Assembly (NCBI RefSeq): GCF_020037015.1
Contig: NZ_JAIQDE010000001.1
Location: 186,001 to 250,000, forward strand
DNA: 64,000 nt
Direction: 5' to 3'
From: Corallococcus sp. AS-1-6
GTDB lineage: Bacteria > Myxococcota > Myxococcia > Myxococcales > Myxococcaceae
Shown: piece by piece, positions 1-64,000 of the stretch
Numbering within the stretch: position 1 is the first letter of the stretch
How the letters are laid out: each line of letters opens with the position of its first letter
Notes under the pieces: generated by a model
Seen by the model: the letters and a program-made list of their open reading frames with translations, nothing else
Databases searched by the model: none
Told to the model about the DNA's origin: nothing
Made by a program: the position numbers and the translations under genes

Positions 1-1334
1 AGGAAGGCGATGAGGTCGTCCGCGTCCGGGCGCTGCTTGAGCTGCGAGGCCAGGGGCAGGAAGCCCTCGAAGATGCTGGACCCCATGCCCTCGCGCAGCT
101 CGCGCACGTGGCGCTCGGTCCACAGGTGCATCGCCTCCTCGGGGGCGGGCATCTCGCGCATCTCGAACTTGATGCCGAACTTCTTCTCCAGCACGGTGAA
201 CGTCGCCAGCTCGCGCCCGGAGAAGAGGTTGATGGCCGTGCCCTTGTTGCCGATGCGGCCCGTGCGGCCCACGCGGTGCAGGTAGACGGCGGGGTCCTCC
301 GGCAGGGAGTAGTTGATGACGTACTCCAGCCCGGAGATGTCGATGCCGCGCGCCGCGATGTCCGTGGCGACCATGAAGGCCACCTCGCCGCGCTTCACCT
401 TGCCCATCACCCGCTCGCGCTCCTTCTGCGGCAGGTCTCCGTTGAGCAGCTCCGCGTCGAAGCCGTTGCGGTTGAGCACCGCGGTCACCAGCGCCGTGTC
501 ATCCCGCGTGTTGCAGAAGATGATGGCGTTGGAGGGCTCCTCCTTCTCCAGCACGTAGATGAGGTTGCGCGGCTTGGGGAACTGATCCGACACGTCGTAG
601 CGGATGTGGTGGATGTGCTCCACCGTGAAGACGTCGCCGGACAAGAGCAGCGTCTCCGCGTTCGTCGTGTAGCGCGCGATGAGGTTCTGGATGTCCGTGG
701 GGACGGTGGCGCTGAAGAGCAGCACCTGGCGCGTCTTCGGGAGGCGGTCGAGGATGCGCGTGACCTCCTCGTAGAAGCCCTGGTTCAACATCTCGTCGGC
801 TTCGTCCAGCACCGCGTGGTCGCAGCCGTCCAGCTTGAGGTTGCCGCGGTTGATGTGGTCGAAGACGCGGCCCGGGGTGCCCACGATGATGGGCGTGCCC
901 TCTTCCAGCGCGTCCTCCTGCTGCTTCATGGAGGCGCCGCCGTAGATGGCCGCCACCTTCACGCCCTTGTACTTGGCCAGGGTGGTGAGCTCCTCCGCCA
1001 CCTGGAGCGCCAGTTCGCGCGTGGGGCAGAGGATGAGGGCGCGCACGCGCTTCTCGTCCGCGGGGATCTTCTCCAGCAGGGGCAGGCCGAAGGCGGCCGT
1101 CTTGCCCGTGCCCGTCTTGCTGCGGACGATGAGGTCCTTGCCCGCCATCGCGGGACCGAAGGCCTTGGCCTGGACGGGGGTGGGACTGGTGTAGCCGCGC
1201 TCCGCCAGTGCACGGCGGAGGGGCTCGGAGAGGTTCATTTCGTCGAAGCTGACGTCCGCGATGTATTCGGCGGGACGCGTCGAGGCTTCGTCAGGCGCCG
1301 GGGCTCCCGGCGTGGGCTCTTGGATGTCGCTCAT
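1..1334 (-). CDS. DEAD-box ATP-dependent RNA helicase (3' end cut by window edge)
   Basis: RNA helicase that unwinds structured RNA using ATP; such proteins act in ribosome assembly, mRNA turnover and cold adaptation. The start is the ATG whose first base is at 1334, and the frame stays open to base 1, so the C-terminus is missing. Visible motifs in order: Walker A SKTGTGKT (residues 72-79), PTREL (104-108), TPGR (153-156), DEAD (177-180), SAT (208-210), and HRVGRTGR in the second RecA domain. An acidic, proline-rich stretch of about 25 residues precedes the helicase core. It is divergent from the sigma-factor gene with only 68 bases between the start codons. The family is certain; the DeaD/RhlE/CshA subtype is not resolved. 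Confidence 0.95.
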   Translation of the reverse strand, partial: MSDIQEPTPGAPAPDEASTRPAEYIADVSFDEMNLSEPLRRALAERGYTSPTPVQAKAFGPAMAGKDLIVRSKTGTGKTAAFGLPLLEKIPADEKRVRALILCPTRELALQVAEELTTLAKYKGVKVAAIYGGASMKQQEDALEEGTPIIVGTPGRVFDHINRGNLKLDGCDHAVLDEADEMLNQGFYEEVTRILDRLPKTRQVLLFSATVPTDIQNLIARYTTNAETLLLSGDVFTVEHIHHIRYDVSDQFPKPRNLIYVLEKEEPSNAIIFCNTRDDTALVTAVLNRNGFDAELLNGDLPQKERERVMGKVKRGEVAFMVATDIAARGIDISGLEYVINYSLPEDPAVYLHRVGRTGRIGNKGTAINLFSGRELATFTVLEKKFGIKFEMREMPAPEEAMHLWTERHVRELREGMGSSIFEGFLPLASQLKQRPDADDLIAF

Positions 1335-1402
1335 CGGGCATGGGCATAGCCCCTGCATTACCCTCTGGCAACAATCGCGGCACTTTGGGGTATGGAGCGC
1401 GC

Positions 1403-2539
1403 ATGGCGAATGGGAGGAAGAGAACCAATGGTCCGGCCGCCCCCCGGCCCCGCGCGAAGCGCCCCGCGGCCTCCGCCCGGCCGGGGAAGGCCCGGGAATC
1501 CGCGCCTGAGGCCCCGGAAGCCCCGGAGGAGGAGGTGGAGGAGGCCGCCCAGGACCCGGACGCCCTGGAGCCGGACCTGGCGGAGCTGAACGAGGCCGAG
1601 GCGGAAATCGAGGAGGTCCCCACCCCCGCCGCCCGGCCCGCGGCCCTGGTGCGCGCGGAGAGCACCAGCGCCCTCACCAACCGGGACCCCCTCCAGGCCT
1701 ACATGGCCGAGGTGACGAAGCACCCCCTGCTCACCCGGGAGGAGGAGCACCGGCTGGCCAAGGAGTACCAGTCCACGGGGAACGTGCGGGCGGCCTACCG
1801 CCTGGTGGCCTCCAACCTGAGACTCGTGGTGAAACTGGCCCACGAGTACCACCGCAACCCCCTGTCCCTGCTGGACCTCGTGCAGGAGGGCAACATCGGG
1901 CTGATGCAGGCGGTGAAGAAGTACGACCCGGACCGGGGCGTGAAGCTGAGCTCCTACGCCGCCTGGTGGATCCGCGCGTACATCCTTCGCTACATCATGG
2001 ACAACTGGAAGATGGTGAAGCTGGGGACCACGGAGGCCCAGCGGAAGCTCTTCTTCAAGCTGCGCCAGGAGCAGGAGAAGCTGGTCGCCCAGGGCTTCGA
2101 GGCCAGCCCGCGCCTGCTAGCGGAGCGGCTCAACGTCTCCGAGCAGGACGTGGTGGAGATGGACCAGCGGCTGGGGCACGACGAGGTGTCCATCGACGCG
2201 CCGCTGGGCAGCGACGAGGACTCGCGCGCCACCCGGGCGGACCGCTACCTGCCGTCCGGCGCGGTGCCCGCCGACGAGCGCCTGGGCGCCGAGGAGCTCA
2301 AGGCCCTCTTCCGGGAGAACCTGGCCGCCTTCGCCCAGACGCTGGAGGGCAAGGAGCGCTACATCTTCGAGCACCGCCTCACCGCGGACGAGCCGCTCAC
2401 GCTCCAGGACATTGGCGACAAGTACGGCGTCAGCCGCGAGCGCGCCCGGCAGATCGAGGCGGCCCTCATCAACCGGATGCGCGAGTTCATGCGCGAACGC
2501 ATCCCGGACTTCGACATGGTGGCGGTGCCCAAGGGCTGA
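1403..2539 (+). CDS. RpoH/SigB-type alternative RNA polymerase sigma factor
   Basis: Sigma-70 family factor of the sigma-32-like group, directing RNA polymerase to alternative promoters. The protein has 378 residues. Residues 1-85 are a low-complexity Lys/Arg/Pro then Glu-rich extension. Region 2 follows with NLRLVVKLAHEY, LLDLVQEGNIGLMQAV and the DNA-melting segment SSYAAWWIRAYILRYI. Region 4 ends with a helix-turn-helix containing SRERARQIEA. The ATG at 1403 is preferred over an in-frame start at 1340 because GGAG lies 5 bases upstream and the extra residues look like leader sequence. Myxobacteria carry several such sigma factors (SigB, SigC, SigE types) in stress and development; which one this is cannot be told from the sequence alone. 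Confidence 0.93.
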   Translation: MANGRKRTNGPAAPRPRAKRPAASARPGKARESAPEAPEAPEEEVEEAAQDPDALEPDLAELNEAEAEIEEVPTPAARPAALVRAESTSALTNRDPLQAYMAEVTKHPLLTREEEHRLAKEYQSTGNVRAAYRLVASNLRLVVKLAHEYHRNPLSLLDLVQEGNIGLMQAVKKYDPDRGVKLSSYAAWWIRAYILRYIMDNWKMVKLGTTEAQRKLFFKLRQEQEKLVAQGFEASPRLLAERLNVSEQDVVEMDQRLGHDEVSIDAPLGSDEDSRATRADRYLPSGAVPADERLGAEELKALFRENLAAFAQTLEGKERYIFEHRLTADEPLTLQDIGDKYGVSRERARQIEAALINRMREFMRERIPDFDMVAVPKG

Positions 2540-2633
2540 CGCTGGGGCGGGTGTGGGAGGGCGGGGCAGGGGAGGGGCGCGCTAGGATGGCGGCCTCCAC
2601 ACCCCGCTGCTCCCCGTCCGGGAGGTCCTCCCC

Positions 2634-3197
2634 ATGCGTCACCTGCTTCGCGCGGCCCCGTTGTGGGCCCTGGCCGTGTCCGCCGTCCTCGTCACCGGCT
2701 GCGCCGGCCACCAGCGCGACAACTACATCCGAGACCGCGCGGCCACCGCCGCCTACGAGCAGCCGCTGGCGCAGTTGTGGCCGGAGGTGAAGGCCATCAT
2801 GGATGAGCGCGGCTATTCGTGGCGCGAGCTGCCCAACCAGTTCGTGCTGGAGACGGAGTGGCTGGACTCCGGCGGCGGCACGCTGGGGCCCACGTCCTCC
2901 ACGCGCTACCTCATCGAAGGCGTCGTCCTGGCGGATGGCCGGGCCGTGCTGCGCGCGCTGCGCACCGACCGCGTGCAGCAGGCCGTGGGCGTCAGCTACG
3001 CCACCGACAAGGGCACCGGCAGCGCGTCCACCGGCGGCCTGGCGGACGCCAACGGCGTGGGCCGCAGCGCCAGCGGCCTGGCCCCGGAGCAGAAGGCCAG
3101 CTACCGCGACCTGGACCTGGAGCTGGAGTTCTTCCGCAAGCTCAACCCGAAGGGCGCCACGGCCCTGGAGGCCGAGGCGTCCGCGAAGTACCCGTAG
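2634..3197 (+). CDS. Predicted outer-membrane lipoprotein, unknown function
   Basis: A 187-residue protein with a type II signal peptide: positively charged start, hydrophobic core, and lipobox VTGC with the lipidated cysteine at residue 23. The mature part is soluble, with a WPEVKAIMDERGYSW segment and a Gly/Ser-rich linker around residues 120-145. A GGAGG ribosome binding site at 2621-2625 precedes the ATG. It is transcribed in the same direction as the sigma factor 94 bases upstream and converges on the ketosynthase gene 30 bases downstream. I do not recognise the family. Confidence 0.8.
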   Translation: MRHLLRAAPLWALAVSAVLVTGCAGHQRDNYIRDRAATAAYEQPLAQLWPEVKAIMDERGYSWRELPNQFVLETEWLDSGGGTLGPTSSTRYLIEGVVLADGRAVLRALRTDRVQQAVGVSYATDKGTGSASTGGLADANGVGRSASGLAPEQKASYRDLDLELEFFRKLNPKGATALEAEASAKYP

Positions 3198-3227
3198 GGC
3201 CCTTCACGGACGCGGCGCGCCTCCCGG

Positions 3228-4793
3228 CTACTTCCAGGGCCGGGAGATGACGCAGGCGTTGATGCCGCCCACGCCCATGGACAGCTTGCCCGAGCAGCCC
3301 TGGGGCGCGGCCTCTTCCTTGTTGAAGACGAAGCGGCCGTGCACCTTGGCGATCTGCTTGTTGAGCTCCGGGGCGGAGAGCGGCGTGGGGTACACCTTGC
3401 CGGCCTCCGCGCCCAGGTACTGCGCGGTGAGTTCCCAGCCGCCGCCCGCGGACATGCCGTGGCCGAAGGTGCCCTTGCGCGCCGTAATCAAGACGGACTC
3501 CGGCAGCACGTCGCGCAGGTTCTGCACCTCCAGGAAGTCGCCCGGGGTGGCGGTGGCGTGCAGGTCCCAGGTGCCCACGTCCTGGGGCTGACAGCCGGCG
3601 GCGCCCAGCGCGTCGCGGATGGCCAGCGTGGGGCCTTCCTTGGACGGGGTGATGATGTGGTCCGCGTCCGCGGTGACGCCCACGGCCACGGGCTCCAGGC
3701 CCAGCGCCTTGAAGCCCTTCTGCGTGAAGTGCTCGTAGTCGCCCACCACCCACACCACCGCGCCTCCGGCGATGTGCGTGCCGCGCAGCGCGGTGAGGGG
3801 CTTGGACACGGCGGCGTCCGCGGAGATGACGCGCGCGTTGTAGAAGCCGCCCACCACCAGCGGGTTGGGCGCCGCGTCCGTCATGCCCAGCACCACGGCC
3901 TTCGCCTCACCCAGGCGGATGGCGTTCATGGCCAGCTTCAGGCCGTAGCCGAAGGACGAGCACGCGGCCACCGGCGCGAACGTCATGCCGGTGATCTGCC
4001 CCAGCATGGACACCTGGGACGCGGGCGTGTTGTGGATGTTCCACAGCACGTTGGAGGACACGGCGTTCCACGGCGGCTCGGGCGCGTTCCACTTCTTCTG
4101 CAGGCGCCCGTTGCGCGTGCGCTTCTCCTTGATGACGGAGAGCTTGGCGGACTCCACGTCGCCCTCGTCGGGCACGCCAATGGCTTCAATCTCGCGCAGC
4201 TCCTCCAGGTACTCGCGCAGCTCCGGCGAGCGGCCGGCCCAGAAGTGCCACCAGTCGTCCTCCGCCTTGTCGCGCTCCACCTCTTCGATGGTGGAGGGCT
4301 CCGGGGGCAGGCCGGGCAGGGGCTCGCGCGTCTCGCGCCACTGGCGCAGGGCGCCGTTGCGCTCCGGGGACGCCCAGAAGCGGTCCCACCGGCGCTGGGC
4401 GCGGTAGAGGTCCAGGGAGATGTGCTGGATGGTGGGCAGGTCGCCCAGGCCGGTGCCCACGTAGACGTGGGCCTTCGTGCCCAGCTCCTGGAGCTCCTTC
4501 TCGATGCCCGGGTTCTGCGCCAGCGACTGGATGAACGCGCCGATGGCGTACTGCGTGGGCTGCCCCATCTTCCGCTCCAACTGGGAGAAGCGGTTGGCGG
4601 GGAAGCGCGCGTCGATCCACGGCTTGTAGACCGCCAGGTCGAACTCGGGCGTGCCGACGAGGAAGTTGTCCGGACCGAAGCCGTTGAAGGGGGTCAGCCA
4701 GGTCTCGGATGACGCGAGGTTCCTGGCGAAGGCCTCGATGTTGGGGGAACGCGGGGCGACCACGCCCCAGCCGAAGATTCCGACTCTGCGCAC
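3228..4793 (-). CDS. Beta-ketoacyl synthase-family protein with a charged insertion
   Basis: Condensing-enzyme (thiolase-fold) protein of 521 residues, probably acting on acyl-ACP or an acyl-CoA in lipid or secondary metabolism. The catalytic triad of ketosynthases is visible: Cys278 in AACSSFGYG, His412 in HATATPGD, and His445 in KGTFGHGMSAGG. The start is a GTG at 4793, chosen because GGAGGA lies 7 bases upstream and the N-terminus VRRVGIFGWGVVAPRSPN matches the usual first strand. It is about 100 residues longer than FabF; the excess is a charged Trp-, Arg- and Glu-rich stretch at about 130-240, before the active-site cysteine. No ACP or reductase gene is adjacent, so the substrate is unknown. 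Confidence 0.85.
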   Translation of the reverse strand: MRRVGIFGWGVVAPRSPNIEAFARNLASSETWLTPFNGFGPDNFLVGTPEFDLAVYKPWIDARFPANRFSQLERKMGQPTQYAIGAFIQSLAQNPGIEKELQELGTKAHVYVGTGLGDLPTIQHISLDLYRAQRRWDRFWASPERNGALRQWRETREPLPGLPPEPSTIEEVERDKAEDDWWHFWAGRSPELREYLEELREIEAIGVPDEGDVESAKLSVIKEKRTRNGRLQKKWNAPEPPWNAVSSNVLWNIHNTPASQVSMLGQITGMTFAPVAACSSFGYGLKLAMNAIRLGEAKAVVLGMTDAAPNPLVVGGFYNARVISADAAVSKPLTALRGTHIAGGAVVWVVGDYEHFTQKGFKALGLEPVAVGVTADADHIITPSKEGPTLAIRDALGAAGCQPQDVGTWDLHATATPGDFLEVQNLRDVLPESVLITARKGTFGHGMSAGGGWELTAQYLGAEAGKVYPTPLSAPELNKQIAKVHGRFVFNKEEAAPQGCSGKLSMGVGGINACVISRPWK

Positions 4794-4822
4794 GGGTGTT
4801 TCCTCCGCCGCCCGGGGGAAGG

Positions 4823-6295
4823 CTACAGCGGCTGGATCTTGAGGTTGTCGAAGTGGACGCGCGTCTGCCAGCCGGAGAACCCGAAGTACTGGTTCCGGGG
4901 GCCGTAGAGCGGGGACGCGTCCTGGAGGGTGAGGAAGGGCTTGCCGTCCACTTCCCACGACAGGAGTCCGTCCCGCCGGGTGATTCGGAAGTGGTAGCGC
5001 TGGCCGGGCACCACCGCGGCGCCGTCGCGCACGGCGCGGTCGTGGGTGTGCTCGTGCTGGCGCGCGATGATGGACTGGGTGTTCTTCCAGCCGCCGAAGA
5101 TGAAGACGTAGCCGGTGGCGGTGTACTGCAGGCGCGGGTCACCCGCGTAGAAGGAGCGGCCGTCGCCCCACGCCTCCACCTTCATGTCGCCGTCCGGGCT
5201 GTCACCCCAGGCGTCGAACTCGATGACGGCGTTCTCCGGGATGGGCTTCTTCAGCCACACCGGGCGGTTGCCCACGTTCTGGACCACCAGGGCCCCGTCC
5301 TCCAGCTTCACGGCGGCGGGGTTCGTCACGTTCCACGCGTCACCCAGGGTGTCGCGGTTGAAGTCGTCCTCGGAGGGGCCCGGGGGCAGGGTGGGCTCCT
5401 GCTTCGCCACCAGGGTGGCGGGCAGGGAGTCCGGCGTGCCGATGCGCAGGTTGTCGAAGAACAACTGCGACTCCCAGCCGGACAGCCCCAGCCGGTCCTG
5501 CCCCCTGCCCTTCAGGGGGAAGGGGTCGTCCAGCTCCGCGACCGGTTGTCCGTCGATGGCCCACTTGAGCACGTTGCCGCGCCGCTCGATGCGCCAGTGG
5601 TACGTGCGGCCGGACTGGATGGGGGCGCCCACGCGGGACTCCACGCGCACCCGGGTGTCCTTCTTGAAGACGCCGGTGGCGACGAGGTCCGCGCCCTGGC
5701 CGCCGCCCTTCTCCGCGACGCGCGCGGCCCTGCGCTGGAGCGCCTCCAGGGCGGGGGCGTTGATGTCCTTCCGGGCGATGACGGACAGGCTGTTGTTCCA
5801 CCCGCCCTGGACCAGCACGTAGCCGGAGGCCGGGTCGCGGCCGTTGCCGAACAGCTCCACGCGGATGTCGCCCTCGGGGTACTCGGGGCGCACGTCGAAC
5901 TCCACCGCCACATCGTCCGGCAGCGCGGCCTGGAGCCACAGCGGGTTGTTCTTGGGCGCGGGGCCCAAGAGCTCCCCGTTCGTCACGCGCCAGTAGGCGC
6001 CGGTGGAGAAGAAGTCGCGCGAGACGACGGCCGGGTCGTTGAAGGGCTGCTCGTAGGGCACCTTGGCGGTGACGTCCGCCTGCCCCCGGAAGAGCGCGTA
6101 GTGGATGAGGGGGAGCTGGATGAAGGCGATGGCGCCCGCGAGGACGGCCCACCCCTTGCGGCTCAGGCCGGCGGGCTTGCGCCACCCTTCATGGGGCACG
6201 GCGGGCTGGGCGTCCGGGGACGGCGGGACGGAGGCCGCCGGGGGCGACCCTTCCTGCTTCTGCGTGTCCTTGTCCTTGCGGCTGGCCTGGCCCAT
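4823..6295 (-). CDS. Membrane-anchored protein with two concanavalin-like (DUF1080/LamG-type) domains
   Basis: A 490-residue protein. A polar N-terminus of about 45 residues is followed by one transmembrane helix (GWAVLAGAIAFIQLPLIHYA), which would leave the rest exported but anchored. The exported part has two homologous beta-sandwich domains; each carries a 'Y-x-F-I/V-x-GGW-x-N-T/S' motif and ends with 'FDNL(R/K)I', as in sugar-binding or 3-keto-disaccharide hydrolase-like domains. No catalytic residues can be assigned. The ATG at 6295 is the first start outside the upstream gene, but it lacks a good ribosome binding site. It lies between the ketosynthase and a membrane gene on the same strand. 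Confidence 0.72.
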   Translation of the reverse strand: MGQASRKDKDTQKQEGSPPAASVPPSPDAQPAVPHEGWRKPAGLSRKGWAVLAGAIAFIQLPLIHYALFRGQADVTAKVPYEQPFNDPAVVSRDFFSTGAYWRVTNGELLGPAPKNNPLWLQAALPDDVAVEFDVRPEYPEGDIRVELFGNGRDPASGYVLVQGGWNNSLSVIARKDINAPALEALQRRAARVAEKGGGQGADLVATGVFKKDTRVRVESRVGAPIQSGRTYHWRIERRGNVLKWAIDGQPVAELDDPFPLKGRGQDRLGLSGWESQLFFDNLRIGTPDSLPATLVAKQEPTLPPGPSEDDFNRDTLGDAWNVTNPAAVKLEDGALVVQNVGNRPVWLKKPIPENAVIEFDAWGDSPDGDMKVEAWGDGRSFYAGDPRLQYTATGYVFIFGGWKNTQSIIARQHEHTHDRAVRDGAAVVPGQRYHFRITRRDGLLSWEVDGKPFLTLQDASPLYGPRNQYFGFSGWQTRVHFDNLKIQPL

Positions 6296-6377
6296 CGATG
6301 CTCGAGGAAGGGGAGGGGGAAAGCCGGCGGAATCTACGCCCCGGCCCCCCCGGCGTAAAGGATTGCCGGGACAGGGG

Positions 6378-7088
6378 TCACTTGACCCCCCAGCGCTTCT
6401 CGAGCGCCTGCTGCTCCGCCAGCCGCTGCTTCTGCCGCTGCTTCTCCGCCTTCTGTTGATCCGACTCCTCCGGCGTGGGGCGCACGGCCAACTGGTAGAC
6501 GCTGCCCGCCAGGGCGAAGAGGAGCGCGGCGATGATGACGCCCCAGGGGCGGCTGGCCACCGCCTCCACCACGCCGCCGAACTGGTGCAGCGCCGCGAGC
6601 GCGCCAATCACCAGCAGCCACCCGCCCACCACCGACGCGACGATGCCGCTCACCTGCCGGTGGAGGAAGGCGCCCACCAGGCCACCCACGATGAAGCCCG
6701 GCCCGAAGCCGAGCAGGAAGTCGCTGGGGCCGGCGATCTGCCCCGCGAGCAGCCCCAGCGGCACGCCCACGCCCACGAAGGTGATGGCGGGCGGGAAGAG
6801 GAAGCCCAGCGCCATCAGCGCCGCGGCCACCAGCGTGGGCAGGCGTGGATCCAGGTCCGCCCCCAGGTTGAGCCGCTGGGTGACGGCGCCCGTCCACACC
6901 AGGCCCAGCACCGCGCCCACCGGGCCCGCCACGGCGCGGAACAGCTTGCCGCCGCCCGCGAGCAGCAGCACCAGCCCCACGAGCGCGACCACGACGCCCA
7001 CCCACATGGGCAGCAGCCGGTAGATGCCCACCCAGCCGGAGGGGTTGAAGGTCTGGTACGACTTGAGCGCCTGGAGGAAGCCTTCCAT
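6378..7088 (-). CDS. Polytopic membrane protein (DUF4203/TMEM198-like)
   Basis: A 236-residue inner-membrane protein with about seven hydrophobic, Gly/Ala-rich helices between residues 25 and 195, followed by a Gln/Lys/Glu-rich cytoplasmic tail predicted to form a short coiled coil (PEESDQQKAEKQRQKQRL). The glycine-rich helix pattern resembles the DUF4203 family of small membrane proteins, whose function is unknown. It is followed on the same strand by the beta-sandwich protein after 82 bases and preceded by a small tail-anchored protein, suggesting a short operon. Confidence 0.75.
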   Translation of the reverse strand: MEGFLQALKSYQTFNPSGWVGIYRLLPMWVGVVVALVGLVLLLAGGGKLFRAVAGPVGAVLGLVWTGAVTQRLNLGADLDPRLPTLVAAALMALGFLFPPAITFVGVGVPLGLLAGQIAGPSDFLLGFGPGFIVGGLVGAFLHRQVSGIVASVVGGWLLVIGALAALHQFGGVVEAVASRPWGVIIAALLFALAGSVYQLAVRPTPEESDQQKAEKQRQKQRLAEQQALEKRWGVK

Positions 7089-7115
7089 GGCGCGCCATCC
7101 TAGCGGCTGTGGCCG

Positions 7116-7412
7116 TCAGGAATAGCGGGTCACGGCGAGCCCCAGCAGCAGCGCCAGGATGACGGCGCCCAGGAGCGCGTACCCGTAGAGGGCGCGGGGC
7201 GTCCGCGTGGCGCGCAGCAGGTCTTCCGCGCGTTCGCGGTCCTCCGGGGAGGGGCTGCCCGCGAGGATGCGCTGGGCGTCCCGCCGGGCGCCTGCCACGT
7301 CACCGGCGTCCTTGCGGGCCCAGGCGGCGCGCACGTCTTCAGAGCCTGGAAGGGAACCCGGAACCGGGCCGGGTCCGCCGGACTCCGGGGGCGTCTGTCC
7401 GCCTTTCGCCAT
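7116..7412 (-). CDS. Small C-terminally anchored protein, TPR-like
   Basis: A 98-residue protein. A Gly/Pro-rich N-terminus is followed by an alpha-helical segment (AAWARKDAGDVAGARRDAQRI) that resembles a single tetratricopeptide-type repeat, and a C-terminal transmembrane helix (LYGYALLGAVILALLLGLAV) ending two residues before a short polar tail. This is the layout of a tail-anchored protein facing the cytoplasm. It is 27 bases upstream of the polytopic membrane gene on the same strand and divergent from the DUF4159 gene. The function is unknown. Confidence 0.65.
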   Translation of the reverse strand: MAKGGQTPPESGGPGPVPGSLPGSEDVRAAWARKDAGDVAGARRDAQRILAGSPSPEDRERAEDLLRATRTPRALYGYALLGAVILALLLGLAVTRYS

Positions 7413-7468
7413 GGGGCGCGTCTATACCAGGGAATGCAGGCACCCGCCGACGGTATAAGCAGGTCCCC

Positions 7469-8227
7469 ATGCCTGTGCGGTCCCTCTCCCGTCGAAACCT
7501 CCTGCTCGCCACGTCCGCGCTCGTCCCGCTGCTGTCCCGGCGTGCCGCCGCGTTCGGTGAGAAGAGCCGCTTCATCCCCGCCGTGGCCCGGCATGGGGGC
7601 CGCTGGGACGGCCGGCTGTCAGGGCTGCGCCGGCTGGCGTGGGAGCTGCAGCGGCGCACGTCCGTGGAGGTGATTCCGGACGCGCGCCCGTTCGCGCTGA
7701 ACAGCCCGGACCTCTTCGAGTACCCGTTCCTCTACTTCGGCGGGGACGGGGCCTTCCCGCCGCTGAGTGACGCGGAGGTGTCCAACCTGCGCCGCTACCT
7801 GACGTACGGCGGCTTCGTTTTCGGGGACGCCAACGACGGCAGCGACGGGGACGGCTTCGACGCCAGCTTCCGCCGGGAGATGGCGCGCGTGCTGCCGCAG
7901 AGCCCGCTGAAGGAGGCGCCGGGGACGCACGTCGTCTTCAAGTCCTTCTTCCTGCTGGACGCGGCGCCGGGGCGGCTGTTGCACAAGCCGCTGCCGCTGG
8001 TGGCGAGCGTGGGCAAGCGCGCGGCGGTCATCTACTCGCAGAACGACGTGGCGGGCGCGTGGAGCCGCAGCGAGTCCGGCGACTACGAGTTCGACGTGTC
8101 CCCGGGCGGCGAGCCGCAGCGGGAGCTGGCCATCCGCCTGGGCATCAACCTGTGCATGTACGCGCTCTGCCTGGACTACAAGGACGACGCGGTGCACCTG
8201 CCCCTCATCCTCAACAAGCGGCGCTGA
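7469..8227 (+). CDS. Tat-exported DUF4159-domain protein
   Basis: A 252-residue protein with an N-terminal twin-arginine signal (SRRNLLLATSA, arginines at 8-9) and an Ala-x-Ala-type cleavage region near residue 28. The mature part contains the DUF4159 pattern: EYPFLYFGGDG, then a block around VFGDANDGSDGDGFD, with a glutamine-amidotransferase-like fold predicted for the family. It is followed after 28 bases by the large VWA membrane protein. DUF4159 genes usually sit next to BatA-like VWA proteins, MoxR AAA+ ATPases and DUF58 proteins; the latter two are absent here. Its function is unknown, possibly envelope stress or chaperone-linked assembly. Confidence 0.85.
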   Translation: MPVRSLSRRNLLLATSALVPLLSRRAAAFGEKSRFIPAVARHGGRWDGRLSGLRRLAWELQRRTSVEVIPDARPFALNSPDLFEYPFLYFGGDGAFPPLSDAEVSNLRRYLTYGGFVFGDANDGSDGDGFDASFRREMARVLPQSPLKEAPGTHVVFKSFFLLDAAPGRLLHKPLPLVASVGKRAAVIYSQNDVAGAWSRSESGDYEFDVSPGGEPQRELAIRLGINLCMYALCLDYKDDAVHLPLILNKRR

Positions 8228-8255
8228 GAGGGCGTTTCCTCGCGCGAACGAACGC

Positions 8256-10535
8256 ATGAACTCCCCGTCCTTCAACGCGTGGAAGCTCGTCAGCCTGTCG
8301 CCGCTGCCCGTCTGGGCGCTGGTGCTGCTGGGCGTGGGGCTGGCGCTGGGCATCGCGCTGGCGGCGTGGGGCGTGCGCCGCGAGCCGTCCCGGGGCCGCA
8401 AGCTGCTCCTGTGGGGCCTGCGCCTGGGCGCGGGCGTGGCGGCGCTCTTCTTCCTGCTGGAGCCGGGCATCCGGCACCTGCAGGTGGCGCGGATGAAGAA
8501 CCGGGTGGCGGTGCTGGTGGACCGCTCGGCGTCCATGAACTTCCCGTCGGAGCCGGGCGGGCCCACGCGCAGCGCGCAGGTGGCGGCGTTCCTGGAGAAG
8601 GCGGCGCCCACGTTCGCGTCCTGGCAGGACCGCTTCACGGTGGAGGTGTACGGGGTGGATCCGGAGCTGACGCCGGTGACGGCCGCGCAGCTTGCCCAGG
8701 AGCCGGCGCGGGCGGGCACGACGGACCTGCTCGCGGCGCTGAGGTCCTCGGCGTCCGGAGGGCAGGGGTCGCGCAAGCTGTCCGGCGTGCTGCTGTTCAG
8801 CGACGGCGCGGACAACGCGGAGCTGAAGGCCGGGGTGGTGGGCCGGGCGCGTGCGGCGCTCACGGACCTGGGCGTGCCGGTGTCCACGTTCCTGGTGGGC
8901 CAGGAGGCGCTGAAGGACCTGTCCGTGGAGGGGCTGAAGGTGGACGACTTCGCCTTCGTGCGCAACTCGCTGACGGTGGAGGTGGAGATCCACGGCCGCG
9001 GCTTCGCCGGGCAGGACATCCCCGTCGTCCTGAGCCAGGAGGGCAAGACGGTGGCGAGCAAGCTGGTGAAGATGACCACGGGCGACGACGTGAAGCCGGT
9101 GTCCTTCACCTTCACGCCGGACCAGACGGGGCGGTTCGTCTACACGGTGACGGTGCCCACGTTCCCGGACGAGGCGGTGAGCGACAACAACAGCCGCTCG
9201 TTCACGCTGAAGGTGATTCGCGACCGCGTGCGCGTGCTTCTGGTGGTGGGCCGGCCGTCGTGGGACGAGCGCTTCCTGCGCGGGCTGCTCAAGCAGGACG
9301 CGAACGTGGACCTGGTGTCGTTCTACATCCTGCGCACGCTGTCGGACGACCCGGGCGTGTCGAACGAGCGGGAGCTGTCGCTCATCCCGTTCCCCATGGA
9401 GGAGATCTTCGACACGAAGCTGCACACGTTCGACGTCGTCATCTTCCAGAACTTCGGCTACTCGGACCCGTCGCTGTCCATCGCGGAGTACGAGCGCAAC
9501 CTGGAGCGCTACATCCACGAGGGCGGCGCGTTCGTGATGATTGGCGGCGACAGCGTGCTGGGCGAGGGGCGCGCGTCCATGCCCACGCTGATGGAGGCGC
9601 TGCCGGTGGAGGCCGCGGGCCCCGCGAACGCGGAGCCGTTCAAGCCGCGCCTGACGCCGGAGGGTCTGCGGCATCCGGTGACGTCCATTGGCACGGGCGC
9701 GGCGAGCACGGAGGGCGCGTGGGGCGAACTGCTGCCCATCCCGGGCGCGAACCTGACGCGGGCGCGGCCGGGGGCGACGGTGCTGATGGACCACCCGTTC
9801 ATGACGGTGGACGGGAAGAACGCGCCGCTCGTGTCGGTGTGGGACTACGGGCGGGGCCGGGCGATGGTGGTGGCGACGGACGCCACGTGGTCGTGGGCCT
9901 TCACTGCGCATCGGGACGGCTCCCCGAGCCGGGCGTATGACCGCTTCTGGGGCAACGCGCTGCGGTGGCTGGTGAGGGACCCGGACCTGACGACGCTGAA
10001 GGTGACGGCGGATCCTCCGTCGGTGGAGCCGGGGCGGCCGGTGGGCGTGGTGGTGCAGGCGCGGATGGCGGACTACCAGCCGGCGGAGGGCGCGCAGGTG
10101 CGGGTGGAGCTGTTCTCCGTGGCGACGCAGAAGCCGGTGGCGGTGCAGACGGGCGCGGCGGGGGCGGACGGCGTGGTGCGGCTGGAGTTCGCGCCGCCGG
10201 CGCCGGGGCCCTACAAGCTGCTCGCGTCCGCGAAGAAGGGCGAGACGGACCTGGGCAAGGGCGAGGACGCGGTGGCGGTGCGCGCGGTGGGCCCGGAGCT
10301 GTCGGACGCGTCGGTGCGGCCGGCGCTGATGGAGCAGATCGCCAGCGTCACGGAGGGCAAGGCGTACAAGCTGCCGCAGGACGGGATGCCGGACGTGCCG
10401 CTGTTGGATCCGCCGGTGGTGGAGGTGGGGCGCGCGAAGGACCAGCCGCTGTGGGACCGCTGGTACTACCTGGTGGCGCTCATCGCGCTCTTGGGCGCGG
10501 AGTGGTTCGCGCGGCGGCGCTTCGGGTACGTGTAG
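8256..10535 (+). CDS. VWA/glutamine-amidotransferase-like membrane protein (BatA-related)
   Basis: A 759-residue membrane protein. Two N-terminal transmembrane helices (about 18-40 and 48-68) are followed by a von Willebrand A-like domain whose metal-site motif DRSAS is at residues 89-93, a beta-sandwich region (about 230-310), a class-I glutamine-amidotransferase-like segment (around residues 320-480, with GGAFVMIGGDS), a second beta-sandwich and a C-terminal helix (YYLVALIALLGAEWF). This architecture matches large proteins encoded with DUF4159 partners. The amidotransferase-like part shows no obvious catalytic cysteine, so it is probably structural or binding. The gene ends 21 bases before a strong terminator hairpin. 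Confidence 0.85.
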   Translation: MNSPSFNAWKLVSLSPLPVWALVLLGVGLALGIALAAWGVRREPSRGRKLLLWGLRLGAGVAALFFLLEPGIRHLQVARMKNRVAVLVDRSASMNFPSEPGGPTRSAQVAAFLEKAAPTFASWQDRFTVEVYGVDPELTPVTAAQLAQEPARAGTTDLLAALRSSASGGQGSRKLSGVLLFSDGADNAELKAGVVGRARAALTDLGVPVSTFLVGQEALKDLSVEGLKVDDFAFVRNSLTVEVEIHGRGFAGQDIPVVLSQEGKTVASKLVKMTTGDDVKPVSFTFTPDQTGRFVYTVTVPTFPDEAVSDNNSRSFTLKVIRDRVRVLLVVGRPSWDERFLRGLLKQDANVDLVSFYILRTLSDDPGVSNERELSLIPFPMEEIFDTKLHTFDVVIFQNFGYSDPSLSIAEYERNLERYIHEGGAFVMIGGDSVLGEGRASMPTLMEALPVEAAGPANAEPFKPRLTPEGLRHPVTSIGTGAASTEGAWGELLPIPGANLTRARPGATVLMDHPFMTVDGKNAPLVSVWDYGRGRAMVVATDATWSWAFTAHRDGSPSRAYDRFWGNALRWLVRDPDLTTLKVTADPPSVEPGRPVGVVVQARMADYQPAEGAQVRVELFSVATQKPVAVQTGAAGADGVVRLEFAPPAPGPYKLLASAKKGETDLGKGEDAVAVRAVGPELSDASVRPALMEQIASVTEGKAYKLPQDGMPDVPLLDPPVVEVGRAKDQPLWDRWYYLVALIALLGAEWFARRRFGYV

Positions 10536-10555
10536 CGCCCGGTCCTGGTGAAGCG

Positions 10556-10584
10556 GGCCGATGCCTGCCGCGCAGGCATCGGCC
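10556..10584. terminator. Perfect 13-bp hairpin between convergent genes
   Basis: GGCCGATGCCTGC at 10556-10568 pairs perfectly with GCAGGCATCGGCC at 10572-10584 across a 3-base loop. It sits between the stop of the VWA gene and the stop of the convergent sodC gene, so it can serve both directions. Neither side has a real T tract. Confidence 0.8.
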
Positions 10585-10596
10585 GTGAGGCGGTGA

Positions 10597-11154
10597 CTAC
10601 TCCGCCTTCTCCACCACGCCGCAGGCGATGCGGCCACCGGCGTCGCCGGTCGGGTCGGTGCGGTAGTCGTCCAGCTTGGCGTGGACCATGACCGCGGAGC
10701 CGTCCTTGTCGAGCAGCGACTTCAGCTTCAGGTCGGCGATGAAGACGTCGAACTGCACCTTGCCGTCCTGGGGGACGTAGAGGTTCGGCAGGTCACCGGC
10801 GTGCTGGCCCTTGGGCGACAGCGCGCCGTGCTGCTTCTTCGTCGGGTTGAAGTGGCCGCCCGCCGTCTTGAAGTCCGGCGCCTCGCACTTGCCCGTCTCG
10901 TGGATGTGGAAGGCGTGCTCGCCCGCGGGCAGGTTCATCAGCGTGCCCTTCACCAGCACGCCCTTGGGCGCCTGCTCCATCGTCACCTCGCCCACGTCCT
11001 TGCCCTGGGCGTCCTTCAGCATCGCCTTCACCCTCTCGCCCTTCTTGAGGGCGGGCTTCGCGCCCGCGTCCGCGGGGGCCGGCGTCCCGGCGTCCTGGGC
11101 CAGGGCGGGCGTGGAGAGGAGGGCGGTGGCAACCAGCAGGGAACGGATCGTCAT
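10597..11154 (-). CDS. sodC: Periplasmic or extracellular Cu/Zn superoxide dismutase
   Basis: Converts superoxide to oxygen and peroxide outside the cytoplasm. The 185-residue precursor has a Sec signal peptide (SLLVATALLSTPALAQ, cleavage after Ala-Gln near residue 20) and a short Ala/Pro linker. Copper and zinc ligands are visible in order: HAFHIHETGKC, GGHFNP, the HGALSPKGQHAGDLPN block, and the VMVH histidine. The C-terminal GGRIACGVV supplies the second cysteine of the structural disulfide. The start is the ATG at 11154, since the longer frame adds only a leader without signal features. The gene is probably monocistronic. Confidence 0.95.
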   Translation of the reverse strand: MTIRSLLVATALLSTPALAQDAGTPAPADAGAKPALKKGERVKAMLKDAQGKDVGEVTMEQAPKGVLVKGTLMNLPAGEHAFHIHETGKCEAPDFKTAGGHFNPTKKQHGALSPKGQHAGDLPNLYVPQDGKVQFDVFIADLKLKSLLDKDGSAVMVHAKLDDYRTDPTGDAGGRIACGVVEKAE

Positions 11155-11265
11155 GTCTCGAAGACTCCAGGGATGGGGTGACCCAGCGGCGCGGGACACT
11201 ACCCACCCGCCGCGTCCTTCGCTGGAGAATGTCCACTCCCGCATGCCTCCGGTGATGGGGAGTCA

Positions 11266-12843
11266 TCACTCCGGCAGCGGGCCCTCCAGCGGTACCGGCA
11301 CCACGCGGGACGCCCCGAACGCGGGCGCCCAGACGCGCTGCACCTGCGTCCCGTTCAGGAAGCGCATCACCGCGCGGAACGCCGCCTCCGGCCCTCCCAA
11401 TCCTTCCGCCCAGGCGCTCCCCCGGGGCGACAGGTTCGGCACCAGCGGGCCCAGGGACTCGCGGGACCTGGCGCCCCGGGTGATGCCCAGGCCTTCGTCC
11501 CGCACGCGCTGGGGCACGTACAGCGGCGCGAACCGCGCGTGGCGGTGGTCGTGCACGCAGCCGGGCTCCTCCAGCAGCGCCGCGGACAGGGGCAGCTCGC
11601 GCACGTTGAACAGGAGCTTCACCGCCTCCTCGTGCGGATCATACGGGCCGCGCAGCCGGTGGTCCCCGCGCGGAATCAGCCGCCGGTCCAGGTAGCAGAA
11701 CGCCTTCGCCTCCGGAGGCACCGCGCCCCGGTGCCTCGCGCCGCCGTAGCGGAAGAACGGGCGCACGTGGCTTGCGTCCACCTCCACCGCGGGCCCCAGC
11801 TTCAGCGCGCGCAGCTTGGGCAGCAGCGCGGGCTCCAGGCCGTGCTCCCGCGCGAAGTCCTCCAGCGTGTCCTGTGTCGCGGCGCGGAACGCCTCCAGGC
11901 GCGCGAGCAGCCGCTCCCGGTCCGCGTCCACCAGCAGCTCGTCGAAGCGCGTCTTCACCCCGGGCAGGCTCACCGGGATGAGCGTGGTGAGCAGCTCCCC
12001 CCGAGCCCGCCAGTCCGCGTCCAGCGCGGCGGCCTCCCGGGCGATGGGGGAGAGCCGCCACTCGGGCGCCTCGGGCGTGAAGCACTGGCCCACGCCCTTG
12101 CGCTCGTAGCGGGGAGCGGCGGTGGCCGCGCCGGACCGCGACGTCCACACCGTGATGCACGTGCGCACCTGCGTGCCCGTGAAGATGCCCGGGCCCAGGT
12201 CCACCACCTGGCGCAGGTGGAGCGCCTGCAGCAGCGCGTGGCGCAGCGGCGCGTAGATGAACGACTCCAGCAGGCTCGCGGGCGTGATGAAGGCCAGCAC
12301 TCCCGGCCGGGCCGTCAGCCGCTTCATGGCCACGAGCAGGAAGAACGCGAAGTCGTCCCGGAGGCTGGTGCCCGGCGGCATCTCCAGCGGCACCAGGGCG
12401 CGCAGCCGCGCGTAGCAGGCCGCGTCCTTCAGCACGGCGGACGTGCCGTTGTAGGGCGGGTTGCCCACCCACAGCTCCGCGTGCCCCTCCGGCGTCTGCG
12501 CGAGCAGCGGCTCCAACCCACCCCTCAGCGCGTCCCCCACGCGCACGTCCGCGCCCGGCACGCGGGCCTGGCACAGGCGCGCGACGCCTTCATCCAGCTC
12601 CAGGCCGCACAGCCTCGCGTCCGGACGGTGCCTCGCGGCGGCGGCGAGGAAGGCCCCCGCGCCACAGGCCGGGTCCACCACCGTGAGCGGCCCGTCACCC
12701 AGGTGCGCCAGCGCGAGCGCCAGCGTGCGCTCCACGATGGGCGCGGGCGTGTAGAACGCGCCCACCGCCTTGCGGTCGATGCCGGGGAACCGGTGGACCA
12801 GCAGCTCCTCGTCCAGCTCGGGCGTGTCGATGGCGCGGGCCAT
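11266..12843 (-). CDS. Orphan N6-adenine DNA methyltransferase
   Basis: SAM-dependent DNA methyltransferase of 525 residues of the class with the catalytic motif after the SAM site. Motif I is DPACGAGAF (57-65) and the catalytic motif is NPPY (128-131), typical of N6-adenine enzymes. The N-terminal stretch GAFYTPAPIVERTLA is also typical of N6_Mtase proteins. The C-terminal 250 residues resemble the specificity half of type IIG enzymes but contain no clear PD-(D/E)xK nuclease motif. No restriction, specificity or phage-defence gene is adjacent; the neighbour 21 bases upstream is a potassium channel. It may be a solitary regulatory methylase or a broken restriction system. Confidence 0.85.
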   Translation of the reverse strand: MARAIDTPELDEELLVHRFPGIDRKAVGAFYTPAPIVERTLALALAHLGDGPLTVVDPACGAGAFLAAAARHRPDARLCGLELDEGVARLCQARVPGADVRVGDALRGGLEPLLAQTPEGHAELWVGNPPYNGTSAVLKDAACYARLRALVPLEMPPGTSLRDDFAFFLLVAMKRLTARPGVLAFITPASLLESFIYAPLRHALLQALHLRQVVDLGPGIFTGTQVRTCITVWTSRSGAATAAPRYERKGVGQCFTPEAPEWRLSPIAREAAALDADWRARGELLTTLIPVSLPGVKTRFDELLVDADRERLLARLEAFRAATQDTLEDFAREHGLEPALLPKLRALKLGPAVEVDASHVRPFFRYGGARHRGAVPPEAKAFCYLDRRLIPRGDHRLRGPYDPHEEAVKLLFNVRELPLSAALLEEPGCVHDHRHARFAPLYVPQRVRDEGLGITRGARSRESLGPLVPNLSPRGSAWAEGLGGPEAAFRAVMRFLNGTQVQRVWAPAFGASRVVPVPLEGPLPE

Positions 12844-12864
12844 GCCGGGCCATCCTAGACGGAT

Positions 12865-13719
12865 TCACCCGGTGGGCCGCGAGGGGGCCCAGTCCAATGC
12901 CGTGCCGCAGCGTTTGCAATACGCCGCATCCAGGTCATGACCCTGTGCGCCACAGCCCGGACACGCCTGGGTATTCACGGGCTGACGCGTGGCGGCGGCG
13001 AGCTCCACCGACACGATGCCCGTGGGCACCGCGATGATGCCGTAGCCCATCACCATCAGGATGGACGCGAGGAACTGCCCCGTCACCGTCTTGGGCGTGA
13101 TGTCCCCGAAGCCCACCGTCGTCATCGTCACGATGGCCCAGTACATGGAGCGGGGGATGCTGTCGAAGCCGTGCTCCTCGCCCTCCACCATGTACATGAC
13201 CGCGCCCATGATGACGTCGATGCTCAGGACCGTGCCCAGGAAGACGATGATCTTCGGGCGGCTCGCGCGCAGCGCCGTGAGCAGCACCTCCGCCTGACCC
13301 AGCAGGTGCCCCAGCTTGAGGATGCGGAAGACGCGCAAGAGGCGCAGCACGCGGATGACCAGCAGCGTCTGCGCGCCGGGGAGCAGCACGCTCAGGAACG
13401 AGGGCAACAGCGCCATCAGGTCCACGATGCCGAAGAAGCTGCGCGCGTAGTGCAGCGGCTGGCGCACCGCGATGAGCCGCAGCACGTACTCCAGCGCGAA
13501 GAGCACCGTGAAGACCCACTCCGCGATGTGCAGCGCGCGGGCATGCACCGCGCGCACCTCCGCGACGCTCTCCAGCATCACCGCCGCCACGCTGAACACG
13601 ATGGCCCACAGCAGGGCGATGTCGAACGCCCTCCCCGCCGGGGTGTCCGCTTCGAAGATGACCGTGTGCAGGCGGGCGCGGAGGCCGCTCGGGGGGCTCT
13701 GTTCGGAAGGGCGGTCCAC
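12865..13719 (-). CDS. Voltage-gated potassium channel with C-terminal zinc ribbon
   Basis: A six-helix ion channel of 284 residues. The S4 voltage sensor is visible as VIRVLRLLRVFRILKL (residues 121-136, regularly spaced arginines), and the selectivity filter as TMTTVGFGDITP (TVGFGD at 201-206), so it is potassium selective. After S6 there is a small zinc-ribbon-like module with cysteines 253, 256, 268 and 271. Bacterial Kv-type channels usually lack such a module, and it could bind metal or a partner protein. The gene is 21 bases upstream of the methyltransferase on the same strand, which may only reflect close packing. Confidence 0.9.
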   Translation of the reverse strand: MDRPSEQSPPSGLRARLHTVIFEADTPAGRAFDIALLWAIVFSVAAVMLESVAEVRAVHARALHIAEWVFTVLFALEYVLRLIAVRQPLHYARSFFGIVDLMALLPSFLSVLLPGAQTLLVIRVLRLLRVFRILKLGHLLGQAEVLLTALRASRPKIIVFLGTVLSIDVIMGAVMYMVEGEEHGFDSIPRSMYWAIVTMTTVGFGDITPKTVTGQFLASILMVMGYGIIAVPTGIVSVELAAATRQPVNTQACPGCGAQGHDLDAAYCKRCGTALDWAPSRPTG

Positions 13720-13861
13720 AGGCCGCGCAGCTTAGGCGCAATCCCTCGCGGAACGTTCAACAGCGTCCCTGTCCCCTGGACCGGCGGCGGGCTTGGCGGG
13801 GACGGTCGCCGGCCCGACGTTTCCGGCGGCCCCTGTCCCTGGCGCGGAGCGGCTCCGGTGC

Positions 13862-14626
13862 ATGATGCGAATCCTCGACGCCGTCCCCGTGCGGCTGCTC
13901 GCCCTGGTGGTGATGGGCCTGCTCTTCCTGTGCCTGGAGGTGGGCTACCGGCTCAGCCACCGGAAGCCGGGGCTCGGCGACGTGTCGGCGCTCCAGGCGT
14001 CGGTGCTCGGGCTGGTGGCGCTCCTGCTGGGCTTCTCCTTCTCCATGGCCGCGGAGCGGTACTCGCTGCGCCGCTCCCTCGTGGTGAAGGAGTCGAACGC
14101 CATCGGCACGCTCTACCTTCGCCTCGGTTACCTTCCGGAGCCCTCGCGCGGCGAGATGCGCGCCTGGATGCGCCGCTACACCGACCTCCGCCTGGAGGGG
14201 CACGAGGCCGCGAATGAACCGGACGTCTTCGCGAAGAAGCTCCAGGAGTCGGAGTCGCTCAAGGCACAGCTCTGGGCGCGGCTGGAGGCGCTGGCGCCCC
14301 GGATGGAGGCCCCCGTGCTCATCCTCGTCACCCAGGCGATGAACGACGTGTTCGACGTGGGCGACGAGCGCCTGGCGGCGGCCCACAACCTCATCCCGAC
14401 CTCCATCTTCGGCCTGCTGCTGGTCGGGATGCTCGGCTCCGGCGTGCTCCTGGGCTACCAGCCGGCGGCGCACCTGCGCGGGTTCCTCTCCTGGGTCCTG
14501 TTCGTGGTCATCCTCACCGCCGTGACGTTCACCCTGCTGGACCTGGACTTCCCCACCCGAGGACGGATCCGCGTGGACCAGGAGCCGCTGCGCTCGCTCC
14601 AGAAGCAGTTGCACACCCACCCCTGA
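13862..14626 (+). CDS. DUF4239-like membrane protein
   Basis: A 254-residue protein with two N-terminal helices (LLALVVMGLLFLCLEVGY and ASVLGLVALLLGFSFSMA), a hydrophilic helical middle of about 110 residues, and two C-terminal helices (FGLLLVGMLGSGVLLGY and LSWVLFVVILTAVTFTLL). The two pairs of helices around a soluble core match the bestrophin-like DUF4239 layout. ATG codons lie at 13862 and 13865; a start at 13793 would add a leader lacking signal features. It is divergent from the potassium channel. Its function is unknown; an anion-channel role for the family is only suggested. Confidence 0.75.
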   Translation: MMRILDAVPVRLLALVVMGLLFLCLEVGYRLSHRKPGLGDVSALQASVLGLVALLLGFSFSMAAERYSLRRSLVVKESNAIGTLYLRLGYLPEPSRGEMRAWMRRYTDLRLEGHEAANEPDVFAKKLQESESLKAQLWARLEALAPRMEAPVLILVTQAMNDVFDVGDERLAAAHNLIPTSIFGLLLVGMLGSGVLLGYQPAAHLRGFLSWVLFVVILTAVTFTLLDLDFPTRGRIRVDQEPLRSLQKQLHTHP

Positions 14627-14700
14627 CGCACGTCCAGGCAATCGGAGGGAGGGGTCGTCCGTTCAGGGGGCATGCGGACCCTGAAAGACACCGTCCCGCG

Positions 14701-15543
14701 CTCCCCACCGCGTACTTCTACCAGGGCGAGTGGGAGGAGTACTTCACCGTGGCGCATTGGGACCAGCGCGGCGCGGGAAGGACCTACGCCCTCAACCCGC
14801 CGGACACGGTGAGGCCCACGATGACGGTGGACCGCATGGTGGCGGACGCGGAGGAGGTGGCCGCGTACCTGCGCAAGACGTACGGCAGGAAGCGCATCGT
14901 GCTCGTGGGGCACAGTTGGGGCACGGTGCTGGGCGTGAAGCTCGCGCGGCTGCACCCGGACTGGTTCGACGCGTACGTGGGCATCGGGCAGGGGGTGGAC
15001 ATGCCCAGGAACGAGGCCCTGGGCTACGCGGCCACGCTCGCGGCGGCGAAGGCGGACGGCAACAAGAAGGCCCTCGCGGACCTGGAGTCCATCGCCCCGT
15101 TCCCGGACCCGAAGGACCCCGCGCGCACGCTGGCCAACCTGCACAAGGAGCGCCGCTGGCTCATGCACTATGAGACCCACGGCTGGCGCGCGCCGGACTG
15201 GCACGGCGCGCAGGTGTGGCGCTACAGCCCGGACGTCACCGACAAGGACATGGACGCGCGCGACGAGGGCCTGGACCTGAGCCTCGCCGCCTTCTGGGCG
15301 CCCATCACCCAGCTCAACCTCACGAAGGAGAACCGCTTCGCCGTGCCCGTCGTCTTCTTCCACGGCCGGCACGACCGCACCACGTCCGCGCAGTTGTTGG
15401 ACGCGTGGTTCGCCACCGTTCAGGCGCCGTCCAAGAAGCTCGTCTGGTTCGAGGACTCCGCCCACATGGTGCACGAGGAGGAGCCCGGCAAGGTGCTCGT
15501 GCACCTGGTGAACGACGTGCTCCCGCTCACGCGCGGGAAGTAG
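14701..15543 (+). pseudogene. Alpha/beta hydrolase (S33 peptidase-like), 5' truncated
   Basis: The frame encodes the later part of a proline-iminopeptidase-like hydrolase: the segment FYQGEWEEYFTVAHWDQRGAGRTY, the nucleophile elbow GHSWGTVLG (Ser), a charge-relay region HGRHDRT (Asp), and DSAHMVHEEEP (His). The first 80-100 residues of the family, including the HGGPG oxyanion-hole motif and any signal peptide, are absent. The frame reads back into unrelated intergenic sequence with no ATG before 14749, where only a GTG offers a start, inside the conserved domain. The preceding gene ends at 14626. I read it as a 5'-deleted gene, although a shortened protein from GTG 14749 cannot be excluded. 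Confidence 0.65.
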
Positions 15544-15557
15544 TTGCAGAAGAGAAA

Positions 15558-15597
15558 GGCGGAACCCGGGCCCCTTTGGAAACTCCCGGGTTCCGCC
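15558..15597. terminator. 13-bp stem terminator shared by the hydrolase remnant and actP operon
   Basis: GGCGGAACCCGGG at 15558-15570 pairs perfectly with CCCGGGTTCCGCC at 15585-15597 across a 14-base loop. On the minus strand the stem is followed by TTTCTCTTCT, so it should work best for the operon ending with actP at 15646. Confidence 0.75.
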
Positions 15598-15645
15598 CTG
15601 TCCTTCACGCCGAGGAAGATGCCGTGAAGGACCGCCGAGCAGCTC

Positions 15646-17274
15646 TCAAGCCTTCTGGGGTGCCTCCGGGATGCCCGGAGGCACCGTGCCCGCCACGCCC
15701 GTGGGCACCGTCACCGGGGGCGGCGTCACCGCGGCGCCCACGTGCATGCGGTGCTCCACCTCCGCGAACCGCGCCGCGGCCTCCGTCTCCGGCGCCAGCA
15801 GCGACACCACCCAGCCCACGACGAAGGACAGCGGGAGCGTGACGATGCCCGGGTTCTTCAGCGGGAAGAGGGCGGTCGCGTTGCCGAGCAACTCCACCTG
15901 CACCGTGGGCGACAGGAAGATGAGCAGCACCGCGCTCATGGAACCGGTGAGCATGCTGGCCACCGCGCCCCGGGTGGTGAAGCCCCTCCACAACATGGAC
16001 AGGAGCAGCGCGGGGAAGTTCGCGCTCGCCGCGATGGCGAACGCCAGCCCCACCATGAAAGCCACGTTCTGGTTCTTGAAGAGGACGCCCAGGAGGATGG
16101 CGAGGATGCCCAGCGCCAGGCTGGCGATGCGCGCCACCTTGAGCTGCTCCGCCTCTGGCGCGTGTCCCTTGCGCACCACGCTGGACCACAGGTCGTGGGA
16201 CAGCGCCGCCGCGCCCGACAGCGTCAGGCCCGCCACCACCGCGAGGATGGTGGCGAAGGACACCGCGGAGATGAAGCCCAGGAAGCCCGTGCCGCCCACG
16301 ACTTCCGCCAGCATGGGCGCCGCCATGTTGCCGCCCTTGTCCACGCTCACGATGGCCTGACGCCCCACCAGCACGGACGCGCCGAAGCCCAGGATGAACG
16401 TCACCAGGTAGAAGAAGCCGATGAGGCCCGTGGCGTAGAACACGCTGGTGCGCGCCGCCTTCGCGTTGGGCACCGTGTAGAAGCGCATCAGGATGTGCGG
16501 CAGGCCCGCCGTGCCGAACATCAGCGCCAGCCCCAGGGAGATTGTCTCCAGCGGGTTGGACACCAGCTTGCCCGGCGCCAGCGCCTCCGGCCCGTAGCGG
16601 TTCACCGCCTCGCTGAAGAGCGCCGCCGGGCTGAAGCCGAACCGCCACAGCACCGACACCGCCAGCGCCGTCGCGCCGCCCAGCAGCAGCACCGCCTTCA
16701 CGATTTGCACCCACGTGGTGGCGATCATCCCGCCGAACAGCACGTAGAGGATCATCACCGCGCCCACGATGACGACGGCCGTCTCATAGGAGAGGCCGAA
16801 CAGCAGGCGGATGAGGTTGCCCGCGCCCACCATCTGGGCAATCAGGTAGAAGACGACCACGGTGAGCGTGCCCACCGCGGCGGACAGCCGCACCGGGGTC
16901 TGCTTCAGGCGGTAGGCCACCACGTCCGCGAAGGTGTACTTGCCCAGGTTTCGCAGGGGCTCCGCGATGAGGAAGGTCACCACGGGCCAGCCCACCAGCC
17001 AGCCCACGGAGTAGATGAGCCCGTCGAAGCCGGACGTGGCCACGAGCCCCGCGATGCCCAGGAAGCTGGCGGCGCTCATGAAGTCGCCCGCCAGCGCGAA
17101 GCCGTTCTGTCCCGCGCTGATGCCGCCGCCGGCGGCGAAGAACTCCGACGTCGTCTTCGTCTTGCGCGCCGCCCAGTAGGTGATGGCCAGCGTGATGCTG
17201 ACGAAGAGGAGGAAGAAGACGATGGCCGTGGTGTTGGGCTGGCCAAGCTGCGTGCCCGGGGTCGTGGGGTTCAT
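15646..17274 (-). CDS. actP: Cation/acetate symporter ActP (sodium:solute symporter family)
   Basis: Imports acetate and related short carboxylates with a cation. The 542-residue protein has about 13 transmembrane helices and the ActP-type pattern: [31 protein letters not shown] near the first helices, [10 protein letters not shown], and [19 protein letters not shown] in the later part. It is the last gene of a four-gene operon with porin, acs and DUF485, starting 9 bases after the DUF485 gene. The acs-DUF485-actP order is that of the known acetate scavenging operon (acs-yjcH-actP). The predicted terminator at 15558-15597 closes the operon. Confidence 0.93.
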
Positions 17275-17283
17275 GGGGGCCTT

Positions 17284-17562
17284 TCAGCGGCGCAGCTCGT
17301 CGAGGGCGCTGTCGTAATGGCGGTTGGCCCAGGTCATGTAGATGCCGGTCAGCACCCACGCGAGGAGGATGGTGAGCGCCCCCAGCACGATGCCGACGGA
17401 CAGCCCCGGCATGAACGGGTGCCCCATCAGCGGCCGGTTGAAGGCCACCAGCAGGATGAAGCCCAGGTAGGCCACCAGCATCGTCACCGTGAGCGCGCCC
17501 GCCACGCGCCAGCGCCGCGCGGCGAGCGCCTTCAACGCCTCGTCCTTGGAATTGCCGTACAT
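17284..17562 (-). CDS. yjcH: DUF485 inner-membrane protein, YjcH-like
   Basis: A 92-residue protein with two transmembrane helices (VAGALTVTMLVAYLGFILLVAFN and GIVLGALTILLAWVLTGIYMTW) and the DUF485 signature PLMGHPFMPGLSVG between them, ending with a charged tail (NRHYDSALDELRR). In enterobacteria the homologous gene lies between acs and actP and is thought to assist the permease. The same order occurs here, with 38 bases after acs and 9 bases before actP. The exact role is unknown. Confidence 0.9.
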   Translation of the reverse strand: MYGNSKDEALKALAARRWRVAGALTVTMLVAYLGFILLVAFNRPLMGHPFMPGLSVGIVLGALTILLAWVLTGIYMTWANRHYDSALDELRR

Positions 17563-17600
17563 CGGTGTTCCTCCTTGCGAAGCGTGAAAGGGACCGGTTC

Positions 17601-19565
17601 TCAGTGGCGGGGGGCGGGCGGCAGGCCCTTGGTGAGCAGCTCATCCAACACGGCGGGGTCCGCGAGCGTGCTCGCGTCACCCAGGTTCTCCGTCTCACCT
17701 CCGGCGATCTTCCGGAGCATGCGGCGGAGAATCTTCCCGGAGCGCGTCTTGGGCAGGCCCGACACCAGCACCACCCGGTCCGGCGTGGCGATGGGGCCAA
17801 TCACGTGCCGCACCTGCTCGCGCAGGCTGCCCACCATCTTCTCGTCCGGGGTGCGCACGAAGTCCGGCTTCACCGTGACGAAGGCGCACACGCCCGTGCC
17901 CTTCAGCTCGTGCGGGAAGCCCACCACGGCGGCCTCGGCGACGGCCTCGTGCGCGACGAGCGCGCTCTCCACCTCCGCGGTGCCCAGGCGGTGGCCGGAC
18001 ACGTTGAGCACGTCGTCCACGCGGCCGGTAATCCAGTAGTAGCCGTCCTCGTCGCGGCGGCAGCCGTCGCCGGTGAAGTACAGCGGCAGGAAGCGCGCGT
18101 AGTACGTCTCCACGAAGCGCGAGTGGTGCCCGTACAGCGTGCGCGCCTGGCCCGGCCACGAGCGCGCGAGGCACAGGTTGCCGCTGACGCCGTTGCCCGT
18201 GAGCTTCCGGCCCTCTTCGTCCACCAGCACCGGCTCCACGCCGAAGAAGGGCAGGGTGGCGCTGCCGGGCTTGCAGGGCGTGGCGCCCGGCAGCGGGGCG
18301 ATGAGGATGCCGCCCGTCTCCGTCTGCCACCAGGTGTCCACCACCGGGCAGCGGCCCTCGCCCACCACGTCGTGGAACCAGCGCCAGACCTCCGGGTTGA
18401 TGGGCTCGCCCACGCTGCCCAACAGGCGCAGTGACTCGCGGGACGACTTCGTGACGAACCCGTCGCCCTCCTTGATGAGCGAGCGCAGCGCGGTGGGCGC
18501 GGTGTAGAGCGTGGTGGCCTTCAGGTCGTCCACCACCTGCCACAGGCGGCCCGCGTCCGGCCACGTGGGGGTGGACTCGAAGAGGACCGTGGTGGTGCCG
18601 GTGCTGAGCGGGCCGTAGACGAGATACGAGTGGCCCGTCACCCAGCCCACGTCCGCGGTGCAGAAGTGCACGTCGTCCGGCTGCGTGTCGAAGATGTAGC
18701 GGAACGTGGTGTTCGCGTAGACCAGGTAGCCGGCCGTCGTATGCAGCACGCCCTTGGGCTTCCCGGTGGAGCCGGAGGTGTAGAGGATGAAGAGCGGGTC
18801 CTCCGCGTCCATCCACTCCGCGGGGCAGACGCCGCGCTGCTTCTGCGCCTCCACGTCCAGCCAGTGGTCGCGCCCCTGGCGCATGGGCACCTCCCGGGGC
18901 GTGCGGCGCGCGACGAGCACGGACGTCACCTGGGACAGGCCCTCCAGGGCCTCGTCGGTGATGGCCTTGGTGGCCACGCTCTTGGGGCCGCGCGGGCCCT
19001 CGTTGGCGGTGATGACCACCTTCGCGCCGGAGTCCAGCACGCGCTCGCGCAGCGAGTCCGCGGAGAAGCCCGCGAACACCACCGAGTGCACCGCGCCGAT
19101 GCGCGCGCACGCCAGCAGCGAGTACACCAGCTCCGGGATCATGGGCAGGTAGACGATGACGCGGTCACCCTTCCGCACGCCGTGCGCCTTGAGCACGTTG
19201 GCCAGGCGGTTCACGTGGTGGGCCAAGTCGCGGAAGGTGATGGTCTCGTACTCGCCGGGCGTGTTCTTCGCCCAGAGGAGGGCGGCCTTGTCCGGGCGGG
19301 CCTTCGCGTGGCGGTCCACGCAGTTGACCGTCACGTTGAGCTTGCCGCCCACGAACCAGGCGAAGTCGGCGGCCTGCTCGTTCACCTCGCGGATGGACTC
19401 CGGCGGGTGGAACCAGGTGAGCTGCCGGGCCTGCTCGCCCCAGAAGGCGTCCGGGGCCTCCAGGCTCTGGCGGTAGAGGCGCTGGTACTCCTCCAGGCTC
19501 TTCACGTGCGCGGTACGGCGGAAGGCTTCCTTGGGCTGGACGAGCGAATCCGTGTCGGTGGCCAT
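17601..19565 (-). CDS. acs: Acetyl-coenzyme A synthetase
   Basis: Activates acetate to acetyl-CoA in two steps through acetyl-AMP. The 654-residue length is typical. Motifs visible include YTSGSTGKPKGVLHT (nucleotide binding), TWWQTETGG, YFTGDGCRRDEDGYYWITGR and, near the C-terminus, PKTRSGKILRRMLR, whose lysine is the usual acetylation site controlling the enzyme. It starts 10 bases after the porin stop and is followed by DUF485 and actP, so uptake and activation of acetate are co-transcribed. The operon is probably driven by the sigma-54-type site upstream of the porin. Confidence 0.97.
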   Translation of the reverse strand: MATDTDSLVQPKEAFRRTAHVKSLEEYQRLYRQSLEAPDAFWGEQARQLTWFHPPESIREVNEQAADFAWFVGGKLNVTVNCVDRHAKARPDKAALLWAKNTPGEYETITFRDLAHHVNRLANVLKAHGVRKGDRVIVYLPMIPELVYSLLACARIGAVHSVVFAGFSADSLRERVLDSGAKVVITANEGPRGPKSVATKAITDEALEGLSQVTSVLVARRTPREVPMRQGRDHWLDVEAQKQRGVCPAEWMDAEDPLFILYTSGSTGKPKGVLHTTAGYLVYANTTFRYIFDTQPDDVHFCTADVGWVTGHSYLVYGPLSTGTTTVLFESTPTWPDAGRLWQVVDDLKATTLYTAPTALRSLIKEGDGFVTKSSRESLRLLGSVGEPINPEVWRWFHDVVGEGRCPVVDTWWQTETGGILIAPLPGATPCKPGSATLPFFGVEPVLVDEEGRKLTGNGVSGNLCLARSWPGQARTLYGHHSRFVETYYARFLPLYFTGDGCRRDEDGYYWITGRVDDVLNVSGHRLGTAEVESALVAHEAVAEAAVVGFPHELKGTGVCAFVTVKPDFVRTPDEKMVGSLREQVRHVIGPIATPDRVVLVSGLPKTRSGKILRRMLRKIAGGETENLGDASTLADPAVLDELLTKGLPPAPRH

Positions 19566-19575
19566 GGGGGCGTCC

Positions 19576-20679
19576 TCAGTAGAAGAGCTGGAGCTGGGCG
19601 GTGCCGGTGATGCCCGTGCTCGCGTGGGCGAGGTCTCCCGCGCGCGACACGGCCACCTCCGTCTTCAGGTTGAAGGTGTGCTTCTGGAACCAGAGGTTGA
19701 GGCCGGGCTTGAACGTGAGCAGGTCCGTCGCCGCCACGCGCCCGTTGAAGTACTCGCTGCTGAAGACGGGCTCGACGATGCCGATGCGGTAGCCCAGCTC
19801 CACGAAGAAGCCGGTGCCGCTGCGCACGTTGTCGAAGCCCTGCTGCCAGGAGAAGACGTTGCTCTGGAAGACGAACTCCTGGTCGTCCCCCACGGGGATG
19901 TCCAGGAACACGTCCGCCGCCAGGGCCACCGCGGAGTGGATGCCGGAGGCGGTGGCGATGGCGCCGTACTGGTAGTCACCGCCCACGCCGAAGGACAGCA
20001 GGGGCTGGTCCGTGAAGTAGATGCCGCGCAGGAACAGGTCGTACTCGTGGCCCCAGACGTTGTAGCGGGCGTGGCCCACGACGCGCGGCAGGTCGTCCGC
20101 GTTGACCGTCTGGCCGTTCTCCAGCTTCGCGCCCTCCACGCCGTTGAGGATTGCGGCGCGGTACGTCCAGGGGCCCGCGAAGCCGCGCACCTGCACGCCC
20201 ATGTCGCGCCACACCTTGCCCACGCCTGGCGGGTAGCGGATGAGGTCGGAGTGGTAGTCCACCGTCTGGAGCGCGATGGCGCCCTGCAGCGCGTGGTGTG
20301 ACAGCGGCGCGAGGATGAAGCCCGCCTCCACCCACGTCTTGTCGGCGAACTCGTACGCGACCGTGGCGTCCTGGATGAAGAAGGCGACGCTGTAGTCGCC
20401 GTTCTTGCCGAAGTTCGGCTGGTCCGTGTCGATGAAGAACGACAGCTTCTTCGTGATGTTGCCGAAGAGGAGCAGCCGCACGCGGCGCAGGAAGAAGTCC
20501 GTCCCCACGCCGCCCGTGGGCGCGCCGTCCTTCACGAGCTGCATCTGCGGATGCAGCAGCACGTCCACGTTGAGGACCGCGTCCTCGCCCAGTTGGATCT
20601 TCCCCGCCGCCGCCGGCAGCGCGCTCAGCAGGGCCGTGAGCACCAACAACCGCGACAGGGCATGGAGGACGGGGCGCAT
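19576..20679 (-). CDS. Phosphate-selective porin-like outer-membrane protein (OprO/OprP type)
   Basis: A 367-residue outer-membrane beta-barrel precursor. Residues 1-24 form a signal peptide (RLLVLTALLSALPAAAG). The mature part has alternating aromatic beta strands, the FFLRRVRLLLFGNITKKLSFF segment typical of OprO/P-like porins, and a C-terminal strand ending in phenylalanine-tyrosine (QLQLFY). It is the first gene of the acetate operon, so it likely lets acetate cross the outer membrane rather than phosphate; this is inference from context. The ATG at 20679 lies just downstream of a sigma-54-like promoter; this implies a very short leader, and the upstream GGGGA is a weak ribosome binding site. 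Confidence 0.85.
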   Translation of the reverse strand: MRPVLHALSRLLVLTALLSALPAAAGKIQLGEDAVLNVDVLLHPQMQLVKDGAPTGGVGTDFFLRRVRLLLFGNITKKLSFFIDTDQPNFGKNGDYSVAFFIQDATVAYEFADKTWVEAGFILAPLSHHALQGAIALQTVDYHSDLIRYPPGVGKVWRDMGVQVRGFAGPWTYRAAILNGVEGAKLENGQTVNADDLPRVVGHARYNVWGHEYDLFLRGIYFTDQPLLSFGVGGDYQYGAIATASGIHSAVALAADVFLDIPVGDDQEFVFQSNVFSWQQGFDNVRSGTGFFVELGYRIGIVEPVFSSEYFNGRVAATDLLTFKPGLNLWFQKHTFNLKTEVAVSRAGDLAHASTGITGTAQLQLFY

Positions 20680-20695
20680 GGGTCCCCATCCCCTG

Positions 20696-20711
20696 AGCAA
20701 CGCCCGTTCCA
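20696..20711 (-). promoter_or_regulatory. Candidate sigma-54 (-24/-12) promoter of the porin-acs-actP operon
   Basis: On the minus strand TGGAACG-GGCG-TTGCT matches the sigma-54 consensus TGGCACG-N4-TTGCW with one mismatch, keeping the invariant GG and GC pairs. It directly precedes the porin start. Transcription would start near 20685, leaving a leader of only about 6 bases, which is the main weakness. Confidence 0.55.
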
Positions 20712-20784
20712 CCCGCGTGCGCTCCGGGTTTCAGGACCTTGGAGGTTGGCTCGCCGCGTCAGGATGTGGCGGAAGGTGACAGGG

Positions 20785-20822
20785 CGTTACCCCCCGTAAC
20801 GATTCGTGCAGCGCGTCGTAAC
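20785..20822. promoter_or_regulatory. Candidate upstream activator site for the adjacent NtrC-type regulator
   Basis: CGTTAC at 20785-20790 and GTAACG at 20796-20801 form a perfect inverted repeat with a 5-base spacer, and CGTAAC recurs at 20817-20822. The palindrome is centred about 108 bases upstream of the predicted start of transcription, the usual range for an enhancer bound by a sigma-54 activator. Confidence 0.5.
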
Positions 20823-20848
20823 ACCCGCTCGGGGGCTCGGGTGCTGCG

Positions 20849-22230
<1,382 letters not shown>

Positions 22231-22234
<4 letters not shown>

Positions 22235-25185
22235 GCGGAGGCCTCCTGCTTCAGCGCGTCCGCGCGGGGCAGGCTGAGCGTCACGCGGGTGCCGCCGCCC
22301 TGGCGGGCCTCGATGCGCAGCGCGCCGCCGTGCTCGCGCACGATGCCCTCCACCAGCGGGAGCCCCAGGCCGGTGCCTTCGCCGGGCTGCTTGGTGGTGA
22401 AGAACGGCTCGAAGATGCGTTGCGACAGCTCCGGGGCGATGCCGTGCCCCCGGTCCTCCACCTGGATGCGCACCTGGTCTCCGGAAGCTTCCGCCATCAG
22501 GTCCACGCGCGAGCCCGCGGGCGACGCGTCGATGGCGTTGGTCAAGAGGTTCACCAGCACCTGCTCCAGCCGCTGCGCGTCGCCGCGCACCTCCAGCCCG
22601 TCCGGGCTCTGGTGCGTGCACGCCACGTCGCGCGCCTTGCGCGACAGCCGGGCCAACTGCGCGGCCTCCGCGAGCAGCGGGCCCACCGCCACGCGCGTGA
22701 AGGGCCGGGACTCGCCGCCGACCGTGCCCGCGTGGCCGAAGCCCACGAGCGCCCGGACGATGGCGTCGATGCGGCGGCACTGCTGGAGGATGAGCCCCAC
22801 GCGCTCGCGCACGGCCTCCGGGTCCTCCAACTCGTACTTGAGGTTCTGGCTGATGCTGGCGATGGCGGTGAGCGGGTTGCCAATCTCATGCGCCACGCCC
22901 GCGGCCACCCGGCCCAGCGACGCCAGCCGGTCCTGGTGCGCGAGCCGCGCGTCCACCGCCTTGCGCTCCGTCCAGTCCTCCACCAGGAACGTGATGCCCG
23001 CCTCCTGGCCGCTGGCGTCGTCCGGGGGCGCCAGCCGCGAGCGGTGCAGGCGCAGCGAGCGCTGCTTGCCGTTCACCGTCACGCGCGCCTCGTCGTCACC
23101 GCCCGGGGCCCGCGCGAGCTCCGCGAACAGCGGCCCCCAGGGCTCCGGCAGGCGCGCGAGCGGCAGGCCCCGCGCGGAGTCCATGGGCACGCCCGACAGC
23201 GCCTCCAGCGCGGCGTTCCAGAGGACGACCTCTCCGTCCGGGCCCATGGCGCAGACCCCCAGCGGCAGGTCCTCCAGGATGCGGTAGAGGTAGCGGCGCA
23301 CGACCTCCAGCTCGCGCAGGGGGCCGCGCATGTCGCGCGCGTCGCGCAGCCGCTCCTCCACGAAGCGCAGTTGATCCGCCAGGGCCGTGCGCGCGCCGGG
23401 GTCCAGCCGCAGCGCCTCGCCCACCGCGAGCCGCGCCAGCACCGGGCCGATGAGGCCGGAGAGGTTGCGCTCCACGCCGTCGCGCAGGCGGCGCAGCTCC
23501 GCGGGCCGGCGCTCGTCGGGGGGCAGGCCCAGCGCCTCGCGCGCGCGGTCCACCTCCGCGGCGGCCACCTGCGCGCCCAGCACGGGCTCCAACTGCCGGC
23601 GGAACTCGTCCGGCGAACTGGCCGCCACGCTGCCCTCCGCGAGCCCCGGCGCCTCGCGCGTGCACACCCGCGCGGCCGCCTGCTCCTCCGCGGACTGGCG
23701 CGTGACGAGCGACACCGCCACGAAGCACAGCGCGTTGAGGGCCAGCGAGGTGAAGGTGGCGAAGCCCCAGGGCTCCTCCGCGCCGAAGCCCAGCTTCACG
23801 GAGAGCTGGTTGGTCCACGCCACCAGCGAGGGCGGCTCCCACAGCGGGGCCAGCAGCGTGAGGGCCCAGGTCGTGCCGCCCGCGAGGAGCCCCGCGAGCA
23901 GCCCCGCGCGCGTGGCCTTGGGCCACGTCAGGAGCCCCAGCACGCCCGGCGCGAACTGCGCGGTGGCCACGAAGGACACGAGCCCCAGGTCCGCGAGCCC
24001 CGTCGTCCGCGTGTCCAGCAGCCGGTAGAAGCCGTAGCCCGCCAGGATGATGGCGGCGATGAGCACGCGCCGGGCCCAGAGCAGCCACCCGTAGAGGTCC
24101 TCCCGGCCGCGCGCGGTGCCCAGCGGCAGCACCAGGTGCGTCAGGCACATGGGCGCGAGCGCGAGCGTGGTGACGATGACCATGGCGCTCGCCGCGGACA
24201 CGCCGCCCAGGAAGGCGATGAGCGCCAGCAGCGGGGCGCCCTTCGTGATGGGCACGGAGAGGACGTGGAAGTCCGCGGGCCAGGGCAGGCCCAGCGCCTC
24301 TCCGGACCACAGCAGCACGGGCACCGCCGCGTTGATGAGCAGCATGAGCAGCGGGAAGGCCCACGCGACGGTGGCCAGCCCGTCGCGCTCGGGCGCCTCC
24401 GTGAAGGCCACGTGGTACTGCCGGGGCGTGAGGAACGCGGCGATGGTGGAGAGCACCAGCAGCGGCGCCCAGGACGCGTCGCGCGCGGGGCGCTGGAGGG
24501 CCTCCACCGCCTCCGGGTGGAGCGTGAGCCAGTCATCGAGCCCGCCCAGTCCTCCGAAGACGGACACCACGCACCAGCCCGCGACGATGAGCAGCGCCAG
24601 CAGCTTCACGCCGGACTCGAAGGCGATGGCCAGCATCAGCCCCTCGTGCCGCTCGCGCGGGGCGGGGTGGCGGGCGCCGAAGAGGAGCGAGAAGACGATG
24701 AGCACGCCGCAGAAGCCGGGCCCCACCAGCGCCGGGGCCGCCGCGGGGCTCACGAGGCGCGCGGACTCCACGACGGCGCGAATCTGGAGTGCCAGGTAGG
24801 GCAGGCTGCCGGCCAGCGCGAACAGCGTCACCGCCGTGCCCGTCACCTGGCCGGGGTAGCGGAAGGCGAGCAGGTCCGCGAGCGAGGTGAGCTGCTGCTC
24901 GCGCGTCAGCCGCAGCAGCGGACGCCACAGCACGGGGGCGAGCAGGCACGCGAGCGTGAGGCCCAGGTAGATGCCCAGGTAGCGGAAGCCATGGCGGGCC
25001 GCGTAGCCCACGCTGCCGAAGTAGGACCAGGACGTGGCGTACACGCCCAGGGCCAGCGCGTACGTCAGCGGGTGCTGGGTGATGCGCGGGGAGATGCGGC
25101 CCTGCTCCGCCGCGTAGGCCACCAGGAACAGCACGCCCAGGTAGGCCACGGAGGCGATGACGAGCGGGCCGGGCCCCAGCGTCAT
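22231..25185 (-). CDS. Sodium:solute-symporter-like sensor histidine kinase (CrbS-like)
   Basis: A 984-residue hybrid of transporter and kinase. Residues 1-500 have about 13 transmembrane helices of the SSS family ([31 protein letters not shown]). A helical linker follows, then a PAS-like domain (about 640-740), the H-box with His766 ([15 protein letters not shown]), and the ATPase domain with N883 (NLLTNAIDA), DRGHGIAP (911-918) and [10 protein letters not shown]. Kinases of this architecture (CrbS/MxtR) sense acetate-related cues and control acs in gammaproteobacteria. Here the partner is NtrC-type rather than the LuxR-type CrbR. The ATG at 25185 overlaps the stop of the small upstream gene as ATGA. 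Confidence 0.92.
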
Positions 25186-25373
25186 GGGCGCGGGCTCCGG
25201 TGCGCCACCCACCCGCCCAGGGCGATGACGCCCAGCCACACGACGAAGGGAAGCGAAGCGGGGGCCCCTTCCGCGAGCCACAGCCGGCGCAGCGGCGAGC
25301 CGAACAGCAGCACCGCCACGGCGAACACCAGCAGCGACGGCATGGCGGGAGGGTCCGCGGGGGGCCGCGACAT
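25182..25373 (-). CDS. Small membrane protein preceding the symporter-kinase
   Basis: A 63-residue protein with two predicted helices (LLVFAVAVLLFGSPLRRLWL and PFVVWLGVIALGGWVAH). Its stop overlaps the start of the kinase gene by 4 bases (ATGA), so it is translated with the kinase. It resembles the small subunit-like proteins that accompany some symporter-family proteins, but no family is recognised. It may help fold or tune the transporter-like sensor. Confidence 0.65.
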   Translation of the reverse strand: MSRPPADPPAMPSLLVFAVAVLLFGSPLRRLWLAEGAPASLPFVVWLGVIALGGWVAHRSPRP

Positions 25374-25432
25374 GGCGTGAAGGATAGCAGCCCCGGCCGG
25401 GCGCGAGGGGCGCCGTGATAAGCCGGCGGGCC

Positions 25433-26983
25433 ATGGCTCCCCCGGACGTGCCCCCGTTCTCCGAACTGCCCCAGTTCACGCTCGACCGCGAATCGCTGCG
25501 CCTGCTCCCGGAGTCCTTCTGCCGCCGCCTGGGCGTCGCGGTGATGGGCAAGGTGGACACGGGCAACGACACGGAGGCCGTAACGGTGGCGATGCTGGAC
25601 CCGGCGGACGAGTCCGTGCGCTACCGCATCGCGGACTTCCTGCGCCGCCCGGTGCGGCCCGTGCGGCTCAACCGCTACGAGATCGACTCCGCGCTGGAGG
25701 TGGGCTTCGGCGCGGGGGCGCACGCGTCCGTGGACGTGGTGCTGAAGGCCGGCACGGCGCTGTCCCCGCGGCCCACGGCGGTGGAGCTGGTGAACCACGT
25801 GCTCGCGGTGGCGGTGGCGCAGGGCGCGTCCGACATCCACCTGGAGAGCTACACGGACGACGTGGACCTGCGCTACCGCGTCGACGGCATCCTCCACCAG
25901 ACGTACACGGACATCTCCCCGGACTCGCTGCCGGAGGTGGTGAGCCGCATCAAGGTGATGGCGGGGCTGGACATCGCGGAGAAGCGGCGGCCCCAGGACG
26001 GCCGCCTGCGGGCGCTCTACGAAGGGGAGGCGGGGCGCAGGTTCGTGGACTTCCGCGTGAGCGTGGTGCCCTCGCCCGCGGGCGAGGACGTGGTCATCCG
26101 CCTGCTCGACGCCTCCGTGGGCCTGGTGCCGGTGGAGACGTTGGGGATGACGCCGGAGCTGCAGGCCACGGTGCTGCGGCTTTTGGGCAACCCGGAGGGG
26201 CTGGTGCTGGTGACGGGCCCCACCGGCAGCGGCAAGACGACGACGCTGTACGCGGCGCTGGCGCGGCTCAACGACGGGCGCAAGAAGATCATCACCGCGG
26301 AGGACCCGATTGAGTACGTGGTCCCCAAGGTGAACCAGAAGCAGGTGTCGCCGCAGATGCCGCACCTGACGCTGCTGCGCGCGCTCTTGCGGCAGGACCC
26401 CAACGTGATGCTGGTGGGGGAGATCCGCGACCTGGAGACGGGCAGCACCGCGCTGATGGCGGCGTCCACGGGGCACGTGGTGCTGGGCACGCTGCACACG
26501 GCGGACGCCATTGGCGCGGTGAGCCGCCTGCGCGGGTTGAAGCTGGAGGATGGCGACATCGCGGAGGCGCTGCTCGCGGTGCTGGCGCAGCGGCTGGTGC
26601 GGCGCGTCTGTCCGGAGTGCTCCGTGCCCACCACGCCCACGGCGGATCAACTGGCGCTGCTGGGGCCGCTCCTGGACGGCGTGCAGCCCCGGGCGGGGCA
26701 GGGCTGCGAGGCGTGCCGCCACACCGGCTTCAAGGGGCGCGTGGGCCTCTTCGAGCTGCTGGTGGTGGACCCGGAGCTCCAGTGGCTCATCGCCACCGGG
26801 GCGCCGGGCGTCCAGTTGCGCCGGCACGCCCGGGCACGGGGCTTCCGCACGCTGGTGGAGGACGCGCTGGCGAAGGTGGCGGCCGGGGTCACCACGCTGC
26901 ACGAGCTGACGCGCGTGGTGCCCTACCGCTACATCCTCACGGCTCGGGAGGAGCGTCAGGCCCCGGGGGCAGCATCACGGTGA
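25433..26983 (+). CDS. GspE/PilB-family secretion or pilus ATPase
   Basis: Hexameric ATPase that powers type II secretion or type IV pilus assembly. The 516-residue protein has an N-terminal GspE-N-like domain, then GASDIHLESY, the Walker A GPTGSGKTTTLY (262-269), the Asp box EDPIEYVV, Walker B MLVGEIRDLETG, the His box GTLHTADA, and a zinc-binding tetracysteine (CPEC and CEAC). The ATG at 25433 is used instead of an in-frame GTG at 25415. No other secretion or pilus gene is adjacent, so it is an isolated paralogue. Its 3' end overlaps the convergent kinase gene by 47 bases. Confidence 0.93.
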   Translation: MAPPDVPPFSELPQFTLDRESLRLLPESFCRRLGVAVMGKVDTGNDTEAVTVAMLDPADESVRYRIADFLRRPVRPVRLNRYEIDSALEVGFGAGAHASVDVVLKAGTALSPRPTAVELVNHVLAVAVAQGASDIHLESYTDDVDLRYRVDGILHQTYTDISPDSLPEVVSRIKVMAGLDIAEKRRPQDGRLRALYEGEAGRRFVDFRVSVVPSPAGEDVVIRLLDASVGLVPVETLGMTPELQATVLRLLGNPEGLVLVTGPTGSGKTTTLYAALARLNDGRKKIITAEDPIEYVVPKVNQKQVSPQMPHLTLLRALLRQDPNVMLVGEIRDLETGSTALMAASTGHVVLGTLHTADAIGAVSRLRGLKLEDGDIAEALLAVLAQRLVRRVCPECSVPTTPTADQLALLGPLLDGVQPRAGQGCEACRHTGFKGRVGLFELLVVDPELQWLIATGAPGVQLRRHARARGFRTLVEDALAKVAAGVTTLHELTRVVPYRYILTAREERQAPGAASR

Positions 26984-28520
26984 AGGTCGAGCCCTCGCCG
27001 AGGGTGCTGCGCACCTGCACGATGCCGCCGTGGGCCTCGATGATCTGCTGGGTGATGAACAGGCCCAGCCCCAGCCCGCCGTAGTTGCGCTCGGAGACGG
27101 CGCGCACGAAGCGCTCGAAGACGCGCGCCTGATCCTCGAGCGGGATGCCGATGCCCTCGTCCTTCACGCTCAGCACGGCCAGCCCGGCGTCCATGCGCAC
27201 GCGCAGGTGGATGGGCTTTCCCGCGCCGTACTTGAGCGCGTTGGTGAGCAGGTTGGTGACGACCTGATCCAACCGGGCCCGGTCCCAGTGGCCCGGGATG
27301 GGCGTGGCGGCCTCCAGCGTGACGGCGCAGCCGACCTGGGCGGACTGGGGCGCGTAGCGGGTCACCACCTCCCGCGCGAGCGAGGCCAGGTCCATGGGCG
27401 CCCGGTCCAGCCGCAACTGGCCCATGCTGATGCGCGACACGTCGAGCAGGTCCTCGATGAGGTCGGACAGCTTGCGCACCTGGCGGCGGGCCACCTCCAG
27501 GTCGCGGGCGATGCGCTCCACGGGCAGGGTGGCGGAAGGGTGGTTCTCCACGGTGCGCAGGAGCGCCGTGAGCTTGAGCTGGAGCGGGGTGAGCGGCGTC
27601 TTCAGCTCGTGCGAGGCGACGGAGAGGAACTCGTCGCGGGCGCGCACGGCGTCGCGGAGCAGCTCCAGCTCGCGCCGCTCCTGGGTCTGCTTGCGCTGGG
27701 TGATGTCGCGCGTCACCTTGGCGAAGCCCCGGAGCTTGCCTGACGGGTCGTGCAGCGCGGTGATGACGACGCTGGCCCAGAAGAGGCTGCCGTCCTTGCG
27801 GACGCGCCACGCCTCCTCCTCGAAGTGGCCCTCCCGGGTGGCCACCTGGAGGGCGTACCAGGGCTTGCCCCGGGCCACGTCCTCCGGGGGGAAGAAGCGG
27901 CTGAAGTGCTGGCCGATGATCTCCTCGGCCTTGTACTGCTTGAAGCGCTCGGCGCCGGCGTTCCAGGTGGACACGCGGCCCTCCGCGTCGAGCATGTAGA
28001 TGGCGTAGTCCTGGATGTGCTCGACGAGCAGGCGGAAGCGCTCCTCGCTCTGCAGGAGCTGCTCCTGGGCGAGCTTGCGCTCGGTGAAGTCGCGCGTCAC
28101 CTGGCCGTAGCCCACGAGCTGGCCCTGCGCGTCGCGCATCGCGGTGAGGACGCTGTTGGCCCAGAAGAGGGTGCCGTCCTTGCGGACGCGCCAGCCCTCC
28201 TCCTCGAAGCGGCCCTCGCGGTTGACGACCTCCAGGTCCAACTGGGGCTTGCCGCGGGCGATGTCCTCGGGCGGGTAGAAGCGGCTGAAGTGCTGGCCGA
28301 GGATCTCCGTGGCCTCGTAGCCCTTGATGCGTTCGGCGCCGGTGTTCCAGCTCATGATGTCGCCGGCCGGGTCCAGCGTCAGGATGGCGTAGTCCTTCAC
28401 GCTGTCGATGAACAGGCGCAGTTGCGCGCCCATGTCACGAGCGGCGTGGGGGGTCGCGTAGGCGATGTCGCCACCGCTGGCGGACGAGGGAGGCTGGCTG
28501 TCGTCCAGGGGACTTCTCAT
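26937..28520 (-). CDS. Soluble PAS-PAS sensor histidine kinase
   Basis: A 527-residue cytoplasmic kinase without membrane helices. Two PAS domains at about 35-148 and 163-275 are near-duplicates, both containing GQHFSRF(Y/F)PPED followed by ARGKP and WRVRKDG. The dimerisation domain has His304 (SVASHELKTPLTPLQ), followed by the ATPase domain with NLLTNALKYG, KDEGIGIP and GGLGLGLFITQQI. No response regulator is next to it. The closest start is the ATG at 28520 (MRSPLDDSQPP). Its last 47 coding bases are antisense to the end of the secretion ATPase gene. Confidence 0.92.
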   Translation of the reverse strand: MRSPLDDSQPPSSASGGDIAYATPHAARDMGAQLRLFIDSVKDYAILTLDPAGDIMSWNTGAERIKGYEATEILGQHFSRFYPPEDIARGKPQLDLEVVNREGRFEEEGWRVRKDGTLFWANSVLTAMRDAQGQLVGYGQVTRDFTERKLAQEQLLQSEERFRLLVEHIQDYAIYMLDAEGRVSTWNAGAERFKQYKAEEIIGQHFSRFFPPEDVARGKPWYALQVATREGHFEEEAWRVRKDGSLFWASVVITALHDPSGKLRGFAKVTRDITQRKQTQERRELELLRDAVRARDEFLSVASHELKTPLTPLQLKLTALLRTVENHPSATLPVERIARDLEVARRQVRKLSDLIEDLLDVSRISMGQLRLDRAPMDLASLAREVVTRYAPQSAQVGCAVTLEAATPIPGHWDRARLDQVVTNLLTNALKYGAGKPIHLRVRMDAGLAVLSVKDEGIGIPLEDQARVFERFVRAVSERNYGGLGLGLFITQQIIEAHGGIVQVRSTLGEGSTFTVMLPPGPDAPPEP

Positions 28521-28729
28521 AGACCCTTCAGCGTAATGCACTGGGAGGGGGCTTCGGTGAGGAACGACAGCGGGCATCCATCCACCAGCCAACCCTGCAG
28601 GGAGACCGTGCTTGCTGGCAGGGCGGAAGCTCACACCCTGCGTGGAGAACGCGTCGGTTTCTGGGGTGCCGCATGGATCCCAGGTCCCATGCGCGGGCCG
28701 GGTGCCGGCGCGGCGTGCGGCCGGCCCGG

Positions 28730-29302
28730 CTAGGGCTTGCGGTGCTCGTAGCTCAGGAAGACGACGCCGCAGTCGAGCGTGCGCGTGCCTGTGTGGCGCA
28801 GCCGGTGGGGCGCGAAGCCTGCTTCGACGAGCCGGATGCCCTGGCCCACGATGACGGGGTTGACCTTGATGATGAACGCGTCGATTTCGGGGAGCAGCTC
28901 GGCCGCGAGCGCGCCGCCGCCGCACAGCCAGATGCCCAGGCCGTCGCGGGCCTTGAGTTCGCGCACGGTGGCGAGCGGCGTGCGGGAGAGCTTGACGCCG
29001 GGGTCGAGGCTCTTCGTGAGGGTGCGGGAGAAGACGTAGTGTTCGAGGTGCGGGTACGCGTTGGTGACGCCCGCGTCCAGGCCGACCTGATAGGTGTTGC
29101 GGCCCTCCAGCACGGTGTCGAAGTGCCTGCCCGGGCCGGTGATGCCCTTGAAGGCGCGGTAGCCGGCGGGGAGCGTCTCCGGGTACTCGGCGGCGATGGC
29201 GTCGAAGTAGTCCTGCTCCGTGCTGAAGTAGTCGTACGCGCCGGTGGGCGAGGCGATGAAGCCGTCGAGCGAGGTGGCGACGTAATAGGTCAGTTTCCGC
29301 AT
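28730..29302 (-). CDS. Dihydrofolate reductase-fold protein (RibD C-terminal-like)
   Basis: A 190-residue NADPH-dependent reductase-like protein. It begins with the family pattern MRKLTYYVATSLDGFIA and carries the nucleotide-binding segment GIWLCGGGALAAELL and PVIVGQGIRL. Such proteins (YyaP/YwjB type) are common, and their substrate is usually unknown; it is not the housekeeping folate enzyme. A GGAGG ribosome binding site lies about 10 bases before the ATG at 29302. The 209 bases between its end and the kinase gene contain only an imperfect GC-rich inverted repeat near 28695-28730 that could end its transcript. Confidence 0.88.
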   Translation of the reverse strand: MRKLTYYVATSLDGFIASPTGAYDYFSTEQDYFDAIAAEYPETLPAGYRAFKGITGPGRHFDTVLEGRNTYQVGLDAGVTNAYPHLEHYVFSRTLTKSLDPGVKLSRTPLATVRELKARDGLGIWLCGGGALAAELLPEIDAFIIKVNPVIVGQGIRLVEAGFAPHRLRHTGTRTLDCGVVFLSYEHRKP

Positions 29303-29408
29303 GGGCGTGCTTCCTCCTGTCGCCAGGGCTTAGCACCGGGTGGGCGGACGCACCTGTTAGAAAGGCGGCGCGGGTTGTCTGTATGGCAATCCCGCGGGAG
29401 GCGGTGCC

Positions 29409-29777
29409 ATGCGGATCCCCTGGTTGCTGGGAGGAATGGTGGTGGGTTCGGTCCTGACGCTGATCGCCGGGGCCGTGCTGTGGCTGCGTGACACGGGGCC
29501 CACGCGAGCAGGGATTGAAGTGCGCGTGGAGAACCGCACCGGCCAGGCCGTGCGAGAGGTGCGCATCGAGCACGACCACGGCCAGGTCATCTACCGCGCG
29601 ATGGGCAAGGGGGACGTTGTGGCCCTGACCTATCCCGTCCGGGGTGAGTCGTCCTACCGCCTCATCGCCGTGCTGGAGGACGGGAGGGAGCTGCGAGGCG
29701 GCGCGGGCTACATCGAGCGCGGGGCGCGGACGTGGGAGGTGCTGGAGCCGGAGCGGGTGGTCTCGTCGGATCCGTAA
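29409..29777 (+). CDS. Small membrane-anchored protein leading a toxin/immunity operon
   Basis: A 122-residue protein with one N-terminal membrane helix (IPWLLGGMVVGSVLTLIAGAVLW) and a soluble beta-rich domain (GIEVRVENRTGQAVREVRIEH). It ends 14 bases before the lipoprotein toxin and is on the same strand, so it is probably the first gene of that operon. In the Myxococcus Sit systems an accessory gene (sitB) precedes the toxin gene; this one could play that role, but no sequence relationship is recognised. Confidence 0.6.
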   Translation: MRIPWLLGGMVVGSVLTLIAGAVLWLRDTGPTRAGIEVRVENRTGQAVREVRIEHDHGQVIYRAMGKGDVVALTYPVRGESSYRLIAVLEDGRELRGGAGYIERGARTWEVLEPERVVSSDP

Positions 29778-29791
29778 GCCGTGGAGGGCGC

Positions 29792-31024
29792 ATGAAGCTC
29801 TGGGCCATGGCCCTGCTGCTGTGGCTGACGGCGGGCTGCGCGACGACGCGCGTGGTGAACCTGGACACGGGGCGGGGCAGGCCCATCGCGTATGCGCCGG
29901 TGGAAACGAAGCCGGTCCGGATTGACGAGGAGGCGTTCAAGGACGCGGTCACGCGGCTCGTGCTGGAGCTGAGGCTGGACGTCGCGGTCCGGGAGGAAGG
30001 CCGGCGCTCCCTGCTCGCGTCGGCGGGAGGCATCGTCGCGGGCGCTCAAGGCCGGCAGGTGCTCCGCTTGAGCGATGACTTCCCCCTGGACCCGATGGCG
30101 CGGCGGAGCATGGCGCTCTCCTTCGCGCTCGATACGGTCTGGGAAGGAGTGGCGGACGCGGTGGAGGAGTTGATGGACCCCGCCGCGCTGCGGACCCTGG
30201 TCACGGCGATGATCGGCACCGCGATGTTGATGCTGGTCGCACCCGAGCCCGTCTCCAAGCTGGTCGCGGTGGTTTTGACGGCATCGCTCATCGCGTATCT
30301 GGGTACGGGGCCCGTGTGGAACCTGGGACAGGCGTTCTTGCGGCTCATGGACGAGTCACGGGAGGCCAGGGACAAGGCTGCGCTCCGGGATGCGGGGCAT
30401 CGCTTCGGGCGCGTATTGGGGGCCAACGGAGCCCGGGTGCTGGTCATCGTCGCGATGACGGCGCTCGGTGGCAGGAACGCGATGGCGGCGCAGGGGCCTC
30501 GGATGCCGGGCTTCCCGCCGGCGGCGCTGAGGGCGGAGGTGGAGGGCGGTTTCCAGCTGTCGCGGGCGCTGGCCGGCGAGGTCCAGTCCATCTCCATGTC
30601 GTCAGCGGGAGTGCTCAACATCACGCTGGCGCCCACCGCCGTGGCGGCCGTCGCCATGGGGCCTGGAGGCGGGGGGATTCAGGGGGACCCGGAGGGAGAT
30701 GTTCATCACATCTGCACGGACAAGAACGAGGTGTCGGAGCAGTCAGGTGGTCCCTGGACGCCCATCTTCGAACCGTTCTTCGAGCAGGCGGGAATGAGCC
30801 TCAATGACCCCGCGAACCTGGTGCGGATCAACGGGCACCGAGGGCCGCATCCTGCGGAGTACCATAAAGCGGTGCGCGTCCGAATCGACGAAGCCATGTT
30901 GGGCTGCCGGGGTGTCGCGCAGTGCCGGGCCGCATTGGTGGAGGTCCTGACGGCCATCGCGAACGAACTGACGACTGCGGGTACACGCATGCGCAAGCTC
31001 ATCACCAGGAATCCCGATGCTTGA
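29792..31024 (+). CDS. Lipoprotein toxin with C-terminal AHH (HNH/Endo VII) nuclease domain, SitA-like
   Basis: A 410-residue lipoprotein with signal and lipobox LTAGC (Cys16). The middle has hydrophobic helices (about 135-170) and a Gly/Pro-rich linker near 290-300. The last 106 residues match the AHH nuclease family: HHICTDKNEV at 305-314, then GMSLNDPANLVRI and GHRGPHPAEYH with histidines 349, 353 and 358. Lipoprotein toxins of this layout are transferred between myxobacterial cells by outer-membrane exchange (SitA proteins). GGAGGG lies upstream of the ATG at 29792. The next gene, overlapping by 8 bases, encodes the likely immunity protein. A DNA-cleaving activity is predicted from the domain, not shown. 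Confidence 0.8.
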   Translation: MKLWAMALLLWLTAGCATTRVVNLDTGRGRPIAYAPVETKPVRIDEEAFKDAVTRLVLELRLDVAVREEGRRSLLASAGGIVAGAQGRQVLRLSDDFPLDPMARRSMALSFALDTVWEGVADAVEELMDPAALRTLVTAMIGTAMLMLVAPEPVSKLVAVVLTASLIAYLGTGPVWNLGQAFLRLMDESREARDKAALRDAGHRFGRVLGANGARVLVIVAMTALGGRNAMAAQGPRMPGFPPAALRAEVEGGFQLSRALAGEVQSISMSSAGVLNITLAPTAVAAVAMGPGGGGIQGDPEGDVHHICTDKNEVSEQSGGPWTPIFEPFFEQAGMSLNDPANLVRINGHRGPHPAEYHKAVRVRIDEAMLGCRGVAQCRAALVEVLTAIANELTTAGTRMRKLITRNPDA

Positions 31025-31601
31025 CTCGATGGAACGACGTTTCTTCGAATTGGATATCGATGTGTATGTACCGGGGCGTTGGTACTTCAAAACATCGACC
31101 CATGCTGACGGGCGGCCATTGGATGACCCCTGGGTGTTCACACGCGGGGCGCCCATCCCCGACCCAGGACCGCTGCGGGTGCCGCTCTCCCGTCCTGGGA
31201 AACCCCTGGACTACACCTCCGCTGGCGTAGGAATTACGCCTATCCTCAGCACTCGGACGGCTGATGTGTTCCGCACCCTGGCCCCCACCGATGTGCAGCT
31301 CTTTCCAGTGCAGGTCGAAGGACAGGTCGAGCCCTATTTTCTCCTGGTCGCGGCGCGCACGGTCCGATGCGTCGATGAGGCCGCGAGTGAAGAGTTCAAG
31401 CTCTGGACTCCTGAAGACGGGCAGCCCGAGAAGGTCGGCGGATACAAGTACGTCGCCGGGCTGCGCATCGACAAAACAAAGGTTGCTGACGAGCGCGTGT
31501 TCCGCCCGTGGGGACTTCGCTCCGCGCTTATCGTCGATGGAGAACTCAAGGCCGCCCTGGAACAGACCGGCATCGTGGGAGGACAGTTCGTCGAAGTGTA
31601 G
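31017..31601 (+). CDS. Imm11-like (DUF1629) immunity protein
   Basis: A 194-residue soluble protein without signal peptide, rich in aromatic and acidic residues, with the Imm11/DUF1629 style of pattern: an N-terminal RFFELDIDVYVPGRWYF, a middle FFLLVAARTVRCVDE, and a C-terminal VFRPWGLRSALIVDGELKAA. It overlaps the toxin gene by 8 bases, with AGGA 6 bases before the ATG at 31017. Base composition is somewhat lower in GC than in neighbours, as usual for exchangeable immunity genes. It probably neutralises the AHH nuclease in the producing cell. Confidence 0.72.
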   Translation: MLDSMERRFFELDIDVYVPGRWYFKTSTHADGRPLDDPWVFTRGAPIPDPGPLRVPLSRPGKPLDYTSAGVGITPILSTRTADVFRTLAPTDVQLFPVQVEGQVEPYFLLVAARTVRCVDEAASEEFKLWTPEDGQPEKVGGYKYVAGLRIDKTKVADERVFRPWGLRSALIVDGELKAALEQTGIVGGQFVEV

Positions 31602-31612
31602 AACCCTTGCCC

Positions 31613-32818
31613 ATGGAACTTCGTGCCGCTGTCCTCCTGGGCCTGCTGTGCCTCCTGCCCCTCCCGAGCACCGCACGTCCCCGGTCCAGTGACCTGGGCA
31701 TTCCCTTCGGAGGACAGCCGGGGGCGCTCAATGCCATCACCGACGTGAAGGGCGTGGAAGTGGGCCACGTCACGCTGAACACCGGCGCGCAGGTGCGGAC
31801 CGGCGTCACCGCCGTGCTGCCCCGGGGCCGCGAGGCCGTGGCTCGGCCTGTCTTCGCGGCCACCCATGCTCTCAACGGCAGTGGTGAGATGACCGGCACC
31901 CATTGGGTGAAGGAGTCCGGTCTGCTCTCCGGCCCCGTGATGATCAGCGACACCCACGCCGTGGGCGCCGTGCACGAGGGCGTCATCGCCTGGGCCCAGA
32001 AGCGCGACCTCACCTGGGAGCTGGGCCTGCCCGTCGTCGCGGAGACCTGGGACGGCTTCCTGCACGACATCGATGGCTTCCACGTCCGCCCCCTGCACGC
32101 GATGCAGGCGCTCGACGCCGCGCGCCCCGGCCCCGTCCCGGAGGGCTCCGTGGGCGGCGGCACCGGCATGATCTGCCATGGCTTCAAGGGCGGCATCGGC
32201 ACCGCCTCCCGCAAGCTCCCGGCGGAGCAGGGCGGCTACACCCTCGGCGTGCTCGTGCAGTGCAACTACGGCAGCCGCCGCCTCTTCTCCGTCGCGGGCG
32301 CTCCCGTGGGCGAGGAGATTGCCGACCTGCGCTCCTGCTACTTCGGAGACGCGCCGCCCAAGGGGCCCTACCGCGCCAACCTGCCGCCCTGCTCGCGGCG
32401 CGCCAGCGCCGGTCCGCCGCCTCCGGAGGGCATGGGCTCCATCATCGTCGTGGTGGCCACCGACGCGCCGCTCCTGCCGCACCAGCTCGACCGCGTGGCC
32501 CGGCGGGTACCGCTCGCGCTCGGGAAGATGGGCAGCCTGGGGGAGAACGCCTCCGGCGACCTCTTCCTCGCGTTCTCCACCCAGCCCGTGAGCCCCACGG
32601 AGGTCGCTCCGGTCGCCATGCTCGACAACGAGCGGATGACCCCGCTCTTCGAAGCCACCGTGCAGGCCACCCAGGAGGCCATCCTCAACTCGATGCTCGC
32701 CTCCGACACGATGACCGGCTTCCAGAGCGTCCGCGTCCACGGCCTGCCACCCGAGCGGCTGGTGAAGGCCCTGCGGAAGTACGGGCGCCTGCCGCCGGCC
32801 CCGAAACCCACGAAGTGA
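31613..32818 (+). CDS. P1-family N-terminal-nucleophile aminopeptidase (DmpA-like), exported
   Basis: A 401-residue peptidase with an N-terminal signal peptide (AAVLLGLLCLLPLPSTA). The mature part begins with the P1 pattern LGIPFGGQPGALNAITDVKGVEVGH and contains GSVGGGTGM, and the autocleavage and nucleophile site at EGMGSIIVVVATDAPL, where the serine after glycine becomes the N-terminal nucleophile. These enzymes release L- or D-amino acids from peptides or beta-peptides. It starts 12 bases after the immunity gene, but its conserved enzyme nature suggests it is not part of the toxin unit. Confidence 0.9.
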   Translation: MELRAAVLLGLLCLLPLPSTARPRSSDLGIPFGGQPGALNAITDVKGVEVGHVTLNTGAQVRTGVTAVLPRGREAVARPVFAATHALNGSGEMTGTHWVKESGLLSGPVMISDTHAVGAVHEGVIAWAQKRDLTWELGLPVVAETWDGFLHDIDGFHVRPLHAMQALDAARPGPVPEGSVGGGTGMICHGFKGGIGTASRKLPAEQGGYTLGVLVQCNYGSRRLFSVAGAPVGEEIADLRSCYFGDAPPKGPYRANLPPCSRRASAGPPPPEGMGSIIVVVATDAPLLPHQLDRVARRVPLALGKMGSLGENASGDLFLAFSTQPVSPTEVAPVAMLDNERMTPLFEATVQATQEAILNSMLASDTMTGFQSVRVHGLPPERLVKALRKYGRLPPAPKPTK

Positions 32819-32897
32819 CAGCCCGTCCACCCGTGCTTCCCGCGCTCCATCCGCTGCGCCATGCTGCGCCGCCAGACGCAAAACAAGGGGACGCGGA

Positions 32898-34085
32898 ATG
32901 GAGACGGACGCCTACGGACCGCCGAAGGACGAGCACGAACTGGCCGCCATCGCGGACATCATCACGCAGGCGTTCGCCATGCCGCTCGCGGACTCCGAGA
33001 CCGTGGTGCGCAAGAACTTCTCCGAGTCCTCGCTGCGCATCCTGCGCGTGAACGGTGATGTGGCCGCCACGCTCACCCTCATCCGCATGGGGCAGTTCCT
33101 GGGGGGCCGCTCCGTCCCCCTCATCGGCGTGGGCGGCGTGGGCGTCGCTCCCTCGCACCGGGGCGCCGGCGCCGCCACGCGCCTCTTCCACCACTTCCTG
33201 CGCGAGATGCGCGACGAAGGCGCCCCCCTCTCCGTCCTCTACCCCGCGACCCAGCCGCTCTACCGGCGCGTGGGCTACGAGGTCTCCGGCGCGCGCTACG
33301 AAATCCACGTCGAGGCGGCCTCGCTGGAGCTGGGCGAACGCTCGCTGTCCCTGCGCCCCCTGCGCCCGTCCGACGACGCGGCGGTGGAGGCGTGCTACCG
33401 GCGCTTCGCCGCCCAACACCACGGCTGGCTGGACCGGGGCGACTACATCTGGCGGCGCGTGCGCACGCCCCGCGGCGACACCGCCTACGGCTACGTCGTG
33501 GAGGGCGCGTCCGGTGTGGAGGGCTACGTGTACCTCGTGCGGAGCCTCTCGCCCCAGGGCGCCGTGCCCACGCAGGTCGTCAAGCTCACGGACCTCGTCG
33601 CCACCACGCCCGCCGCCGCGCGACGGCTCCTGCGCTTCCTGGGCGACCACCGCTCGCTGGCGCGGGACGTGATGTGGTTCGGCGGCGCGGACGAGCCGCT
33701 CCTCGCGCTGCTGCGCGAACAGACCTACCAGGTGAAGCTGTCCATGCACTGGATGACGCGCATCCTGGATGTCACCAGGGCCCTGGAGGCACGCGACTTC
33801 GCGCCCGGCCTGTCCGGCGCGCTCCACCTGGACGTGGAGGACGACCTCCTCCCGGAGAACACCGGGCGCTTCGTGCTGGAGGTGGAGGGCGGCGCCGCCC
33901 GCGTCCGGCCCGGCGGCGAGGGCCGCCTCAAGCTGCACGTGCGCGCCCTGGCCCCGCTCTACACCGGCTTCCTCACGCCCCAGGCGCTCCAACTCGCCGG
34001 CATGCTGACCGGGGACGACGCGTCGCTCGGCACCGCCAGCGCCCTGTTCTCCGGCCCCGCCCCCTCGCTGCGCGACATGTTCTGA
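32898..34085 (+). CDS. Eis-like GNAT acetyltransferase
   Basis: A 395-residue protein with the architecture of the Eis family: N-terminal GNAT domain with the acetyl-CoA loop VGVAPSHRGAGAATRL, a second GNAT-like domain, and a C-terminal sterol-carrier-like domain (DLLPENTGRFVLEVEGG). Eis enzymes acetylate amines on aminoglycosides and peptides and need the C-terminal carboxylate, here ending DMF. The substrate in this organism is unknown. It stands alone, with 79 bases before it and 75 after. Confidence 0.87.
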   Translation: METDAYGPPKDEHELAAIADIITQAFAMPLADSETVVRKNFSESSLRILRVNGDVAATLTLIRMGQFLGGRSVPLIGVGGVGVAPSHRGAGAATRLFHHFLREMRDEGAPLSVLYPATQPLYRRVGYEVSGARYEIHVEAASLELGERSLSLRPLRPSDDAAVEACYRRFAAQHHGWLDRGDYIWRRVRTPRGDTAYGYVVEGASGVEGYVYLVRSLSPQGAVPTQVVKLTDLVATTPAAARRLLRFLGDHRSLARDVMWFGGADEPLLALLREQTYQVKLSMHWMTRILDVTRALEARDFAPGLSGALHLDVEDDLLPENTGRFVLEVEGGAARVRPGGEGRLKLHVRALAPLYTGFLTPQALQLAGMLTGDDASLGTASALFSGPAPSLRDMF

Positions 34086-34160
34086 CGCGACAGGCGCGGG
34101 CTACCCGGCCCCCGCCGGGAGTGGTAGGAGCGGCGTCCTCGGACGGAGGAGGCTTCACAC

Positions 34161-35135
34161 GTGCGCGCGTTCGTCACCGGTGGCTCGGGGTTCGTCGGGA
34201 AGCACCTGCTCGCGGCGCTCGCGAAGCGCGGGGAACCGGCGCGCGCGCTGGCCCGCTCGCCAGAGGCCGCGCAGGCCATCCAGGCCGCGGGCGGCGAGCC
34301 GTGGGAGGGCGACCTCACCGACCCGGAGCGCCTGCGCCTGGGCATGGAGGGCTGTGACACCGTCTTCCACGCCGCCGCGCACGTGAAGATGTCCGGCCCC
34401 CGCGCGGCCTTCTATGAAACCAACGTGCGCGGCACGGAGGCCGTGCTGGAGGCGGCGCGCGCGGCCGGCGTGAAGCGCTTCGTGCACGTGAGCACGGAGG
34501 CCGTGCTCGTGGACGGCGGCCCCATGGTGAACCTCCACGAAACGCACCCGCTGCCCGAGCGCCCCGTGGGCCCGTACCCGTCCACCAAGGGACAGGCGGA
34601 GCGGCTCGTGCTCCAGGTCAACTCGCCGGAGTTCACCACCGTCGTGGTGCGCCCCCGCCTGGTCTGGGGGCCGGGGGACACCACCGTGCTGCCCACGCTG
34701 GTCGCCGCGGTGAAGTCCAAGCGCTTCCGCTGGATTGGGGGCGGGCACTACCTGACGTCCACCTGCCACGTGGCCAACGTCGTGGAGGGCCTGCTGCTGG
34801 CCGCGGAGAAGGGGCAGGGCGGTCAGGCGTACTTCCTCACCGACGGCCCGCCCGTGGAGTTCCGCGCCTTCGTCACCGCGCTCCTCAAGACGCAGGGCGT
34901 GGAGCCCGGCGACAAGACCCTGCCCACCGCGCTGGCCGCGACGGTGGCCGTGGTCAGCGACTTCGTCTGGGACCTGCTGGGCCTCAAGAGCGCGCCGCCC
35001 CTGTCCCGCACGGAGCTGCTGCTCGCGGGGCAGGAGGTGACGGTGAGCGACGAGAAGGCCCGGCTGGAGCTGGGCTACACGGGCAGCGTGTCGCGCGACG
35101 AGGGGCTGCGCGCACTGGCCGCGAAGGTGGAGTAA
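34161..35135 (+). CDS. NAD(P)-dependent epimerase/dehydratase-like extended SDR
   Basis: A 324-residue short-chain dehydrogenase of the extended type. The dinucleotide loop is TGGSGFVGKH, the acidic residue pattern and DTVFHAAAHVKMSG follow, and the catalytic Tyr-x-x-x-Lys is YPSTKGQAERL. It resembles 3-beta-hydroxysteroid dehydrogenase-like proteins, which act on sterols, dihydroflavonols or nucleotide sugars; the substrate cannot be told. The start is a GTG at 34161 with GGAGGAGG upstream. It ends 11 bases before the WGR-domain gene on the same strand. Confidence 0.88.
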   Translation: MRAFVTGGSGFVGKHLLAALAKRGEPARALARSPEAAQAIQAAGGEPWEGDLTDPERLRLGMEGCDTVFHAAAHVKMSGPRAAFYETNVRGTEAVLEAARAAGVKRFVHVSTEAVLVDGGPMVNLHETHPLPERPVGPYPSTKGQAERLVLQVNSPEFTTVVVRPRLVWGPGDTTVLPTLVAAVKSKRFRWIGGGHYLTSTCHVANVVEGLLLAAEKGQGGQAYFLTDGPPVEFRAFVTALLKTQGVEPGDKTLPTALAATVAVVSDFVWDLLGLKSAPPLSRTELLLAGQEVTVSDEKARLELGYTGSVSRDEGLRALAAKVE

Positions 35136-35146
35136 CCTCCGCGTCC

Positions 35147-36004
35147 ATGCGCAGGTTCGAGTTCGTCGACGGCAACAGCTCCAAGTTCTGGATGCCCGAG
35201 GTGCAGGGCGCCACCTTCATCGTCACCTACGGCCGCATCGGCACCGCGGGACAGCGCAAGGAGAAGGCCTTCCCGGACGAGGAGGCCGCCCTGCGCGAGT
35301 ACAACAAGAAGGTCGCGGAGAAGGTCCGCGAGGGCTACGCCGAGGTGAGCAGCGGCGAGGTCCCGCCCGCGCCGCCCCCGAAGGCCGCCGCCCCGCCGCC
35401 TCCCGCGCTCGTGCTGCCGCGCCGCGTGGCCCCCGCCACGCCCGGTCCGGAGGCCGTGAGCGCCGCCGCGTCCGCGCTCGCGCTGCTCCAGTCGAAGCTC
35501 AAGGGGCCCAGTTGGAAGGTGACGCGGCTGGCGCGCAAGGCCCGCCACGCGCTGCGCGCCCTGGGCGGCGTGGACCCCGCGGCGCACCCCGCCCTGGCCG
35601 CCCCCTTCGCCGCGCTGATGGCGCACGTGGTGGGGCCCAAGGCGGAAGGGCGCCTGCCGCTGCGCCACGCGCTGGGGCTCCTGTCCCAGGTGGACGTGGC
35701 CGCCTTCCAGCGCGCGGCGGAGATGTGGAAGGCCGCGCCCGCGGGCTCGGTGCCGCCGGGCGTGGCCGCCGCGCGGACGCTCCACGACCCGGAGCTGGCG
35801 CTGCGCGTGACGGCGCTCCTCGCCGAGCGCCCCGACCTGCGCGACGGCTCCGAGGACGCCTGGACGAAGCGCTGGGCCACGCTCAAGCCGCACGTGGAGG
35901 CCCACCTGTCCGGCGCGGGCCAGTCGCTCGCCGCCTTCGTGGGCGGCGTGGACGCGGGCGGCGACGCGCACCTGTCCAAGCGGCTCGCCCGGCTGGGAGC
36001 GTGA
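35147..36004 (+). CDS. WGR-domain protein
   Basis: A 285-residue protein whose first 70 residues form a WGR domain (RRFEFVDGNSSKFW then TYGRIGTAGQRKEKAF), followed by a Pro/Ala-rich linker (about 70-105) and a helical C-terminal region. WGR domains bind nucleic acid in PARPs and in the bacterial MolR group; this protein has no PARP catalytic region. It starts 11 bases after the SDR gene. Its role is unknown; a DNA- or RNA-linked function is only suggested by the domain. Confidence 0.82.
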   Translation: MRRFEFVDGNSSKFWMPEVQGATFIVTYGRIGTAGQRKEKAFPDEEAALREYNKKVAEKVREGYAEVSSGEVPPAPPPKAAAPPPPALVLPRRVAPATPGPEAVSAAASALALLQSKLKGPSWKVTRLARKARHALRALGGVDPAAHPALAAPFAALMAHVVGPKAEGRLPLRHALGLLSQVDVAAFQRAAEMWKAAPAGSVPPGVAAARTLHDPELALRVTALLAERPDLRDGSEDAWTKRWATLKPHVEAHLSGAGQSLAAFVGGVDAGGDAHLSKRLARLGA

Positions 36005-36033
36005 CGGCGAAGGCCCGCGCGTCACGCCCCTGT

Positions 36034-36876
36034 CTACGGGGCGCTGCCCGCCGCGCTGCCGCCCCCGGACGCGGCGGCCTTCTGGAGCGTGGCGGCCGTG
36101 GGCTCTCGGTCCATCTCCTCTTCCGGGTAGGCCTGCGCCGCGTCCAGGTACTTCTTCGCCTGCACCCGGCGGCGCTCCCACTTGGACAGCCCCTCCGGGG
36201 ACAGCAGCGTGGGCTCCCCGCCGCCGGACTTCTCCACGACGTGGCCGTCGCAGAAGAACCACTCCGTGCGCCCGTCCGGCGACACGCGCGCGAAGAAGAG
36301 GTCCGGCTGGCCCACCTTGGAGGGCTTCGGGCACCACGTGTCGCGCGCCTTCGCCTCCCGCTCCGCGCCCTGCTCACGCCACTGCTTCTGCGCCTCGCGC
36401 AGCGCCGCGGCCGCTTGAATCCGGGGCCCCAGCTCCATCCGCTCCCGAGTCTCCGTCAAGAGCTCCCCGCCGCGCCGGGCCAGGTCCGGGAACGCGCCGG
36501 TGCTCCGGAAGTCGCAGGCCTTCAGGGCCCGGAGGTTGTTCTCGTGCACCTTCAGCACCGGAGGCAGCGTGCGCAGGCCCTCCTCCAGCAGCGCCAGGTG
36601 CTTCGCGTGCTCCAGCGCCTTCGGGTCCAGGGCCTGGTCCGTCTCCTTGACGAAGCGGGCCAGCAGGCCGTTCACCGCGGTCAGCTCGTCCTGGAACCAG
36701 CGCGGCTCCGCGTCGCAGGGGCTCGCCTTCGACCCCGTGTAGTCCCGGTACTCCGCCCGGGACATGCCCAGCGCGTAGCGCTGGATGGGCGGGGCCTGCT
36801 TCGCCGCGCAGCCCCCGAACACCGCTCCCAGTCCCAGGAGCGCGATGCTTCGTGCCAGTGTCGTCATCCGGTCCAT
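36034..36876 (-). CDS. Predicted lipoprotein, unknown function
   Basis: A 280-residue protein with a lipoprotein signal peptide and lipobox FGGCA in the first 25 residues. The mature region is mostly helical and charged, with several cysteines (SPCDAEPRW, ALKACDF, TWCPKPS, FFCDGH), and a low-complexity Ala/Gly/Ser tail. The start at 36876 has TAGGA upstream; a second ATG lies 9 bases further on. It converges with the WGR gene. The family is not recognised. Confidence 0.75.
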   Translation of the reverse strand: MDRMTTLARSIALLGLGAVFGGCAAKQAPPIQRYALGMSRAEYRDYTGSKASPCDAEPRWFQDELTAVNGLLARFVKETDQALDPKALEHAKHLALLEEGLRTLPPVLKVHENNLRALKACDFRSTGAFPDLARRGGELLTETRERMELGPRIQAAAALREAQKQWREQGAEREAKARDTWCPKPSKVGQPDLFFARVSPDGRTEWFFCDGHVVEKSGGGEPTLLSPEGLSKWERRRVQAKKYLDAAQAYPEEEMDREPTAATLQKAAASGGGSAAGSAP

Positions 36877-37018
36877 TCTGCCAGTCCTATGAGGACAAAC
36901 AAACCGGCGGAGCGGTCCCTGGACGGGGAGCGGGCGGGGGAGGGGCCGTGAGTGACAGGGTTGTGACAAAAGCACCGCCGGGCTTTCGGGGACCGCGACC
37001 CGGGGTACGAGGGGGGAC

Positions 37019-38209
37019 ATGAAGCCCCGGGTCCTCCTCCTCATTGGCGTGCTGGCCGCCCTGCTGGGGGTGTTCTACCTGCTGGCGGCCCCGGTGGCGC
37101 CCCGCCAGGGGACGCCGGAGCCGGAGCCCACCGTGCTGCCGTCGCGGCGGCGGGTGACGGACATCACGTTCCTCTACAGCACGGAGAAGCGCGCGTGGGT
37201 GGAGGCGGCGCTCGCGGAGTTCGAGCGGACGCATCCGCGGGTGCGGGTGACGCTGGTGGGGCGGGGCTCGCTGGAGGCGGCGCAGGCCATCCTGGAAGGA
37301 CGGGAGAAGCCCACGGTGTGGAGCCCGGCGGACAGCGCGGAGCTGCGCATGCTCGCGGCGGACTGGGCGACGGACGCCTCGCACGGGCCGCTGTTCGCCA
37401 CGCAGGGAGACGCGGTTCCGCATCCGCTGGTGCTGACGCCGCTGGTGTTCGTGGGCTGGCAGGACCGGATGGAGGTGTTGCGCAAGGCGGGCGGTGGCGC
37501 GGCCCTGTCGTGGAAGACGCTCCAGCGCGCGGTGGCGAGCGACCGGGGCTGGCCCGCGGTGGGCGGCCCGCCGGAGTGGGGCTTCGTGAAGCTGGGCCAC
37601 ACGGACCCCCGCAAGTCCAACTCCGGCCTGCAGGCGCTCCTGTCCGCGACGCTGGAGTACCTGGGCCGGCGCGAGGGCGTGAGGGAAGGGGACCTGTTGG
37701 ATCCGGGCTATCAGGCGTGGCTCCAGGGACTGGAGCGGGGCGTGACGCGCTTCGAGCCGTCCTCGGGCACGTTCATGACGGACCTGGTGCGCTACGGGCC
37801 GTCCCGCTACGACCTGGCGCTGGTGTACGAGAGCCTGGCCATCGCGCAGTTGGAACATGCCCAGGGCCGGTGGGGGCCGCTGCGGGTGGACTATCCGCCG
37901 GTGACGCTGTGGAGCGACCACCCGGCGGCGGTGCTCCAGGCGGACTGGGTGACGCCCGAGCAGCGCGAGGCGGCGCTGGAGTGGGTGGCCTTCCTGCGCA
38001 GCCCGGCGGTGCAGGCCCGGGCGCTGGCGTTCGGCTTCCGGCCGGCGGACCCCTCCGTGCCGCTGAGGACGCCGGACGCGAGCAACCCCTTCACGCGGCT
38101 GGCGGCGCACGGCATCCGGTTGGACGTGCCGCCCGCGGCGGACGTGCCGGACGCCTCCGTGCTGCGCACGCTGTTGGATTTGTGGACGCGCATGGGCGTG
38201 GGGCGCTGA
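37019..38209 (+). CDS. Membrane-anchored extracellular solute-binding-like protein
   Basis: A 396-residue protein with an N-terminal helix (VLLLIGVLAALLGVFYLLA) and a periplasmic-binding fold of the SBP class: ITFLYSTEKRAWVEAALAEFERTHP, PTVWSPADSAEL, and GHTDPRKSNSGLQ, the ligand-contacting segment of molybdate/sulfate- and iron-type receptors. ABC permease and ATPase genes are absent, so it may serve a distant transporter or act as a binding domain alone. Related proteins in myxobacteria are often paired with a VWA protein; none is adjacent. Confidence 0.82.
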   Translation: MKPRVLLLIGVLAALLGVFYLLAAPVAPRQGTPEPEPTVLPSRRRVTDITFLYSTEKRAWVEAALAEFERTHPRVRVTLVGRGSLEAAQAILEGREKPTVWSPADSAELRMLAADWATDASHGPLFATQGDAVPHPLVLTPLVFVGWQDRMEVLRKAGGGAALSWKTLQRAVASDRGWPAVGGPPEWGFVKLGHTDPRKSNSGLQALLSATLEYLGRREGVREGDLLDPGYQAWLQGLERGVTRFEPSSGTFMTDLVRYGPSRYDLALVYESLAIAQLEHAQGRWGPLRVDYPPVTLWSDHPAAVLQADWVTPEQREAALEWVAFLRSPAVQARALAFGFRPADPSVPLRTPDASNPFTRLAAHGIRLDVPPAADVPDASVLRTLLDLWTRMGVGR

Positions 38210-38219
38210 AGGCCGCCGC

Positions 38220-38519
38220 CTACCGCGCCCGCGCCACGAACTCGGCGACGCGCAGGGCCCAGGCCTCCGCGGAGTCCAGCTCCGAGCGCGCGTCGGCGTA
38301 GCGGTCGAACGACGCCTCCGAGCCGTCCCGCGCGAAGAGGGCCGCGTTGAAGTCCCGCTGCGCCGTGGTGAGCCACTGGCTGGCGCGCATGCGCAGCCAG
38401 TTCACCACCTGCGGGGTGGGCTCCACCTGGTTCAGGTCCAACGAGGTGGGGTGCAGCTCCACCCTTTCTCCATCCTTCTCAGACTCTGGCATCACGTTCA
38501 TGGACCGGATGGTTGCCAT
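38220..38519 (-). CDS. Small conserved helical protein, unknown
   Basis: A 99-residue acidic helical protein without signal or membrane segments. The C-terminal 60 residues (WLTTAQRDFNAALFARDGSEAS then EAWALRVAEFVARAR) are amphipathic. Its codon use has the strong G/C third-position bias of neighbours, which supports it as coding. The ATG at 38519 is one of three possible starts (38537, 38519, 38492), and none has a clear ribosome binding site. It converges with the solute-binding gene. Confidence 0.6.
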   Translation of the reverse strand: MATIRSMNVMPESEKDGERVELHPTSLDLNQVEPTPQVVNWLRMRASQWLTTAQRDFNAALFARDGSEASFDRYADARSELDSAEAWALRVAEFVARAR

Positions 38520-38630
38520 GGCCCCCGGGCCTAGCACCCGACCCGGATGGACGAGACAAACGTCGGTCCTGCACAGTTGCCGACGCTGAAATCTTCGCTG
38601 GAGGACGGAACGTCAGACTGGCGGGCTGCG

Positions 38631-39512
38631 TCAGATGACGCCATCCCACCCGGTGTCATGGCGACGGAAGGCGTCCCGGATGGCCTGGACGGTGGGTTCG
38701 GGGAGGGGACCCTGCTCCAGGGTGCGCGCGTTGGCGCGCAGGTTGTCCAGCCGCGTGGTGCCCACGATGCAGGTGGCCACGCCCGGGGCGAACGCGGTGA
38801 AGCGCAGCGCCAGCTCCGGCCACTCCAGGCCGTCCGTCTGGAGGGCCATGCGCTGCATCCGTTCCCAGTACTCGCCCACGTCGTGCGCGTAGGGGCGCCC
38901 CGGGAAGCGCCACGGCGCGTTGGCCAGGGGCCGCTTGGCGATGACGCCCACGCCGCGCGCCTGGGCCTTCGCCACGCCCTGGTCCAGCGAGCGCTGGTCG
39001 AAGAGGTTCACGGACGTCTGCACCACGGCGAACGCGCCGGTCTCCAGCGCGGCGTCCAGGCCGGCGTTGTCACCCGAGTACGCGGCGGCGCGCACCTTGC
39101 CCGCCTCCACCGCGCGGGTGAGCGCCTCGATGAGCCCCGGGCGGTGGAGCACGTCCGGCGGACACGAGTGGAAGTGCAGCACGTCCAGCACGTCCGTGCG
39201 CAGGCGCTGGAGGGCCAGGTCCACGCCGCGCGTGATGCACTCGGGCGTCCAGTCCTCCACGCCGGGCACGCCGTAGCCGCACTTGGTGGACAGCACGAAC
39301 TCGCGGCGGCGCGCGCCGAGGAACCTGCCGATGCGCTCCTCGGACACGCCGTAGCTGGGCGCGGTGTCGATGAGCGTGATGCCCGCGTCCAGCACGCCGT
39401 GCAGCAGCGCCTCCGCGTCCGCGTCGCTCAGCGCTTCATTGCCCACGGGCCCCGCGCCGAAGCCGAGCGCGGACACGGTGAGACCGCTCTTCCCCAGGGG
39501 ACGTTGAATCAT
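38631..39512 (-). CDS. Aldo/keto reductase
   Basis: A 293-residue (beta/alpha)8 oxidoreductase using NADPH. The family pattern is present: LGFGAGPVG at the start, the catalytic tyrosine in DTAPSYGVSEERIG, lysine in LSTKCGYG, and histidine in HFHSCPP. The ATG at 39512 overlaps the stop of the upstream metallopeptidase gene as ATGA, so the two are translated together. The substrate is unknown. Confidence 0.92.
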   Translation of the reverse strand: MIQRPLGKSGLTVSALGFGAGPVGNEALSDADAEALLHGVLDAGITLIDTAPSYGVSEERIGRFLGARRREFVLSTKCGYGVPGVEDWTPECITRGVDLALQRLRTDVLDVLHFHSCPPDVLHRPGLIEALTRAVEAGKVRAAAYSGDNAGLDAALETGAFAVVQTSVNLFDQRSLDQGVAKAQARGVGVIAKRPLANAPWRFPGRPYAHDVGEYWERMQRMALQTDGLEWPELALRFTAFAPGVATCIVGTTRLDNLRANARTLEQGPLPEPTVQAIRDAFRRHDTGWDGVI

Positions 39513-40354
39513 CGGGTCGGGCCTTCTCCACGCGCCGCCAGGTCGATGAAGCCGCGGATCCAGATGAGGTTCACGGCGTCGCACGCATCCTGCGGCGTGG
39601 GCGTGGTGGTCTCCAGCGCGGCGGTGTACGGCACGCCCTGGCGCATGTACCAGTCGGTGACGCTGCCGTCGTGGAAGACGATGAGGCCGTGCTCGTCGGC
39701 ATGGGCGTTGTCATCCACCTTGCGGCTCTTCACCACGGTGGCGTGCGCGGCGGCGGCCTCCTGCAGCGGGCGGTAGGCGGCCTTGTCCCCGAAGACGTAT
39801 GCGTACGTGGCGACGCCGCCCAGGTAGTTGTCCTGGTGGAGGTCGAGCGCCGCGTCCGGGGCGGGGAAGCGCGCCAGGTCCGTGCGCACCGCGCGCGTCT
39901 CCTTGGGGCCGCCGTCGTAGAGGGCCCAGCGGAGGATGGGCGGGTCGCCCACCAGCTCGCCGCGCCACTCGCCGTGGGCGACCTCGTAGCGCATGAAGTC
40001 GTTGTTGGGCTTCTCGCCGCTGCGGTTGTAGCGGGTGCCGTCCTCGAAGCCGGATGGGTTGATGCACGGGTAGACGCGCAGGCCCACGCCCTGGGACTTC
40101 GCGTACGCGACGATGTCCGGCAGGTGCCTGGCGAGCGTCAGCGGGCCGGCGGGCTCCTCCCCATGGAAGCCGGACGTGATGACGAGCCAGCGGTCGCCCG
40201 GCACGATGAGGCGGAAGAGGGGATAGTCGCGCCCCCCTTCGTGCACCTGCCCATATTCGGAGAGCTCCCCCAGGGCCGCGTGGGAGCGGATGCGTCGTGC
40301 GTATTCGGTGTAATCCACCGACCGACCATAACCGTGCGCGTCATCCCTGCCCAC
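39509..40354 (-). CDS. M14-family zinc carboxypeptidase-like protein
   Basis: A 281-residue protein without a signal peptide. The zinc-binding pair HGEE is in SGFHGEEPAGPL, the third ligand is in DLHQDNYLG, and the catalytic glutamate probably lies in ALETTTPT. It is related to short cytoplasmic M14 peptidases and succinylglutamate desuccinylase/aspartoacylase-like proteins. The start is a GTG, either at 40354 or at 40318; neither has a strong ribosome binding site. It is the first gene of a two-gene operon with the aldo/keto reductase. Confidence 0.82.
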   Translation of the reverse strand: MGRDDAHGYGRSVDYTEYARRIRSHAALGELSEYGQVHEGGRDYPLFRLIVPGDRWLVITSGFHGEEPAGPLTLARHLPDIVAYAKSQGVGLRVYPCINPSGFEDGTRYNRSGEKPNNDFMRYEVAHGEWRGELVGDPPILRWALYDGGPKETRAVRTDLARFPAPDAALDLHQDNYLGGVATYAYVFGDKAAYRPLQEAAAAHATVVKSRKVDDNAHADEHGLIVFHDGSVTDWYMRQGVPYTAALETTTPTPQDACDAVNLIWIRGFIDLAARGEGPTR

Positions 40355-40420
40355 GAAGGTTCGGGGTGAAACACGGAATGTGTCATGCCGAGCGCACCCA
40401 GCGCGGGCCGCGGGGTGGGT

Positions 40421-40867
40421 CTACTTCGCTCCGGTGTGCTCGCGGAAGTCGCTGGCGAGCGTCTGGCGCTGGGCGGGGGTGAGCGTGCGGTGGACCTCGA
40501 GCACGGCATCCACGGCCTTGTGGGCGAAGGCGCGAGCGGCGTCGATGCGCGCGTCCACCAGCGAGTGGAGCTTCGCGGCGTCGGGCGTGTCGGACGTCAG
40601 TTGGGTGACGGCCTCGGCGCGGGCGGCCTGCTGGCCCTCCATGAGGGACTGGCCCTCGTTGAGGAGGCGGTCCTTCACGGCGTGGATGGAGGAGCGCTGG
40701 GCCTCGGTGGCGTTGAGGTCATCCAGCTTGTCGTCCAGCTTCCAGGTGACCATCTGGTTGATGCGTGCCGGGTCGGGCGTGCCGCGGTGATGGCGGCCCC
40801 AGCCGAAACCGGTGAGCAGGGTGACGGCGACAACGGCGGTACCGGCGATGGCGAGCGTCTTCTTCAT
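40421..40867 (-). CDS. Spy/CpxP-like periplasmic LTxxQ protein
   Basis: A 148-residue precursor with a signal peptide (TLAIAGTAVVAVTLLTGFG) and a helical mature part carrying one LTPAQRQTL motif typical of the Spy/CpxP/periplasmic heavy-metal sensor family, which bind unfolded proteins or sense metals. Its upstream region, shared with the divergent cassette at 41136, contains the AAGGGGT inverted repeats. A two-component system that usually controls such genes is not adjacent. Confidence 0.8.
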   Translation of the reverse strand: MKKTLAIAGTAVVAVTLLTGFGWGRHHRGTPDPARINQMVTWKLDDKLDDLNATEAQRSSIHAVKDRLLNEGQSLMEGQQAARAEAVTQLTSDTPDAAKLHSLVDARIDAARAFAHKAVDAVLEVHRTLTPAQRQTLASDFREHTGAK

Positions 40868-40967
40868 GGCGTGTGGCTCCAGGGGTGGGGTGCTGTTTCC
40901 CGCTGCTTGACTGGAACCAATATGGAAGCCGCCGGTTGCGGTGGTTTGAGCCGGCGGTGAAGAAGTG

Positions 40968-41061
40968 TGAAGGGGTCGTACCCCTTCATGGCAGGCACCC
41001 ATGAAAGGTCAGTGAATCCAAGGGGTTCTAGGCTGGCCTCAAGACATGTCAGACCCCTTGG
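40968..41061. repeat. Two pairs of AAGGGGT inverted repeats in a divergent promoter region
   Basis: TGAAGGGGT (40968-40976) and ACCCCTTCA (40980-40988) form a perfect 9-bp palindrome with a 3-base centre. CCAAGGGGT (41018-41026) and ACCCCTTGG (41053-41061) form a second pair with 26 bases between the arms. The shared AAGGGGT core occurs four times in 90 bases, between the divergent Spy-like gene and the cassette. It could be an operator or an RNA structure. The whole gap from 40868 to 41135 shows no gene. Confidence 0.6.
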
Positions 41062-41080
41062 GTAGAACGCGTTTTTAGCC

Positions 41081-41100
41081 TGGGCTTCGTGCGAAGCCCA
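41081..41100. promoter_or_regulatory. Leader hairpin upstream of the cassette
   Basis: TGGGCTTCG pairs with CGAAGCCCA across a 2-base gap, next to TTTTTAG on its left side. It ends 35 bases before the ATG at 41136 and 24 bases before the GGAGG ribosome binding site at 41125-41129. It may influence translation, or stop transcription on the minus strand. Confidence 0.45.
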
Positions 41101-41135
41101 AGGTCCTGTGACGCCCACCTGGGCGGAGGCTCTTC

Positions 41136-42626
41136 ATGACGAAGAAGCACAAAGCCACCTCGCTTGCCGACGCCACGCTGGAGGTTCCTGAATCTGGCTG
41201 GGCGTTCGCGGGAGCCTCTGCCCAGATTGCGCCTGCTGCCGTAACGGATCCAAGCGTGCTGCGAGCCGGACGCAATCTTACGGAAGCGGTGAGGCAGGGC
41301 GTTGCCCTGGCAGAGCCGGGGACTCGTCAGGCCGAAGAGATTGCCCGGTTGCTGCAGGAGACAACGGCCCGCAAACACGGCCTCCAGTTCGAAACGGCGA
41401 TGAAGCAGGCCATCACGGCGCCAGACGTCTTCAAGGCGGTGGAAGGGCCGCATCCCACAGGGAAGGCCGCTGAATTCGTTGTTTCCCGTGCCTACAAGGA
41501 TCTGCATGCGAGCCAGCACGGAGAGGTGGTCAATCCTCCGAAATCCATGGCTCCCAACTTCGTGGATGCTCGGATTTCGCCTGACTCCGCGAGCCGTCGA
41601 GACATCCTGTTCCAAGTCAAAGGGCCTAGTGGCGTTCTGCTGACCGTTCCCGGTGGACAGGTCAAGACCGGTTCTGGCCAGTACCTGGCGGACAGTCTTG
41701 CGAGCATGGCGCAGACTCCGGGATATGGCCGGACGGCCTACGTTGATGCCCGGTTTGTGGAGCCTGATGGTAGTCCGCGCGTGGCTCCAGATGGCTTCAC
41801 GAAAGCGCAGGCCCGAAAGCTGCGGGAAGCGCGAGTTGTATTGCGAGGAATCCGTGAGCTGGACCGCCAATCGGAAGAACTCGTGGGGAATCTGCGCCAG
41901 TTTCGGAAAGACGGAAGCGAACCTGTGGCGCGCGCCCAGCTTCAGCGACTCCGCAATGACATCGCAGCGGCATATCGAGCCGAAGGAGTCACCTCGCGCA
42001 TGTTGGGGGGCGCTGCCATCGCCGCAGCAGCAAGCATGGTTTCGTCCCTGGCGGTTCAAATTCTTTCTGATGGAAAGGTGGACCTGTTGACAGTGGCTCG
42101 TTCCGCTGCGGGAGCTTCGCTCGTTGCTGGCGCAAGTACGCTGGCCGACGCGAGTCTGTACCAGCTTGCTACCTGGCTGGGTGAAACGCCAGAAGTAGCC
42201 CGAACCCTGGCATCGCAGGGGGTCGCAGCGGGGTTCTTCGTGGTTGCCGCTGGAACGGACGCCGTTTCAGAAATGCGAGCTGTTGTCTCAGGCCGTTCTA
42301 CCGGCGCTGATGCGGCGATGGGGACATCGGTGAAGGTCGTATTGGATGCCTTGCCGCTGGTTCTGATGCCCTTGGGGCTGATGGGATTGCCGCTCGCACT
42401 GGCGGGCCAGTTTGGTGGCCGGTGGCTCTTGCAGCGGTCTCGACAAGACGATGCCACCATTCGTCAGAGCTGCAACGAGGCCGAGGGCACCGCACGTCAG
42501 TTGTCTGTTCGCGTGGAATCTATCCAGCCTTCAGTTGAGCGCCTTCGTGTGATGAGTGACGAGGTGGATGAAATCCACGCTCAGTTGATGCAGGGCAACA
42601 AGTCCTCGGGGCACATCATTCAGTAG
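41136..42626 (+). CDS. Unrecognised membrane protein with a possible nuclease-like core
   Basis: A 496-residue protein I cannot assign to a family. Residues 1-100 are helical. Residues 105-190 form a compact conserved-looking block (E113, D144, D156 and Q160-x-K162 within DILFQVKG) that fits a degenerate PD-(D/E)xK arrangement. Residues 285-345 and 355-425 are Ala/Gly-rich hydrophobic segments, probably membrane helices. Residues 430-490 form a coiled coil. GGAGG lies 6 bases before the ATG. It is followed after 9 bases by a 90-residue membrane/coiled-coil gene. Codon use is less GC-biased than in housekeeping neighbours, suggesting transfer. Membrane-linked conflict or toxin activity is a guess. 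Confidence 0.75.
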   Translation: MTKKHKATSLADATLEVPESGWAFAGASAQIAPAAVTDPSVLRAGRNLTEAVRQGVALAEPGTRQAEEIARLLQETTARKHGLQFETAMKQAITAPDVFKAVEGPHPTGKAAEFVVSRAYKDLHASQHGEVVNPPKSMAPNFVDARISPDSASRRDILFQVKGPSGVLLTVPGGQVKTGSGQYLADSLASMAQTPGYGRTAYVDARFVEPDGSPRVAPDGFTKAQARKLREARVVLRGIRELDRQSEELVGNLRQFRKDGSEPVARAQLQRLRNDIAAAYRAEGVTSRMLGGAAIAAAASMVSSLAVQILSDGKVDLLTVARSAAGASLVAGASTLADASLYQLATWLGETPEVARTLASQGVAAGFFVVAAGTDAVSEMRAVVSGRSTGADAAMGTSVKVVLDALPLVLMPLGLMGLPLALAGQFGGRWLLQRSRQDDATIRQSCNEAEGTARQLSVRVESIQPSVERLRVMSDEVDEIHAQLMQGNKSSGHIIQ

Positions 42627-42635
42627 GAGAAAACA

Positions 42636-42908
42636 ATGCCTTTATTTTTTGTGCTGATTGCAGTTGTTGGAGTTGCCTATGGCGTGGACCAGCGCGGCAA
42701 GCGAATTCAGGAGGCGGAAAGGTTCCGCCAGGCGATTCGTGTGCTTGAGTTGCGTGTGATGTCCATGGAAACCCAGATTTCTGACCTGGAACAGCGCTAC
42801 GGGCGTATGTCGGCTCAATACCGGGAACTCGTTGCGCTTTACTGGCAGCAGCGTGAGGAACTGAAGCGGCGCCGGGCTGCGTATGCGGCATATGTGTCTG
42901 TGGACTAA
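42636..42908 (+). CDS. Small membrane-anchored coiled-coil protein
   Basis: A 90-residue protein: an N-terminal membrane helix (LFFVLIAVVGVAYGV) and a long charged helix predicted to form a coiled coil (residues 20-80, with LELRVMSMETQISDLEQRYG). Its ribosome binding site AGGAG overlaps the stop codon of the preceding gene, so the two are co-translated. A strong terminator follows 10 bases after the stop. The coiled coil at the end of the upstream protein suggests the two bind each other. Confidence 0.75.
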   Translation: MPLFFVLIAVVGVAYGVDQRGKRIQEAERFRQAIRVLELRVMSMETQISDLEQRYGRMSAQYRELVALYWQQREELKRRRAAYAAYVSVD

Positions 42909-42918
42909 GAACGGTGCG

Positions 42919-42956
42919 CTTGGTATTGGGCTTTGTTTGTTGGGCCCAATGCCAAG
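42919..42956 (+). terminator. Terminator hairpin closing the two-gene cassette
   Basis: CTTGGTATTGGGC (42919-42931) pairs with GCCCAATGCCAAG (42944-42956) with one G-U wobble and a 12-base T-rich loop, starting 10 bases after the stop at 42908. The sequence after it, 42957-43133, holds no recognisable gene. Confidence 0.75.
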
Positions 42957-43133
42957 TTGCATTGGCAGTGGAAGTGGCATTGATGGTACGGCCAGCCCTG
43001 TCAGGCCCTTCAGGCTGGACGCGGTGAACAATGCCGTGGCGCACGCACCGCGCATGGAGAACCGTCTACTGGTCTTTCGAGATGCATCTGTGCGTGGCTC
43101 CGGCCGTGCACTGGGAGATTCGGACGGCGGCGA

Positions 43134-43991
43134 GTGTGGACGGTGCTGGTCGCGTTCTTGGTTCTGCTGGTGACGCTCGTCGCCGTGAGCGCCCTGGTGA
43201 CGAACATAGAGATAGGCATCGAGGCGGCCAGGACCGGTGTGGATCCAAGCGACAGCGGGGGCAGGCGGGCCTGATGGAGAAGGTCGAGGCCCTGCCGTGG
43301 CCCCCGTGGTGACGGTGATGATGGCTGGCACACTGGGGCTCTGCCTCTCGCTCGCGGGTGGCTGGCTGTCCCCACGGTCCCTGCGCGACCGGCTGCGTCT
43401 GCGAGCCGGGGTGCCGCTGCCGACATGGGCCTGGGTGACGGCGGCGGTGGGCTGCTTCTCGGTGGGACAATCCCTGGAGAGCTTGGCGGTGCTCACGGGA
43501 GCATGGGGCTGGACCGCGTCGTTGAAGGGGTTGCTGGCGGCGGAGCAGGGCCCGTTGGGGACCTTCGCGCTGCTGTTGTTCTTCGGCTCGCCGGTGGCAG
43601 GCACGACGGAGGAACTCTTCTTCCGGGGCTACGCGCAGACGCGGTTCGTGGAGCGCTGGGGGCGCACGGCGGGCATCGTGGGATCCGCCGCGCTCTTAGG
43701 CCTCCTGAATCTTGATCCCATTCACGGTCTATCGCCCTGCTGATGGGCGTGGATCTGGGCTGGCTCGCGGCGCACACGGGCAGCGTGCGGCTGCCCATCT
43801 TCGTCCACATGCTCAACAACGGGGCGTCGTTCCTGCTCACCCGTTACGCGCCGCCGGCCGCAGAGTACCCGGCTTCATTACACGCGGCGCTGCTCGTCGT
43901 GAGCACGTTCCTGGCGGTGGGGGCCGTGGTGCTACTGAGACGCATCACCGAGGCCCCGAATCAAGCACCCGCCATGCTCGCGAGCGCGTGA
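43134..43991 (+). pseudogene. CPBP intramembrane protease, frameshifted copy
   Basis: Aligning by eye with the intact paralogue at 57855-58772, the first part reads VWTVLVAFLVLLVTLVAVS from 43134, then meets a stop near 43275. The middle, in another frame, holds WAWVTAAVGCFSVGQ and the metal-binding EELFFRGYAQTRFVERWGR of CPBP proteases. After DPIH at about 43726 one base is missing relative to the paralogue, and the last part (WLAAHTGSVRLPIFVHMLNN) continues in a third frame to 43991. At least two frameshifts inactivate it. Intact members are intramembrane glutamate proteases linked to protein modification or bacteriocin immunity. Confidence 0.85.
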
Positions 43992-43993
43992 TC

Positions 43994-45172
43994 TCAGCGT
44001 CCGTCCCAGAACGCCATGTCGCCGTACTCCCAATCCCAGGGCACACCGGCCTCGCCCAACACGAAGCGAACGAGGTGGGGATAGGCGGGCTCCGCACGGA
44101 CGTCGTTGCTCAGGATGAGCACGCAGCGGCGTCCACGCGGCAGGCACACGAGGGTGTTGCCGGTGCTGTCATTGTGGCCGTTCTTGAAGAACCCGCGTCC
44201 CTGCGGCCCGTCGAACAACACCACGCCCAGGCCCGCCGCCAGGTCCCTGCGCCGTGACTCCGGAGGAAGTTCGTCCTGGAGGGTGGGGAACTGGCTCCGG
44301 GTGGTGATGGGCAATTGCGGCGAGGTCATCCGGGCGAAGGTCTCCGGAGACAGTCCTTCACCGCTCACCAGCGCGGCGGCGAAGCGAGACAGGTCATCGA
44401 GCGTGGTGTCCATGGAACCGGCCGCGCGCACCCTGCTGCGTTCGTCGTGTGGTTCCACGCTGCCATCGAGCTTCCAGCCGTCGGCCAGGTTCTGTGCGAA
44501 GTCCGGCCGCCACGTCATGCGGGTCGTGCGCATGCCGAAGCGGTCGAACACTCGCCGTTGCATCTCCTCGCCCACGTCCAGCCCGAGTCCTCGTTCGAGC
44601 ACGAACTGCATCAGGATGATGCCGTCGCCGGAGTACGAGAAGCGGCTGCCCGGAGCGAAGTGGAGCCGAAGCCGCTCATCCGGTTCAAGGAAGCCAAAGT
44701 TGGCGAAGCCCGCGCTGTGGGTGAGCAGGACGCGAGGCGTGATGTCCCGCCAGCGTTCGTCACCGGCCAGATGGGACCAGGTCGAGTAGCGGTCCTCGTC
44801 CGGGTATTCAGGCAGCGGCCTGTCCAGGTACTTCGAGATGGACGTATCCAGGTCGATGCGCTTCTCGTCCGCGAGCTGCATCACGACGTAGGCGAAGACC
44901 GTCTTGGTGATGGACGCGCCATACATCACCGTGTCGGTGCGCAGCGGTTCGCCCTTCGAGTTGCGAGCACCGTAGGCCCGTGTCGCGACGACGCGCCCGT
45001 TGTCAATGACCGCGATGGCCAGCCCCTTCGCACCGGTCGCGGACATCGCGCGAGCCGCCTCCGCATCCAGCGCGGCCACGTCGGGCACGGGAGGTGACTC
45101 ACGAACCGCCGACGTCGTGGCACAGCCGCTGACAAGCAACGCACACAGACCCCAGGCGCGCAGCCTCTTCAT
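43994..45172 (-). CDS. Lipoprotein serine hydrolase of the beta-lactamase/class C family
   Basis: A 392-residue precursor with lipobox LVSGC near residue 16. The mature part has the class C-type serine hydrolase pattern: the active-site SxxK is S-I-T-K in GASITKTVF, the second motif is Y-S-G in RFSYSGDG, and HND with a following SGN-like segment lies near the end. Such enzymes act as esterases, D-peptidases or lactonases, more often than as true beta-lactamases. A GGGAG ribosome binding site precedes the ATG at 45172. The stop lies directly beside the CPBP pseudogene end. Confidence 0.87.
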   Translation of the reverse strand: MKRLRAWGLCALLVSGCATTSAVRESPPVPDVAALDAEAARAMSATGAKGLAIAVIDNGRVVATRAYGARNSKGEPLRTDTVMYGASITKTVFAYVVMQLADEKRIDLDTSISKYLDRPLPEYPDEDRYSTWSHLAGDERWRDITPRVLLTHSAGFANFGFLEPDERLRLHFAPGSRFSYSGDGIILMQFVLERGLGLDVGEEMQRRVFDRFGMRTTRMTWRPDFAQNLADGWKLDGSVEPHDERSRVRAAGSMDTTLDDLSRFAAALVSGEGLSPETFARMTSPQLPITTRSQFPTLQDELPPESRRRDLAAGLGVVLFDGPQGRGFFKNGHNDSTGNTLVCLPRGRRCVLILSNDVRAEPAYPHLVRFVLGEAGVPWDWEYGDMAFWDGR

Positions 45173-45364
45173 TCGATGGGCTCCCATCCGCGAAACAGCA
45201 AGCAGACCCTATCGTCCGTACAACGCGTGCGGCCACGGTCAATTGCTCCACGGCGGCGGATTCGCGGCGTGGTCCGCACACCCTCGACGTGAGTGCGCAC
45301 TGCCATGTTCCAGGTGTGCGGGCCTTGACCCCCGAGCATCGCACTTGATTGAAAGGGCGTGGCC

Positions 45365-46285
45365 ATGATGCGTCTCCGAGCTTGCATCGCACTTCTGCTC
45401 TTTCTCGCGGCCTGCGCTACGTCGGCGCCGGGCCGGAATGAGCGAACGGTACGGAGCCCGAGGATCGCCAACCTCCAGCGCGCAGCGAAGTTGCCGTGGA
45501 CTGACGGGGGACAGTGCGTCGTCCGTGAGGCTTCACAACCTTGGCCCGTGCTGGTGGAGAAGTGCTATCGGGCCCTCGACCATGACCGGCTTGAGTTCCA
45601 CGACACCACGGGCAGATGCTCAATCGCTTCAGCGGATGCCGCAGCCGTGGGCATCGGATTCTGTGTGCTGGCGGCTCCTGAGATTGCCGTGGGGGCCGTG
45701 ATCGTGCTTGGCGTGGTGGTAGTCGGCGTCGCCATCAAGGAAGCGCTGGAGGCATACGAACTCCGCCATGCCTACCCCGAGGAAGCAGGTACCTCCCGGG
45801 GAGCGAAGGTGGCATCCCGGGATGCGGAAGCGCAACGCGAGCCCAAGCTGAAGCCCGAACCCGCCGGACAGGACCGGCAGCCGCCAGTGCCACCTGTTCC
45901 CGTGGACCGGACGAGACGCGCCAGTTGCGAACCTGTTCCCGTTCCGCACGCGGGCGGAGATGTCCCGCATAATGAATGCGCTGACGGGTTTCCGCCGAAC
46001 CGCTACCCCGGCAAGGACGTGCTCGTTGGCGGGGTGCGCTTCGATGCGCTGCAAGTCGGTGTGCGCGTGCTGTGGGAGATCAAGACCGACCAATTTGACA
46101 CGTACAATGCCTTTCTACGAGGGCAGGTAGTGAAAGGGCGGGCGGTCAAGATGCGTGAAGAGCGAAACATCGCGCTGTCATGTGGATATCGCTTCGTGGT
46201 TGGGGTGAGCACCGAAGCACACAAAGAAGCACTGGAGCGTGAGGCCCCCGAAATGGAGATCGTCGTCACGGGGTGCAGGCGATGA
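45365..46285 (+). CDS. Lipoprotein toxin with C-terminal nuclease-like domain (DUF6310-like)
   Basis: A 306-residue lipoprotein: signal with lipobox LAAC (Cys17), a hydrophobic stretch at about 94-125, a Pro-rich linker (about 160-185), and a C-terminal domain of about 120 residues. This last part contains CADGFPPNRYPGKDVLVGG and then RFDALQ...LWEIKTD, with Asp227, Glu238 and Lys240 in a D-x10-E-x-K arrangement, a PD-(D/E)xK nuclease signature. The layout resembles myxobacterial polymorphic lipoprotein toxins. The ATG at 45365 is used; 45368 is also possible. Its stop overlaps the start of the partner gene as ATGA. Confidence 0.78.
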   Translation: MMRLRACIALLLFLAACATSAPGRNERTVRSPRIANLQRAAKLPWTDGGQCVVREASQPWPVLVEKCYRALDHDRLEFHDTTGRCSIASADAAAVGIGFCVLAAPEIAVGAVIVLGVVVVGVAIKEALEAYELRHAYPEEAGTSRGAKVASRDAEAQREPKLKPEPAGQDRQPPVPPVPVDRTRRASCEPVPVPHAGGDVPHNECADGFPPNRYPGKDVLVGGVRFDALQVGVRVLWEIKTDQFDTYNAFLRGQVVKGRAVKMREERNIALSCGYRFVVGVSTEAHKEALEREAPEMEIVVTGCRR

Positions 46286-47037
46286 CCAGGCAAAGCACCC
46301 TTGGCATGATTGTCTACGCGCCAGCGCTGCTTGCGAGGGACGGTCGCGCGCTCGCTGTCGTCCATGGGATGGAGCGGGCCCTCCCTGGCTTGCGCCTCGA
46401 TTGGAAGGTTTCCGAAGAGGGGCGTCCCATCGCTTTGCCGCAGCGCGATGCGTGGCTTTCCGAAGGGGCCAGGGATGGAGGTTTTCCTCTCGTGTGCAAC
46501 GGTGACGAGAGCTTCCCTGTGATGATTTATGGGTTGAAAATACCCGCACGCCAGGCACCGGGCGGGCTGCAGTTGCTCGACGTCCATGCAGAGCTGCCTC
46601 TGGACGAGGCTGTCATCGCGGCAGCAGCGGATGTGCTTGGAATCGTGGCAGAGGGGGCCCACGCGTTTTGGGGACAAGCGACGCCATCGGACGCGGGTGT
46701 CGAGATCGCACGGCAGACACGCGATCCGGTCCACAAGCCAGGGGTTCCGCCCCGGGGGCTACCCGCACTCAAGCTGCCAGAGAAAATCCGTGCGCCTGAG
46801 ATTCCACATCGCCTCGGGTGGTTGAACTACTGGTCTGCCCCGGCCGCTCGGGCCATCGGGTTCCCGGACCCGACCCGTGACGCCGAGCTGCTTTCGCGGT
46901 CACGGCGTACGGCGACGGGAGGGTGGGTCGTGCGGCTCACCGACGCACCACTCGACCTGGACAATCCCGCCCACCTGGACGCGCTCCTGTGGGCCTATGA
47001 GCGGTTCCCGGAGATCGGCGGACGTGCTGTGCCTTGA
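46282..47037 (+). CDS. Likely immunity protein of the second toxin pair (DUF5953-like)
   Basis: A 251-residue soluble protein without signal or membrane helices, starting with TLGMIVYAPALL and containing GLQLLDVHAELPLDEAV and HRLGWLNYWSAPAARAIGFP. I recall this type as a frequent partner of DUF6310-like proteins in myxobacteria, but cannot confirm it here. The ATG at 46282 overlaps the toxin stop by 4 bases, which fits a toxin/immunity pair made together. It converges on the GH15 gene 9 bases later. Confidence 0.68.
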   Translation: MTRQSTLGMIVYAPALLARDGRALAVVHGMERALPGLRLDWKVSEEGRPIALPQRDAWLSEGARDGGFPLVCNGDESFPVMIYGLKIPARQAPGGLQLLDVHAELPLDEAVIAAAADVLGIVAEGAHAFWGQATPSDAGVEIARQTRDPVHKPGVPPRGLPALKLPEKIRAPEIPHRLGWLNYWSAPAARAIGFPDPTRDAELLSRSRRTATGGWVVRLTDAPLDLDNPAHLDALLWAYERFPEIGGRAVP

Positions 47038-47046
47038 CCGGGCAGG

Positions 47047-48984
47047 TCACTCAATGGAGGGCGGCTCGGGCTCCAGGAGGTGCGGGGGCTCCGACTGCCC
47101 TTCGTCCCGGAGCCTGAGCGCGCGGTCGATGCGCGCGGCGGCGCTGATGAGGCCGAGGTGGCTGAAGGCCTGTGGGAAGTTTCCCAATTGCTCGCGCGTC
47201 AGCGGGTGGATCTCCTCCGCCAGGAGCCCCAGGTGGTTGGACGCCTCCGCGTGCGCGACGAAGACGTCCTCGGCCTCCTGGATGCGATTGGCCAACGCCA
47301 GCGCCTCCGCCAGCCAGAAGCCGCAGAGGATGAAGCCTCCCTCCGGCCCCGCGACTCCGTCATCCATCCGGTACCGGCGCAGGAACGGGCCCGCGCCCAG
47401 CTCCGCGCGCAGCCAGTCGACCGTCCTCAGGATGTATGGATCCGTCCCCCGGAAGCAGCCCACGATGGGCAGTTGCAGCAGCGCGGCGTCTGGCTCGTTC
47501 CCTCCGTAGACCCCGACGAAGTGCTTGCGCGCCGGATCCACGCCGTTGCGCAGGATGTCCGCCCGGATGACGTCCGCCAGGGCGGCACTGGACTGCTCCA
47601 GCGCCGTCTCCCCGAAGAGCCGTGCCAGGTGCTGCCCCCGGCGCAGGGCCAGCCACCCCATGAGCTTCGAGTGGACGTTGTGCCGCATCTCCCGGCGCGG
47701 CTCCCAGATGCCGTGGTCGGGCTCGCTCCAGCGGCGGGCGGTGGTCTGGATGACGGAGCGGAGCAGCCTCCAGGTGCGCAGCGGCAGCCGCCCGCCGGAG
47801 CGCTCGTAGAGGTACGCCGCGTCGAGCAGCGCGCCCGCGGTGTCGAACTGGAACTGGTCCCTCGCGTCGTTCCCCAGCCGCACCGGCCGCGAGCCCTGGA
47901 AGCCGGCCAGTTGCTCCAGCTCCCGCTCCGGCGGCACGGAGGCACCGTCCAGCGCGTACATCACCTGAAGCGAGTCACCGCGTTGCAACGTGTCGCGCAC
48001 GAAGTAGAAGAACTCGCGCGACTCATGCTGGAAGCCGAGGAGGTTGGTGGCGCGCACCGCCATCGCGGAGTCGCGGACCCAACTGAAGCGGTAGTCCCAG
48101 TTGCGAGGCCCTCCAATCCACTCGGGGAGCGAGGTGGTGGGCGCGGCCACCATCGCGCCCGTGGGGCCGTACATCAGCAGCTTCAGCGCCAGCGCGGAGC
48201 GCAGCACGTGGTGCCGCCACGGCCCTTCGTAGTGGAGCTGTTGCGCCCACTCGCGCCAGGCCTGGCGCGTATCCCGCAGGTGGTCGAAGGGCCGGTACGC
48301 GGCCAGCGGCTCCGGCCGGTCGGAATCCCAGGACAGAATCATCCAGCGCCGCTCGCCCGGCCCCATCCGGATGCGGGTCTGGAGGCCCGTGTCTCCCCGG
48401 CAGGGGTGGCCGCGCAGCGCCTCGCAGGGCCGCCACTCCGCCTCCCCGCTGAGCACGGCGACCAGCCGCTCGCCTCCCGACCCGCGAGCGACAAGGCCGT
48501 GCTCCTCCCGCTCCACCCGCGTCCGCGACGCCCCGTAACCGAAGCGCGGGTCGAAGACGATGTTCAGCTCCACCGGGCCTTCCAGACACTCGATGCGCCG
48601 GTGCACCTCGTGGACGGTGGAGCGCGGGTCGTTGGTCCACGGCATGTAGTCGATGATGCGGATGGCCCCCTTGCGCTCGAAGCGGAACAGCGTCTCCAGG
48701 ACGTTGGTGTCCGGGTCGTAGCGTTGAAGACTCTCGAAGGGCCACACGACGGGGGTGATGCCGGTGATGCCACCCTTCGCGTCATCGAGGATGCCCGCGA
48801 AGACGCTCGGGCTGTCGAAGCGGGGGAAGCAGAGCCAGTCGATGACGCCGTCCGGCCGGACGAGCGCGCAGGAGCTTCCATCGCCAATCACCCCGCGGGC
48901 GGCCAGGGAGATCTCCCGGTAGGACCCCGGGTTGGTGAACCGGAAGGGGCGGGCCATCCGCCTGGCGGCGCTGTAGAGGTCCAT
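47047..48984 (-). CDS. GH15 glucoamylase/trehalase-like glycoside hydrolase
   Basis: A 645-residue (alpha/alpha)6-barrel hydrolase acting on alpha-glucosides such as trehalose or starch. The N-terminal beta domain has GDGSSCALVRPDGVIDWLCFPRFDSPSVF, and the catalytic domain has EWIGGPRNWDYRFSWVRDSAMAVRA, HGIWEPRREMRHNVHSKLM with the general-acid glutamate, and the C-terminal NFPQAFSHLGLI. There is no signal peptide, so it is probably cytoplasmic. The ATG at 48984 is used; a second at 48957 or a GTG at 49056 is possible. No trehalose or maltose gene is adjacent. Confidence 0.9.
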   Translation of the reverse strand: MDLYSAARRMARPFRFTNPGSYREISLAARGVIGDGSSCALVRPDGVIDWLCFPRFDSPSVFAGILDDAKGGITGITPVVWPFESLQRYDPDTNVLETLFRFERKGAIRIIDYMPWTNDPRSTVHEVHRRIECLEGPVELNIVFDPRFGYGASRTRVEREEHGLVARGSGGERLVAVLSGEAEWRPCEALRGHPCRGDTGLQTRIRMGPGERRWMILSWDSDRPEPLAAYRPFDHLRDTRQAWREWAQQLHYEGPWRHHVLRSALALKLLMYGPTGAMVAAPTTSLPEWIGGPRNWDYRFSWVRDSAMAVRATNLLGFQHESREFFYFVRDTLQRGDSLQVMYALDGASVPPERELEQLAGFQGSRPVRLGNDARDQFQFDTAGALLDAAYLYERSGGRLPLRTWRLLRSVIQTTARRWSEPDHGIWEPRREMRHNVHSKLMGWLALRRGQHLARLFGETALEQSSAALADVIRADILRNGVDPARKHFVGVYGGNEPDAALLQLPIVGCFRGTDPYILRTVDWLRAELGAGPFLRRYRMDDGVAGPEGGFILCGFWLAEALALANRIQEAEDVFVAHAEASNHLGLLAEEIHPLTREQLGNFPQAFSHLGLISAAARIDRALRLRDEGQSEPPHLLEPEPPSIE

Positions 48985-49117
48985 GAGCAGGCGTGTCGCG
49001 GGGCTGGAGCGCGACCTCCCGCCCTCAAGGTAGCGACCCCTGCGAGGCGGCCACACCCGGCGGCCCAGCCGCGCAGGGGGCCCCCGCTCCGCCGTGAGCG
49101 CGGACTCGGGGCCGTGC

Positions 49118-50398
49118 CTACTCCCCGCCGTTCCGGACGGTGGGGGCCCGCGAAGGCGCGATGAAGCCCGAGTAGGCCATCCGGTTCGGTGAGCAGCGCC
49201 CGGGGTTGGTCACCTTGTCCGGTGTGGCGTTGCCCGTCATGGCGGCGCTGACCTCCTGCGGCGCGGAGGAGGGATGGGCCTCCAGGAAGAGCGCGACGAT
49301 GCCGGTGACATGGGGTGCGGCCATGGACGTGCCGCTCAGCGTTCGGGTCGCCGTGTCATCGCTGGCCCAGGCCGAGAAGATCTCCTCGCCGGGCGCGAAG
49401 ACGTCCACGCAGTCGCCATGGTTGGAGAAGGACGCCCGCCGGTCCACGGTGGTGGTGGCCCCCACGGTAATGGCCTCGGCGGTGCGCGCGGGAGAGCGCT
49501 TGCACGCGTCCTGGTTCTCGTTGCCCGCCGCCAGCACATACGTCACGCCCAACGTGATGGAGCGGCGCACGGCATCGTCGAGCGCCGCGTCCTCCCCTCC
49601 GCCCAGGCTCATGTTGGCCACCGCCGGGGACTGGTGGTGTTCGGTCACCCAGTCCACGCCCGCCACCACGCCCGCCGTCGTCCCGGAGCCCTCGCAGTCC
49701 AGCACGCGCACGGCGTGCAGCGACGCGCTCTTGGCGATGCCATACAGGTTGCCGCCCACCGTGGCGGACACGTGGGTGCCATGGCCGTTGCAGTCCACGC
49801 CGTCGCGACCGTCGCCGACGGCGTCGAAGGCGATGTCCGCCCGCCCGGCGAACTCCTGATGCGTGGGGCGCAGGCCCGTGTCGAGGACGTACACGTGCAC
49901 GCCCCGGCCCTGCGTCTGGTACTGGTAGCGCTGATCGAGCGGCAGGTCGCGCTGGTCGATGCGGTCAATCCCCCACGTCGCATCGGGCTGACTCTCGTCG
50001 AGCGTTACCGTGCCATTCTGCTGCACGTACTCCACCTCGGGCGCGGCGGACATGGCGCGGGCCTGCTGCTCGCTCATGCGCGCGGCGAAGCCCCGCAGCG
50101 CGTGCGTGTACACGTGGAAGGTCTTGCCGCCGAAGCGCTGGGTCAGGCGCCGCGCGACCACCGCCGGCTGCTGCGCGGCGTCCCCTTCCTGGGGTTCATT
50201 GAGCACGACGACGTATTCACCGGAGACCGGCTTCGCGACCGTGAGGAACTTCTCGCGCACCGGTGTCTGCACGGACGCGGCGCCACGGCAGGGTGTGTCA
50301 CCGGGTGGCGGTATGGGATTGCCCGTGCTCTGGCACGCGGACAGCAGGAACAGCACGCAGGCGGACGAGACCGTCCGCGACAGGAGCTTCAGCGACAT
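49118..50398 (-). CDS. Secreted subtilisin-family (S8, proteinase K-like) lipoprotease
   Basis: A 426-residue precursor: signal with lipobox LSAC, an I9-type inhibitory propeptide (about 60-130), and a catalytic domain with the triad Asp in LDTGLRPTHQ, His in NGHGTHV, and Ser in SGTSMAAPHVTG. The NMSLGGG motif and several cysteines are typical of the proteinase-K subgroup. Myxobacteria secrete many such proteases to feed on other cells. The lipobox suggests tethering to the outer membrane. The ATG at 50398 has GGGGGA upstream. Confidence 0.92.
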   Translation of the reverse strand: MSLKLLSRTVSSACVLFLLSACQSTGNPIPPPGDTPCRGAASVQTPVREKFLTVAKPVSGEYVVVLNEPQEGDAAQQPAVVARRLTQRFGGKTFHVYTHALRGFAARMSEQQARAMSAAPEVEYVQQNGTVTLDESQPDATWGIDRIDQRDLPLDQRYQYQTQGRGVHVYVLDTGLRPTHQEFAGRADIAFDAVGDGRDGVDCNGHGTHVSATVGGNLYGIAKSASLHAVRVLDCEGSGTTAGVVAGVDWVTEHHQSPAVANMSLGGGEDAALDDAVRRSITLGVTYVLAAGNENQDACKRSPARTAEAITVGATTTVDRRASFSNHGDCVDVFAPGEEIFSAWASDDTATRTLSGTSMAAPHVTGIVALFLEAHPSSAPQEVSAAMTGNATPDKVTNPGRCSPNRMAYSGFIAPSRAPTVRNGGE

Positions 50399-50491
50399 GG
50401 GTCCCCCGGGGTGACACTTCCCAGGGAAGTAACGCATTCCGAATCAAAGCAGTTGCTGCCCCGCGGGGCCGCGAAACGTCCGTTCAATGGC

Positions 50492-51418
50492 TCAGAGCAG
50501 CCCGTCCAGGATGAGCCCACGGCGCTGGGAGTCCTGCATCTGCGCGCCGTCGTGGGCCACCACCAGGTGCAGCTCGGGCGCGGTGCGCAGCAGGTCGTGC
50601 AGCCATCGCAGTTGGTGTGCCATCGCCTGTGCATCCTCGCCGCCCAGCCAATTGGTGATCCGAGGGTGCATCCTCGGGAGCCGGATGTTGTCCTGGTGCC
50701 AGGCCACGTCACCGACGAGCAGGAACTCGCGCCCGTCGACGAGCCGCACGTACACCAACTGGGTGCCGGGCGTATGGCCCGGGGCCTTGATGAGGACCAC
50801 GCCGGGACGCAGCAGGTGCATTCGCTCGTACTGGAGCGGAGTGAGTTTCGCGCGCAGCTCCGGGGTGAAGCCGGCCTCCTGCGCGAGCGGGCTTCGCAGT
50901 TGTTCGTCCGTGAGGTGGACCTTGCTCGCCACCTCGTCCAGGTATGGCGAATGCGCGATGCCCGCGCAGTGGTCGAAGTGCTCGTGGGTGACGACCGTCG
51001 CGTCCGCGCGGCGCAGCGCCTCCTGGACCCGGGTGTAGTCCGCGGCGTCGAACTCCGAGCCGGGGAACTGGTCCTGCTGCGTCTTCTCGTCGCTCACGAC
51101 GTCCACCATCACGGTGCGGCCGTCGGCATAGACGACCTGGTACGCGTAGAAGTCGAAGGTGGCCTCTGCGAAGCCGCTGCCGGCCACCACGAGCGCGTGG
51201 GGCACTCCAGAGGCCCGGCTCACGTGCTGGCTGCGCAATGCGGTGGGGAGCGGCGCGCCGGTGGAGACGGCCAGGGCCCGGATGGCGCCCAGGTCGGCGT
51301 CGAAGCGCGAGGTCTCCGGTACGCTCACGTCGCTCAGTCCCACGGCCGCGACGACGACCAGCACCAGCAACAGGGCCGCGACAACCAGGCCCACGCGACG
51401 CCACAGGGTTCCCTTCAT
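50492..51418 (-). CDS. Membrane-anchored metallo-beta-lactamase-fold hydrolase
   Basis: A 308-residue protein with one N-terminal helix (VGLVVAALLLVLVVVAAVGL) and a metallo-beta-lactamase fold. The zinc motif HxHxDH is in VVTHEHFDHCAG, with further ligands in KAPGHTPG and LVGDVAWHQD. This places it among general MBL hydrolases, whose substrates range from lactones to phosphodiesters; the substrate here is unknown. The start at 51418 is preferred over an in-frame start 27 bases upstream because the helix begins here. Confidence 0.88.
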   Translation of the reverse strand: MKGTLWRRVGLVVAALLLVLVVVAAVGLSDVSVPETSRFDADLGAIRALAVSTGAPLPTALRSQHVSRASGVPHALVVAGSGFAEATFDFYAYQVVYADGRTVMVDVVSDEKTQQDQFPGSEFDAADYTRVQEALRRADATVVTHEHFDHCAGIAHSPYLDEVASKVHLTDEQLRSPLAQEAGFTPELRAKLTPLQYERMHLLRPGVVLIKAPGHTPGTQLVYVRLVDGREFLLVGDVAWHQDNIRLPRMHPRITNWLGGEDAQAMAHQLRWLHDLLRTAPELHLVVAHDGAQMQDSQRRGLILDGLL

Positions 51419-51788
51419 GGCGGGTATTTTGCCGACTCCCGCCATTGACCTGCGTGAAATTTCCGGGGTGTCCGCACCTGCGATTCAACGAGGGGCAGTG
51501 GAGGGCGGTAACGTCTTCCTGCCGCTGCACGCCCCTCCGGAGGGAAAGGTGCATCGCCGCCCATGCCTCCGTCCCGAGGGGCGAGGGCATGGATGCGGTG
51601 GACCAGCAGTCGCAAATCCTGCTGCGCTGGCAGTCCGGCACTTCCCAATCCCCTTACAGTGACTCGCTCGTGGATCTCGTGGAGTTGGGGTGAGGGGTGG
51701 CTTGAGACCCATGTTTAATGCGAGCTCCTATCACACGGCCCTCAAAGTCCGGTGCTGATATGGTCCAGTGGCTGCTTGCGGAGGGGAA
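51419..51788. other. Intergenic gap without a convincing gene
   Basis: 370 bases between the divergent MBL gene and the kinase. A 34-codon frame at 51589-51693 with GAGGG upstream is the only candidate and is weak. GC content drops after about 51700, marking the edge of the lower-GC kinase gene. Confidence 0.5.
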
Positions 51789-52703
51789 ATGAATAACTTG
51801 ATTGATGGTCGATATTCACCGATCAGTCTCCTTGGTCAGGGAGGCTTTGGTCATGTCTATCTTATGGAAGATGTTGTTACGGGCAGTCGAGTTGCCCTGA
51901 AGATGCTTGCGAACGCATCCGTTGATGCCGTTGAGCGATTTCGGCGAGAGGCTAGAATTTTGAATGCCATTGCTGGGAATATGCATGTTGTTCAGATTTT
52001 GATGTTTAACATGGCGCATAGTCCGCCATATATCGTGACCGAGTATTGCGAGGGTGGATCGCTTCGCACGTGGGTTGGAAATAGAAATTGGAAAATGACT
52101 GCGGGTGCAATCGCTCATGCGTGCGTTGGGCTTTCGGTTCTGCACTCTGCCGGTGGGTTTCATAGAGATCTGAAGCCGGACAATATGCTTGTTTCGCCCG
52201 TTGGTGGTGGTGGTGTCTTGATTAAGCTTGCTGACTTTGGGCTTGCGCGGAGGCCGCTAATGTCGGATTCCCCGATGACGAGGCATGGGGCTGGGACAAA
52301 CGGATATATCGCTCCTGAGGTTCTTGCTGGGGCTGAATATCAGTCTAGTGCTGATGTTTACTCTCTTGGTATTGTGGCTGCTGAGCTTTTGACGGGCGAG
52401 AGGTCCGCTCGATTGCTGAATGACGTTCAGATGCCGGCGAAGATGCGAGCCCTGATTTTGGACATGCTCTCACAGGTCCCAACGGCTCGCCCCACTGCGG
52501 CCGCTGTGGCGGCGTCGCTCAATTTGCTACTGACATCTCCGCCTCCTGCCGTGCAGTCGAGCGATTCTGGAATGAGCGGACTTTGGGCTGGTGGGCTTCT
52601 GGTCGGAGGGCTGCTGTTGGCTTTGGCGGCATTCAGCGGCGGCACCGGCGGTGGGGCGGGTGGGGGCGGTGGTGGCGCAGGAGGTGGGGGCGGTGGTGCG
52701 TGA
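51789..52703 (+). CDS. Minimal Hanks-type serine/threonine kinase with Gly-rich C-terminus
   Basis: A 304-residue kinase: glycine loop GQGGFGHVY, lysine in VALKML, catalytic HRDLKPDN, DFG in LADFGLARR, and APEVLAG, all intact. After about residue 255 there is a short linker, one transmembrane helix (GLWAGGLLVGGLLLALAAF), and a tail of almost only glycine with alanine. Membership of this family is clear; the substrate is not. The base composition is clearly lower in GC than in neighbours and the third positions are A/T-rich, suggesting horizontal transfer. GAGGGGAA precedes the ATG at 51789; an in-frame upstream start at 51768 is less likely. Confidence 0.88.
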   Translation: MNNLIDGRYSPISLLGQGGFGHVYLMEDVVTGSRVALKMLANASVDAVERFRREARILNAIAGNMHVVQILMFNMAHSPPYIVTEYCEGGSLRTWVGNRNWKMTAGAIAHACVGLSVLHSAGGFHRDLKPDNMLVSPVGGGGVLIKLADFGLARRPLMSDSPMTRHGAGTNGYIAPEVLAGAEYQSSADVYSLGIVAAELLTGERSARLLNDVQMPAKMRALILDMLSQVPTARPTAAAVAASLNLLLTSPPPAVQSSDSGMSGLWAGGLLVGGLLLALAAFSGGTGGGAGGGGGGAGGGGGGA

Positions 52704-52807
52704 GTGTCTTCGCTAAACGACCGCGCATGAATCCCGATCGGCTCGGAGGATAGGCAGGCGCTGGGCGCTGAAGGAAAGGGGCAGGGGCTCGCGCTGTTCG
52801 GCCTTGT

Positions 52808-53907
52808 GTGCGCAAGTACCGGATGAAGAAGCGAGCCCTGCCTCAGGGAAGGAAACAGCTACGCCTGCGATGTCCTGACCGCAGGCGGCTGATTCGCTGG
52901 AGAGAGAGGACTAGCTGCCCGCTCACCCTGCGGCGGTGCATGGCGGTAGCGAAGGTGGCCAGTGGTCAGTCACGGGCGCAAGCCGCGCGGCAGCCGCTGT
53001 GCGCCACGTCCACGGTGGTGTCCGCGGTTCAGCGCTTTCAGCGCTCAGGCCGAGAAGGCCTCTTGGACGGGCGCGCTCAGAATGGGCAGCGCAAAGTGGA
53101 CGAGCGATTCCGGCGGACGTTGTGCCGGGTGCTGGAAGGGACGCCGCAAGCAGTCCGGTTGGCGGCGCACGACGTGAACGCGCGAGTTGCTGGTTCGCGA
53201 GGTGGAGAGGCGAGGCCGGGTACGCGTCTCGCCCGCGACGATGGGACGCGCACTGGCCTCGATGGGAGCCCAGAGAAGGCGTCCGCGTCCCGTGGTGCGC
53301 TGCCCTCGGCCGGAGCGCCGACGCCGATGGCGCCTCTGGCAGTTGAAATGCCGTGCGGCCTTCGCCCGGCCCGGCGAGCCCGTATTTTTCGAGGATGAGA
53401 TGGACGTGCCCCTCAACCCGGAAATCGGCCCCGACTGGACGTTGCCTGGACAGCGCGGAGAGGTCGTCACCCCGGGCAACAACCAGAAGTGTTTCGTGGC
53501 GGAGGAGCTGGATGCGAGCATGGCTCGGGTGACTTGGGTGCAGGGGGAGAGGAAGACGAGTGCTCTCTTCATCGACTTGGTGCGCGCCGTGGACGCCGCC
53601 CATCTCAGAGCGAAGCGTCTGCATTTCATCCTCGACAACGCCGCCACCCACTCCAGCAAGAAGACGCGCAAAGGCGCTGGAGGCACTGGGTGAGCGGCCG
53701 GTGCTGCACTTCCTGCCGCCGTACTGCCCGGAGGGCAACTGGATTGAGCGCCTGTGGTGGGACGTGCACGCCAACGTCACCCGCAACCATCGCTGCAAGA
53801 AGATGGAGGCGCTCATGGCAGAGGTGGACGCCTACCTCGACGCGCGCAACACGCAGAAGACGGCCAGCCCCTTGCTGCGCGCCGCACCTGCTCGACGCGC
53901 AGCGTGA
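52808..53907 (+). mobile_element. Decayed IS630-family transposase
   Basis: Transposase fragments in three frames. The first (52808-about 53150) holds the N-terminal helix-turn-helix region (LRRCMAVAKVASGQSRAQAA). The second, after a frameshift and an in-frame TGA at 53175-53177 in a place where tryptophan is expected, holds FEDEMDVPLNPEIGPDW and ILDNAATHSSKKTRK, carrying the first two catalytic Asp. After a second frameshift near 53680, the third frame holds PPYCPEGNWIERLWWDVH with the catalytic Glu. All DDE residues are recognisable but the gene is broken. Terminal repeats were not found. It abuts the end of the ABC-ATPase gene. Confidence 0.85.
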
Positions 53908-53934
53908 GACCGTTCGAGAATTACGAGCGATCGC

Positions 53935-55806
53935 TTAGGACTGATCAGAAGGGAACAGCCCAGCGCGTCCCCGTCTAGAGTTGCCTGAGAATATCTGGAC
54001 GCTCATGTGCGGCCTGAGCACCTCGGGCGGATCGATGTTCTCCACAATGATGAATTGACCAACCTCGCTCAGACTAGCAAGGTGCTCAAAAAAGTAGTCC
54101 TTTAGCGGGCTTCGTGCGACGGCCTCTTCGTCTTCGGCGAGTTTTCCGCTCTTGGACCGTAGGGGGTCCCGATACGTAAGGAGTGGGGTATCGAGGATGA
54201 GGAACCCCGGATGAGGGAGGTTCCGCTCCTTGCAAAATAGGAGGAGCGCCACCTTGAAAGCAGCATGCGTGATCGCGCGGACTCCCTTCCCGTTAGCGCG
54301 ACGCTTCTTTCCATCGATGATCAGGTCTTGACTCTTCTCATCGAAGGATACGTGGCACTTGCCAGGAAAACGCCATGCACGAAGAACATCACTGACGACT
54401 TGAGCGAAGTCATGCGAGGCCGTTCCTTCGCTTGCGGTCAAAGGACTGCGCGCCCTGCGCTGCACTTTGGCTCGTGCTAGTTCATCCCGCTTTTGAATAA
54501 GTGCGTGCTTTTGTTCTAGGAGGGCTAACCCGCGACTTGTTCGCTCCCGCGCATTGAGCAAGTCCGCAAAGAGGTTCTGCTTCCCAGAAACCTGCGGGGT
54601 AAGGCTGTCCACTTCAGCCTCAATCTGCGAAAGACGGGCTCTCGCAGCAGGGAGTGCCTCGGTCAGAGCGGTCTGCTCATGCGCGAGCGCCGCCATCGTT
54701 TTTGTCAAATCGGCTCGTTGGCGGCGGACCTTATCCGATTCGACAAGGGCTGCAGCGCGGATGCTCTCAATCTCGCCAAGCGGATGGACGTGTTTCTGCT
54801 CCGTAGTGGCGGCACCGCACAACGGACAGTCCTTTTCTCCATCAAGCGGGAGGATAAATCCGGCTTCATCTAGCGCTTCGAGGCGTTCGATGTCCGATTG
54901 GTAGATTTGGTCCAGTTGGCCGAACCGAGCCAGGTTTGCTTGTACCTCTGCCAATCGTTGTTCGTGGCGCGTAAGGTCAAGGGATGCGTTACGTTTCTCG
55001 GCAAGTAACCCTCGAATTGAGCCCTGTGCAGCTTGCAACTCAGCCTGGAGAGCATCGAACGGTGTCACTAACTTCTCGTGCTGCGCATCCAGTTCGGCGG
55101 CGTCTGGATAGTTCTCAGTGAGGTCCACATCAATGGCAGCGAGCATTGCGTCAAAGACCTCAATTTTTGCAGCGGTCGAGGTCTTCTGGGTTTTTATGTC
55201 CGGAATAGGCGTGATGGCGCGATCGTCTATCCCTGTAAGAAGAAGTTTGAAGACACTTCGCTCTAGAGTTTTCCTTGTGTTTTGCCCGCTGTGGATCGGC
55301 GATGCTTCACTCCACATAGATGTTTCGTCCACAATGCAGTAGCGCGCGATGTCCCGAAAGCTCAGGCTTTTCTTGGCGCCATTCGCATCGATCACAAGCT
55401 GGCGGTCCGTCAAGCCAATGAGCGCAAGCAGGAACTGAGAGATGTTGTCGTCCCGGTCTGAGTCATGATTGGGAGCAAGGCGGCGAAGTTCGGTAACGGG
55501 CTCGTCTCCGCTGGAGAGGCCCGCGACCAATTGAATAGCGCCTCCAGCGAGCGCTCGGACCAATGTCGAGTCAGCGAGATTCGGGGCATTGAGGCCAAGC
55601 CACGCCCGGTCGTAGCCAACTCGCTCCTCTATATCTGGGAGTTCGCTCCCAGCGCCAAGTGCAAAGTCCACAGTCTTGACGGTGAATGACTTGCCCGTGT
55701 TTGAAGCTCCCAAAAGCAGGTTGAGCCCCTCGCTGAAATGCAGCTTGGCAGGTGGCTTTTCTGGTCCCGTGTATGAGAGGTGGCGGAGTAGCAGTCGCGA
55801 AGTCAC
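53935..55806 (-). CDS. Rad50/SMC-like ABC ATPase of a three-component conflict system
   Basis: A 623-residue ATPase. Walker A is GASNTGKS (33-40). The middle (about 250-450) is a coiled coil interrupted by a zinc-hook-like CPLCG (327-331). The C-terminal half has a degenerate signature region (NGKGVRAITHAAF, 505-517) and Walker B-like FLILDTPLLTY (535-545). The start is a GTG at 55806 that overlaps the preceding stop as GTGA; no start further upstream avoids overlapping the middle gene. It resembles the ATPase of ABC-3C defence-type systems, where ATP-driven DNA or end sensing triggers the effector. It is the last gene of the operon. Confidence 0.85.
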   Translation of the reverse strand: MTSRLLLRHLSYTGPEKPPAKLHFSEGLNLLLGASNTGKSFTVKTVDFALGAGSELPDIEERVGYDRAWLGLNAPNLADSTLVRALAGGAIQLVAGLSSGDEPVTELRRLAPNHDSDRDDNISQFLLALIGLTDRQLVIDANGAKKSLSFRDIARYCIVDETSMWSEASPIHSGQNTRKTLERSVFKLLLTGIDDRAITPIPDIKTQKTSTAAKIEVFDAMLAAIDVDLTENYPDAAELDAQHEKLVTPFDALQAELQAAQGSIRGLLAEKRNASLDLTRHEQRLAEVQANLARFGQLDQIYQSDIERLEALDEAGFILPLDGEKDCPLCGAATTEQKHVHPLGEIESIRAAALVESDKVRRQRADLTKTMAALAHEQTALTEALPAARARLSQIEAEVDSLTPQVSGKQNLFADLLNARERTSRGLALLEQKHALIQKRDELARAKVQRRARSPLTASEGTASHDFAQVVSDVLRAWRFPGKCHVSFDEKSQDLIIDGKKRRANGKGVRAITHAAFKVALLLFCKERNLPHPGFLILDTPLLTYRDPLRSKSGKLAEDEEAVARSPLKDYFFEHLASLSEVGQFIIVENIDPPEVLRPHMSVQIFSGNSRRGRAGLFPSDQS

Positions 55807-56306
55807 GCGCTTGGGCCCTCCGAGCCTGAACTCCCTTGAAATTCGACAGCCCAGCGACCGACCTTGTCGGCCACGTAGCGTTCGATCGTGCTGTCGTCCA
55901 TTTGAGCCAAATGGCCCATCAGCCACCGAGCACGTTCTTGCAGGCGCTGGGCGTAAGGGGTTCTCAAGACTTCAACGAAGGCGGGAGCGTCGTCGCTGGC
56001 TTGGTAGCGGATGCCGTAGGTGTCCACTGTGGTGTCCACAAGGTGCAAGCGCCGCATGAGGTTCAGACCTTGCTGAACCGTCCGCCTGCGTACGAGCAAT
56101 TCTCCGGTACGCTCGGGGATGTCTGGGTGGAGGCTCGGAGGCCCGTTAAGGTCTGCCGTGTGGACCACGAGGTGATCGAACCAAGTGAGTTGGAGGAGAT
56201 CTAGAGGCCGCGGATGCGAGGCTTCAAGAATGAAGACCGCGCGAACGCCGGTTTCTAGTGCGCTGTTGAAGGGGCGGGGCCCGGCGCGGCGCCGCCCATC
56301 ACTCAC
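55803..56306 (-). CDS. Small middle component of the ABC three-component operon
   Basis: A 167-residue soluble protein, rich in helices, with RPLDLLQLTWFDHLVVHT and a winged-helix-like middle (RRRTVQQGLNLMRRLHLVDTTVD). Both ends overlap its neighbours by 4 bases as GTGA: the GTG start at 56306 with the nuclease gene stop, and its own stop with the ATPase start. The order nuclease, small helical protein, ABC ATPase is that of ABC-3C systems, in which the middle component is thought to link the other two. The start is chosen on the overlap. Confidence 0.72.
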   Translation of the reverse strand: MSDGRRRAGPRPFNSALETGVRAVFILEASHPRPLDLLQLTWFDHLVVHTADLNGPPSLHPDIPERTGELLVRRRTVQQGLNLMRRLHLVDTTVDTYGIRYQASDDAPAFVEVLRTPYAQRLQERARWLMGHLAQMDDSTIERYVADKVGRWAVEFQGSSGSEGPSA

Positions 56307-57307
56307 TTGTTCCACTTGAGTCGCTCCTCATTCGCGAAATGGTGGCAGTAGCCCTGCTTGATAGGTACTCGCGCATATTTGGCGAGAGGTCCTGAGGGTT
56401 GGACGTTTGCGGCCTGAGTCATCACCGCTTCGACCCGTTTGAGGGTCGTTGAGTGCACAGAACCGTGAGTGTCGATGACACCGTGGAAGATGTCGTCTTC
56501 AAGTTGGTCCAAGCTTTCAGGCGCCGTGTTGTCTCGATAGAAACGCTGGAAGGCGTCGGCCTCAAAAAAGCGTTCGCGTTGTCGCACGAGGTGCGGCCCA
56601 TGGGCCGCATGGCTCGCGACTTGTTCGTGAGTTGCGTATACGCAGTTATCGCACTGCCCGTACACGTCAAGTAGTTGGCGAATGTAAGGGGTTTCTTCGA
56701 CCTGAACTTCCGTCGGCACAGAGCCTTTCGGAGGGGGGCCGGGGTCGTCGCCAAAATGCTTCGCAAGGACCGGCTTGATGCTTGGGTCGACGAGCATCTT
56801 GTCAAGCGAGATGACGTGCACCCGGCTGAAGTCGTAGGCCTGGATAAATTGCTCAAGCGCAGGAACCAGCGGGATCTCTTTGTCCTCTGCGATTTTGCTC
56901 ATGCAGTGCGCCTCCCAGTTGGTCAGGAGCGACTTCTTGAGGTCGCTGGGTTTGTAGACCAGTTCTTGTAGAGGCCGATTGATGCCGCGAGGAGCAACGA
57001 AGTAGTAGTTGCGAGGCGTAGTGAACTGCCCCTTGAATGCGTAAAAGAGCAGTTTGCCTAACTCAAGATGGGCCGTCGCAGGTCCAAGGCGCTCGCGATA
57101 CTGCTTGCACTGATAGTTGTCCCAGTGTCCTTCATGGCGAGCCGCGCTACAAAATCCAACGACGTCACGCCCAAGATCTCCCGAGCCGGAAAAGCGCTCG
57201 ACCTCAAAGTACCCTAGGTGCTTTGCCCGTTCGGTGACCCAGTCGTAAACGAAGAGTTCGAGTTCCTCGCCGACTAGCTCCAGGATTCTGCGGTCGTTCC
57301 GGATCAT
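56303..57307 (-). CDS. Mrr-like restriction-endonuclease-fold effector of the ABC three-component operon
   Basis: A 334-residue protein and the first gene of the operon. The N-terminal 75 residues carry an Mrr-type PD-(D/E)xK arrangement: Glu14/Glu15, Asp48 in GDLGRDVV, and Gln66-x-Lys68 in NYQCKQY. The rest is helical, with CDNC (about 210), two histidine-rich segments, and a C-terminal block (YARVPIKQGYCHHFANEERL) likely to bind the partner proteins. It lacks a SAM or helicase domain. The ATG at 57307 is the only good start. Cleaving DNA of invading elements is predicted from the fold and the context. Confidence 0.8.
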   Translation of the reverse strand: MIRNDRRILELVGEELELFVYDWVTERAKHLGYFEVERFSGSGDLGRDVVGFCSAARHEGHWDNYQCKQYRERLGPATAHLELGKLLFYAFKGQFTTPRNYYFVAPRGINRPLQELVYKPSDLKKSLLTNWEAHCMSKIAEDKEIPLVPALEQFIQAYDFSRVHVISLDKMLVDPSIKPVLAKHFGDDPGPPPKGSVPTEVQVEETPYIRQLLDVYGQCDNCVYATHEQVASHAAHGPHLVRQRERFFEADAFQRFYRDNTAPESLDQLEDDIFHGVIDTHGSVHSTTLKRVEAVMTQAANVQPSGPLAKYARVPIKQGYCHHFANEERLKWNK

Positions 57308-57444
57308 TTATGGGCTGGACCATACTCGACGTCGGGGGCATCGCCGTAGTCCCATGTTGGCAGAGCCTTTAGCCCCTATTCCAGTAGCGACGAAGGTCGG
57401 ACATCTGCCGGGTTGAAGAGGCACGGGGACGCGGCCATGGGGCA

Positions 57445-57840
57445 GTGAAGAAGGATGACGGCTGGCGGGTGCCGGACGAACTTTGGCGACGCATCAAGCC
57501 GCTGCAACCGGCCCGTTCAGAGCATCCGTTGGGATGCCATAATCCGCGAGTGCCCGACCGGCAGGCCCTGGACGTGATTTTCCTGGTTTTGCGCACTGGG
57601 ATGGAGTGGGGCGTGTTGAAGGCCACTGGCTTGTGCCATCCGTCCTCAGCCTATCGACGTTTCCGGGAGTGGTTGCCCGCCGGTGTCCTCCGCGAGTTCG
57701 GGCGCTAAGGGCTACTGGCCTACGACCACTTGGCGAAGATTGATTGGATGTGGCTGGCGCTGGACGGCACTCAGGGTAAGGCGCCGCTGGTTAGGTTTCT
57801 CGGTGATGAGGTCCTTCTCCTCTCACTCGAACCGGGGCGG
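57445..57840 (+). mobile_element. IS5-family transposase 5' remnant
   Basis: About 87 codons (57445-57708) encode the N-terminal region of IS5-type transposases (WRVPDELWRRIKPLQPARSEHP then DVIFLVLRTGMEWGVLKA). A TAA stop at about 57708 is followed in the same frame by more homologous sequence (LLAYDHLAKIDWMWLALDGTQ), then homology ends. The catalytic domain is missing. This remnant flanks the conflict operon on the side opposite the IS630 remnant. Confidence 0.8.
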
Positions 57841-57854
57841 TAGCATCGGCCGCC

Positions 57855-58772
57855 ATGGATTCACCTTCCGACCTGCCCTCCGCCGCCCATTCGCCGGTCC
57901 CCACGTCGCCGCTGCGCGTGTGGACGGTCCTGGTTTCGTTCGCGCTCCTGGCGACGGCAATCATCGTCGGGGGCGTCATCTCCGCCAGCATCGCGATGGC
58001 GATGGAGATGTTCCGCACGGGAGTGAAACCCCAGGACACGGCAGCCATCCAGGCCCTCACGGAGGGACTCAGGTCGATGCCCTGGCTGATGGTCGCGGCC
58101 GTGATGACGTCCAGCCTCTCGGGGTTGGTCGCCGCGCTCATGGGCGGGTTCTTGTCTCCCATGCCGTTGATGCAGCGGCTGCGCCTGGGCGCGGGAGCAC
58201 CGCTTCCTGCATGGGCCTGGGTGGCCGCGCTGGTGGGCTGCTTCACGATGGGACAGGCGATGGAGAGCCTGTCGGTGCTCGTGGGTGTATGGAATTACGG
58301 GGCGTCGCTCAAGGGATTGCAGACCGCGAGCCAGGGCTCTGTCGCGACCTTCGCGGCGTTTCTGTTCTTTGGCGCGCTGGTCGCGGGCACGGCGGAGGAG
58401 CTCTTCTTCCGCGGGTATGTGCAGACGCGACTCGTGGAACGCTGGGGACGCACCGCGGGAATCGTGGGAGCCGCGACGCTCTTTGGCATCCTGCACTTCG
58501 ACCCCATCCACAGTCCCATGGCCCTGCTGATGGGCCTGTTCCTGGGCTGGCTCGCGGAGCGCACGGGGAGCCTGCGGCTGCCCATCTTCGTCCATGTCTT
58601 CAACAACCTGACCTCGTTCCTGCTGTCCCGCTATGCGCCCTCCACCACGGAGCTGCCGGCGTCCGTTCACGTGACGTTGCTGGCGGCGTGCTCGCTGGCG
58701 TTCGTGGGAGTTTTGATGGCGCTTCGGCGGGTGGGGGCCCGGCCGTCAGAGCCCGTGCTCGCAGGGCCCTGA
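57855..58772 (+). CDS. CPBP-family intramembrane glutamic endopeptidase (intact copy)
   Basis: A 305-residue membrane protein with about seven helices. The CPBP/ABI motifs are intact: EELFFRGYVQTRLVERWGR, with the catalytic glutamates, and HFDPIHS plus FVHVFNNL with the conserved His and Asn. Homologues cleave membrane substrates, prenylated proteins or peptides, or provide immunity. It is highly similar to the pseudogene at 43134-43991 on the same strand. The ATG at 57855 follows the IS5 remnant directly. Its stop is 7 bases from the convergent sulfatase-like gene. Confidence 0.88.
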   Translation: MDSPSDLPSAAHSPVPTSPLRVWTVLVSFALLATAIIVGGVISASIAMAMEMFRTGVKPQDTAAIQALTEGLRSMPWLMVAAVMTSSLSGLVAALMGGFLSPMPLMQRLRLGAGAPLPAWAWVAALVGCFTMGQAMESLSVLVGVWNYGASLKGLQTASQGSVATFAAFLFFGALVAGTAEELFFRGYVQTRLVERWGRTAGIVGAATLFGILHFDPIHSPMALLMGLFLGWLAERTGSLRLPIFVHVFNNLTSFLLSRYAPSTTELPASVHVTLLAACSLAFVGVLMALRRVGARPSEPVLAGP

Positions 58773-58779
58773 ACGCAGC

Positions 58780-60882
58780 TCAAGGGCCCACGGCACCACG
58801 AGCTTCGCCCGTCGCATCCGGCAACTCCGCCGCGAGCTTCGCCCTCAGCGTGGCCACGATGTCCGGATGGTCACCCGCCACGTCGCGCACCTCTGACGGA
58901 TCCGACACCGTGTCGAAGAGCTGCACGCGCACCCCATCCGGCGTGGGCAGCTCCAACAACTTCCACCGTCCCAGATACAACCCCCGGTGCCGCGCCCGGC
59001 GCACCGGCCCCTCCCACTCCGGCTTGAGCGCGATCTCCCCCGTATCGCCCTCCACCATCGCGATCTCATACAGCCACGGATACGGCATGCGCACCGTCTG
59101 GTACGCCTGCCCATCCCGGTCGCTGAACCACACGTCCGTCTCAATCAACGCGGGCACATCCGGCAGCGCCCTGGGCTCCGGCCCCGGCCGCGCGAGCGGC
59201 GCCAACGAGCGCCCCCGGAACGACTCCGGCGCGGGCACGCCCAGCAAGTCCAACACCGTCGGCGCCACGTCCAGCGACCGCGCCCGCTGCGTCACCTGCC
59301 GCCCTGACGCCACCTGCCCGGGCAGCCGCACCACGAATGGAATCCGCAGCCCCGCGCTGCCCCACAGGTGGTCGCCGTGGCCCTGGCCCAGCCCTTCATC
59401 CTCCAGGTGCTCGCCATGGTCCGAGACCAGCACCACCAGCGTGTCCTCCCACCGGCCCCGCCGCTCCAGGTCCTCGCGCACGTTCCCCACCAACCCATCG
59501 AACGTGCGCACCCCCGCGTCGTAGTTCGCTCCCAGCGCCGCGACGTCCTCCGGCGTGGTCGCGGGCGCGTCCGGATCCACCTCCATCCGAGGCGTCGCCC
59601 CGAAGCGCCACGGCCCCCGATATCCCCGCTCCACGTACCTGCCCTCCAGCGGCCACGGCGCGGCGTACGGGAAGTGCGTGGACGACGCGAACACCACCAG
59701 CGCGAACGGCGCGTCCTCCGGCAACCCGTCCAGCACGTGCCGCACCCGCGCGCGCAGCGGGGCAGGGTCCGTCAGCTCCGGGAACTCGCCCCGTTCCTTG
59801 AACAGCCCCGGCGCCAGCGCCGTCCACGGCAGCAGCGCCACGTGGGTGATGAGCATCCGCTGCCGCACCAGGTCCGGGAAGCGGAAGTCCGGCGCGGACA
59901 CCTTCTGGAACCCATACGGGAACCGCGAGAAGTGGTCCCCCGCGTAGTCCGCCACCACCGCCGTTCTGTACCCCTGCGCCTCCAGCGCTGTCGCCAGCGT
60001 GGTGAGCTTCGTCTCGCGCGCCTCGCGCCCCACCAGCGTGTGCACCACCGGGTGCTCGCCCGCGTACTGCGACGTCAGCAACGTCGTCCATGACGGCGCC
60101 GTGCGCGGCACCTGCACCACCGTGTCATGGAAGCGCGTCCCTTCCTCCATCAGCCGGTCGATGTTCGGCGACGTGGACCGCGAATAGCCGTTGCCCGACA
60201 GGTGGTCCGGCCTGAGCCCGTCCGACGCCAGGATGAGCAGGTTCGGCCGCGCACGCCCGGCGGACTCCGGCCCCGGCTCCGCCCGCGTCAGCCCCAGCCC
60301 CGTGAAGCCCGCCACCGCCGCCGCGGCCGTCACGCCCCCCAGCACGCCGCGCCAGCGGGGTGACTCCGCCAACCCCCGTCCCACCACCGCCAGCACGCTC
60401 AACACCGGCAGCACCAGCGCCGCCATGCCCCAGCCCGACGGCTGCGTGCCGCTCAGCCCCCGCAGCACCGCCGCCGTCACCTCCGAGCGCGCGTACAGCG
60501 TCGCCGCGTACAGGTGCGGATGCCGCGCCATGTCCGCCGCCACCAGGAAGCCCTCCACCACCAGGCACCCCAGGCCGCTCAGCCAGAACACCGCGCGCCG
60601 GCTCCGCTCCGCCGCCCACAGCCCGGCCCCCAGCAGCGCCCCCAGCACCAACCCCACCACGCAGTACGCGCCAATCAGCCGCGCCACCTGCCACAGCACC
60701 ATGCTCCGCCATTCACTCCACACGTACTCCGTGACGACGCGGCTCTCGTTCCCCTGGTAACCCAGTTGCATGTTCAGCAGGGCACAGAGCGTGTAGAGCA
60801 GCAGGAAGACGAGCAGGCCCGCCCGGCAGCCCAGCAGGAGGGCGCGAGCGCGCGTCGGCGGTGTACGGGCGGAGGTGGGCAT
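58780..60882 (-). CDS. Membrane-anchored sulfatase-fold enzyme with Thr in the nucleophile position
   Basis: A 700-residue protein: five N-terminal helices (about 15-195), then an alkaline-phosphatase-superfamily domain starting with LLILASDGLRPDHLSGNGYSR. The usual sulfatase C/S-x-P-x-R nucleophile site is replaced here by RTAPSWTTLLTSQY, with Thr261 in the nucleophile position as in phosphoglycerol or phosphoethanolamine transferases. The metal-binding DHGEH is in LVSDHGEHLED. The helices plus the Thr suggest an envelope transferase or phosphodiesterase rather than a formylglycine sulfatase. The ATG at 60882 is used. It is divergent from dnaE. Confidence 0.85.
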   Translation of the reverse strand: MPTSARTPPTRARALLLGCRAGLLVFLLLYTLCALLNMQLGYQGNESRVVTEYVWSEWRSMVLWQVARLIGAYCVVGLVLGALLGAGLWAAERSRRAVFWLSGLGCLVVEGFLVAADMARHPHLYAATLYARSEVTAAVLRGLSGTQPSGWGMAALVLPVLSVLAVVGRGLAESPRWRGVLGGVTAAAAVAGFTGLGLTRAEPGPESAGRARPNLLILASDGLRPDHLSGNGYSRSTSPNIDRLMEEGTRFHDTVVQVPRTAPSWTTLLTSQYAGEHPVVHTLVGREARETKLTTLATALEAQGYRTAVVADYAGDHFSRFPYGFQKVSAPDFRFPDLVRQRMLITHVALLPWTALAPGLFKERGEFPELTDPAPLRARVRHVLDGLPEDAPFALVVFASSTHFPYAAPWPLEGRYVERGYRGPWRFGATPRMEVDPDAPATTPEDVAALGANYDAGVRTFDGLVGNVREDLERRGRWEDTLVVLVSDHGEHLEDEGLGQGHGDHLWGSAGLRIPFVVRLPGQVASGRQVTQRARSLDVAPTVLDLLGVPAPESFRGRSLAPLARPGPEPRALPDVPALIETDVWFSDRDGQAYQTVRMPYPWLYEIAMVEGDTGEIALKPEWEGPVRRARHRGLYLGRWKLLELPTPDGVRVQLFDTVSDPSEVRDVAGDHPDIVATLRAKLAAELPDATGEARGAVGP

Positions 60883-61118
60883 CCTGGGGCAGCGTGGTCA
60901 CGAATCCCACGGCGGCCACCCCACGCCCGCGGGGAGTGCCCACGCCCGGACGGACGGGGGGCCGGAATTCCGCTCCGGGTGTCTCCCGGGCCGGTTTTCC
61001 GGGCCCCGCACGCGCCCGTCCCGCTTGTTTCCTCCGGCCCCGTCACTGGACTGGCGAGCAGGGGTTGCGGGCTCTAGTGTTCAGGCGCCTCTTTCTTCAC
61101 CGGGAGCCGGAACGCCCA

Positions 61119-64000
61119 TGTCCTTTACCCACCTTCACCTCCACACCCTCTATTCGCTGCTGGATGGGGCCATCCGGATGAAGGACCTCATCAAGACGGT
61201 GAAGGAGAAGGGCATGTCCAGCGTGGCCGTGACGGACCACGGCAACATGTTCGGCACCATCGACTTCTACAAGAAGGCCAAGGACGCCGGCATCAAGCCC
61301 ATCCTCGGCCTGGAGGCCTACGTCGCGGGCCCCAAGGGGCGCGAGGACCGTTCCGAGAAGGTGGCCCACCACCTCATCCTCCTGGCCAAGAACGCGGAGG
61401 GCTACGCGAACCTGCGCTACCTGTCCTCCACCGCGTACATGAACGGGTTCTACTACCACCCGCGCATCGACAAGCAGGTGCTCGCGGAGCACAGCAAGGG
61501 CCTGGTGGGCCTCACCGCGTGCCTGGGCGGTGAAGTCACCAGCGCGTGCTTCCGCGGCGACATGGACCACGCCCGCCGCGTGGCCGCCGAATACAAGGGC
61601 ATCTTCGAGCCGGACAGCTTCTACCTGGAGGTCCAGTCCAACGGCATGGTCGAGCAGGACAAGGCCAACGAGAACCTCAAGCAGTTGTCCCGGGACCTGG
61701 ACATCCCGCTCGTCGCCACCGCGGACGCGCACTACATCAAGCGCGAGGACGCCAAGGCGCACGAGCTGCTCATGTGCATCGCCAGCGGCAAGACGCTGGC
61801 GGACAACAAGCGCCTGCGCCACTCCACCGACAAGCTCTACGTCACGAGCCCGGAGGAGATGCTCGGCTTCTTCGCCGACTCGCCGGAGGCCGTGCACAAC
61901 TCCATGCGCATCGCGGAGATGTGCAACGTGGAGCTGAAGCTGGGCAAGCCCATGCTCCCCACGTTCAAGGTGCCGGACGGCCACACCCCGGACACCTTCA
62001 TGTCGGAGCTGGCCTACGAGGGACTGCGCCAGCGCTTCAAGGAGCTGGAGGGCCAGTACCCCATCGACCGCGAGCAGTACCAGGCGCGCCTCACGCTGGA
62101 GCTGGGCGTCATCCAGCGCATGGGCTTCTCCGGCTACTTCCTCATCGTTCAGGACTTCATCAACTGGGCCAAGGACCACAACATCCCGGTGGGCCCGGGC
62201 CGTGGCTCCGGCGCCGGTTCGCTCGTGGCCTACGCGCTGCGCATCACCGACCTGGACCCCATCCCGTACAACCTCCTCTTCGAGCGCTTCCTCAACCCGG
62301 AGCGCGTGTCGATGCCGGACTTCGATATCGACTTCTGCCAGGACCGGCGCGACGAGGTCATCAAGTACGTGGGCCGCAAGTACGGCGAGATGAACGTGGG
62401 GCAGATCATCACGTTCGGCTCGCTCAAGGCCAAGAGCGTGCTGCGCGACGTGTGCCGCGTCTTCGGCCTGCCCTTCAGCGAAGGCGACCGCATCGCCAAG
62501 CTGGTCCCCGAGGTCCTCAACATCACCTTGAAGGAGGCCATCGAGATGGAGCCTCGCCTCAAGGAGATGATCGAAAAGCCCCAGAACATCGGTGAGGTGG
62601 AGGGCAACCCCGTCACCACCAAGGACGTGCTGGAGATCGCGCTCGCGCTGGAGGGCCTGCACCGCCAGCCCGGCATGCACGCCGCGGGCGTGGTCATCGC
62701 GGACAAGCCGCTCTGGGAGTTCGTGCCCGTCTACCAGCCGCCCGGCGAGAAGATCCTCATCACCCAGTTCGCCAAGGACGAGGTGGAGGCCGCGGGCCTG
62801 GTGAAGTTCGACTTCCTCGGCCTGAAGACGCTCACGGTCATCCAGCACGCGCTGGACCTGGTGAACCGCAACCACGGCAAGGACATCAAGCGGCACGAGA
62901 TCCCGCTGCACGACGAGAAGATGTGGCAGTTGATGGCGGAGGGCGACACCGCCGGCGTCTTCCAGATGGAGTCCAGCGGCTTCACCGAAATGGTGATGAA
63001 GCTCAAGCCGACCTGCTTCGAAGACGTCATCGCCGCGGGCGCGCTCTACCGCCCGGGTCCGCTGGACTCCGGCATGGTGGACGTCTTCATCAACCGCAAG
63101 CACGGCCGGGAGAAGGTGGCCTACCCGCACCCCAACCTGGAGCCGGTGCTCAAGGACACCTACGGCGTCATCGTCTACCAGGAACAGGTGATGCAGATCT
63201 CCCAGGTGCTGGGAGGCTACACCCTGGGCCGCGCCGACCTTCTTCGCCGCGCCATGGGCAAGAAGAAGGCGGAGGTCATGCAGGCCGAGCGCGCCGGCTT
63301 CCTGGAGGGCTGCAAGAACAACAACGTGGACCTGAAGGTCGCGGGCGAAATCTTCGACCTGATGGAGAAGTTCGCCGAGTACGGCTTCAACAAGAGCCAC
63401 TCCGCGGCGTACGGCCTGGTCACCATCCACACGGCGTGGCTCAAGGCCCACTACCCGTGCGAATTCATGGCCGCCCTTCTCACCAGCGAGAAGGACAACA
63501 CCGACAAGGTGGTGAAGCACATCGGCGAGGCCCGCGAGTCGGGCACGCAGGTGCTGCCGCCGGACGTGAACCAGTCCGACATGGCCTTCGGCGCGGTGGA
63601 GGGGAAGATCCGCTTCGGCCTGGGCGCCATCAAGGGCGTGGGCGAGGGCGCCATCGAGTCCATCCTGGAGGCGCGCAAGGAGGGCCCCTTCAAGAGCCTC
63701 TTCGACTTCTGCGAGCGCGTGGACGGCCGCCGCGTCAACCGCAAGGTGCTGGAAGCGCTGGTGAAGGCCGGCGCCTTCGACTTCGAGAAGCGCCCCCGCG
63801 CGCAGCTCTTCGAGACCATCGAGCGCGCGATGAACCGCGGCTCCTCCAGCCAGAAGGACCGCGCGGCGGGGCAGAGCTCGCTCTTCGGCATGCTCGCGGG
63901 GCCCGAGTCCTCCGGCGGCGGCCTCAAGGACGACTACGCGCAGGTGGAGGAGTGGCCGGAGAAGGAGCGCCTGGCCTTCGAGAAGGAGGCCATCGGCTTC
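61119..64000 (+). CDS. dnaE: DNA polymerase III alpha subunit (3' end cut by window edge)
   Basis: Replicative polymerase of the C family. About 960 residues are present before the window ends. The N-terminal PHP domain has THLHLHTLYSLLDG and TDHGNMFG; the palm has PVGPGRGSGAGSLVAY and MPDFDIDFCQDRRDEVI with the catalytic aspartates, and later GFNKSHSAAYGLVT and YRPGPLDSGMV. The ATG at 61119 has GGGAG upstream. The missing part would be the tau- and clamp-binding C-terminus. It resembles DnaE of the DnaE1 class. The gene diverges from the sulfatase-like gene with a 236-base gap. Confidence 0.96.

Follow-up and report, generated by a model that had tools for sequence, protein, structure and literature searches.

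Three genes of Corallococcus sp. AS-1-6, located in the 64,000-nucleotide stretch of DNA that was analysed (hereafter the window), almost certainly constitute a Lamassu (ABC-3C) defence system, whose nuclease effector is probably Mrr-like, as judged from their sequences. The locus is, on the same grounds, an ordinary copy of a widespread and already catalogued system: a first-pass annotation of this DNA had the family right, and was wrong in its claim of novelty. The resemblance to ABC-3C systems noticed by this annotation extends to each of the components, since PADLOC LmuA, LmuB, and LmuC as well as Pfam CTD6 and MC2 were all matched, and the Lamassu entry of PADLOC-DB 2.0.0 (PDLC03852, PDLC03863, and PDLC03871; Pfam CTD6 and MC2) comprises the same families over nearly full length.

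The operon is read on the minus strand, from 57307 to 53935, in the order LmuA, LmuC, LmuB, i.e., effector, middle component, and ATPase (Table 1). That this is the gene set and order of ABC-3C systems, as originally proposed, is borne out by the PADLOC and Pfam family matches and by the identical order in relatives; comparison with Lamassu relatives gave the same order and orientation, with no notable difference. The two consecutive GTGA overlaps said to couple the three genes can both be read on the minus strand. LmuC may start at either of two GTG codons, at 56315 or 56306, the former giving a 13-nt overlap with LmuA. For the third gene, 55926 is the start by the open reading frame (ORF) listing alone, and the overlapping GTG at 55806 matches the start found in relatives.

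Table 1. Features of the Lamassu operon and of its surroundings in the window.
Feature	Position	Strand	Details
Insert at variable chromosomal site	51482..57815	.	blastn homology to closest relative stops before and resumes after
Ser/Thr protein kinase with Gly/Ala-rich tail	51768-52703		in low-GC insert beside operon
Transposase pieces HTH_29, DDE_3	52808..53907	+	three overlapping ORFs, several frames
LmuB, SMC/Rad50-like ATPase	53935..55806	-	623 aa, GTG start
GTGA overlap, LmuC stop / LmuB start	55803..55806	-	
LmuC / middle component MC2	55803..56315	-	170 aa from GTG 56315; 167 aa from GTG 56306
GTGA overlap, LmuA stop / possible LmuC start	56303..56306	-	
LmuA effector	56303..57307	-	334 aa; Pfam CTD6, PADLOC LmuA, AF2 model
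IS4/IS5-family transposase fragment, DUF4096	57445..57708	+	

A wide scan, with one genome per species, gave 186 confirmed relatives, of which 80 were examined. LmuC lies directly behind LmuA in all 80 of these loci, and LmuB was found in 77 of them, directly behind LmuC in 76, counts that are not independent since several loci are near-identical. L032 and L033 coincide with L028 and L030. The three loci without LmuB are L079, which ends just behind LmuC, L038, where about 1.5 kb is left without LmuB, and L097, a full-length locus with a shortened LmuC match. In L098, the LmuB match begins 328 bases behind LmuC, and in L051, L063, and L064 a gene is split across two ORFs. By a script test, a 4-base overlap is present at the LmuA/LmuC junction in 34 of the 80 loci and at the LmuC/LmuB junction in 53 of 77; such coupling is thus common, not universal. 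Among the names in the record titles are Proteobacteria, Edaphobacter and Granulicella (Acidobacteria-type), the cyanobacteria Phormidesmis and Stenomitos, Desulfocapsa, and Myxococcus. The two closest share 61-69% identity per protein with the window's operon and correspond to loci on contigs titled Myxococcus.

The effector LmuA matches its PADLOC profile (PDLC03852, E 2.3e-93) over residues 5-332, i.e., nearly its full length, and its C-terminus (residues 205-332, E 1.1e-31) corresponds to Pfam CTD6, described there as 'C-terminal domain 6 of the ABC-three component (ABC-3C) systems'. The N-terminus is predicted to have a PD-(D/E)xK (Mrr-like) nuclease-type fold with residues E17, D48, Q66, and K68. 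The D48...Q66xK68 nuclease motif pointed out by the first-pass annotation is present, and these three residues, together with E17, D44, C321, and H322, are invariant in the 78 aligned relatives (from the 80 loci, two ORFs being left out as not found or short). No Pfam nuclease domain was matched in the window's LmuA, even at E <= 10; among 36 aligned members, all match CTD6, whereas Mrr_cat is hit weakly, and in 11 of them only (0.0018 at best). In NCBIfam, LmuA found no match. Against solved structures, its sequence gave two weak, unrelated matches and its profile three weak matches to tubby proteins, none of them credible.

An AF2 model of LmuA, made from 36 sequences (mean pLDDT 95.1), has solved LmuA chains as top matches both in Foldseek and in a second structural comparison. 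In its C-domain, 114 residues superpose on Salmonella LmuA (9hqu_C) at 2.6 A (Z 10.7). Superposition of the full-length model on the top solved chains gives an rmsd of 13.7-17.2 A, so that the good fit is confined to single domains, as would be expected of the model if domain placement differs. In the structural comparison, the ten rows below the LmuA chains are mostly restriction nucleases (Z 8.1-9.6), which fit the N-domain and include 1y88 (Z 9.6), LlaBIII (9.5), and MspJI (8.8).

These comparisons also bear on the possibility that the effector nuclease of this Lamassu system resembles Cap4 and not Mrr. Cap4 chains come directly after LmuA in the Foldseek list (ranks 5 and 6) and reach Z 6.5-7.0 in the second comparison, but the three restriction-type nucleases just cited score higher, if with modest Z values, and the weak Mrr_cat matches in the aligned members also speak against Cap4. 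This reading is unlikely. Mrr-like and Cap4 enzymes are both PD-(D/E)xK nucleases, and the choice between them therefore matters little for the mechanism. The operon was also set against known systems. With the solved Lamassu complexes of Salmonella enterica (9hqu, 9hqx, 9hr5), Vibrio cholerae type II (9uxl, 9uxh, and related entries), and LmuABC 9ny5 and 9nxx, the operon shares the LmuA C-domain, the LmuC fold, and the LmuB ATPase; it differs in that the nuclease domain of its effector scores nearer to restriction-type nucleases. The Lamassu-Mrr subtype, as named in PMC12447246, has an Mrr-type effector by name, and the likeness to the window's operon is one of description only.

The middle component is likewise assigned by sequence profiles: LmuC corresponds to Pfam MC2 (ABC-3C middle component 2, E 3.3e-43) and to PADLOC LmuC (PDLC03871, E 3e-53, residues 9-160); its alignment left out two of the 80 ORFs, which were not found or were short. 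In the second structural comparison, its model (mean pLDDT 84.1) matches three solved LmuC chains with Z 10.2, 10.0, and 9.7, ahead of winged-helix regulators at 9.4 and below, a narrow lead (10.2 vs 9.4). Foldseek gave no match to this model at E <= 0.001, and placed RPC62 and a MarR protein above an LmuC chain, which ranked third. Searched by sequence against solved structures, LmuC mostly recovered designed armadillo-repeat proteins (residues about 110-147), with weak methyltransferase and Tet4 rows, all of which were taken as spurious; its profile found no match among solved structures, nor did LmuC in NCBIfam.

The third protein, LmuB, matches PADLOC LmuB (PDLC03863) with E 4.2e-164 over residues 5-620, and a profile built with six relatives matches the solved DUF3732 chains 9hqu, 9uxl, and 9ny5; in NCBIfam, only below-cut-off matches of SMC, Rad50, and coiled-coil type were obtained. 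LmuB carries a Walker A motif (GASNTGKS), the zinc-hook CPLCG at 327-331, a conserved GKGVR, and a Walker B motif (LDTP). The description of this protein as a Rad50-like ATPase with a zinc-hook is therefore upheld, Cys327 and Cys330 being invariant in all 69 aligned relatives, as are Gly38 and Lys39 of the P-loop (11 of the 80 loci were left out, LmuB being not found or its ORF short). According to a review, a zinc hook is found in many, but not all, Lamassu LmuB members, and the Walker-B Glu of Lamassu is 'generally' changed to Gln (PMC10586767, section 9 for the latter). The solved 9hqu chain indeed has Gln after the Walker-B Asp in a HMMER alignment; in contrast, the residue at this place (LmuB 538-542) is Thr in the window; among the 69 aligned relatives, 54 have Ser there and 15 have Thr, and none has Glu or Gln. 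It is conceivable, as a tentative reading of this alignment, that the CTD6/MC2 branch of Lamassu has an LmuB with uniform Ser/Thr in place of the Walker-B Glu, as a separately evolved second route to slow or absent ATP hydrolysis, and hence a sensor that might fire once and irreversibly. No paper combining LmuB, Walker B, and glutamate was found in the open-access literature searched.

Within the phylum, LmuA profile hits occur in 14 of 195 genomes (this one included); those in 8 genomes are strong (E <= 6e-86) and those in the other 6 are weak (E 3.9e-21 to 3.2e-4). MC2 is found in exactly the 8 genomes with a strong LmuA match; neither LmuA nor MC2 was matched in 14 control genomes. The three-gene order is kept in the 7 other genomes with strong LmuA, with LmuB running off the contig in one of them. 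The weak matches do not enter the counts of loci; the strongest of them (G042, locus L031) has no relative of the window's three proteins (tblastn, 1e-3) and may represent an effector that carries a different C-terminal domain. In the Corallococcus genome itself, the window's own copy is the one LmuA relative at E <= 0.001. In addition, 144 of 72,556 plasmid records match LmuA and 149 match LmuB, and one of 50,697 phage records matches LmuA. A search of the open-access literature found no paper joining Lamassu with Myxococcus.

A separate observation concerns one of the related loci (L066, 780-11002, in Delftia), in which 7.7-10.2 kb around a related LmuABC is 99.88-99.98% identical to L067 (a MAG), L068 (Azospirillum), L069 (Comamonadaceae), and L070 (Variovorax). 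This near-identity may reflect either recent transfer or contamination. In L066, the shared stretch also encodes an integrase of phage type, together with a DUF1016/YhcG nuclease and a DUF932 protein. At 3928-4923 of this locus, a second Mrr_cat protein (6.8e-9) is encoded immediately upstream of LmuA, overlapping its start, and may act as an additional, accessory effector in this branch.

The operon was probably acquired horizontally. When positions 50001-61000 of the window are compared with two related genomes by blastn, homology ends at 51481-51482 and resumes at 57799-57816, and the unmatched sequence between the same two genes amounts to 1.58 kb in the closest relative and 4.4 kb in the other, so that the site is variable; a clean empty site was not found in these two genomes. 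GC content, taken in 1-kb windows, is low over the kinase gene and the operon (0.55-0.60), higher over the left transposase pieces (0.66-0.68), and 0.68-0.74 outside the insert. At the place where the window carries the Ser/Thr kinase, one relative has a gene for a PP2C-type phosphatase. Of the decayed transposons described on both sides of the operon, transposase pieces are present on each side (those on the left we take to be IS630-like); their decay is itself likely, with programmed frameshifting as a possible explanation of the split frames. These broken neighbours, in pieces or truncated, are what might suggest that the three genes are themselves a decayed, non-functional Lamassu remnant caught between broken transposons. 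Such a reading is highly improbable, as none of the three frames is interrupted and each has the length usual in its family, the conserved catalytic residues that were checked are present, and the translational overlaps are intact.

Also highly improbable is an undescribed ABC-3C subtype, which the first-pass annotation had suggested on account of the isolated Mrr domain of the nuclease and of a C-terminal block rich in His and Cys (considered here as metal-binding): C219, C222, and C321-H322-H323, along with several His around 226-240, do occur in this part of LmuA, but the block is the CTD6 domain matched by every aligned member, Cys is found at position 219 in 4 of 78 relatives and is outside the six commonest residues at 222, His is found at 239 in 44 of 78, the PADLOC profile, dating from 2023, spans nearly the whole protein and with CTD6 and MC2 already covers the architecture, and 18 of the 20 LmuA plasmid matches listed (of 144) already bear names such as 'ABC-three component system protein' and/or 'middle component 2'. 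A His/Cys zinc block was accordingly discarded as a separate feature, the cluster being unconserved apart from the invariant C321-H322.

For the catalogued Lamassu system with a probable Mrr-like effector, a mode of action can be proposed by analogy. A pair of LmuB ATPases, linked through the zinc hook, would watch for features of phage or plasmid DNA, such as ends or hairpins. At rest, LmuC and LmuB would hold LmuA through its CTD6 domain; engagement of DNA would then release LmuA, allowing its assembly into a tetramer. The tetramer would cut DNA, so that the invader is stopped or the cell killed. Such a mechanism is described for other Lamassu systems in two reviews (PMC10586767, PMC12904381), and titles of PDB entries from other Lamassu systems speak of a 'nuclease sequestration state' and of an 'LmuA nuclease tetramer bound to DNA duplex'. 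From these systems, we infer for the window's operon an anti-phage or anti-plasmid function with activation of an LmuA tetramer on DNA sensing.

The Ser/Thr found at the Walker-B position of LmuB would offer a simple way to ask if Lamassu sensors in general have lost ATP hydrolysis. As to the bacteria themselves, the operon is a further copy, in the family of Myxococcus, of a defence system that is already catalogued, and again illustrates the movement of such operons between distant bacteria.
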